This document shows positions 1 through 34,928 of a DNA stretch of 34,928 nucleotides, piece after piece. Numbering within the stretch: position 1 is the stretch's first letter; each line of letters opens with the position of its first letter. Under the pieces are notes generated by a model. The model made no database searches, was not told where the DNA came from, and saw nothing but the letters and a program-made list of their open reading frames with translations. This stretch comes from Actinomycetes bacterium. Its GTDB lineage: Bacteria > Actinomycetota > Acidimicrobiia > Acidimicrobiales > RAAP-2. The stretch spans positions 1 to 34,928 of the forward strand of contig JAJYWF010000013.1 in the NCBI GenBank assembly GCA_021791635.1, given 5' to 3'. The position numbers and the translations under genes were made by a program.

Positions 1-44
1 TCGGGCAGGCGATCTACGGCTTCGTCCAACCCCCGCCGTCCTGA
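1..44 (+). CDS. C-terminal end of an unknown protein (partial)
   Basis: The frame beginning at base 3 reads GQAIYGFVQPPPS and stops with TGA at 42-44. It runs in from outside the window, so only 13 residues are visible and no family can be named. It would end 31 bases before the methyltransferase start. A short open stretch at a GC-rich edge can be chance, so this is a possibility rather than a firm call. Confidence 0.3.
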   Translation, partial: GQAIYGFVQPPPS

Positions 45-60
45 CCCGCGGCGACGGGCG

Positions 61-66
61 TAGCAT
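61..66 (+). promoter_or_regulatory. Candidate -10 box (TAGCAT) for a leaderless methyltransferase mRNA
   Basis: TAGCAT fits the actinobacterial -10 pattern TANNNT and ends 9 bases before the ATG at 76. No Shine-Dalgarno lies between them. Transcription starting about 7-9 bases after the box would begin at or next to the start codon. No convincing -35 is visible. Four other genes in the window have the same arrangement. Confidence 0.4.
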
Positions 67-75
67 CATCCGCCG

Positions 76-1017
76 ATGACGGAGAACGGTGTAGCAGCCA
101 ATTCCCTTGAACGGCAGCGGTGGAACGATGACCGGTGGACGAGGATGTGGCCCAAGCGGGAGCGCCTGACCGACGCCGTGACGCCACTGTTGATGGAGGC
201 CGTTGACCTTCGGCCGGGGGAGACGGTGCTCGACATTGGCTGTGGCGGCGGGAAGGCCGCGCTCCGTGCCGGGGAGATCGTTGGACCCGAGGGCGCAGTG
301 GTCGGTGCCGACATCTCCCGCCCGCTCCTCGGCCTGGCCGAGCGGCGGGCAGCCGAGCTAGGGATGACCAACGTCTCCTTCGTGCACTGTGACGTCCAGG
401 TGGACCCCATCGCCGATCGGCTATTCGACGCTGCCATCAGCCAATTCGGAGTGATGTTCTTCGACGACCCTGTTGCTGCCTTCAGCTCCATCGCCCGGCA
501 CCTCCGCCCCGGTGGGCGAGTCGTCTTCGCCTGCTGGCGGCCGGTGGACGAGAACCCGTGGCACCCGGGTACGGTTCTGGCCCCCTACGCGTCGGCGTCG
601 CCGGGAGCGGCAGGGCGCGGCGCGGCTGGCTCGGGCGCTGCGGGTCGTGGCGCTTCTCCGATCCCCGACGCCCCGATGGTCGGTCCGTTCGCCTTCGGCC
701 ACCCCGGGCGAGTGACCGGGATACTGGAACAGGCTGGCTTCTCCGACGTCAACTGCACTCAGCACGATCTGGTGGTCGAGGCTCCGCCCGACGCCGTGGC
801 CGACGAGGAGCAATTGGTCGTGTCCGGCGTCGGCGCCGAATCTGTGGACGACGCTCGCGCGGCCCTGGCCCGCCACTTGCGAAAGTTCGGCGATCCTCCC
901 GGGATGCTCCGCCTTCCCTTGGCCTTTCACCTGGTCACCGCCCACGTCGACCCCGACGACCATGGTGCTCGGTCACCCAAGGACCAGAAGGACAGGGTGG
1001 TGCGGCCGGGTCGCTAG
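76..1017 (+). CDS. Class I SAM-dependent methyltransferase
   Basis: The 313-residue product has the Rossmann-type methyltransferase fold. Motif I, VLDIGCGGGKAA, lies at about residues 51-62 and binds S-adenosylmethionine. An acidic residue follows in VVGADIS, and the post-motif FDAAISQFGVMFF and LRPGGRVVFACW segments match the UbiE/Methyltransf_11 type. A low-complexity insert of GAAGRG/GAAGSG repeats at about residues 175-193 interrupts the C-terminal half. It is encoded by short GC-rich direct repeats and probably forms a surface loop. The substrate cannot be deduced. The gene stands alone on the plus strand and converges on the tRNA-Ser behind it. The start at 76 has no Shine-Dalgarno but has TAGCAT 9 bases upstream, consistent with a leaderless mRNA. 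Confidence 0.85.
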   Translation: MTENGVAANSLERQRWNDDRWTRMWPKRERLTDAVTPLLMEAVDLRPGETVLDIGCGGGKAALRAGEIVGPEGAVVGADISRPLLGLAERRAAELGMTNVSFVHCDVQVDPIADRLFDAAISQFGVMFFDDPVAAFSSIARHLRPGGRVVFACWRPVDENPWHPGTVLAPYASASPGAAGRGAAGSGAAGRGASPIPDAPMVGPFAFGHPGRVTGILEQAGFSDVNCTQHDLVVEAPPDAVADEEQLVVSGVGAESVDDARAALARHLRKFGDPPGMLRLPLAFHLVTAHVDPDDHGARSPKDQKDRVVRPGR

Positions 1018-1049
1018 CGCTTCGGTGCGTGCGCCGTGGGTGTCCGGCT

Positions 1050-1064
1050 GGACGCGACGCGTCC
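1050..1064. terminator. Short GC hairpin between convergent genes
   Basis: GGACGC and GCGTCC form a perfect 6-bp stem around the 3-base loop GAC. It sits between the methyltransferase stop and the 3' end of tRNA-Ser(CGA), which point at each other. There is no T-tract on either strand, so a classical intrinsic terminator is not proven. Its placement suits a bidirectional terminator. Confidence 0.3.
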
Positions 1065-1087
1065 CGGGTGGCGGGTCCGCGTCGGAG

Positions 1088-1172
1088 CGGAGGCGGTGGG
1101 ATTTGAACCCACGGTACCCGGAGGTACAACGGTTTTCGAGACCGTCCGATTCGGCCGCTCTCGCACGCCTCC
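1088..1172 (-). tRNA. tRNA-Ser (anticodon CGA)
   Basis: Read on the minus strand, GGAGGCG pairs with CGCCTCC to form the acceptor stem. The anticodon arm is ACGGT-CTCGAAA-ACCGT, giving anticodon CGA. A long variable arm (GTACC/GGTAC) marks a class II serine tRNA, and GGGTTCAAATCCC forms the T arm. The discriminator base is G. CCA is not encoded, so it must be added enzymatically. The 5' end lies 10 bases after the tadA stop codon, so the tRNA is probably cut from a tadA transcript or read through from it. This reads UCG codons. Confidence 0.95.
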
Positions 1173-1182
1173 GGGGGAGAGA

Positions 1183-1677
1183 CTACCGGTCCTCGCCACC
1201 GCCGTCCGACCCCGAGCGGCGCTCGGCGAAGAACTCCCGGAGTAGGACAGAAGACTGCTCGGCCAGTACCCCGGGCGTCACCTCCAGCTCATGGTTCAGG
1301 CGGGGGTCGGCACAGATGTTGTACAGGGAACCGCAGGCCCCCGCCTTCGGGTCGTCGGCGCCATACACCAGTCGCCGTACCCGGGCGGCCACGAGAGCCC
1401 CAGCGCACATGGGGCACGGTTCCAGGGTCACCACCAGCGTCGCCGTTGTGAGGCGCCAGCTCCCCACCCTGTGAGCCGCATCGCGCAGGGCCAGGATCTC
1501 GGCATGGGCGGTTGGGTCGTTGCTCCGCTGGCGCTCGTTGTGGGCGCTCGCCACCACCCGGCCATCGATCACCACCACCGCCCCCACTGGAACGTCCCCG
1601 TGGGCCGCGGCCGTGGACGCCTCGACGAGGGCCTGCTGCATCGCAGCCGTGTCGGGATGGGCCGGGACGTCGGTCAT
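1183..1677 (-). CDS. tadA: tRNA-specific adenosine deaminase TadA
   Basis: TadA converts adenosine 34 of tRNA-Arg(ACG) to inosine, which lets one tRNA read several CGN codons. The 164-residue product carries the zinc cytidine/adenosine deaminase signature: HAE at residues 58-60 (zinc ligand His and the catalytic Glu) and PCPMC with zinc Cys88 and Cys91. The start is placed at the ATG at 1677; the frame stays open to 1731, but the extra 18 residues do not look like TadA. TAGCAT lies 8 bases before this ATG with no Shine-Dalgarno, suggesting a leaderless transcript of its own. The serine tRNA follows after 10 bases, an arrangement commonly seen in actinobacteria. Confidence 0.93.
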   Translation of the reverse strand: MTDVPAHPDTAAMQQALVEASTAAAHGDVPVGAVVVIDGRVVASAHNERQRSNDPTAHAEILALRDAAHRVGSWRLTTATLVVTLEPCPMCAGALVAARVRRLVYGADDPKAGACGSLYNICADPRLNHELEVTPGVLAEQSSVLLREFFAERRSGSDGGGEDR

Positions 1678-1685
1678 CCGGGCGG

Positions 1686-1691
1686 ATGCTA
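1686..1691 (-). promoter_or_regulatory. Candidate -10 box (TAGCAT) for leaderless tadA
   Basis: On the minus strand TAGCAT is followed by exactly 8 bases (CCGCCCGG) and then the tadA ATG. The hexamer is identical to the one before the methyltransferase at 61-66. No purine-rich Shine-Dalgarno is present. A promoter here would separate tadA and tRNA-Ser from the TetR gene upstream. Confidence 0.45.
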
Positions 1692-1760
1692 GCGACCCTG
1701 ACGCGGACCTGCCTGAGAAGAGCTGGGCCACAACCGTGCGGTCCCGAGCCGACGCGGTCT

Positions 1761-2375
1761 TCAGGGTCCGGCGTCGGAGAGTCCCCGATCGACCAGGCGG
1801 ATGGCTGCTTCGAGGAAGTTGGCATCGACTGCGTCGGGGTCGACGAGACCGACGATACCGATGCCGTGGAACAAGGCCACCACCAGCCGGGCCATGACGG
1901 CGACCGCCTCCGGCTGGGTGGCGACTGCTCCGCTCTGTTCCGCCGAGACGATGGCCTCGATGGCCTGAGCCTGGGCCCGGTCGATGTCGGCCAAGCGGGA
2001 GCGAGCCTCAGGGTGGCGGACGGCATAGAGCCAGAACTCGAGGTAGAGCGCGGCCGAGGCCTGCTCCATTTCAAAGCTCTCGACTGCCAGTTGGACGAAG
2101 TCCCCAAGCCGGTCGCCCGCCGGGATGTCGGAGGCCTCGAGGGCCGAGCGAACCCGGGCGAACATCTCGGTCACGTGGTGCTCGAGCAGTGAGAGGAACA
2201 AGTCCTCCTTGCTCGTGAAATTGGAGTAGACGGCCCCTTTCGAGAAGCCGGCCGCCGCGGCCACCTCTTCGAGCGTCGCCTCGTGGAAGCCGCGTTGGGC
2301 GAAGACCTCCGCTGCCGCAGTCAGAAGGTGGTCACGGGTCTGGCGCCGTCGACGCTCCGGGGTCAAGCGGTCCAT
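1761..2375 (-). CDS. TetR-family transcriptional regulator of the adjacent ABC exporter
   Basis: The 204-residue product has a TetR N-terminal helix-turn-helix domain at about residues 10-58 (DHLLTAAAEVFAQRGF, then LEEVAAAAGFSKGAVYSNF with the recognition helix). The all-helical ligand/dimer domain that follows is not diagnostic of any ligand. The gene is transcribed away from the ABC exporter. The 45 bases between them hold two nearly identical inverted repeats, so the protein most likely represses both itself and the exporter until a substrate binds. The gene is followed by tadA on the same strand after 83 bases, but tadA appears to have its own promoter. Confidence 0.9.
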   Translation of the reverse strand: MDRLTPERRRRQTRDHLLTAAAEVFAQRGFHEATLEEVAAAAGFSKGAVYSNFTSKEDLFLSLLEHHVTEMFARVRSALEASDIPAGDRLGDFVQLAVESFEMEQASAALYLEFWLYAVRHPEARSRLADIDRAQAQAIEAIVSAEQSGAVATQPEAVAVMARLVVALFHGIGIVGLVDPDAVDANFLEAAIRLVDRGLSDAGP

Positions 2376-2389
2376 GACGACACTTTGCC

Positions 2390-2423
2390 ATACTCAGCAG
2401 TATCTTGCATACTAGAGAGTATG
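2390..2423. promoter_or_regulatory. Paired TetR operators between the regulator and the ABC exporter
   Basis: Two inverted repeats share the pattern ATACT-N4-AGTAT: 2390-2403 (spacer CAGC) and 2408-2423, where the arms extend to CATACT/AGTATG (spacer AGAG). Their centres are 19 bp apart. The second ends on the exporter ATG at 2421-2423. Occupied sites would cover the exporter promoter, and CATACT at 2408-2413 could itself serve as a -10 seven bases before that ATG. The sites also lie 15-48 bases upstream of the TetR start, so autoregulation is expected. Confidence 0.72.
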
Positions 2424-3407
2424 TCCCCAGGAGGATACGAGGGAGCCGACCACACCGCCTCCGTCGTCGGCGGGATCCGCGCCGAGAACCTGAGGCGCAA
2501 GTTCGGCGATGTGACGGCTGTCGACGGAGTGGATCTCACGGTCGCGCCCCACGAGATCTACGGCTTTCTGGGCCCCAACGGAGCGGGCAAGTCCACGGTG
2601 GTGCGCATGCTCTGCACGCTCCTGAAACCCACTGCCGGACGAGCTCAGGTGGCCGGGTTCGACGTGGTGGCCGACCCCCAGGCCGTGCGGATCCGCATCG
2701 GTGTTGCTCTCCAGGAGGCGGCGCTGGACAACCTGCAAACTGGACGCGAGCTCCTGCATCTCCAGGGAAGGCTCTTCGGGCTGTCGAGGACGCAGATAGA
2801 GCGCCGCGTCCTCGACGTTCTGGACATGGTGGACATCGGTGACGCCATCGACCGGAGAGTCGGCGGCTATTCGGGTGGGATGAAGCGACGCCTCGATCTG
2901 GCCATGGCGCTCATCCACAATCCCGAGGTTCTCTTCCTCGACGAGCCCACCACCGGACTGGACCCGGCCAGTCGTACGACGGTCTGGGAGGAGGTGTCGC
3001 GGCTCAACCGGGAGCGGGGAATGACGATCTTCCTCACCACTCAGTACCTCGAAGAGGCCGACGTCCTCTGCCACCGGGTTGGCATCATCAGCCAGGGGCG
3101 CCTGGTGGCCGAAGGCACGCCCCACGCATTGAAGCGAGCTATCGGCGACGACCTGCTGGTGACCGAAGTAGCGGGCAACGACCCTGACATCATCGATCGC
3201 CTGGCTCTACTGCACGGCGTGCGCTCGGTCACCCGAGACGGAGACCAGCTGGTCATGCGAGTGACCGACGGGCCGGCGGTGCTCAGCCCGGTGGCCCTGT
3301 GTCTGTCGGAGAGCCGTCTCGAGGTTCGGAGCATCACCGTACAGACTCCGACCCTCGACGACGTCTTCTTGGAGCTCACCGGCGATCGCATCGGGGTAGG
3401 TGGATGA
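2421..3407 (+). CDS. ABC-2 exporter ATP-binding protein, DrrA-like
   Basis: This 328-residue protein is the ATPase of a two-gene exporter of the DrrAB (daunorubicin resistance) type. Walker A is GPNGAGKST at residues 51-59, the ABC signature YSGGM is at 150-154, and Walker B with the catalytic Glu is LFLDEPTTGLD at 171-181. The region after about residue 235 resembles the C-terminal domain typical of DrrA-like ATPases and ends with TLDDVFLELTG. The ATG at 2421 is chosen because the family core begins soon after it; the frame is open from 2283, but that stretch overlaps TetR. There is no Shine-Dalgarno upstream of 2421, so translation may be leaderless. The stop overlaps the permease start as ATGA. 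The exported compound is unknown. Confidence 0.92.
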   Translation: MSPGGYEGADHTASVVGGIRAENLRRKFGDVTAVDGVDLTVAPHEIYGFLGPNGAGKSTVVRMLCTLLKPTAGRAQVAGFDVVADPQAVRIRIGVALQEAALDNLQTGRELLHLQGRLFGLSRTQIERRVLDVLDMVDIGDAIDRRVGGYSGGMKRRLDLAMALIHNPEVLFLDEPTTGLDPASRTTVWEEVSRLNRERGMTIFLTTQYLEEADVLCHRVGIISQGRLVAEGTPHALKRAIGDDLLVTEVAGNDPDIIDRLALLHGVRSVTRDGDQLVMRVTDGPAVLSPVALCLSESRLEVRSITVQTPTLDDVFLELTGDRIGVGG

Positions 3408-4225
3408 GAGTGGGGCGCACCGTCGACGTTCCCAGTTCGGGCGGGGCCGTAGTTCAGGGACGGGCCGCAGGCTTCTGGCGGGATCTTTTAGCGATCGCCA
3501 CCCGGGCTCTGCGGCAGATGCGCCGGGAGCCGGTGTCCTTCCTTCCAGCGGTGTTCATCCCGGCCTTCTTCTACATGGTGAACCTGGGTGCCCTGGGGCG
3601 GTTGGCCGGAGCCGGGGGGCTCGATTACAAGGCGTTCCTGCTCCCCATGGCCATCGCCTTTGCCGTGACCGGGGTTTCTCGAGCGCCGACGCTGGTGACG
3701 GATATCCAGAGTGGGTACTTCGATCGGCTGTGTCTCACGCCTGTCCGCCGACTGGCGCTGCTCCTGGGCCTGATGGCGGCCGACGTGGTGGTCATCGTCG
3801 CGCTCACCATTCCGGTCCTGGTCCTCGGATTCGCCGTCGGGGTGCGCTTCTCCACCGGTGTCGGCGGAGTGTTGGTCTTTGTCGGGTTAGCCGCCCTTTG
3901 GGGACTGGTCTTCACCGGGTTCCCCTACGCCGTGGCTCTCAAGACCGGTAGCCCGGCGGCGGTGAACGCCACCTTCGTGGTGTTCTTCCCGTTCGCCTTC
4001 CTCACCGACGCCATCATCCCCAAGCAGGACCTCACCAGCTGGTTCTCGACCGTGGCCACGTACAACCCGGTGACCTATCTCCTCGGGGCTCAGCGATCGG
4101 TCATCATCGGCGGCTGGCAGGTCCACCCGCTCCTGTCCGGGCTGGCCGCGCTGGCCGGCTTGGGGCTGGTGAGCATGACCCTGGCCTTACTGGCGCTCCG
4201 TGGGCGGATCCGACGGGGCGCCTGA
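3404..4225 (+). CDS. ABC-2 exporter membrane permease, DrrB-like
   Basis: The 273-residue product has about six hydrophobic segments after an N-terminal cytoplasmic stretch. It has the layout of ABC-2 permeases: RALRQMRREPVSFL before the first membrane span, and TPVRRLALLLG as the cytoplasmic coupling helix. YNPVTYLLGAQR near residue 225 is typical of the C-terminal part. The ATG overlaps the ATPase stop by ATGA, so the two proteins are translationally coupled and form one pump. The last 39 bases overlap, tail to tail, with the end of the minus-strand KdpD-N gene. The frame is open further upstream from 3299, but those residues belong to the ATPase gene in another frame. Confidence 0.9.
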   Translation: MRVGRTVDVPSSGGAVVQGRAAGFWRDLLAIATRALRQMRREPVSFLPAVFIPAFFYMVNLGALGRLAGAGGLDYKAFLLPMAIAFAVTGVSRAPTLVTDIQSGYFDRLCLTPVRRLALLLGLMAADVVVIVALTIPVLVLGFAVGVRFSTGVGGVLVFVGLAALWGLVFTGFPYAVALKTGSPAAVNATFVVFFPFAFLTDAIIPKQDLTSWFSTVATYNPVTYLLGAQRSVIIGGWQVHPLLSGLAALAGLGLVSMTLALLALRGRIRRGA

Positions 4226-5428
4226 CTCCGGCGTGACCGCACCGAGCGACTCATCCTCCTCTCCGACGAGCTCGGCGGCGGGAACGTGGCGTCGGGCGAT
4301 GACGTGGACGTCAATGCCGACCGCTCCCGCCTCCCGAAGCACGCGGCGGACTACCGATCCACCCCCGGCCAGCTCCTGCCACCGGCTGCGCTGGCTGGAT
4401 CCGATGACGATCTGGGTGATCTGCTGCTCGATGGCCATTTGAGTGATGGCTCGCGCCGGGTCGTGATCCACCACCTCGTGCCAACGTGCACCCAGGGCAT
4501 GTGACAGCTCCTTCAGCTCGTGAAGGGATCGATTGGACGCAGCACTCTCACGCCGATCATCTTGAACATGGACCGCGGCCAGATCCCCCTTTACCCGCGA
4601 GGCGAGTCGAGCGGCCCGGCGGAGGAGGACGTCAGTTCCCGGAGCCGTGGTCACGGCCACCAAGATCCGTTCGGTGGTCTCCCAGAGCACGGTGGATCGG
4701 TGACGACGGAGGTGGGCCAGCAATTCCTCTTCCGTCTCATCGGCGAGGAACCGCAGAGCCAACTCCCGTAGCGCCGTGAGGTTGTCGGTCCGGAAGAAGT
4801 GGGAGAGTGCTTGGGGAACTTTGCTGGCCGGGTAGACATTGCCGTGGAGCATGCGGCGTCGGAGCTGTTCAGGGGAGGAGTCCACTAACTCGATCTGGTT
4901 GGCTCGCCGCACCACCTCGTCGGGAACCCGCTCGCGGACTCTCGCCCCCGTCATCTGCTCCACGGCGTCGGCCAGGCTCTCGAGGTGCTGGATGTTGACG
5001 GTCGTGATGACGTCGATTCCGGCATCGAGGATCTCCACGACGTCTTCCCATCGTTTGGCATGGCGGCCGGCACCGGGGGCGTTCGTGTGGGCGAGCTCGT
5101 CGATCAGCGTGACCTGGGCGTGCCGAGCGAGCACTGCGTCCAGGTCCATCTCTTCAAACTTGACTCCCCGGTGCTCGACGACTCTCCGGGGGAGTACTTC
5201 GAGCCCGTCGAGCTGAGCTTCGGTGAGCGGCCTTCCGTGGCATTCGACGAACCCCACTACTACGTCGGCCCCGCGCCGGGCCCGACGTTGGCCTTCACTC
5301 AACATGGCGTAGGTCTTGCCGACTCCCGGAGCGGCTCCGAGGTATATACGGAAGTGACCGGCGGCCTCGACGCCAGGATCACCAACCCGGAGCTCGCCTG
5401 GATCCACTTCACCGAGGTCCGCGCTCAA
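4187..5428 (-). CDS. kdpD: KdpD N-terminal sensor half: ATPase-like domain plus universal-stress domain
   Basis: This 413-residue soluble protein matches only the cytoplasmic N-terminal half of KdpD. The KdpD domain (about residues 24-235) contains the Walker-A-like GAAPGVGKTYAML at 31-43, VVGFVECHGR, and the Walker-B-like LIDELAHTNAPG. A universal-stress-protein domain (about 245-375) starts at RILVAVTTAPGTD and includes QITQIVIGSSQRSRW. It has no transmembrane segment, histidine-kinase domain or ATPase domain; those are in the separate gene at 11073-12776. It is the last gene of the kdp cluster. Its TTG start overlaps the stop of the OB-fold gene (TTGA). In full-length KdpD this half tunes kinase/phosphatase balance, so it may act here as a trans regulator of the membrane kinase. 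Confidence 0.88.
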   Translation of the reverse strand: MSADLGEVDPGELRVGDPGVEAAGHFRIYLGAAPGVGKTYAMLSEGQRRARRGADVVVGFVECHGRPLTEAQLDGLEVLPRRVVEHRGVKFEEMDLDAVLARHAQVTLIDELAHTNAPGAGRHAKRWEDVVEILDAGIDVITTVNIQHLESLADAVEQMTGARVRERVPDEVVRRANQIELVDSSPEQLRRRMLHGNVYPASKVPQALSHFFRTDNLTALRELALRFLADETEEELLAHLRRHRSTVLWETTERILVAVTTAPGTDVLLRRAARLASRVKGDLAAVHVQDDRRESAASNRSLHELKELSHALGARWHEVVDHDPARAITQMAIEQQITQIVIGSSQRSRWQELAGGGSVVRRVLREAGAVGIDVHVIARRHVPAAELVGEEDESLGAVTPESGAPSDPPTERQ

Positions 5429-5751
5429 CGACGCTCATCTCCCGTGGCTTCGATCTCGAATACCGGGTTCCACACTTCAAGCGTGCCCGCCACATCCTGG
5501 GCGGTCCCCTCCACGCGGCAACGCACTCCCACATCGACGCCCGGGATCGACGACCTGCCGAGGAACAGCAGATCCACAGACCCGGTCCCGTCGTCGAGGG
5601 AGCAGCACAGCGACGCCGTCCCGCCGATTGACCGTACCCGGACACGAGTGATGACACCGGCAAGCAGCACCCGCCGGCGCGGTTGAGCGTCCGAGGCGCG
5701 CCGGGCGACTTGTCGTCCACCCCACGTCTCCGCTCCGGTGGCTTCGTCCAC
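5425..5751 (-). CDS. Small OB-fold protein within the kdp operon
   Basis: The 108-residue product reads as a single five-strand OB fold: RRVLLAGVITRVRV, then a beta region ending DGTGSVDLLFLGR, followed by IPGVDVGVRCRVEGTAQ and EVWNPVFEIE. This resembles the OB-fold (tRNA_anti-like) nucleic-acid-binding domain. It lies between kdpC and the KdpD N-terminal half. The GTG at 5751 is the likely start because it begins 7 bases after the kdpC stop; the frame is open to 5814, but that part overlaps kdpC. Its own stop overlaps the next start as TTGA. No role for an OB protein in potassium uptake is established; it could bind nucleic acid, a nucleotide, or simply use the fold as a scaffold. Confidence 0.72.
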   Translation of the reverse strand: MDEATGAETWGGRQVARRASDAQPRRRVLLAGVITRVRVRSIGGTASLCCSLDDGTGSVDLLFLGRSSIPGVDVGVRCRVEGTAQDVAGTLEVWNPVFEIEATGDERR

Positions 5752-5758
5752 GGCGACG

Positions 5759-6313
5759 TCAACGCATCTTGGCCAGAGCCAAGTTGAGCTCGAGGACATC
5801 AACGGTGGGCGCACCGAGAAAGCCCAATTCGGGGCCGTGGACCTGGGTCATGACCAGGTGCCGGACCTGGCCGGGCGGGAGGTGCCGGGCGGCAGCCACG
5901 GCATTCACCTGGGCGTAGGCGTCAGCGGGGCTGATGTCGGGGTCGACCAGGCTCCCTGAAGTCGTCACCAGGTCGTTCGTCGGCACGATGCCCTCGCGCT
6001 TGAGGATGGCTGCCTGCTTGAGCACCGCCTCCTCCAACGAACGTGAACGGGGACCGGGTTGGTTCGTTCCCGACACGATGATCCCACCCGGACCGGTGGT
6101 ACGGACGGTGCCGTCCGGACGCCCTTGGAACCACTTCGGTCCCTTCCATGTCTGTCCGATGAGCGTGGAACCGTCGGTGGTGAGCGAACCGTTCGCCTGA
6201 TGCTGGAATGCCGCCTGCGAAAGGGCCGTGGCGGCCAGTGGATACGCCAGGCCCAGGAGGACCACGAAGATCAACGACACCACGGCCGAGCGATAGAGGT
6301 GGAGGAGCATCAC
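5759..6313 (-). CDS. kdpC: Potassium-transporting ATPase KdpC subunit
   Basis: KdpC stabilises the KdpFABC complex. The 184-residue product has one N-terminal membrane span (about residues 9-32, VVSLIFVVLLGLAYPLA) and an extracytoplasmic domain with the family hallmarks NGSLTTDGSTLIGQ and WFQGRP, and near the end VHGPELGFLGAPTVDVLELN. KdpC usually has about 190 residues, so it is complete. GTG at 6313 lies 7 bases after an AGGA, and ATG at 6310 is the alternative. It follows kdpB by 18 bases and is followed by the OB-fold gene. Confidence 0.96.
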   Translation of the reverse strand: MMLLHLYRSAVVSLIFVVLLGLAYPLAATALSQAAFQHQANGSLTTDGSTLIGQTWKGPKWFQGRPDGTVRTTGPGGIIVSGTNQPGPRSRSLEEAVLKQAAILKREGIVPTNDLVTTSGSLVDPDISPADAYAQVNAVAAARHLPPGQVRHLVMTQVHGPELGFLGAPTVDVLELNLALAKMR

Positions 6314-6331
6314 GAGACCGTCCTGGGTTGG

Positions 6332-8407
6332 TCAGTAGGCATGGAGAGCGGTGAGGACGAGGTCGATGAGCTTGATGAACACGAATGGGGTGATCACTCC
6401 CCCGAGCCCGTAGACGAAGAGGTTGCGCCGAAGGATGGACGACGCCCCCGAGGGGTGCCAACGGACACCGCGGAGGGCAAGGGGAATGAGCGCGACGATC
6501 ACCAGGGCGTTGAATATGACCGCGGAGAGCACAGCAGTCTGCGGACTGTGAAGGCGCATGACGTTGAGCGCGCCGAGCTGAGGGTACGTGGCTGCGAACA
6601 GCGCGGGGATGATGGCGAAATACTTGGCTACGTCGTTGGCCACCGAGAACGTCGTCAATGCACCGCGGGTGATGAGCAGCTGCTTTCCCACCTCCACGAT
6701 CTCGATCAGCTTGGTGGGATTGGAATCGAGATCGACCATGTTCCCGGCTTCCTTGGCGGCCGTGGTGCCGGTGTTCATGGCCACACCCACGTCCGCCTGG
6801 GCCAGCGCCGGAGCGTCGTTGGTGCCGTCGCCGGTCATCGCGACGAGCTTCCCCCCCTCCTGCTCGGCCTTGATCAGATCCATCTTGGCTTCGGGGGTGG
6901 CTTCGGCGAGGTAGTCGTCCACGCCGGCTTCCTGGGCGATCGCCGCCGCCGTCAGCGGATTGTCCCCGGTGATCATGACGGTCCGTATCCCTACCGACCG
7001 GAGTGACTCGAACCGCTCCTTCATCCCCTGCTTGACGACGTCCTTCAGCTCGATGGCGCCGAGGACGTGGGGACCGTCGGCCACGACCAGGGGAGTGGAG
7101 CCGGCTCGGGACACCTCGCTCACGACGGCGTCCAGATCGGGGGGAGGGGTCCCCCCCTGATCAATCACCCAGTGGCGCACCGCTTCGGCCGCCCCCTTGC
7201 GCACCTGACGTCCTCCGATGTCGACACCGGACATCCGGGTCGTGGCCGAGAACGGTATGAACTCGTGATCGTCACCGAGCTCTCTCTCACGGATGCCGAA
7301 TCGCTCCTTGGCGAGCACCACGATCGATCGTCCTTCAGGGGTCTCGTCGGCCAAGGATGCCAACTGGGCTGCAGCGCCGACCTCGGATTCGGTGGACCCC
7401 CCCAGTGGGATGAAACGGGCTGCCATCCGGTTGCCCAGGGTGATGGTCCCGGTCTTGTCCAGAAGCAGGGTCTGGACGTCCCCGGCCGCCTCCACAGCCC
7501 GCCCACTCATGGCCAGCACGTTGCGCTGGACCAGCCGGTCCATCCCGGCGATGCCGATAGCTGAGAGTAGGGCACCAATCGTGGTGGGGATCAGGCACAC
7601 CAGGAGGGCAACCAGGACCACGATCGACACCGAAGCTCCTGAGAACCGGGCAAACGGGCTGAGAGTGACCACGACCGGAAGGAAGACGATGGTGAGCGCG
7701 GCCAGAAGGATGGTGAGGGCGATCTCGTTGGGAGTCTTTTGACGGTTGGCTCCCTCGACCAGCCCGATCATGCGGTCCAAGAAGGTCTGCCCACGTTCGG
7801 CGGTGATGCGAACCACGATCCGGTCCGACAGGACCCGCGTACCCCCGGTGACGGCGGAACGGTCACCGCCTGACTCACGGATCACCGGGGCCGACTCGCC
7901 CGTGATTGCTGACTCGTCGACCGAGGCGATACCTTCGATGATGTCGCCGTCGGACGGGATGAGGTCTCCCGCTTCACAGACCACGACGTCCCCTTTGACC
8001 AGTAGCGAGGCGGGCACCCGCTCCTCGACACCATCGGGACGCAATCTCCGGGCTTCGGTGTCGGCTCGCATGCGCCGCAGGGAGTCGGCCTGTGCCTTGC
8101 CCCGCCCCTCGGCCATCGCTTCGGCGAAATTGGCGAACACCACCGTAAGGAGAAGCCACACGGTGATACTCCAGGTGAAGAGGCTTGGGTGGACGATGGC
8201 TTCTGCCATGCTGACCACCGTCCCGACCAGCACCACGAAAATGACCGGGTTCCTGATCTGCACACGGGGGTCGAGCTTGGTGACCGAGCCCCGAACAGCG
8301 TTGGCCAGGATGGAGGGATCGAAAAGGCTGGAGCTCTGGGCCACGCCATGCGGCGACGCGGGTGAGGTGGGTGAGGTGGTCGAAGTAGCCGAGGGCATCG
8401 CGCTCAT
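6332..8407 (-). CDS. kdpB: Potassium-transporting P-type ATPase KdpB
   Basis: KdpB is the catalytic P-type ATPase of the Kdp pump and hydrolyses ATP to drive K+ through KdpA. The 691-residue product has the actuator motif TGES at residues 169-172, the phosphorylated Asp317 in DKTGT, and the hinge motif [17 protein letters not shown]. The transmembrane segment with [11 protein letters not shown] carries the P-type proline. Length fits the family (about 680-690). In E. coli the serine of TGES is a site of inhibitory phosphorylation, and the serine is conserved here. The ATG at 8407 overlaps the kdpA stop as ATGA; the frame is open to 8434, but that would run into kdpA. Confidence 0.97.
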
Positions 8408-10098
8408 CCGAAGAGCCGCCCATGGCTCAGCCACTCCACGATCGGACCGAGCGACACCGCGGGGAAGAAGGTGAGCCCACCCACGATGAGGATGACACCG
8501 ATCACCAGTCCCGTGAACAAGGGCGTGTCGGTGCGGAAGGTTCCCAGCCCGGAGGGAACGACTGCCTTCGAGGCCAGGGATCCGGCCAGGGCGAGGACAG
8601 GCACCATCACACCGAAGCGCCCCAACAGCATCGCGATCCCACCGGTCACGTTGTAGAAGGCCGTATTGCCATTCAGGCCGGCAAAGGCCGATCCGTTGTT
8701 GTTCGCCTGGGAGGTGAAGGCGTAGAGGATCTCGGAGAAGCCGTGTGGTCCGGCGTTCGTCGGCCCCACCCGACCGGCGTGAACTGATACGGCGATAGCC
8801 GTCAGGCCCAGCACGGCGATGGGCATGACCAGGATGCCGAGAGCCGCCAGCTTCACTTCACGTGCCTGGATCTTCTTGCCCAGGTACTCGGGCGTTCGAC
8901 CCACCATCAGACCGCCGAGGAACACGGCCACCAGCGCGAACAGCAAGATGGTGTAGAGGCCGCTTCCCACGCCACCCGGCGTCACCTCGCCCAGCATCAT
9001 CCCCGACATGAGACCGAAACCTCCGAGCGGGGTGAACGAGTCGTTGGCCCCGGCCACCGAGCCCGTCGACGTCTGGGTCGACGCGATGTTGTAGAGCGAC
9101 GTGGGAAGAGCCCCGAATCGCACCTCCTTGCCCACCATGTTCCCTCCCGGCTGTGCCACGACGTGGGCCGCGGCGACGGCCGGGTTCCCCTGAGCCTCGG
9201 CGTAGGAAGAGAAGCCCAACCACGTCCCGAAGATGATGGCCATGGCCGCCAAGAGCGTCAGTCCTTGCCTGAAGCTCCCGACCAGCTTGCCGAACGTGTA
9301 GGTCAGGGCGACGGGAATGCACAGGAGGAGAAGGACGGACAGCAACAGCGTCGCACCGGTCGGGTCCTCGAAGGGATCGGCTCCATTGGCATTGAAGAAT
9401 CCCCCTCCGTTGGTCCCGAGCTGCTTGATGGGCTCCATGAAGGCGACCGGGCCCCGGGGAATGACCTGGGTTGCACCCGTGAGGGCATTGTGGACGGTTG
9501 CCGGCCCGGCCAGGGTTTGGACAGCTCCCTGGGACACGAAGACGATGCCGCAGACGAAGGCGATCGGCAGCAGGATGTAGAGGACCCCCCGGATGAGGTC
9601 CACCCAGAAATTCCCGATGGTCGGCGAACCCTTTCGGGCGAAGCCACGGATGAGGGCGACGGCGACGGCGATGCCCACGGCGGCGCTGACGAACTGCTGG
9701 ACGGTGAGCGCCGCCATCTGCGACAGGTAGGACATCGTGGACTCACCGGCATAGTTCTGCCAATTGGTGTTGGTGACGAACGACACGGCCGTGTTCCAGG
9801 CCAGAGCCGGTGAGACGGCGCCCAGATGCTGGGGGTTGAACGGGAGGCTTCCCTGGAGGCGCAGCAGTCCGTAGGTGACGACGAGAGCCACGCCGGAGAA
9901 CACGATCAGCGCTCCGGCGTAACGGGGCCACGTCTGCTCCGATTCGGGATCGATCATCAAGACTCGGTAGACGGGGCGTTCCAGGCGTGCCAGGAAGGTC
10001 ACCCGACCTTCGTAGACCGCCGCCATGTACGAGCCCAGGAAGCGCCAGGAGAGAGCCAGGAGAACGACCAGGACCAGGATCGTCCAGAAGTAACTCAT
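8404..10098 (-). CDS. kdpA: Potassium-transporting ATPase KdpA subunit
   Basis: KdpA is the channel-like K+-binding subunit, descended from the superfamily of K+ transporters. The 564-residue product is almost all membrane spans and carries the four pore regions of the family: [42 protein letters not shown], and the last one around [14 protein letters not shown]. The N-terminus ([13 protein letters not shown]) is typical. Length matches the usual about 560 residues. ATG at 10098 directly follows the kdpF stop with no spacer, and its own stop overlaps kdpB. It acts in the cytoplasmic membrane with KdpB, KdpC and KdpF. Confidence 0.97.
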
Positions 10099-10188
10099 TC
10101 AGAATCGCTCGGGCTTGAGAAGGGCCGCGCCTAGATAGATGAAGAGCACGGTCGACAGCGCAAGGAGGATTCCGTCGCTCAGGCTCAT
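10099..10188 (-). CDS. kdpF: KdpF small membrane subunit
   Basis: This 29-residue peptide consists of one membrane helix (ILLALSTVLFIYLGAALL) ending in the KdpF hallmark LLKPERF. KdpF is a lipid-like stabiliser of the KdpFABC complex. Its position immediately before kdpA is the standard one. The ATG at 10188 overlaps the TGA of the mini-ORF upstream as ATGA, and the stop abuts the kdpA ATG. It is easily missed in automated annotation because of its size. Confidence 0.9.
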   Translation of the reverse strand: MSLSDGILLALSTVLFIYLGAALLKPERF

Positions 10189-10268
10189 ATCCGATCGAGC
10201 CCCCGGACCAGGGCCAGCAAGGCGACGACTGAGATCACGATCCCGATCACGGAGAGAAAGTCGCCCAC
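10185..10268 (-). CDS. 27-residue membrane peptide upstream of kdpF
   Basis: Starting at GTG 10268, the frame encodes a hydrophobic helix (FLSVIGIVISVVALLALV) followed by the short positive end RGLDRI. Its TGA overlaps the kdpF ATG as ATGA, which supports translation by coupling. A tail of the form VRGLDRL/VRGCDRL on a one-helix peptide next to kdpF is, to my recollection, seen in other actinobacterial kdp operons. It might be a second accessory helix of the pump or a leader peptide that couples kdpF translation. The start is uncertain: no clear Shine-Dalgarno, and later GTG codons exist at 10250 and 10238. Confidence 0.55.
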   Translation of the reverse strand: MGDFLSVIGIVISVVALLALVRGLDRI

Positions 10269-10291
10269 ATCGGCAGTGTCGCCGCTGTGCC

Positions 10292-10340
10292 GTGAACCCG
10301 AACTGAACGCCTGCGGCTCGGCCGTGAACAGTCTGTGAAC
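10292..10340 (-). promoter_or_regulatory. Candidate KdpE binding site: four phased GTTCAC half-sites
   Basis: On the minus strand the 113-base gap between kdpE and the kdpF region holds GTTCAC (10335-10340), GTTCAC (10324-10329), GTTCAG (10303-10308) and GTTCAC (10292-10297). Each pair has an 11-bp period, and the pairs are 21 bp apart, so all four face roughly the same side of the helix. Tandem direct half-sites at 11-bp spacing are the usual target of OmpR/PhoB-family regulators, to which KdpE belongs. The last half-site ends 24 bases before the mini-ORF start, so the site would overlap or adjoin the kdpFABC promoter. Confidence 0.6.
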
Positions 10341-10381
10341 GAAGGTCTTCGGGGGCACGCGCCGGCTGTTGGCGAGCGTGG

Positions 10382-11071
10382 TCAGTCCGAAGGCGGAGCG
10401 ACCAGTGCGTAGCCGATGCCAGGCGTGGTGCGAAGGAGGCTGCCTTCGCGGTCGTTGAGCTTGCGGCGAAGTCGGTACACGTACACCCGCAGGTACTCGG
10501 CTTCGTCGCCGTACCCGTCGCCCCATACATGGCGCAGGATCATCTGGTGGGTGCAGATCTTCCCGGCATGAGAGGCCAGGTAGGCGAGCAGCTCGAACTC
10601 CCGGCCGGTGAGTCCCAGGGGCTCGTTGGCCAGGGTTGCCTGGTGGTGGACCAGGTCCAAGCTGAGCGGACCGACGGCGAGTACGGGCGGTCCGGTGGTC
10701 TGCGGGATGCGGCGGTGGTGGCGGAGCGCGGTGCGGATCCGGGCTTCGAGCTCGGCCATGCCGAACGGCTTGGTCACGTAGTCGTCGGCACCGCTGTCGA
10801 GGGCCGCCACCTTGCGGTCCTCCGATCCGGTAGCCGACAGCACGATGATGGCCGCGTCGGACCAGCTCCGGATCCTTCGGCATACGTCCAGCCCGTCGAT
10901 GTCGGGAAGACCCAAATCCAGCACGATGAGCTCGGGCGGGTCCAGGGCCGCCTTGGACAGTCCCTCCTCCCCGGTCACTGCGACGGCCACCTCGTAGCCC
11001 CGGGCCTCGAGGCCGACCCGTAGCGCTCGGAGGAGGGGCCGGTCGTCGTCGATCACCAGGACGCGGGCCAC
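10382..11071 (-). CDS. kdpE: KdpE response regulator (OmpR family)
   Basis: KdpE is the DNA-binding partner of KdpD and activates the pump genes when K+ is scarce. The 229-residue product has a receiver domain (residues 1-115) with acidic residues Asp8-Asp9-Asp10, phospho-acceptor Asp52 in LIVLDLGLPD, the switch residue Ser79, and Lys101 in YVTKPF. A winged-helix DNA-binding domain (about 130-225) includes LTGREFELLAYLA, HVWGDGYGDEAEYLRVYVYRLRRKL and the C-terminal GIGYAL. The GTG at 11071 starts one base after the kinase stop (TGA-C-GTG); the longer open frame to 11224 would overlap the kinase gene. The structural genes begin 113 bases downstream. Confidence 0.93.
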   Translation of the reverse strand: MARVLVIDDDRPLLRALRVGLEARGYEVAVAVTGEEGLSKAALDPPELIVLDLGLPDIDGLDVCRRIRSWSDAAIIVLSATGSEDRKVAALDSGADDYVTKPFGMAELEARIRTALRHHRRIPQTTGPPVLAVGPLSLDLVHHQATLANEPLGLTGREFELLAYLASHAGKICTHQMILRHVWGDGYGDEAEYLRVYVYRLRRKLNDREGSLLRTTPGIGYALVAPPSD

Positions 11072-11072
11072 G

Positions 11073-12776
11073 TCAGCCGTCCCTTCCGATACCGCTCGAG
11101 CCGTCTGACGGGTCGAGCGGACCCGGTGCGTGGACTGCAGGACCGGTGACGCGGTCATGACGAGGCCGCCCGGACCGGGAGCCTGGTCGGTCCACCGGCA
11201 AGGTGAAGGAGAAACGCGCTCCACCAGCTGCGGCCTCGTCTACCCAGATCTTCTCGTCATGGGCCGTGACGAAGGCGTGTGCGATCGCCAACCCCAGCCC
11301 ACCACGTCCTCCGGCCTCGCGGCGGTTGAACATGTGGAATATCCCCGAACGATCTTCACTCGAGATGCCGGGACCGTGGTCTTCGACGGCCATCAGCACC
11401 GTGTCATGGGCCGGGCGGGTCGCCGTGATCACGACGGGCGTGTCGGTGGGAGCGTAGGTGAGGGCATTGTCGATCAGGTTGACCAGGACTTGACCGACGA
11501 GGAGCGGGTCCACGTTGACTTGGGGCAGGTCGTCAGCGGGTAGCCATCGGATCCGGGTCAGGTCACTCCACGTGCCGATGGTATCGATGGCCTCCTCCAT
11601 GAGTGCGTGGACACTCGTGGCGCGACGCCGGAGCTCGAGAGCCCCGGACTGGATCCTGGTCATGTCCAAGAGATTTGCCACCAGTCGATCGAGGCGTCGA
11701 GCCTGGACTTCGACGAGATGAACCAGCTCGTCGTGGTCAGACGGGCTGATCGGCGCGTCCGGGTCCGAGAGAGCCGAGGTTGCCACCAAGATGGTGGCCA
11801 GGGGAGTCCGAAGGTCGTGGGAGACCGCCCCCACCAGCGACCGCCGGAGCCGGTCTACCTCCTCTAGGAGACGACTCCTCACCGCCTGCTCACGGAGTTG
11901 GGAACGCTCCAGGGCCAGGGCTAGATGATTGGCGAACGCCCGAAGGAGCTCGTGGTCCTGGGTGGTCCCCGGGAGCCCCCTCAGCGCCAGAAGTCCCACA
12001 GGCTCACCCGCCAGCGCCAGGGCGAGGACCTGGACGCCGTCCTGCCCGGAGCGAGAACCGTCGAGACTGACCGGGAGCCGGGAGCTCGAGAGCCGGCGAA
12101 GCTCATCGTCGGTGAGCGGTTCGCCAGCCGAGGCCATGAGCTGCAGGCGGCCCGACGAAGGAAGCAGCAGGGCCACCCCTCCGAGCTCGAAGGCTTCATG
12201 TACGGAGGTGACGACGGCAGTGAGAAGTTCGTTCAGAGGGGACTCCCGGACCAACAGCTCCGACGAGTCGAACAGGCGCCGTAGCTCCGCAGTCCGGCGC
12301 TCGGCATCGGTGCGAGCCAGGGTGGCACGGCCCACCAGGCGAGCCACGACGACCATGACCACCGCATAGACCCCGAGTGCCGTCCAGTTCTGCGCGGCCC
12401 CAACGGAGAGCGTGTTGTACGGAGGAAGAAAGACCAGGTCGTAGGCCAGGAATCCCGACGCCGTGGCGATGACCCCGGCACCGAACCCGCCGATCGCCAC
12501 CCCCACGACGACGGGCACGACCAGCACCAGCGCCGAGGTGGCAGCGCTGAGGTGGGCCCGGAACGGCAGCATTGCAGCACTCAGGAGCACGACCAGCACC
12601 ACCGCAATCCCGGCGCCGAGAAAGGCCAGGCGCGGAGGTAGGTGCGCCCGATTAGGCCTCCGGCGCCACAGTGACTTCGGGCTCCCGCCGGATCCCGGCG
12701 CGCTCTTGCCGTCGAGCGCGGCGGCCCCCATGTCGCCGGGTGTGTCGAGAGAACCAGCGCGCCGTTCCAACGTCAT
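11073..12776 (-). CDS. kdpD: KdpD C-terminal half: membrane sensor histidine kinase
   Basis: This 567-residue protein has only the second half of KdpD. It has a four-helix membrane domain of the DUF4118 type (about residues 48-150, with GFLAYDLVFLPPYNTLSV), a GAF-like region (about 165-295), a HisKA domain with phospho-accepting His320 in GAVSHDLRTPL, and a HATPase domain (NLIDNALTYAP, DHGPGIS, GGLGLAIAHAF). The KdpD ATPase-like and universal-stress domains are missing and lie in the separate gene at 4187-5428. It precedes kdpE, overlapping none but with one base between. The ATG at 12776 has no Shine-Dalgarno and sits 6 bases from a perfect 8-bp hairpin. The open frame extends upstream to 13109, but that stretch overlaps the acyl-CoA dehydrogenase gene. 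Confidence 0.9.
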   Translation of the reverse strand: MTLERRAGSLDTPGDMGAAALDGKSAPGSGGSPKSLWRRRPNRAHLPPRLAFLGAGIAVVLVVLLSAAMLPFRAHLSAATSALVLVVPVVVGVAIGGFGAGVIATASGFLAYDLVFLPPYNTLSVGAAQNWTALGVYAVVMVVVARLVGRATLARTDAERRTAELRRLFDSSELLVRESPLNELLTAVVTSVHEAFELGGVALLLPSSGRLQLMASAGEPLTDDELRRLSSSRLPVSLDGSRSGQDGVQVLALALAGEPVGLLALRGLPGTTQDHELLRAFANHLALALERSQLREQAVRSRLLEEVDRLRRSLVGAVSHDLRTPLATILVATSALSDPDAPISPSDHDELVHLVEVQARRLDRLVANLLDMTRIQSGALELRRRATSVHALMEEAIDTIGTWSDLTRIRWLPADDLPQVNVDPLLVGQVLVNLIDNALTYAPTDTPVVITATRPAHDTVLMAVEDHGPGISSEDRSGIFHMFNRREAGGRGGLGLAIAHAFVTAHDEKIWVDEAAAGGARFSFTLPVDRPGSRSGRPRHDRVTGPAVHAPGPLDPSDGSSGIGRDG

Positions 12777-12782
12777 CCAGCA

Positions 12783-12806
12783 TGCACCGAACGCGTACTC
12801 GGTGCA
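12783..12806. promoter_or_regulatory. Perfect 8-bp inverted repeat at the start of the kdp locus
   Basis: TGCACCGA (12783-12790) and TCGGTGCA (12799-12806) are exact inverse complements separated by 8 bases. The element lies in the 55-base gap between the acyl-CoA dehydrogenase stop and the kinase ATG at 12776. It could be an operator, a terminator for the upstream gene (no T-tract follows) or an RNA hairpin that hides the kinase start. The sequence alone cannot choose among these. Confidence 0.45.
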
Positions 12807-12831
12807 CCTGCGGGGACCGAACGGCGCCGGA

Positions 12832-14088
12832 TCAGTTGCCGAAGTCCCAGCCTTCGCCTGATTCGTATCGGTGGATGACGTTCTTGGCGATGAGGATCTT
12901 GTGCACTTCGTCCGGTCCGTCGGCCAAGCGCAGGGTCCGAGCACCCTGGTACATGGTCGCCAGCGGGAGATCGTTCGAGACTCCGGCAGCACCCCAGACC
13001 TGGATGGCACGGTCGACCACGCGCTCGTAAGCCGCGGGCACGAAGATCTTGATGGCGGAGATGTCGGTACGTGCGTCCTGGTCGTCTCGGTCCGTCTTCT
13101 CGGCGGCATGGATGGTCATCAGTCGAGCCGCTTGAATGTCCTGGTAGCTGTCGGCGATGAAGCCTTGGATGAATTGCTTGTCCTTCAACGGGCCCCCGTG
13201 GACTTGGCGTGAGGTGGCGCGCTCGATCATGAGATCGAAGGCCCGCCACATCTGCCCCACCGAGTTCATGCAGTGGTAGATGCGCCCGGCGCCCAGACGA
13301 TCTTGGGCGGCACGGTGCCCGTCTCCGACGTTCCCCAAGATGTTCTCGGCCGGCACCCGGACGTTCTCGTAGATCACTTCGCAGTGGTCCGAGGTAGATC
13401 GTCCCCAGATTCCGATTCCCCGGACCACGTTCACCCCCGAGGTGGAGGTGGGCACGATGATCTGGGCCATCTGGCCGGTGCGTCCGAGCTCTCCGGCGTC
13501 GTCGTGAACCCGGCACATCACGATGAAGAAGTCGGCGTCGATCCCGTTGGAGGTGAACCACTTGTGCCCGTTGATGACCCAATGGTCACCGTCACGGACA
13601 GCGGTGGTGTCCAACGAACGGGGATCGGAGCCGGGGTTGTGCGGCTCGGTCATAGAGAACCCCGACTCCATGGTCCCTTCGATCAGTGGCACCAGCCATT
13701 TCCGCTTCTGCTCCTCGGTGCCGTACTTGAGCAGGATCCGCTGGTTGCCCGAGTTGGGGGCCACGACTCCGAACAGCTTTGCCGCACCCAGGGCGTAGGC
13801 CAGCACCTCGTTCATGTAGGCGTGGCTCAGGAAGTCCAGCCCCATACCGCCGTACTCGACCGGCAGGTGCGGTGCCCACAGCCCGGCCTGGCGTACCCGC
13901 TGCTGTACCTCCTCACGCAGTTCGTAGGCGCGCCTACGGTCGGCTTCGGCGAGCTCAGCACCCTCTCGTTGCGGCCACAGGGTCCGCTCGTAGGGGAGGA
14001 TCCAGGTGTTCACGATCTCGGCGGTCCGCATGCGGATGTCGTTGATCCGCTCGTCGAGGGTCGGCACCGGCTTCACGTTCATGGTCAC
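12832..14088 (-). CDS. Acyl-CoA dehydrogenase, ACAD10/ACAD11-like
   Basis: This FAD enzyme would introduce a double bond between C2 and C3 of an acyl-CoA. The 418-residue product has the N-terminal helical domain (LWAPHLPVEYGGMG), the middle beta domain (SMTEPHNPGSD, WVINGHKWFTSNG), and the C-terminal helical domain (ALATMYQGARTLR is seen as LATMYQGARTLR). Instead of the common YEGT motif it ends RLADGPDEVHK, typical of ACAD10/11-like enzymes. In mammals these act on 4-hydroxyacyl-CoA derivatives with a kinase-like partner domain, which is absent here. GTG at 14088 is preceded by GGAGG with a 7-base spacer, making it better placed than the ATG at 14082. It is the first gene of the minus-strand run before the kdp locus. 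Confidence 0.92.
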   Translation of the reverse strand: MTMNVKPVPTLDERINDIRMRTAEIVNTWILPYERTLWPQREGAELAEADRRRAYELREEVQQRVRQAGLWAPHLPVEYGGMGLDFLSHAYMNEVLAYALGAAKLFGVVAPNSGNQRILLKYGTEEQKRKWLVPLIEGTMESGFSMTEPHNPGSDPRSLDTTAVRDGDHWVINGHKWFTSNGIDADFFIVMCRVHDDAGELGRTGQMAQIIVPTSTSGVNVVRGIGIWGRSTSDHCEVIYENVRVPAENILGNVGDGHRAAQDRLGAGRIYHCMNSVGQMWRAFDLMIERATSRQVHGGPLKDKQFIQGFIADSYQDIQAARLMTIHAAEKTDRDDQDARTDISAIKIFVPAAYERVVDRAIQVWGAAGVSNDLPLATMYQGARTLRLADGPDEVHKILIAKNVIHRYESGEGWDFGN

Positions 14089-14168
14089 TGTCGGTCCTCC
14101 AGGTCCTCTAGGTGATCCGGGTTCTTCCGATCTTCTGACGGTTCCGGATCACCTACTTCGGGGTCCGG

Positions 14169-14256
14169 TGGCGGAGGCGGTGGGATTTGAACCCACGGTG
14201 GGTTGCCCCACACACGATTTCCAATCGTGCCGATTCGGCCGCTCTCGCACGCCTCC
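14169..14256 (-). tRNA. tRNA-Ser (anticodon GGA)
   Basis: On the minus strand GGAGGCG/CGCCTCC forms the acceptor stem, CACGA-TTGGAAA-TCGTG the anticodon arm with anticodon GGA, and GTGGG/CCCAC the long variable arm of a class II serine tRNA. The discriminator G is followed by an encoded CCA at 14171-14169, unlike tRNA-Ser(CGA) at 1088. Acceptor stem, D-arm and T-arm are nearly identical between the two. This tRNA reads UCC and UCU codons. Confidence 0.95.
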
Positions 14257-14333
14257 CGAGGAGCACGCAGCTCACGAGCTGCGAGCGGGGACAGGCTACC
14301 GGAAGGAAGGGAGCGGGACGTACTTCGGGGAGC

Positions 14334-14339
14334 TAGGCT
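14334..14339 (+). promoter_or_regulatory. Candidate -10 box (TAGGCT) for the SRP RNA
   Basis: TAGGCT fits TANNNT and lies shortly before the predicted 5' end of the SRP RNA. The same hexamer is used at 14520-14525 before dnaX. No -35 box is obvious. Confidence 0.35.
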
Positions 14340-14356
14340 CAGATGTGTATCGCGCC

Positions 14357-14482
14357 GAGGTTGGGTGCGGTGGCCGGGTCCTGCGCAACGGCCGCTCGTG
14401 AACCGAGTCAGGGTCGGAAGGCAGCAGCTCTCAGCGGGTGAGGCCGTGTGCCGTAGCCAACCTGGCCACCGCACCGAGCTCC
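14357..14482 (+). ncRNA. ffs: Signal recognition particle RNA (4.5S type)
   Basis: The conserved apical loop region GTCAGGGTCGGAAGGCAGCA (14407-14426) contains the GGAA tetraloop-like turn and the asymmetric loop that bind the Ffh protein. The flanks form a long helix: GGTGCGGTGGCC (from about 14364) pairs with GGCCACCGCACC (ending about 14475). This is the short bacterial form without an Alu domain. It works with Ffh to target membrane and secreted proteins. It lies directly before dnaX, the usual actinobacterial place. The ends are estimated from base pairing and may be off by about ten bases. Confidence 0.9.
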
Positions 14483-14519
14483 GGACGGTGAAGCCTGCCG
14501 CCTTTGCCGGTGGCGCCGG

Positions 14520-14525
14520 TAGGCT
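14520..14525 (+). promoter_or_regulatory. Candidate -10 box (TAGGCT) for leaderless dnaX
   Basis: TAGGCT is followed by 8 bases (CCCCGGGC) and then the dnaX ATG at 14534, with no Shine-Dalgarno between. This is the same box-to-start spacing as at tadA and ccr. Confidence 0.4.
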
Positions 14526-14533
14526 CCCCGGGC

Positions 14534-16435
14534 ATGGCCGAAGATCCGCACCTCATGCTGTACCTGCGGTTCCGCCCGGGCCGGTTCGGAGAGCTGCGGG
14601 GACAGCCCCACGTGGTCAGGGCGCTGCAGAGCGCCGTCCGCAGCGGACACGTGGCCCACGCCTATCTCTTCAGCGGGGAGCGGGGCACGGGCAAGACGTC
14701 GACCGCCCGCATCCTGGCCAGAGCGCTGAACTGTGCCGAACCGGTGGACGGAGAGCCGTGCGGATCGTGCCCGTCGTGCGTCGAGATCGCCAGCGGGAAG
14801 TCGGTGAACGTTCTCGAGCTGGACGCCGCTTCCAACAACGGTGTCGACGCGATGCGAGATCTCATCGCCCACGCTGCGCTGGCATCCCCGGGCCGGTGGA
14901 AGGTCTACATCATCGACGAGGTCCACATGCTCTCCAACGCGGCCGCCAGCGCGTTGCTGAAGACCCTCGAAGAGCCCCCCAGTCATGTCATCTTCGTGCT
15001 GGCCACCACCGAGCCGCACAAGGTGCTGCCGACCATCAGGAGCCGGACCCAGCACCTCGAGTTCCGTCTCCTCAGTGCCGACACGCTGTCGAGTCTCTTG
15101 AACGACGTGAACGCCGCGGCCGGGCTGTCCCTGGACGATCGCACTCTGGCCAGGGCCGTCCACGACGGACGCGGCTCGGCCCGGGACGCGCTGTCGGCCC
15201 TGGAGCGAGTTGCGGCGTCGGGTCCGGCCGAGGACGAAGGGCCAGAGCTGGCTGAAGTGGTCGAAGCCCTCACCGACGAGGACGCCGGCCGGGCACTTGT
15301 GGCGATAGGCGCGCTCCACGAGAAGGGGATCGGACCCCAACAGTTGGCGGCAGGCCTGGTCGACGAGCTCCGCCAGGCATTCCTGGTCGCCCTGGCTCCC
15401 GAACTGGCGGACGCTGGTGACGCCGATCGGTCCCGGCTTTCCGACCAGGCCGACCGGCTGGGCCTGGCTCGCCTGGTGCGGGCCATGGAGGTCCTGGGCC
15501 GGGCCATGGTGGACATGCGTGACGCGCCGGATGCACGGGTCGTGCTGGAGGTGGCGTTGGTCCGACTGGCCAGGTCGGAGCTAGACGACTCGACGGCGGC
15601 GATCCTCGACCGACTCTCCCGGGTGGAGAGAGCGTCGGCCGCACGAGCGGGTGCCGTCCAGGGTGGAGGCGCCGCACCGACGCGGGCTCAGGGTGCAGAG
15701 TCCGGTCCTCCGCCGGGTGCAACGCTCGACCCGCGGACTCGCCCGTCAGTGGGTGCGCTGCTCCGCCAGCGGGCGGCTTCTGGTTCGGATTCGGTCCCGG
15801 CTTCGGCCCCGGCGGCTTCGGCCCCGGCGGCTTCGGCCCCGGCGGCTTCGGCCCCGGCGGCATCGGACCTCGTCCCGGCGAGCCCAGATGGGCTGCCGGA
15901 GGAAACCCCGGTTGGCGCACCGGACCGCGATCAACTGGTCCAAGCCTGGGGTGACCACATTCTTCGAGCCCTGCCGGCACGGCCCAAGGCGCTCTACATG
16001 GGGGGGCGCTTCGTGTCGACCGATCACGGCTCGGTTGTGTTCTCCCTACCCAACGAGCCGCACCGGGTCCGTTGCGAGGAGGTCCGCCACGTCGTCGAGC
16101 AGGCACTGGAGGCACACTTCGGGGTTCCCATCCACCTCGAGCTGGAAGTAGACGGCCCGGCCCCAGGCCAGAGCTCCGGCCAGATCCCGGGCCAGGCCAC
16201 CGGCTCCGCACGCCGCACCGGGACCGCTTCGGCACGGGGTCGCGGTGCAGGTGGGGCACTCGGGGAACGGGACGTTCGAGCCCGGCGCGCCGGTAGCACC
16301 GACGTGTCCGAGGATCCCGAGACCGAGGACCTTGACGAGGTGGCAGTCGGGACCGAAGGCGTCGAAGACATCGCGTCGGTGGCCGAGGCCCGTGTGCTCG
16401 ACGCCTTCCCGGGCGCCGAGGAGGTTCCGGGCTAG
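14534..16435 (+). CDS. dnaX: DNA polymerase III subunit gamma/tau
   Basis: DnaX is the clamp-loader ATPase of the replisome. The 633-residue product has Walker A GERGTGKTS at residues 48-56, a zinc module with Cys67, Cys76, Cys79 and Cys82, and Walker B VYIIDEVHML. The arginine-finger region reads TIRSRTQHLEF, with Thr in place of the Cys of the common SRC motif; I recall Thr here in other actinobacteria. After about residue 360 comes a proline/alanine-rich linker with four 15-bp tandem repeats (AP-AAS), then a C-terminal tau-like domain (DQLVQAWGDHIL...). No A-rich slippery run is seen, so a gamma form by frameshifting is not predicted. The ATG at 14534 is preferred over the open extension to 14504. 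Confidence 0.95.
   Translation: MAEDPHLMLYLRFRPGRFGELRGQPHVVRALQSAVRSGHVAHAYLFSGERGTGKTSTARILARALNCAEPVDGEPCGSCPSCVEIASGKSVNVLELDAASNNGVDAMRDLIAHAALASPGRWKVYIIDEVHMLSNAAASALLKTLEEPPSHVIFVLATTEPHKVLPTIRSRTQHLEFRLLSADTLSSLLNDVNAAAGLSLDDRTLARAVHDGRGSARDALSALERVAASGPAEDEGPELAEVVEALTDEDAGRALVAIGALHEKGIGPQQLAAGLVDELRQAFLVALAPELADAGDADRSRLSDQADRLGLARLVRAMEVLGRAMVDMRDAPDARVVLEVALVRLARSELDDSTAAILDRLSRVERASAARAGAVQGGGAAPTRAQGAESGPPPGATLDPRTRPSVGALLRQRAASGSDSVPASAPAASAPAASAPAASAPAASDLVPASPDGLPEETPVGAPDRDQLVQAWGDHILRALPARPKALYMGGRFVSTDHGSVVFSLPNEPHRVRCEEVRHVVEQALEAHFGVPIHLELEVDGPAPGQSSGQIPGQATGSARRTGTASARGRGAGGALGERDVRARRAGSTDVSEDPETEDLDEVAVGTEGVEDIASVAEARVLDAFPGAEEVPG
15806..15865 (+). repeat. Four 15-bp tandem repeats inside dnaX
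   Basis: The unit GCCCCGGCGGCTTCG occurs four times in a row, the last copy with one substitution, and encodes APAAS repeats in the DnaX linker. The period is a multiple of three, so copy-number change would alter linker length without a frameshift. Confidence 0.85.
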
Positions 16436-17038
16436 GTGTACACCGGATCACTCCGTTCCCTCATCGACGAGCTTGGCCGCCTCCCGGGGATCGGTCCGAA
16501 ATCGGCACAGCGCATCGCGTTCTATCTCCTGAAGGTCCCCGACGAGGACGCGCTCCGCCTGTCGGCGGCCATCGAGGCGGTGAAGGAGCACACGACGCTG
16601 TGCGAGCGCTGTTACAACGTGGCGGAAGGTGGCGAGCTCTGTGCTTACTGCGGCGACGAGCGCCGGGAGGCGGGAATCGTCTGCGTCGTGGAGGATCCCC
16701 GTGACATCGTGGCGGTTGAGCGGACCCGCCAGTTCCACGGTCGTTACCACGTGCTCCAAGGCGCGCTGAACCCGCTGGAAGGGATCGGACCCGAGCAGCT
16801 GCGCGTGGCCGAGCTCCTCTCGAGGGTCAAGGCCGAGGGCATCCACGAGGTGATCCTGTGCACCAACCCGAACCTCGAAGGTGAGGCGACGGCCATGTAC
16901 GTGGCCCAGCTCCTCCAGCCCGTGGGGGTCCGGGTGACCCGGATCGCCAGCGGGCTTCCCGTCGGGGGCGATCTGGAGTACGCCGACGAGCTGACGCTGG
17001 GACGGGCCCTCGAAGGCAGGCGGGATGTCGAACGATGA
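16436..17038 (+). CDS. recR: Recombination mediator protein RecR
   Basis: RecR works with RecO and RecF to load RecA at single-strand gaps. The 200-residue product has a helix-hairpin-helix ([14 protein letters not shown], residues 16-29), a zinc finger with Cys56, Cys59, Cys69 and Cys72, a Toprim domain beginning [10 protein letters not shown], and the C-terminal Walker-like segment ending with [21 protein letters not shown]. Length is the usual 200. The GTG at 16436 follows the dnaX stop with no spacer. The YbaB/EbfC gene that often lies between dnaX and recR is absent. The stop overlaps the next gene as ATGA. Confidence 0.97.
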
Positions 17039-17631
17039 CCGAACCGGCAGCCGGGCCCACGACCGGAGCCACGACCGGGCCCACGACCGGGCCGGATCGC
17101 TACCTGTGGTTGCTGCGCCACGCCAAGGCCGTGCCCGATCCCGCTCCGGGGGGAACCGATCACGACCGACCTTTGGCCCCTCGGGGACGGAGGGACGCCG
17201 ACGCTCTGGGCCGGCGCCTGGGTCCTGGCGGGGACCGGCTCGGGCTCGGCAACCTGGCCCCGGCGCCACTTCCCACGCCCACCCTGGTGCTGTGCTCCAC
17301 GGCAGTGCGGACCACCGAGACCGCCCAGCGCGTCCTGGCGTCGTGGCCGGAGCCCGCCCGACCGTTGCTGGACCGCCGCCGTGACCTCTACGGCGCGTCG
17401 CCCGAGGAGGTCCTCGGGGTGCTGGGCACCGTTCCCGACGATGTGGTCTCGGTGATGGTGGTGGGCCACAACCCGACTGTCCACACGCTTTCCTGCCTGC
17501 TTCCGACCGCCGGAGCGGACCGGCCGTTCCCTACGGCCGGGCTGGCGGTGTACCGGTTCGGGCTCCGGCGATGGGAGGATGTGGCCGAAGGGACTGCGGT
17601 CGAGCTGGGCCGGTCTGCTCCCCCCTACTGA
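17035..17631 (+). CDS. SixA-like phosphohistidine phosphatase (histidine phosphatase family)
   Basis: The 198-residue product belongs to the histidine phosphatase (phosphoglycerate-mutase-like) superfamily. The catalytic RHA motif, with nucleophile His29, follows YLWLL; further conserved residues are in [24 protein letters not shown] and VVGHNPTVH with the second catalytic histidine. It is closest in layout to SixA, which removes phosphate from phosphohistidine. The N-terminal 20 residues are a low-complexity PTTG repeat encoded by 12-bp direct repeats. The ATG overlaps the recR stop (ATGA), so it is translated with recR, although no functional link is known. Confidence 0.85.
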
Positions 17632-17703
17632 CGCAGCCGGGGTCGGGAGCGGGGGCACCGGACGCGCGACCCGCAGCGGGCGTGGTGCTCGACGAGCGAC
17701 GAG

Positions 17704-18801
17704 GTGATGCACATGTGGAGGCAGATCGCCGCACTGGCCGGAGGCGGGGCGCTGGCTCTCGTCCTCTCGCTGGTGGTGCTCACGGCGCTGCGCCGGACCC
17801 TTCCGAGCTCGGGGGCGACGACCGAGCGGTCGATCCTGGCCCGCTTGAAGGGGCCGTTCCTGGTCATCATGACGTTCGTCGGGGCGGCCGTCGGGGCGGC
17901 CGTGGTCCCCATCGGAGGGCGCCCGGGTGCCGCCGCGAATCACGGTCTGCTGATCGTGCTGGTGGGCGCCACCGCCTGGCTGCTCTTCAGGTGCACGTAC
18001 GTGTTCGAGGACGTGGTGTTGGCCAGGCTGCGGGTGGACGTGGCCGACAACCTCCGGGCTCGCAGGGTCCAGACCCAGATCCAGGTCTTCCGCAGGCTGG
18101 TGGGGGCGGTGGTCGTCCTGCTGGGCGTGGCCATCGTGCTCCTCAGCTTCGGCACTGTCCGGGTGGCCGGGGCGAGCCTGCTGGCTTCGGCCGGCGTCCT
18201 CGGGGTGGTGATCGGTCTGGCGGCCAAGCCGGTCACCACGAACTTCCTGGCTGGGATCCAGATCGCCATCTCCCAGCCCATTCGGGTGGACGACGTGGTG
18301 GTGGTCGAAGGGCATTGGGGCCGGGTGGAGGAGATCAACTTGACCTACGTGGTCATCCGCATCTGGGACCTCCGCTGCCTGATCCTCCCGATCTCGTACC
18401 TGATCACAAACCCGTTCGAGAACTGGACCCGTACCAGCGCCAAGCTGCTGGAGTACGTCCACATCGACGTGGACCACACCGCCCCGGTCGAGGAGCTGCG
18501 TGACTACCTCCACGAGGTGCTGAAGGCCTCGCCGAGCTGGGACGGCTCGGTGTGGAGCCTCCAGGTCACCGGCACCGGCCCGTCGTGCATGCAGCTCCGA
18601 GCGGTCATGAGCGCCCGCGACAGCGCGTCGGGGTGGATCCTCCAGTGCGACGTGCGGGAGAAGCTCGTCGCCTACCTGCGCGACCACCACCCCGGGGCGC
18701 TGCCCCGGGTCAGGACCGGTCCCGGCGACCAGTCCGACCCTCAGCCGCCAACTGGTCCGGAACCCGGTCTCGTACCTGGTCCCGGTCCGGACCGCCGGTA
18801 G
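17704..18801 (+). CDS. MscS-family small-conductance mechanosensitive channel
   Basis: The 365-residue product has about five N-terminal hydrophobic segments and then the MscS core. The pore-lining helix and beta domain are seen in ASAGVLGVVIGLAAKP, FLAGIQIAISQPIRVDD and the conserved VEGHWGRVEEINLTYVVIR. Channels of this type open on membrane tension and release solutes during osmotic down-shock. The C-terminus has a proline/glycine-rich tail. GTG 17704, ATG 17707 and ATG 17713 are all possible starts; a GAGG lies about 8 bases before 17713, favouring that one. It is separated by 72 bases from the phosphatase gene and converges on the thiolase. Confidence 0.9.
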   Translation: MMHMWRQIAALAGGGALALVLSLVVLTALRRTLPSSGATTERSILARLKGPFLVIMTFVGAAVGAAVVPIGGRPGAAANHGLLIVLVGATAWLLFRCTYVFEDVVLARLRVDVADNLRARRVQTQIQVFRRLVGAVVVLLGVAIVLLSFGTVRVAGASLLASAGVLGVVIGLAAKPVTTNFLAGIQIAISQPIRVDDVVVVEGHWGRVEEINLTYVVIRIWDLRCLILPISYLITNPFENWTRTSAKLLEYVHIDVDHTAPVEELRDYLHEVLKASPSWDGSVWSLQVTGTGPSCMQLRAVMSARDSASGWILQCDVREKLVAYLRDHHPGALPRVRTGPGDQSDPQPPTGPEPGLVPGPGPDRR

Positions 18802-18811
18802 CAGGCGAGCT

Positions 18812-19996
18812 TCAGGCCAGGGAGCGCAAGAGGGCGCCGTCCCCCTGGCCGCCTCCCCCGCACAGCGCCACGGCCGCCAGGCCTCCACCACGACGGCGGA
18901 GCTCGGTGAGGGCCGTGAGGGCCACACGGGTGCCCGACATGCCGACCGGATGGCCGAGGGCGATGGCTCCGCCGTTCACGTTGATCACGTCCTCGGGGAT
19001 CGACAGGTCGTCGGCTGAAGCCAGGCCCACGGCGGCGAAGGCCTCGTTGATCTCGAAGAGGTCCACGTCGGCCACCGACTTCCCGGCCCGATCCAGGGCC
19101 CGGGCGATGGCCCGCGACGGCTGGGTGAGAAGGGAGGTGTCCGGACCGGCCACCTGGCCGTAGCTCACCAGCTCGCCGAGAGGGGTCACCCCGAGGGCGT
19201 CGGCCCGGGCCCGGGACATCACGATCAACGCCGCCCCGCCGTCGGAGATCTGCGAGGCGTTGCCCGCGGTGATGGACCCGGCCTTGTCGAACGCCGGCTT
19301 CAGGGCGGCCAGCGACTCGGCAGTGGTGCCCGGTCGGACCCCTTCGTCGGTGTCGAAGACGATCGGGTCGCCCTTTCGCTGGGGGATGGTGACCGGAACG
19401 ATCTCCTGGGCCAAGCGTCCTTCCTTGGTCGCCGTTGCCGCCTTCTCGTGCGAGGCGGCGGAGAACGCGTCCTGGCGCTCGCGGCTGATCCCGACCTTCT
19501 GGGTGAACCGCTCGGTGGCCAGGCCCATGGCGCAGTCGTCGAAGGCGCAGGTGAGGCCGTCGAACATCATCGAGTCCACCAGGGTCCCGTCACCGAGCCG
19601 GTACCCGGCGCGGGCCCCGGCCAACAGGTGGGGCGCCCGGGTCATGGACTCCATGCCCCCGGCCACGACGATCTCGGCGTCGCCGGCGCTGATCATCTGG
19701 TCGGCCAGGTAGAGGGCGTTGAGGCCTGAGAGGCAGACCTTGTTCACGGTGGTGGCCGGCACCGACATGGGGATGCCGGCTTTGACCGCAGCCTGGCGGG
19801 CGGTGATCTGACCCTGCCCGGCCTCGATGACGTGGCCCATGAACACGTAGTCCACCTGGTCCGGGGAGATCCCGGCCCGCTCCAGGGCGGCGGCGATGGC
19901 GAAACCTCCCAGCTCCATGGCCGAGAACCCGGCGAGTGCGCCGGACAGCTTCCCGATGGGCGTCCTGGCCCCTGCGACGATCACCGATCCGGGCAT
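18812..19996 (-). CDS. Acetyl-CoA acetyltransferase (thiolase)
   Basis: The enzyme makes or cleaves acetoacetyl-CoA/3-ketoacyl-CoA. The 394-residue product has all thiolase catalytic residues: Cys88 in NKVCLSG (acyl carrier), His349 in GGAIALGHPVG and Cys379 in CGGGGQGDG. Length and the N-terminal VIVAGARTPIGKLSGAL match biosynthetic acetyl-CoA C-acetyltransferases, though a degradative role cannot be excluded. ATG 19996 is preceded by GGAGG with good spacing. It is divergent from ccr with a 159-base gap holding two inverted repeats, so the two may share regulation. Acetoacetyl-CoA formation is the first step towards crotonyl-CoA, the Ccr substrate. Confidence 0.93.
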   Translation of the reverse strand: MPGSVIVAGARTPIGKLSGALAGFSAMELGGFAIAAALERAGISPDQVDYVFMGHVIEAGQGQITARQAAVKAGIPMSVPATTVNKVCLSGLNALYLADQMISAGDAEIVVAGGMESMTRAPHLLAGARAGYRLGDGTLVDSMMFDGLTCAFDDCAMGLATERFTQKVGISRERQDAFSAASHEKAATATKEGRLAQEIVPVTIPQRKGDPIVFDTDEGVRPGTTAESLAALKPAFDKAGSITAGNASQISDGGAALIVMSRARADALGVTPLGELVSYGQVAGPDTSLLTQPSRAIARALDRAGKSVADVDLFEINEAFAAVGLASADDLSIPEDVINVNGGAIALGHPVGMSGTRVALTALTELRRRGGGLAAVALCGGGGQGDGALLRSLA

Positions 19997-20015
19997 TGCA
20001 GACCTCCAAGCTCGG

Positions 20016-20035
20016 GCCCGGCGGCTGTGCCGGGC
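20016..20035. repeat. Perfect 7-bp inverted repeat in the thiolase leader
   Basis: GCCCGGC (20016-20022) and GCCGGGC (20029-20035) flank a 6-base spacer, 20 bases upstream of the thiolase start. It would form a strong hairpin in the thiolase mRNA leader. In DNA this GC-rich, short palindromes arise readily, so function is uncertain. Confidence 0.3.
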
Positions 20036-20097
20036 GGGTCGTGGGCCCCCGCGACGATGGAATGGTCGCCACCGGGGCCACCGGCCCTGCGAATTTG

Positions 20098-20119
20098 CCG
20101 GTCGGCGGTTACCGACCGG
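20098..20119. promoter_or_regulatory. Candidate operator between thiolase and ccr
   Basis: CCGGTCGG (20098-20105) and CCGACCGG (20112-20119) are a perfect 8-bp inverted repeat with a 6-base spacer. It lies in the divergent promoter region, 36 bases before the ccr ATG and about 100 bases from the thiolase ATG. If ccr is leaderless, the element covers about -58 to -37 relative to transcription start, a usual place for a regulator site. Confidence 0.5.
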
Positions 20120-20141
20120 TACCCCATACTACGACGTCCAC

Positions 20142-20147
20142 TATCGT
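20142..20147 (+). promoter_or_regulatory. Candidate -10 box (TATCGT) for leaderless ccr
   Basis: TATCGT fits TANNNT and ends 8 bases before the ccr ATG at 20156. No Shine-Dalgarno lies in CGGTGCCC between them, so the mRNA may begin at the ATG. Confidence 0.4.
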
Positions 20148-20155
20148 CGGTGCCC

Positions 20156-21496
20156 ATGAGTGAGATCCTGAGCGCTGTGATCGCCGGGGCCGGTGGGGAC
20201 GAGTTGGCCGCCCTGCCCCTCCCCGAGAGCTACCGGGCGGCCTTCGTGCGCCGCGACGAGGCCGACATGTTCGAAGGGGTGGCGTCGACCGACAAGGACC
20301 CGCGCAAGTCCCTCCACGTGGGCGAGGTGCCCCTGCCCGAGCTGGCCCCCGACGAGGCCTACGTGGCGGTGATGGCGTCGTCCATCAACTTCAACACCGT
20401 GTGGACGTCGATCTTCGAGCCGTTGCCGACGTTCGGGTTCCTCGATCGGCTGGGCCGGGAGGGCGTCTGGGGTGCACGCCACGCGCTGGACTACCACGTG
20501 GTGGGCTCGGACGCCTCGGGGGTGGTGCTCCGCACCGGCTCGCTGGTGCGCAACTGGAAGCCCGGGGACAAGGTGACCGTCCACTGCAACTACGTCGACG
20601 ACCAGGACCCGTCGGCCCACGACGACTCGATGTTGGCCGACACGCAGCGGATCTGGGGCTTCGAGAGCAACTTCGGGGGTCTGGCCGACATCGCCGTGGT
20701 GAAGGCCAACCAGCTCATGCCGAAACCGGCCCACCTGAGCTGGGAGGAGGCGGCGATCAACGCGCTGTGCAACTCCACCGCCTACCGGATGCTGGTCTCG
20801 CACAACGGCGCCCCGGTGACCCAGGGCGACCGGGTCCTGGTCTGGGGAGCCAGTGGTGGTCTCGGCAGCTACGCCGTCCAGTACGTGCTGAACGCCGGGG
20901 GCACCCCGGTCGGCGTGGTCTCGTCCCCCGAGAAGGTCGACCTGCTCCACGATCTCGGCGTCGAGGCGGTGATCGACCGCCGGGCCGCCGGGTACCGTTT
21001 CTGGAAGGACGAGCACACCCAGGACGAGGCGGAGTGGCGCCGGTTCGGGAAGGACATCCGCTCCCTGGTGGGTGCCGACCCGGACATCGTGTTCGAGCAC
21101 CCGGGACGGCAGACCATGGGGGCATCGGTGTTTGCCTGCAGGCGTGCCGGGACCATCGTCACGTGCGCGGCGACCTCGGGGTACATGATCGAGTACGACA
21201 ACCGCCACCTGTGGATGAAGCTGAAGACCATCAAGGGCTCGCACTTCGCCAACTACCGCGAGGCCTGGGACGCCAACCGCCTGGTGTGCGAAGGGAAGAT
21301 CCTTCCCCCGCTCTCGGCGGTGTTCCCCCTCGAACAGGTGGGTGAGGCGGCCACCCAGGTGCACCACAACCTCCACGAGGGAAAGATCGGCGTGCTGTGC
21401 CTGGCCCCGGGCGAGGGGCTCGGGATCGACGACCCGGAGCTGCGGGCCAAGGTGGGAGAGGACCGGATCACCTTGTTCCGGAGGCACGAGGCGTGA
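20156..21496 (+). CDS. ccr: Crotonyl-CoA carboxylase/reductase
   Basis: Ccr reduces crotonyl-CoA with NADPH and fixes CO2 to give ethylmalonyl-CoA, the key step of the ethylmalonyl-CoA pathway; it also supplies polyketide extender units in some actinobacteria. The 446-residue product is full-length for Ccr. It has the medium-chain dehydrogenase fold with the characteristic long N-terminal part, the nucleotide-binding motif VWGASGGLGSYAVQ, and Ccr-type segments DKDPRKSLH, SSINFNTVWTS and FEHPGRQTMGASVF. The ATG at 20156 is chosen because the family begins there; the frame is open to 19832, but that overlaps the thiolase. The stop overlaps a possible GTG of the epimerase gene (GTGA). Confidence 0.95.
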   Translation: MSEILSAVIAGAGGDELAALPLPESYRAAFVRRDEADMFEGVASTDKDPRKSLHVGEVPLPELAPDEAYVAVMASSINFNTVWTSIFEPLPTFGFLDRLGREGVWGARHALDYHVVGSDASGVVLRTGSLVRNWKPGDKVTVHCNYVDDQDPSAHDDSMLADTQRIWGFESNFGGLADIAVVKANQLMPKPAHLSWEEAAINALCNSTAYRMLVSHNGAPVTQGDRVLVWGASGGLGSYAVQYVLNAGGTPVGVVSSPEKVDLLHDLGVEAVIDRRAAGYRFWKDEHTQDEAEWRRFGKDIRSLVGADPDIVFEHPGRQTMGASVFACRRAGTIVTCAATSGYMIEYDNRHLWMKLKTIKGSHFANYREAWDANRLVCEGKILPPLSAVFPLEQVGEAATQVHHNLHEGKIGVLCLAPGEGLGIDDPELRAKVGEDRITLFRRHEA

Positions 21497-21540
21497 GCGC
21501 CGGTGCGGGCGGTGCGGCGACCGCGGAGAACGGGGACAGC

Positions 21541-21939
21541 ATGCTGACCGAGATCGACCACGTGGCCATCGCCGTCCACGACCTCGACGCCGCAGTCTCC
21601 TGGTACGCCGCAACCTTCGGGGCCACCGTGGCTCATCGTGAGCGGGTGGAGTCTGACGGGGTGGAAGAAGCCTTGCTGAAGGTGGCCGACTCCTACGTGC
21701 AGCTCCTCACCCCGACCCGGGAGGACTCCCCGGTGGCCAAGTACCTCGCCAGCCGGGGCGAGGGACTCCACCACGTCGGCTACCGGGTGGCCGACTGCGC
21801 AGCGGCGCTCCAGTCGGTGAAGGACCAGGGAGGGAAGGTCATCGACCAGGCGCCCCGACCGGGTTCACGGGGAACCACGGTGGCCTTCGTGCACCCCAAG
21901 GCCTCGTTCGGGACCCTGATAGAGCTGGTCCAGGAGTAG
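21541..21939 (+). CDS. mce: Methylmalonyl-CoA epimerase
   Basis: The enzyme interconverts (2R)- and (2S)-methylmalonyl-CoA (and ethylmalonyl-CoA in some bacteria). The 132-residue product is a two-module glyoxalase-fold protein with metal ligands in IDHVAIAV (His), GEGLHHVGYRV (His) and GTLIELVQ (Glu), all in the family positions. The ATG at 21541 gives the standard N-terminus MLTEIDHVAI. A GTG at 21493, overlapping the ccr stop as GTGA, would add 16 low-complexity residues and could be the coupled start. Lying directly after ccr, it fits the ethylmalonyl-CoA/methylmalonyl-CoA route. Confidence 0.92.
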   Translation: MLTEIDHVAIAVHDLDAAVSWYAATFGATVAHRERVESDGVEEALLKVADSYVQLLTPTREDSPVAKYLASRGEGLHHVGYRVADCAAALQSVKDQGGKVIDQAPRPGSRGTTVAFVHPKASFGTLIELVQE

Positions 21940-22093
21940 GGGGCCGGTGCGACGGGGGCAAGAGGGCCCGACACCCAGGACGGTGGATCGCCGCGGGCAC
22001 GAGATCGGTGAAGGGTCGTGGGCAGCCGTCGGTGATACGGTTTCGATCTCCATTCCACTGGGACCCCGGTCCCCAGGCCCCAGCTCCGGGGCG

Positions 22094-22138
22094 GCGGGCT
22101 CCGCGGTTGCGGGCTCCGCGGTTGCGGGCTCCGGGGCA
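22094..22138 (+). repeat. 15-bp tandem repeat in the 300-base gap before the lipoprotein
   Basis: Two exact copies of GCGGGCTCCGCGGTT (22094-22108, 22109-22123) are followed by a degenerate third copy and further GCGGGCTCCGGGGC-like pieces to about 22163. No gene is seen in 21940-22239 apart from these repeats and the 16-bp pair at 22185. No terminator or promoter was recognised there. Confidence 0.8.
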
Positions 22139-22184
22139 GCGGGGTGGCGGGCTCCGGGGCGGCGGCCGACCACGCCTGACCCTG

Positions 22185-22216
22185 GGCAAGCCTGACCGAG
22201 GGCAAGCCTGACCGAG
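22185..22216 (+). repeat. 16-bp direct tandem repeat upstream of the lipoprotein
   Basis: GGCAAGCCTGACCGAG occurs twice back to back (22185-22200, 22201-22216), with a partial related CCTGACC just before. It ends 23 bases before the GTG at 22240. It may be a slippage product or a regulator's direct-repeat site. Confidence 0.75.
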
Positions 22217-22239
22217 AGCAACGTCGAACCAGAGAGGAC

Positions 22240-23127
22240 GTGCAGACCGAGATGACGACGAAGGACGAACTCACCGGTATCGACAAGGTCCCGGCCCCGT
22301 TGGACCGCCGTAGCGCCTCCGGTCCAGAGGTTCGGAACGGGCGACGGCGACGCGTGCACCGGGGAGGGATCGTCACCGTGGCCATGGTGGCCGCCCTGGG
22401 GCTGGCCCTCTCGGCCTGCGGGTCCTCTGGTTCGTCGAGCACTTCGGGAGCAGCCGGCGGCACGTCCTCGCCGTCGACCAGCCCATCGTCGTCGACTACG
22501 TCCACAGCCGAGCCGACACCGCACGACACCTCGGTCCCCGGCGCGTCGGCCCTCCCCACCAAGGCCCAGATGGGGTCGCTCACGAACTACACGTACACGT
22601 TCACAGACAACGGCAGTCTGGCCATCAAGGGCAGCGTGTACTCGCCGACGGACCGCCAGTCCACAGAGCCGACCGTGGTGCTCACCACGGCCCACGCCAC
22701 CTACACCAAGCTGGGCACAACGTGGTACGAGACATCCCAGCCGGCGAACCAGGCCCACAACAGCTACGCCACAAGCCCGTACCCGGCGTCCATCAAGGGC
22801 TTTCTCGGCTACTTGAAGGTCGCCGGGGCGACGGTGACCAAGGGGGGCGCGTGCTCCGAGGCCGGTCAGGCCGGGACCACGTTCAGCGTCGAGTCCAAAG
22901 AGCTCAACACCAAGGTCCTGAACGAGCTGGCCAGCGCATGCTTCGCCAACCACGGTGGTGCGTTGCTCTCGTACGCGCTCGGGGCCCAGGGCTCGACAGT
23001 GGACACCTCGAGCCACCACGTCACCTTCTCGTTCACGATCGACTCGATCGGCACCGTGGCGCAGATCCCGGTCCCGACGAACGTGAAGAAGGACACATCG
23101 ACAGGGACATCATCTCCGACCGGGTGA
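22240..23127 (+). CDS. Secreted lipoprotein of unknown function
   Basis: The 295-residue product has a lipobox LALSACGS with Cys60, preceded by a hydrophobic segment (VTVAMVAALGLAL) and an unusually long, charged 43-residue N-region. A serine/threonine-rich linker (about 61-100) precedes a domain of about 185 residues with NYTYTFTDNGSLAIKGSVY and TWYETSQPAN. The layout recalls lipid-carrier lipoproteins of the LprG/LppX kind, but no diagnostic motif is seen and the family is not recognised. GTG 22240 (AGAGAGG only 2 bases away), ATG 22252, or GTG 22354 (giving a normal signal peptide) may be the start. It converges on the propeller gene with a 25-base gap. Confidence 0.75.
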   Translation: MQTEMTTKDELTGIDKVPAPLDRRSASGPEVRNGRRRRVHRGGIVTVAMVAALGLALSACGSSGSSSTSGAAGGTSSPSTSPSSSTTSTAEPTPHDTSVPGASALPTKAQMGSLTNYTYTFTDNGSLAIKGSVYSPTDRQSTEPTVVLTTAHATYTKLGTTWYETSQPANQAHNSYATSPYPASIKGFLGYLKVAGATVTKGGACSEAGQAGTTFSVESKELNTKVLNELASACFANHGGALLSYALGAQGSTVDTSSHHVTFSFTIDSIGTVAQIPVPTNVKKDTSTGTSSPTG

Positions 23128-23152
23128 CCACGGATCAGAGGTGGTGAGCGGG

Positions 23153-24310
23153 TCAGCCACTCCGGACGATGACCACTTCTCCGGGGTTGCCGACAGCTGC
23201 CCAGACCGCCCCGCCGACCGTCATCAACTGGCGAGGCGTGCCTCCAAGACGTGCCGCCGGGCCCACGCCACCGGGTCCGGCTCCGGTCCCCACGGCACGC
23301 ACGTCGTCCTCTCGACCGTCGGCCACCACGACGGTGCCGTGCCCGGCTCCAGCGACCAGGGCCACCGCCACCGGGTCCGGCCCTGACCGGTAGGTGGCCT
23401 CCACCTGTCCGGTGACCGGATCGAGTTCGCTCACCGTGCCACTGCCGGCATCGGCGACCCAGACGGCGTGGTCCCCGGCAACCACTCCGATGGGGACCTG
23501 GCCCACGGTGAAGGTACGCCAGCGGAGCCTTCCGCTGACCGGGTGAGGGTTGATCTCGGCCAGCGTGTCGGTGGAGCCGGTCACCCAGACGCCGCCGTCA
23601 CCCGTGGCCACTCGAACCGCCCCGCCGGGGAGGTGGGCACTCGCCTCCACGCGTCCCGTCGCCGGGTCGACGGCGGTCACGTCGCCGGCGATCACGCTGG
23701 CCACCCAGACCAGTCCGTATCCGGTCGCCAGGCCAACGGGGCCTCCGGGAACCGGCACGTCGTGCAGGATCGGCCCGGCGAGGGCCCCGGTGTCCGACAC
23801 CTCTTCCACCGTGTCGGTCACCATGCTGGCCACCCAGACCCGGCCGGGGGTCGTGGTCACCGCCGCGGGCCGACCCGGGAGGGGGAGCGCAGGTCCGACG
23901 CTGCGCCCGGTGGCCGGGTCGAGGCGCACCAGGGTGTCGTTGACGTCGTCGGTGAGCCACGCCGATCCCTGCCCGTACGCCACCGCCGAGACCGCCGGTT
24001 GGCGGGTCAACGTGGTCAACGCGACCCGGGATGCCGGCCCGGCGGCCTGACCAGCTCCTCCATCGGCTCCGACGCCGCCTCCCACGCCGGCCAGGCTCCC
24101 GGCCACCACGACGATCACGGCGGCGACCACGGCGGTGATCGTGATGATCGAGGTGATCGTGGCGTTGCGACGAGCCCGTCGGGAGCGCAGGTGCGATTCG
24201 GCCTCCCGGGCGTGGTGGAGCCTGGTGGCTGCACGTTGGCGGGCCTTTCGCTCGGTGCGACCTACGGTGCCCGACCGCCTTTGTGTGGTGAGCCTGGCCG
24301 GGGTGCTCAT
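23153..24310 (-). CDS. Membrane-anchored beta-propeller protein
   Basis: The 385-residue product has a basic cytoplasmic N-terminus (about 1-50), one membrane helix (about 51-73), a glycine-rich spacer and then a repeated beta-propeller of about 280 residues. Recurring blades read VSAVAYGQGSAWLTDD, VWVASMVTDTVEEV, VWVASVIAGDVTAVDPATG, VWVTGSTDTLAEI and VWVADAGSGTVSELDPVTG, as in YncE/NHL-like propellers. It would face the outside of the membrane and bind a ligand or partner. It is the last gene of the Liv-type transporter operon; its ATG overlaps the permease stop (ATGA). Open sequence in the same frame continues far upstream to 26047 but is antiparallel-frame shadow of the permease. Confidence 0.82.
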   Translation of the reverse strand: MSTPARLTTQRRSGTVGRTERKARQRAATRLHHAREAESHLRSRRARRNATITSIITITAVVAAVIVVVAGSLAGVGGGVGADGGAGQAAGPASRVALTTLTRQPAVSAVAYGQGSAWLTDDVNDTLVRLDPATGRSVGPALPLPGRPAAVTTTPGRVWVASMVTDTVEEVSDTGALAGPILHDVPVPGGPVGLATGYGLVWVASVIAGDVTAVDPATGRVEASAHLPGGAVRVATGDGGVWVTGSTDTLAEINPHPVSGRLRWRTFTVGQVPIGVVAGDHAVWVADAGSGTVSELDPVTGQVEATYRSGPDPVAVALVAGAGHGTVVVADGREDDVRAVGTGAGPGGVGPAARLGGTPRQLMTVGGAVWAAVGNPGEVVIVRSG

Positions 24311-26253
24311 GCCGGCGCTGTCCCCGGCCCGGTCGCCGACCCCGCCGCGGAACCGGCGAGCTTGCGGGCCAAGGGTCCGGTCAACCGGGCCGACACACCG
24401 GAGCACCACGACGCGGTCCGTTCGTAGAGCGCCGGCATCACGCCGTCGGGGTTGGCCCCCAGGGTCGCTCCGGCCAGCCCGGTCCCGAGCAGGGTCACGC
24501 TCCCCACCTGCGGGAGAGCCGACTGGAACACCGGGCCCAGTCCCAGCACGATCCCCCCGAACAGGGCGCCGCTGCACGTCGCCACGCCCCCCACCACGCA
24601 GAGCAGCAGGATGGGCAGGCTCTGGAGCATCTCGAACTGGGTGGCACCGGCCACTGACTCCATGCCGCCGTAGAGCGCTCCGGCGAACCCGGCGATGGCC
24701 GCCGAGATCGAGAACACCACCAGCTTGGTGAGGGTCAGGTTCAGCCCGAGGGTGGCGCACGCCGCTTCGCTGTCCTTCATCGCCGAGAGGACCCGCCCGA
24801 AGGGACCCCGGCGCAGCGCCAGGAGGGCCACCGACACGACTGCGAAGACGACGGCCAGGAAGATCACGAAGGATCGCTGCCCCGTGAAGTGCAGGCCGAA
24901 GATGCTGGGACGGGGGATTGCCACCGACCCGTTGAAGGTGAATGCGGTGGACGTGGGGAAGAACATGTCGTCCATCGCCGCGGCGAAGGCCATGGTGGCC
25001 AAGGCCAGGTACAGGCCCTTCAACCGGAGAGCCGGCAGGGCTACGAGCGCGCCCACCGCCCCCGCCAGCCCGGCGGCAGCCAGGAGCCCCAGGGGTGATC
25101 CTCCGCCACCGGCCCGAGCCATGGCGAAGGCGCCCAACCCGGCGAAGGTCATCTGGCACAGGGACACCTGGCCCCCCCACCCCGACAGGGGCACGAGAGA
25201 GAGCATGATCAGTCCCAACGCCAGACCGGTTCCCAGGTCGACCGTGTCGCCCGCGCCCAGGAAGGAGGTGGCGACCACCACGGCCAGGACCAGGAACACC
25301 GCCCCCTGCAACGAGCGGGCGAGCCCGGCGGTGGGGCGGACGGCGCGACGGACCTGGATCACTGCTCCACGGATCTTGTCCTGGGGGAGGATGAGGAGGG
25401 TCACGAACAGCAGGATTGAGGGAATGGCCAGGCGCATGCCCTGGAGGGGGACCGAGTCCCATATCCCGGTGCTGGGCATGTAGCCGACGGCGTAGGACTG
25501 GAGGAGCCCGATGAGCAAGGCTCCGGCGAAGGTCAACGGTAGGTTCCGGAGCCGACCGATCATCGCCGCGGCATAGGCATCCACCACCAGCAAGGTGAGA
25601 GGCAGCACCGACAGCTGGAGCTCGGGGGCGATGAGGATGCCGGCGATCGAGGCCAGCATCGCTCCCAGGGCCCAGCTCAACGTGCCGATCCGGGCCGGTC
25701 GGGCACCGTTCAGTCCCGCCAAGCCCCGGTTGTCCACCACGGCGCGCATGGTGACACCGGTACGGGTGCGGTAGAGGAAGAGGCGGAGCCCGGCGGCGAT
25801 CCCCAGGGCCGCACCGACGGTGATCACGTCCTCCCAGGTGACGAAGACCCCGACGAGCTGAAACCCTGAGTGACCGAAGAACGGGAGGAGGACCCGGGCT
25901 TGGGGAGGCCAGATGGTGTCCACCAGCCCGATGAGCCCCACCATGAGCCCGATGGTCACCACCAGGGTGGTGGCTACCGACGCGTCGCTCACCCTGCGGA
26001 TGAGGAAGCGTTCGACCGCGGCGCCCGAGAGCGGCGCCACGACGCACACGGTGACGAAGAGGGCGGCCAGGGGTGGCCAGTGCCAGGCCATCTCGAACTG
26101 CCAGAAGACGAAGGCCATGAACATTCCCACGGCTCCGTGGGCAATGTTGAAGATGCCCGAGGTCGAGTACGTGACTACCAGACCGCTGGCGGCGACGGCG
26201 TAGGCGGCACCGGTGACGACGCCGACGATGGTGAAGGCGATGAGCTCGTGCAC
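24307..26253 (-). CDS. Fused LivH-LivM permease of a branched-chain-amino-acid-type ABC transporter
   Basis: This 648-residue membrane protein joins two permease domains that are usually separate. Residues about 1-290 match LivH (GAAYAVAASGLVVTYSTSGIFNIAHGA is the typical start; RAVVDNRGLAGLNG the coupling region). Residues about 310-615 match LivM (SGWGGQVSLCQMTFAGLGAFA; AMKDSEAACATLGLN the coupling region). With LivG and LivF (30086-31745) it would form the full importer. Fused LivHM proteins are known in actinobacteria. The C-terminal 30 residues are low complexity. The start ATG-like codon at 26253 lies 32 bases after the substrate-binding-protein gene, and the stop overlaps the propeller gene. 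Confidence 0.93.
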   Translation of the reverse strand: MHELIAFTIVGVVTGAAYAVAASGLVVTYSTSGIFNIAHGAVGMFMAFVFWQFEMAWHWPPLAALFVTVCVVAPLSGAAVERFLIRRVSDASVATTLVVTIGLMVGLIGLVDTIWPPQARVLLPFFGHSGFQLVGVFVTWEDVITVGAALGIAAGLRLFLYRTRTGVTMRAVVDNRGLAGLNGARPARIGTLSWALGAMLASIAGILIAPELQLSVLPLTLLVVDAYAAAMIGRLRNLPLTFAGALLIGLLQSYAVGYMPSTGIWDSVPLQGMRLAIPSILLFVTLLILPQDKIRGAVIQVRRAVRPTAGLARSLQGAVFLVLAVVVATSFLGAGDTVDLGTGLALGLIMLSLVPLSGWGGQVSLCQMTFAGLGAFAMARAGGGGSPLGLLAAAGLAGAVGALVALPALRLKGLYLALATMAFAAAMDDMFFPTSTAFTFNGSVAIPRPSIFGLHFTGQRSFVIFLAVVFAVVSVALLALRRGPFGRVLSAMKDSEAACATLGLNLTLTKLVVFSISAAIAGFAGALYGGMESVAGATQFEMLQSLPILLLCVVGGVATCSGALFGGIVLGLGPVFQSALPQVGSVTLLGTGLAGATLGANPDGVMPALYERTASWCSGVSARLTGPLARKLAGSAAGSATGPGTAPA

Positions 26254-26285
26254 GAGATCCTCGTCAGTCCTCTCTGGTCCTTCGG

Positions 26286-27815
26286 TCAGTACTGGTACAA
26301 GCCGCCTGTGCAGTCATAGGTGTTGGGTGCGGGCGGGTAGACGCGCTGGAAGCTGCTCCCTTGAATGTGGAAGTAGTCGAAGCACTTGCTCGGGATCTTG
26401 GAACCGAAGTTCTCCGGAGGTTGGAGTCCGTCACCGGTCCATGTGTGGATCTGAGCCAGTTGCTGGAGGAGTGCCGCCCGCGTCAGGTGGGGTCCGACAG
26501 CTTTGGCCGCTTGGAGGAACGCCAGTCCGGCCGACCAGGCGAAGATCCCGAAGATGTCGTGCTTGGCCCCCGGGGCCACTCGGTTCAACCAGGAGAGGTA
26601 CGTCTGCATCTCGGGGATGCTGCTCGCCTCCTCGTAGGCGGCGGTGGCCATGAGGACCAGGTCGCCGTTGGACTCACCTTGGGTCTGCTGGATGAACTGC
26701 GGTGTGTACTCCTCGGAGAACCAGTCCACCACCTGAGGCTGGAAGTTCTGCTGCTGCATGGCACTGAGCAGGCGAGCCGCCGAGCTCATTGTCGAGTACT
26801 CCGTGACGTACTGCACGCCCTTTTGCTGCATCTGGAGTACGTAGGGGGCGTAGTTGGGCTCGGTGGGCGTCACCGACGCTGTGTACACGTAGTCGAATCC
26901 GACCGACTTGTAGGCGGCCATCTCGTGCTGGGCCTGCTGCTCGGTGGCCGGCACGTTGAGGTAGATCATCGCGGCATGGGTGACCGCGGTCGGGTACTTC
27001 GACTTCAGGTACTCGGCGGCACCGAGCGGCCAGTAGTGGGCATTTCCGGGGCTGGCGGCGTAGATGTCAGCCGCCTCTCCGGCCTGGGTGGTGGAGTTCT
27101 CGGCCGCCACGTCGGGGATGCCGCAGGAGCTCACGGCTTGGGCACTGCCTGTGTCGAACCCCGACGCGTTGCCCACCATGGCGAAGGCGCTCGTGCAGGC
27201 CTGCTCGGCGTCGGCGTAGTTCTGGCCGGAGCTGTTCTGATCGTCGAACGGGACCACCTTCAAAGTGCGCCCGTAGATGCCACCCTGGCTGTTTACGTAG
27301 GCGGCGAACGCCTCGGTGGCCTGCTGGGCGCTCTGGGTCAGGCCCGGGGCTACTCCACTGATGCTCGCGATGTTGGCCAAGGTGATCTGAGTGCCGGTCA
27401 CCCCGACTGTGGTGGCGCCGCCGTTACCGCCAGGGGGTGCTGGGGCCCCGTTCCCGTTCCCGCCCGATGTGCCGCCCGGGCTGCCGCTGCCGGTCCCTTT
27501 GCCGGTCCCGCTGCCGGTCCCGCTGCCGGTCCCGGCGGCAGCGGTGTGCTTCGATGTCGCGGCGGTACGAGCCCCGTGGCCGCTCCCCCCACCGCTCCCC
27601 GCCCCGGCTCCCGAGGACGTGCCCGCTCCGGTGCCTGTGGCTGTCCCAGCCCCCACGGTGCCTACGGCACCCGACCCGCCAGATGATGCCCCCTGGGCCA
27701 GGGGGACCTGGTTCGCAGCCAGGCGAGAGCCGCACGCCGACAAGAGCAACGCCGCCGATGCCGCCACCACCGTCAACGACCGGCGGGCGGACCGCCGGCT
27801 GGTTCGGGTGCTCAT
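26286..27815 (-). CDS. ABC transporter substrate-binding lipoprotein with long Gly/Thr/Ser linker
   Basis: The 509-residue product has a lipobox LLLSACGS with Cys28. Residues about 31-137 are an unusually long linker rich in Gly, Thr, Ser and Ala, partly built from 12-bp DNA repeats encoding GTGS. The rest (about 138-509) is a Leu/Ile/Val-binding-protein-like (Peripla_BP_6) domain: GVTGTQITLANIASISG, then FAAYVNSQGGIYGRTLKVVPFDD. The ligand is unknown; this superfamily also binds amides, urea, aromatics and short acids. ATG 27815 overlaps the stop of the two-TM protein gene (ATGA). The mature protein would be lipid-anchored with its binding domain held well away from the membrane. Confidence 0.92.
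   Translation of the reverse strand: MSTRTSRRSARRSLTVVAASAALLLSACGSRLAANQVPLAQGASSGGSGAVGTVGAGTATGTGAGTSSGAGAGSGGGSGHGARTAATSKHTAAAGTGSGTGSGTGKGTGSGSPGGTSGGNGNGAPAPPGGNGGATTVGVTGTQITLANIASISGVAPGLTQSAQQATEAFAAYVNSQGGIYGRTLKVVPFDDQNSSGQNYADAEQACTSAFAMVGNASGFDTGSAQAVSSCGIPDVAAENSTTQAGEAADIYAASPGNAHYWPLGAAEYLKSKYPTAVTHAAMIYLNVPATEQQAQHEMAAYKSVGFDYVYTASVTPTEPNYAPYVLQMQQKGVQYVTEYSTMSSAARLLSAMQQQNFQPQVVDWFSEEYTPQFIQQTQGESNGDLVLMATAAYEEASSIPEMQTYLSWLNRVAPGAKHDIFGIFAWSAGLAFLQAAKAVGPHLTRAALLQQLAQIHTWTGDGLQPPENFGSKIPSKCFDYFHIQGSSFQRVYPPAPNTYDCTGGLYQY
27484..27531 (-). repeat. Four 12-bp tandem repeats in the substrate-binding-protein linker
   Basis: On the plus strand the unit CCGCTGCCGGTC occurs four times, the second copy with two substitutions (CCTTTGCCGGTC). 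On the coding strand it encodes repeating GTGS/GTGK. The period keeps the reading frame. Confidence 0.85.
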
Positions 27816-28435
27816 CGGCTCGACGTTCGGACATAGGGTTCTGGAACCGAGCCTTCGCCGTCGCCACGCGCTCCGACCGTCGTCCCGGGTGGGACCCCCG
27901 GAGGTGCGAGGGCACGACCCGTCCGCTCCAAGCGCTCGAGGGCGGCTACCACGGTCCGTGCGTCACGCCGGCTCTCTTGGATCTGTCGGAGAGCCCAGCT
28001 GCCCAGGAAGGCTGCCGTCCCGGCTATCACCAACGCCACCCCGAGTAGCCCGCCGGAGATGAGGTACGGGATCTCCTGGTACAGGTACGGGCTGTGTGAC
28101 GCTCCGTACCAACCGAGGATCACGGCCATGATCCCGAGCCCGATGACCAGGGCACCGAGAGCGTTCATGATCCTCTGGACGTCCCGGGCCCCTCCCTCGC
28201 GGCGGCGTGACCCGTCCACGCCGGCGGCCAGTCGGGCCAGCCGAGCGCGAAGGGACAGGGCCCTGCCCCCACTGCCGGTACCCGCCGGCCCACTGCCGGG
28301 GCCCGCCGGCCCACCCTCTGATACCGGCACCTGGCGGCGCAGCAGCTCGTCCAGATCCGCGGACCCGCCGATCACGTCCGCCCCCGGTCCAGCTCCGGGT
28401 CCACTTCTCGGAGCCGAAACTCTAGGAAAGCGCAT
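27812..28435 (-). CDS. Two-TM membrane protein in the Liv-type operon
   Basis: The 207-residue product has a Gly/Pro-rich N-terminal part, a conserved-looking DLDELLRRQV segment at about 28-36, a basic region, then two membrane helices (about 90-110 and 123-147) joined by SHSPYLYQEIPYL, and a charged, partly helical C-terminus (RQIQESRRDARTVVAALERLER). I do not recognise the family. Both ends are probably cytoplasmic. ATG 28435 overlaps the stop of the large surface-protein gene by 14 bases, and its stop overlaps the binding-protein start (ATGA), so it is translated with the transporter and may be an assembly or regulatory partner. Confidence 0.75.
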   Translation of the reverse strand: MRFPRVSAPRSGPGAGPGADVIGGSADLDELLRRQVPVSEGGPAGPGSGPAGTGSGGRALSLRARLARLAAGVDGSRRREGGARDVQRIMNALGALVIGLGIMAVILGWYGASHSPYLYQEIPYLISGGLLGVALVIAGTAAFLGSWALRQIQESRRDARTVVAALERLERTGRALAPPGVPPGTTVGARGDGEGSVPEPYVRTSSR

Positions 28436-30089
28436 CGGACCACACCTCCTCCACTGTCGGGTCGTCAAGATCGGGACCCGAGCCTCCCGGACCGTCCGAA
28501 CCGGCACCCGAACCGGCACCCAGGGCATCGGTGGCCTTGTTCGCCCGCAGGGCGGCGAATGCGAGGCCGGCGGCAGCGATGAGCCCGAGGAGCACGAGCC
28601 CGGCGCCGATGCCCTTGAAGGCCAGGGGAACCGCCGACGCGGCGTCGGACGCCGGGGCCCGGTGGGCTCCACTGGCTCCTGTGCCCGCGGCTGCGCTGTC
28701 GTTCCCTCCCGCACCCGAGCCCCCGCTGCCTGTGGCACCGCCGGCTCCCCCTGTGCCGATGGTCGAGCTTGCGGTCGCTGTGGTGCTCGATGCTCCTGTG
28801 GGCGCCGGCACCGTCGCCTGGTCGGTGGCGGAGCTGGCGGCGGCTGTCGGGGCCGAGCTTGTCCCGGCGAAACCCGGCGACGCCGCCACCTGGACGTCGA
28901 CCGTCCCGATATCCCATACCAGCACCTGCTTGTTCGGAACGGGAAGGGGTAGTTGGGCCGTGATCGAAGGCGGAATGAGGCTGCTGTAGGCGTTGGCCTC
29001 CTTGTCGAGCGTGGTGAGGTTTACGGCGATCCGCAGCCCGTCGAGACGACGGCTGGCCCCGGCTCCATGGCTGGTGTCGGTGGCGTTGGTCACCGTCATC
29101 GTGATGCCGAGCTGGCTCAACGCCTGCTCCAGGATCGGCAGCACCGGGTCCGCCGGCGATCCCTGGCCTGCGGCGTGGATCCCCGAGGCGTCGATCGTCA
29201 CCGGCTCACCGGCGATGCTGGCCCCGTCGACGGTGGTCGATCCGGTGAGCTTGGCCGTGGTCCCGTCGGACGTGGCCGTGGCCGTCGAGGTGACCGACCC
29301 GATGGTGATGAGGCCGCCGAGGACCGAGATGCACGAGTCCGTAGCCGACGCCGACGCCGTGGCCACCCCGCCCGAGGTGGTGCTGGACGAGGTGCCGGAG
29401 CTGAACCGGAGATGCCCGAGGGCCGACGTCGCCGCCAGCTGTGTCGAACCGGTGGTCGAAGGGGTCGCCGATGTCTGGGTCGAGCTCTGGTGGCCTTGCC
29501 CGGCGAGCGCCGAGAGCCCTGTCGAGCCGGGCAGCGTGGGAAGCGTCGGCAGGCCCGAGGCACCGGCCGACCCGGCATCGAATGTGGCGCAGGCGCTGGG
29601 TGCCGACGACGCCGTGTTCCCGATCTGGGCCGTGGCCTCGTTCCCGCCGGTGCCTGACGAGGCCTCCATGGTGACCCCAGGCTGGTCGTCCGTCGCAGTG
29701 TTCGGCGTCTGGGGGTACGAGCTCTGAGCCTGGATCGGCCAGACCGGCGCGGCAGGGAGCGGGACGCCGGGGACGAACGACCCCAGTTCGGGCCCGGCGT
29801 TGGCGATGACCTGGCCCGGGTACAGGCTCGAAGCCGTGGCGCTCCCCGACGGCCCGAAGTTGTCGGACGTCGAGGCGTACCCCTCGTCCAGCTCCACCGT
29901 CGGTGTGGCCGGGATAGGGGCGTTGGGCTGCTCGTAGCTGGCGGTCGACGCCTCGGCCAGGGCGCTGATGGTGAAGCCCCCCAGGGTTGTGGCGCTGGCG
30001 GCCGCGGCCGCCCCGGCCGGTCCCAGTGCCATGACCGCCGCTCCAGCTGCTACGACCGCCCCCCCGATGACGATGCCGAACCGGTTCAT
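28422..30089 (-). CDS. Large exported protein with C-terminal membrane anchor in the Liv-type operon
   Basis: The 555-residue product starts with a signal peptide (IVIGGAVVAAGAAVMALGPA, then AAAA). The extracytoplasmic region is Ser/Thr/Ala-rich: an N-terminal section with TTLGGFTISALAEAST, a central section with SCISVLGGLITIGSV and VDGASIAGEPVTIDASGI, then a low-complexity stalk. A C-terminal membrane helix (about 490-515, GIGAGLVLLGLIAAAGLAF) and a 36-residue acidic tail end it. The family is not recognised. ATG 30089 has GGGAGG about 5 bases upstream and overlaps the LivF stop (ATGA). Tight coupling to LivF and to the genes after it suggests a surface component of the uptake system, for example a ligand-capture or cell-wall-spanning part. 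Confidence 0.78.
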   Translation of the reverse strand: MNRFGIVIGGAVVAAGAAVMALGPAGAAAAASATTLGGFTISALAEASTASYEQPNAPIPATPTVELDEGYASTSDNFGPSGSATASSLYPGQVIANAGPELGSFVPGVPLPAAPVWPIQAQSSYPQTPNTATDDQPGVTMEASSGTGGNEATAQIGNTASSAPSACATFDAGSAGASGLPTLPTLPGSTGLSALAGQGHQSSTQTSATPSTTGSTQLAATSALGHLRFSSGTSSSTTSGGVATASASATDSCISVLGGLITIGSVTSTATATSDGTTAKLTGSTTVDGASIAGEPVTIDASGIHAAGQGSPADPVLPILEQALSQLGITMTVTNATDTSHGAGASRRLDGLRIAVNLTTLDKEANAYSSLIPPSITAQLPLPVPNKQVLVWDIGTVDVQVAASPGFAGTSSAPTAAASSATDQATVPAPTGASSTTATASSTIGTGGAGGATGSGGSGAGGNDSAAAGTGASGAHRAPASDAASAVPLAFKGIGAGLVLLGLIAAAGLAFAALRANKATDALGAGSGAGSDGPGGSGPDLDDPTVEEVWSDALS

Positions 30090-30910
30090 GCCGCCCTCCC
30101 GTTGCTCGTATTCGTATCGCCCGCGCTCGTGTCGCCCGCTCTCGTGTCCGCGCTCCCACCCGCTTCCCGTCGCCCCGCGGTGCCCGACCCCCCGAGGTAG
30201 GCGTCGGCCAGATCGGCCGGGAGATCGTCCGGCCTTCCCTCGGCCACGATCCGGCCTTGGGCCATGACCGCCACCCGAGACGCCACCCCGAGGGCGGCCC
30301 GGGCGAACTGCTCGGTCAACAGGACGGCCACCCGGTCGGCGGCGATCTGCGCCACCAGCTCGTAGAGCTCGTCCACTACGAGTGGCGCCAGCCCCATCGA
30401 GATCTCGTCGAGCAGGAGGGCCGCCGGCTGCACGCTCAGGGCCCGGGCCATGGCCAGCATCTGCTGCTCTCCGCCGGACATGGTCCCGGCCACCTGCCGC
30501 CGCCGCTCGGCCAACCGGGGGAACCGGGCGAAAGCCCGCTCCTGCACCTCGCGCCGGGAGCTCCCTCCGTAGGTCATCATCGTGAGGTTCTCGGTCACGG
30601 TCAGGTTGAAGAAGATGCCCCGGCCTTCGGGAATGGTGCACAGCCCGGACCGGGCGAGGACGTCGGGGCGGATGCCGTTGGCGTGCCGTCCGAGAATGTG
30701 GAAGCACCCGGCGGTGGGCACCAGCTGTCCACTAGCCACCTTCAACACCGTGGACTTGCCGGCGCCATTCGGTCCCAGGAGAGCGACGACCTCGCACGGG
30801 CGGACGACGAGGTCGATGCCGTGGAGCACCTCGATGCGCCCGTAGGCCGCCCTCACCGACCGCAGGTGGAGCACCGGACGCACCGGGACCGACCGGTCAG
30901 GCGAGGACAT
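30086..30910 (-). CDS. LivF-type ABC transporter ATP-binding protein
   Basis: The 274-residue product is one of the two ATPases of a branched-chain-amino-acid-type importer. Walker A is GPNGAGKSTVLK, the LivF-type CTIPEGRGIFFNLTV segment follows, the signature is MSGGEQQMLAMARAL, and Walker B is ALLLDEISMGLAP. The last 28 residues are a repetitive AGDT-rich tail not typical of LivF. ATG 30910 overlaps the LivG stop by 14 bases, and its stop overlaps the surface-protein ATG. The frame is open upstream to 31210, but that is inside LivG. Confidence 0.93.
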   Translation of the reverse strand: MSSPDRSVPVRPVLHLRSVRAAYGRIEVLHGIDLVVRPCEVVALLGPNGAGKSTVLKVASGQLVPTAGCFHILGRHANGIRPDVLARSGLCTIPEGRGIFFNLTVTENLTMMTYGGSSRREVQERAFARFPRLAERRRQVAGTMSGGEQQMLAMARALSVQPAALLLDEISMGLAPLVVDELYELVAQIAADRVAVLLTEQFARAALGVASRVAVMAQGRIVAEGRPDDLPADLADAYLGGSGTAGRREAGGSADTRAGDTSAGDTNTSNGRAA

Positions 30911-31745
30911 CGGCCGTCTCCGCTCGCCCCGGTCGGAGGGTGTCCCCGTCGGCGGTGCCGGCATCGGTGCCGGGTGGGTCACCTCGGTCCACCGGGCCGT
31001 CCACCGGGCCGTCCTCCGGCGCGCCCTCGGTGCCCAGGTAGGCCGCCCGCACCCGGTCGTCGGCACGGATCTGCTCGGGCGACCCGGTGGCCAGGACGGC
31101 ACCGAAGTCCAGGACCGAGATGCACGAGCACACCCGCATGACCAAGTCCATGTCGTGCTCGACCAGCAAGATCCCCATCCCGGCCATGGCCAGGCGGACC
31201 AAAAGGTCACCCAACTCGTCGGACTCGTGCTCGTCGAGGCCGGATGAGGGCTCGTCCAAGAGGAGCAGCGCCGGCCGGGTGGCCAGGGCCCGGCCCAGCT
31301 CCACCAGGCGGGCTTGGCCGGTCGGCAGGGTGTCGGCCCGTCGAGCAGCCAGAGGAGCGAGGCCGACCAGGGCCAGGACAGCGTCGGTGACCGCTCTCGG
31401 GTTCGAGCGATCTCGAGCCCAGCGCCGTCGCACTTCGGCCGCGGCCAGGATGTTCTCCCGCACGGTGAGCGAACCGAAGATCTCGAGTCGCTGGAAGGTG
31501 CGGGCGATGCCCAGACGGGCCCGCCGGTGGGGACGCAGGTTCCCGAGGTCCCGGCCGTCGAGCACCACCCGCCCGCGGTGGAGCGGCTGGAGCCCGCAGA
31601 TCACGTTGAACATGGTGGTCTTGCCGGCGCCGTTGGGCCCGATGAGCCCGGTTACGGTGCCGCGTTCGACAGCGAGATCGGCCTGGCGGAGAGCGTGGAT
31701 CCCGCCGAAGCGGACGTCGACGCCCTCCACCTCCAGAAGTGCCAC
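30897..31745 (-). CDS. LivG-type ABC transporter ATP-binding protein
   Basis: The 282-residue product is the second ATPase of the importer and the first gene of the operon. Walker A is [16 protein letters not shown], followed by [18 protein letters not shown], typical of LivG. The ABC signature reads [15 protein letters not shown], a relaxed form common in LivG, and Walker B is [13 protein letters not shown]. The C-terminus carries a low-complexity tail with DGPVDGPVD encoded by 12-bp repeats. GTG 31745 is chosen because GGAGGGGAG lies about 6 bases upstream; the frame is open to 31994 but that overlaps pccB on the other strand. It is divergent from pccB. Confidence 0.92.
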
Positions 31746-31821
31746 CGCACGCTCCCCTCCGCTCCAGGCTCCGGCCCCGTGTCGGAGCTCCCTGCGCTTT
31801 CCTGTGGAACGGGCCAGGTGG

Positions 31822-31839
31822 TCGGACCTTTCGGTCCGA
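31822..31839. promoter_or_regulatory. Candidate operator between the Liv-type operon and pccB
   Basis: TCGGACC (31822-31828) and GGTCCGA (31833-31839) form a perfect 7-bp inverted repeat with a 4-base spacer TTTC. It lies in the 160-base region between divergent livG (start 31745) and pccB (start 31894 or 31906). A regulator bound here could control both transcripts. Confidence 0.5.
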
Positions 31840-31880
31840 TCCGGGGATTTCGGCGTATGCACCGGACGCGCGGCCCCAGG

Positions 31881-31886
31881 TAGCCT
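31881..31886 (+). promoter_or_regulatory. Candidate -10 box (TAGCCT) for pccB
   Basis: TAGCCT fits TANNNT. It ends 7 bases before an in-frame GTG at 31894 and 19 bases before the ATG at 31906. A leaderless mRNA could start at the GTG; alternatively GGAG at 31896-31899 serves the ATG. Confidence 0.4.
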
Positions 31887-31905
31887 CTCGGCCGTGGAGC
31901 ACTCG

Positions 31906-33450
31906 ATGACGCAACGCCTGGCCGAATTGGAGACCCGGAAGGAGGAGGCGCAGCACGCCGGAAGCCCGGCATCCATAGAACGCCACCACTCCAAGGGGAA
32001 GATGACCGCTCGCGAGCGCCTGGACTACCTGCTCGACGAAGGTTCTTTCCAGGAGCTCGACATGCTGGCCCGTCACCGGGCCCACGGGATGGGCCTCGAA
32101 GACGTACGCCCGTACACCGACGGAGTGGTGACCGGGTTCGGCACCATCGACGGGCGTCGGGTGTGCGTGTTCTCCCAGGACTTCACCGTGTTCGGCGGAG
32201 CCCTGGGCGAAGTCTTCGCCGAGAAGATCCACAAGGTCATGGACCTCGCCTCCTCTATCGGGGTGCCCATGATCGGGTTGAACGACGGTGCCGGGGCCCG
32301 GATCCAAGAAGGCGTGGTGTCCCTCCACTCCTACGGCGGGATCTTCCACCGCAACGTGACCGCATCGGGTGTCATCCCCCAGATCAGCGTGATCATGGGG
32401 CCGTGCGCCGGAGGTGCCGTGTACTCCCCGGCCATGACCGACTTCGTCTTCATGGTCCAGGGGACCTCCCACATGTTCATCACCGGTCCCGACGTGGTGA
32501 AGACGGTGACCGGCGAGGACGTGACGCTCGAGGAGCTGGGGGGGGCCATGAGCCACGCCACGAAGTCCGGCGTCGCCACGTTCGTCTCGGCCGACGAGAA
32601 GGCGTGCCTGGACGACGTTCGCTACCTGCTCTCCTTCCTGCCCTCGAACAACATGGAGGCTCCGCCGCCGGTGGTGTCGGGGGACGATCCCGAGCGGGAG
32701 ACCCCAGAGCTGATCGAGCTGATGCCCTCGTCGCCGAACCAGCCCTACGACATGAAGAAGGTCATCACCGCCGTGGTGGACGACGGTGAGTACCTCGAGG
32801 TCCACGCCCACTGGGCCATGTCGATCACCTGCGGGTTCGCCCGGGTCGGCGGGCGGGTCGTGGGGATCGTGGGGAACCAGCCGGCGGTGTTGGCCGGAGT
32901 CCTCGACATCGACTCGTCCGAGAAGGCGGCCCGCTTCGTCCGCACCTGCGACGCCTTCAACATCCCCCTGGTGACCTTCGTCGACGTGCCCGGCTTCATG
33001 CCCGGCACCGACCAGGAGTACGGGGGGATCATCCGTCACGGGGCCAAGCTCCTCTACGCCTACTGCGAGGCGACGGTGCCCCGTGTGCAGATCATCACCC
33101 GCAAGGCCTACGGCGGCGCGTACGTGGTCATGAACTCCAAGTCCATCGGCGCCGACCTGGCCTACGCGTGGCCGTCGGCGGAGCTGGCGGTGATGGGTCC
33201 CAACGGAGCGGTGGAGATCGTGTTCCGCCGCGAGCTCGCCGAGGCCGCCGACCCGGTGACCCGGAGGGCCGAGCTGGTGGAGGAGTACACGGAGCGCTAC
33301 GCCAACCCGTACATCGCCGCCGAGCGTGGGTACGTCGACGACGTCATCTCACCGGCCGACACCCGCCGGGTGCTGGCCCGGTCGCTGGAGGTGCTGTCCT
33401 CCAAGCAGGAGGAGCTCCCCCGGCGCAAGCACGGGAACGTGCCGCTGTGA
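31906..33450 (+). CDS. pccB: Propionyl-CoA carboxylase beta subunit (carboxyltransferase)
   Basis: The enzyme transfers CO2 from biotin to propionyl-CoA (or acetyl-CoA) to make methylmalonyl-CoA (malonyl-CoA). The 514-residue product has the N-terminal and C-terminal carboxyltransferase domains of the AccD5/PccB type: [18 protein letters not shown], then the first oxyanion-hole region [16 protein letters not shown], and the second in [24 protein letters not shown] 31906 has GGAG 6 bases upstream, and in-frame GTG 31894 is the alternative leaderless start. The biotin-carrying alpha subunit is not in the window. The product enters the same route as the methylmalonyl-CoA epimerase at 21541. Substrate preference cannot be fixed from this reading. 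Confidence 0.95.
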
Positions 33451-33647
33451 GCGTGGCACCGGTCGGGACCGACGCTCCCGACCCGCTGGTGGTGGCGATG
33501 GTCGCCGCGGCGCTGGACCAGGTGTGGCCCCGACCGGTGGCGCCGCCACCCGACGAACCCGACGCGGCTCACCTGGCGTGGAGGTTCAGCGGGCGCTGGT
33601 GGAGCCGACCGGCGCTGGTCCGCCGGGCGCGACCGTGGACCGGGTGA
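33447..33647 (+). CDS. Small acyl-CoA carboxylase epsilon-like subunit
   Basis: The 66-residue product begins at GTG 33447, overlapping the pccB stop as GTGA. It has an alanine/valine-rich helix ([16 protein letters not shown]), a proline-rich middle and an arginine/tryptophan-rich end ([21 protein letters not shown]). Actinobacterial acyl-CoA carboxylases of this kind have a small, poorly conserved epsilon subunit, encoded right after the beta gene, that strengthens the alpha-beta complex. Position, size and composition fit, but sequence similarity is weak, so the call rests mostly on context. Confidence 0.62.
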
Positions 33648-33654
33648 CCCAGCG

Positions 33655-34152
33655 GTGACCGACGAGCCAGCCGTCGACTCGGCCGGTACTGGACCCGCGG
33701 ACACCGTCTCGGTCACCAGGGCCATCGCTGCTCCCCCAGAGAGGGTCTGGGGGTTGATCACCGACCTCCCCCGTATGGGCGAGTGGTCACCGGAGAACAC
33801 CGGGGGCCGGTGGCTGGGGGGAGCGAGCGGTCCGGCGCTCGGAGCGCAGTTCCGCGGGACCAATCGCGCCGGGTGGCGGCGGTGGTCGACGCTGGTCACG
33901 GTGACCACGTGGCTGCCGGTCGCAGAGTTCGGGTTCGACGTGACTGCCGCCGGGCTCGGAGTGGCGCGCTGGAGCTACAGCATCCAGCCCGCGGGCGGGG
34001 GGTGCGTAGTGACCGAGACGTTCGCCGACCGTCGGGGGAAGCTGCTCCGCGCTTCCGGCAAGCTCTTGTCCGGTGCGGTCGAGCGGGGTGAGCACAACCG
34101 CGTCGGGATGGAAGCGACGCTGGCGGCACTGGCCGCCGCGGCCGAAGGGTGA
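33655..34152 (+). CDS. SRPBCC (START-like) family protein
   Basis: The 165-residue product reads as a single SRPBCC/polyketide-cyclase-like fold: VSVTRAIAAPPERVWGLITD at the start, then WSPENTGG, the strand RWSTLVTVTTWLPVAEFGFDV, and a long C-terminal helix. These proteins hold hydrophobic ligands in a deep pocket; no catalytic residues are identified. GTG 33655 begins 7 bases after the epsilon-like gene, so it is part of the pccB operon. The ligand is unknown, although lipid or acyl-CoA-related compounds would suit the context. Confidence 0.85.
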   Translation: MTDEPAVDSAGTGPADTVSVTRAIAAPPERVWGLITDLPRMGEWSPENTGGRWLGGASGPALGAQFRGTNRAGWRRWSTLVTVTTWLPVAEFGFDVTAAGLGVARWSYSIQPAGGGCVVTETFADRRGKLLRASGKLLSGAVERGEHNRVGMEATLAALAAAAEG

Positions 34153-34177
34153 CCGGGCACCAGATGCCGGCGGGTCG

Positions 34178-34516
34178 ATGATCGAAGTCGACCGAGCCCA
34201 GTTCGAGCAGTACGTGGCCGACGCCCTGGACTCACTCCCGCCCGAGCTGGCGGCGAAGATGGACAACGTCGCCGTCAGGGTGGAGGACCACGCCGAAGGG
34301 CGGTCGCTCCTGGGCCTGTACGAGGGCATTCCCCTGACCCGACGCTGGGGCTACGCCGGCGCCCTCCCCGACCGGATCACCATCTACCAGGCGCCGATCT
34401 GCGCCATGAGCGACACCGAGGAGGAGGTCGCCGAGCAGGTCCGACGGACGGTGGTCCACGAGGTGGGCCACCACTTCGGCATCGACGACCGGCGGCTCCG
34501 GGAGCTGGGCTGGTAG
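34178..34516 (+). CDS. Zincin-like metallopeptidase family protein
   Basis: The 112-residue product has the zinc-protease motif HEVGHHFGIDD, with His94 and His98 as zinc ligands, Glu95 as catalytic base and Asp103/104 as the possible third ligand. Size and the upstream LPDRITIYQAPI and EEVAEQVRRTVVHE segments match the short zincin-like family (PF06262, formerly DUF1025). It has no signal peptide and is probably cytoplasmic. Its substrate is unknown. ATG 34178 follows the SRPBCC stop by 25 bases. The frame is open to 34073, but that part overlaps the SRPBCC gene. Confidence 0.88.
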   Translation: MIEVDRAQFEQYVADALDSLPPELAAKMDNVAVRVEDHAEGRSLLGLYEGIPLTRRWGYAGALPDRITIYQAPICAMSDTEEEVAEQVRRTVVHEVGHHFGIDDRRLRELGW

Positions 34517-34542
34517 TCACATTCACACCGTGCGGCTCTGAC

Positions 34543-34560
34543 TCCCCGACTCGCCGGGGA
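34543..34560. terminator. Hairpin between convergent metallopeptidase and sensor kinase genes
   Basis: TCCCCG (34543-34548) and CGGGGA (34555-34560) are a perfect 6-bp stem with a 6-base loop, 27 bases after the metallopeptidase stop. No T-tract follows. The 139-base gap from 34517 to 34655 is noticeably less GC-rich than the rest of the window, and no other feature was recognised in it. Confidence 0.35.
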
Positions 34561-34655
34561 ACGTGTACCCACGAAGGCCTCGCCATCACATCGACAATTC
34601 GAGCCCATTCGCAGTGGTTGGTCTGCTGCTAACGAATGAGGACCCAAGGACTTCT

Positions 34656-34928
34656 TCATCGATCATCATCCGGCGAACCGCTGGATGGACCCTCATCCAG
34701 TGCCGGAAGTCGGACGGTCATGCTGGTTCCACCCCCTTGGGGCTGCTCCACCGAGATGCTTCCCCCGTGCGCTTCGACGATACGGCGAACGATGGCAAGA
34801 CCGAGGCCCGATCCGGGCACGTGGCCAGATTCGTGCCCACGATAGAAGCGATCAAACACGTATGGAAGGTCATCGGGGTCAATGCCTGGACCTTGATCGC
34901 GTACGCGAATGATCACCTCTCCGCTACT
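34656..34928 (-). CDS. Sensor histidine kinase, C-terminal ATPase domain (partial)
   Basis: The frame runs off the window end and reads SSGEVIIRVRDQGPGI at its visible start, so it is the C-terminal 90 residues of a larger protein. DQGPGIDPDDLPYVFDRFYR and SGLGLAIVRRIVEAHGG are the G1, F and G2 boxes of a HisKA-type HATPase domain; EQPQGGGTSMTVRLP ends the fold. An internal GTG at 34916 is not the true start. The N-terminal sensor and HisKA parts, and any partner regulator, lie beyond the window. It converges on the metallopeptidase. Confidence 0.9.
   Translation of the reverse strand, partial: SSGEVIIRVRDQGPGIDPDDLPYVFDRFYRGHESGHVPGSGLGLAIVRRIVEAHGGSISVEQPQGGGTSMTVRLPALDEGPSSGSPDDDR

Follow-up and report, generated by a model that had tools for sequence, protein, structure and literature searches.

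The KdpE operator of Escherichia coli kdpFABC consists of a single repeat, TTTATA-N5-TTTACA, within a footprint that spans -72 to -50 from the transcription start site (PMC3264566). Arg-193 of the E. coli protein is required for DNA binding and has been described as conserved solely in KdpE orthologues (PMC3264566). In Mycobacterium smegmatis, a footprint and a minimal gel shift defined a 22-bp KdpE site, CCGTAAAGAAACCATCAAGGCC; its authors saw no likeness to other KdpE motifs, proposed a SigF promoter, and reported a 120-nt 5'-UTR for kdpFABC, and a text search of their paper returned no reference to direct repeats (PMC5401905). The PHO box of Streptomyces PhoP consists of GTTCACC in 11-nt direct repeats (PMC4415409).

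We analyzed a 34,928-nucleotide stretch of DNA (the window; contig JAJYWF010000013.1) from an actinomycete of the order Acidimicrobiales. Four direct half-sites precede its kdp operon, and they very probably form the operator of that operon, bound by the KdpE encoded just upstream. Tandem OmpR/PhoB-family operators for KdpE are an already known kind. As far as the searched open-access literature shows, what is new is the form with four half-sites, its Actinomycetota-wide conservation, and the association between its letters and the recognition helix of KdpE.

Four half-sites in the kdp locus

All genes of the kdp locus lie on the minus strand, in the order kdpD kinase half, kdpE, operator, 27-aa open reading frame (ORF), kdpF, kdpA, kdpB, kdpC, and KdpD sensor half. 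The features are as follows:

11073..13109, minus strand: kdpD kinase half (PRK10490, under cut-off; matches KdpD 396-885)
10382..11224, minus strand: kdpE response regulator as listed ORF, with homology from near 11074; recognition helix EAEYLRVYVYRLRRKL
10335..10340, minus strand: half-site 1, GTTCAC, distal pair (seen in the sequence; conserved column set HS1 across relatives)
10324..10329, minus strand: half-site 2, GTTCAC, distal pair, +11 (seen in the sequence; conserved columns in relatives)
10303..10308, minus strand: half-site 3, GTTCAG, proximal pair, +32 (seen in the sequence; conserved columns in relatives)
10292..10297, minus strand: half-site 4, GTTCAC, proximal pair, +43 (seen in the sequence; conserved columns in relatives)
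10275..10280, minus strand: -10-like hexamer GACACT (NANNNT), 17 bp past the start of half-site 4
10185..10268, minus strand: 27-aa membrane-peptide ORF, GTG start 29 nt past the start of half-site 4, where the operon is predicted to begin without a leader
10099..10188, minus strand: kdpF (TIGR02115, PF09604)
8404..10098, minus strand: kdpA (TIGR00680, 705 bits)
6332..8434, minus strand: kdpB (TIGR01497)
5759..6313, minus strand: kdpC (top NCBIfam matches all KdpC, under curated cut-offs)
4187..5428, minus strand: KdpD N-terminal half, a non-kinase K+ sensor (NF038185, 376 bits, under the cut-off of 550)

The top NCBIfam match of the kdpE product was PRK10529 (KdpE), at 189 bits against a cut-off of 325, a shortfall that is not surprising in a distant orthologue. 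Its top PDB matches were structures of E. coli KdpE (4kfc/4kny), and its recognition helix is homologous to that of the E. coli protein. KdpD is split in the window. Its kinase half is encoded upstream of kdpE, and a gene of its own, downstream of kdpC, encodes the N-terminal sensor half, for which the closest NCBIfam family is "KdpD-like non-kinase potassium sensor."

The operator, read 5' to 3' on the minus strand from 10340 to 10292, is GTTCACAGACTGTTCACGGCCGAGCCGCAGGCGTTCAGTTCGGGTTCAC. Its half-sites start at offsets 0, 11, 32, and 43, exactly the two pairs of 11-bp period that a preliminary description of this DNA had reported. The 21 bp given there as the distance between pairs is correct from start to start; the facing edges are separated by 15 bp. 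The whole quartet also lies where that description had placed it, between kdpE and the operon, inside the 113-bp gap (10269-10381) that extends from the kdpE stop (10382) to the GTG codon (10268) of the first ORF, the one of 27 aa. Tandem direct half-sites with a period of 10 to 11 bp, upstream of the cognate operon, are the arrangement of an OmpR/PhoB-family operator.

This arrangement is rare. Exact GTTCAV-N5-GTTCAV pairs occurred twice in the 2.46-Mb genome (155 contigs), both times in the kdp operator, which was also the sole genome-wide match to the relaxed pattern TTNA-N7-TTNA-N17-TTNA-N7-TTNA. In random sequence of genome size, three simulations gave about one GTTCA-N6-GTTCA pair and no quartet. 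A weight matrix derived from 73 relatives, with the window left out, scored the operator at 36 bits; elsewhere in the window, the top non-overlapping site reached 6.1 bits.

Conservation and covariation with the KdpE recognition helix

We sampled kdpA loci from 148 related genomes together with 80 named loci, the latter mostly from metagenome assemblies of Acidimicrobiales and Acidimicrobiaceae. Inspection of close relatives by eye showed matching pairs at -241/-243 and -209/-211 relative to kdpA. An expectation-maximization fit of four half-sites returned NTTNAN-N5-NTTNAN-N14/15-NTTNAN-N5-NTTNAN in about 50 promoters and in most of a further close set. Positions 2, 3, and 5 (T, T, and A) were nearly invariant in the relatives' promoters; positions 4 and 6 varied, and position 6 tended to agree among the half-sites of one promoter. 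The motif check proposed in the preliminary description thus came out in its favor, with four recurring half-sites at a maintained spacing and distance from kdpA. The outcome it had named as refuting, gene order kept without repeats, was not what the relatives show: they keep the repeats, their spacing, and their position.

The operator accompanies KdpE. Where kdpA identity was at least 60% and a KdpE orthologue was present, all 50 loci scored 10 to 42 bits for the operator, with a matrix trained partly on those same loci. The sole close locus (kdpA of at least 60% identity) without a KdpE match, which comes from a single-contig genome with a completeness rating of 99%, scored -10. Almost every operator-bearing genome contained one KdpE orthologue, and the operator was kept whether kdpDE stands upstream, divergent, or elsewhere. 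Distant kdp paralogues of the same genomes mostly had operator scores near or below zero. Several relatives (L003-L018, L089, L100-L103, L106-L110, and L112) have a distant kdpA (47 to 57% identity), which in some of them is a second copy; the regions upstream of distant kdpA genes mostly have no KdpE operator, and many such genomes have no KdpE orthologue at E <= 1e-60.

Operators were then paired with the KdpE from their own genomes, giving 75 KdpE-operator pairs. Among about 230 KdpE columns, the most informative on half-site position 6 was R196 (window KdpE numbering), which aligns with E. coli R193. Where this residue was His, position 6 was G in 100/100 half-sites (NTTNAG); where it was Arg, position 6 was C or T in 170/184 (NTTNA(C/T)); and with Lys, position 6 was C in 16/16 and position 7 was C in 14/16 (NTTNACC). 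Position 4 varied with neighboring helix residues, being C or T in 82/88 half-sites with Tyr200 and mostly G, C, or A with His200. Two genera (g8 and g10) include an Arg-type KdpE genome with a C/T-type operator, the other genomes of these genera pairing His with G. The attribution of the repeats to KdpE is thus supported, since relatives keep the repeats themselves and the letters of the half-sites change with the recognition helix of KdpE.

The correlation of operator letters with the DNA-reading helix is limited by the history of the classes. In a KdpE tree built without the helix, the His class and the Lys class each had a single origin; the His and Lys counts are therefore not independent events, and a phylogenetic sign test on this tree, with one origin of each, is without power. 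Exceptions were found as well: one locus (L086) combines an Arg-type KdpE with mostly G half-sites, and half-site 3 of the window (GTTCAG) has off-class letters for its Arg-type KdpE. A weak search of 396 genomes of the phylum, with a degenerate DNA pattern that excluded Ile before His, found no further His-type KdpE.

We also compared 20 actinomycete kdp loci from large genomes, of a size like those of mycobacteria and Streptomyces; most of their KdpE helices read YLRVYLAQLRRKL or YLRVYMAQLRRKL. Ahead of kdpA in these loci, the distances from one GTNARS word to another peaked at 11 (18 cases), 21 (12 cases), 32 (13 cases), and 43 bp (4 cases), and all other spacings occurred 0 to 3 times. Thus, the operator architecture is present in these actinomycetes with other letters. 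A universal rule by which Arg gives C/T and His gives G was ruled out by actinomycete KdpE with Arg and GTNAAG sites; therefore, the residue at position 193 alone does not set position 6. The M. smegmatis site had two matches at <=2 mismatches in the 396 genomes, and in a plasmid search for actinobacterial KdpE, the top matches were rhizobial.

We consider it reasonably probable that Actinomycetota share a 0/11/32/43 KdpE operator in which the spacing is fixed and the letters were rewritten several times, each time along with the recognition helix of KdpE. At the residue equivalent to E. coli R193, the helices of the proposed rewriting have Arg, His, or Lys; the contexts are YVYR, YAHR, or YLAQ. 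If true, these loci would form a natural series of matched regulator/operator specificity switches, at all four half-sites.

Promoter geometry and candidate binders

The preliminary description mentioned neither the -10-like element nor the start-codon geometry nor the 27-aa ORF. Across 74 promoters, a hexamer NANNNT lies at +17 to +22 from half-site 4 (A, 82%; T, 81%), and a start codon stands at +29 to +31 in 67 of the 69 promoters that have a recognized one. A scan of the operator region for sigma-70 consensus sequences and terminators found none, nor was there a -35 hexamer at normal spacing. The fixed distances of the -10-like element and of the start codon, about 29 bp past half-site 4, suggest a leaderless, activator-dependent promoter.

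An ORF between operator and kdpF was found in 72/74 promoters; it is exactly 27 aa long in 72/72 and shows a third-codon-position excess. Its product in the window, MGDFLSVIGIVISVVALLALVRGLDRI, is hydrophobic and looks like a single membrane span, and no Pfam or NCBIfam family matched it above cut-off. The peptide may serve as another small subunit of Kdp or as a regulator. Similar 27-aa ORFs lie ahead of kdpF in an actinomycete locus (L258), where the stretch before kdpF reads MSVLLYVVLTATVFAVLGLVQKLVERL, and in Mesorhizobium (L230). Judged from L258, the 120-nt 5'-UTR of M. smegmatis may encode such a peptide.

We infer the following mechanism. Each 11-bp-period pair would take one head-to-tail KdpE dimer, and two dimers would stack on one face of the DNA because the pairs are 32 bp, about three helical turns, apart. 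The 27-aa ORF ahead of kdpF probably has the transcription start at its start codon or directly beside it, giving a leaderless mRNA. With a start at the GTG codon, the half-sites would stand at about -72, -61, -40, and -29, and the proximal pair, which ends 11 bp before the -10-like element, would occupy the usual -35 position. PhoB replaces the -35 contact, and KdpE dimers on the proximal pair may do the same. Since that pair occupies the place of the -35 element, KdpE probably recruits RNA polymerase at low K+ as a PhoB-type (class II) activator.

The preliminary description had treated tandem 11-bp sites as the mark of OmpR/PhoB regulators, the family of KdpE. This reasoning is too weak alone: tandem GTTCAC with an 11-bp period is also the Streptomyces PHO box, which therefore needed a separate test. 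We regard it as very unlikely that the repeats are a PHO box through which PhoP/RegX3 couples K+ uptake to the phosphate state. The 11-nt direct repeat is indeed shared, the first six letters coincide in the lineage of the window, and GTTCACC-N4-GTTCACC stands upstream of pstS in two relatives (L143 and L160). However, position 7, which is C in the PHO-type boxes at relatives' pst loci, reads A, G, T, and G in the window half-sites. The quartet stands at kdp and not at a Pho-regulon gene; the pst locus of the same genome carries solely a GTTCCC-N5-GTTCAT repeat upstream of pstB, without a quartet. In a handful of loci compared by eye, genomes with GTTGAC or GTTCAG at kdp still had PHO-like boxes of GTTCNC(C) type at pst; the sites at kdp thus track KdpE and not PhoP. 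Position 7 and this lack of tracking weaken the PHO-box reading, and PhoP appears unlikely to be the main binder, although it may cross-bind in this lineage.

Binding by another OmpR/PhoB-family regulator, or an operator shared between it and KdpE, is if anything less probable. Such regulators are numerous, a first look giving most genomes about 10 to 40 candidates, and the half-site of the window is PHO-like. Against this, the best-correlated column, in a correlation run on KdpE columns, falls in the KdpE recognition helix, and no operator precedes the single close kdp locus that lacks a KdpE match. Cross-talk between KdpE and PhoP looks most likely in the Lys class (L172, L178, L194, and L080), whose half-sites end in CACC, the letters of the PHO box. 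That the repeats are a chance occurrence or a functionless remnant has next to no probability. Single GTTCAC words are common in the window (22, with 15 expected), but the quartet is unique in the genome, absent from random sequence, and conserved over the order and, with other letters, over the phylum. This conservation already refutes the reading.

Comparison with described KdpE and PhoP sites

The reading of the quartet as a KdpE operator yields a concrete predicted site for a lineage in which none was found described. The Streptomyces PHO box resembles it in period, strand logic, and first six letters and differs in its seventh base (C), target gene, and regulator; it does not track the changes at kdp.

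The E. coli KdpE box shares the frame of the window operator: its invariant TT start corresponds to positions 2-3 of GTTCAC, and the spacer is 5 bp. If transcription starts at the 27-aa ORF, the window distal pair (-72 to -56) would fall at the place of E. coli KdpE binding, -72 to -50. In contrast, E. coli has one AT-rich pair, TTTA(T/C)A, which we counted against a two-pair KdpE operator; the window has two G+C-richer pairs of TTCAC(A/G) type, the proximal one in the -35 place, unlike the E. coli site.

The M. smegmatis site comes from the same phylum as the window and, like the window operator, lies upstream of kdpF. Its 22-mer reads GTAAAG-N5-ATCAAG, one 11-bp tandem pair, whose letters differ from those of the window and resemble the His-class sites found here. 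The sampled actinomycete kdp promoters have further half-sites at 21 and 32 bp, beyond a pair of the M. smegmatis type. A second, upstream KdpE pair is predicted in M. smegmatis, one that the minimal site would have missed. Matched KdpE/operator variants of this kind offer a test of how OmpR/PhoB regulators change DNA specificity, and a single frame accommodates the sites of E. coli and M. smegmatis, which had been reported to be unlike each other.
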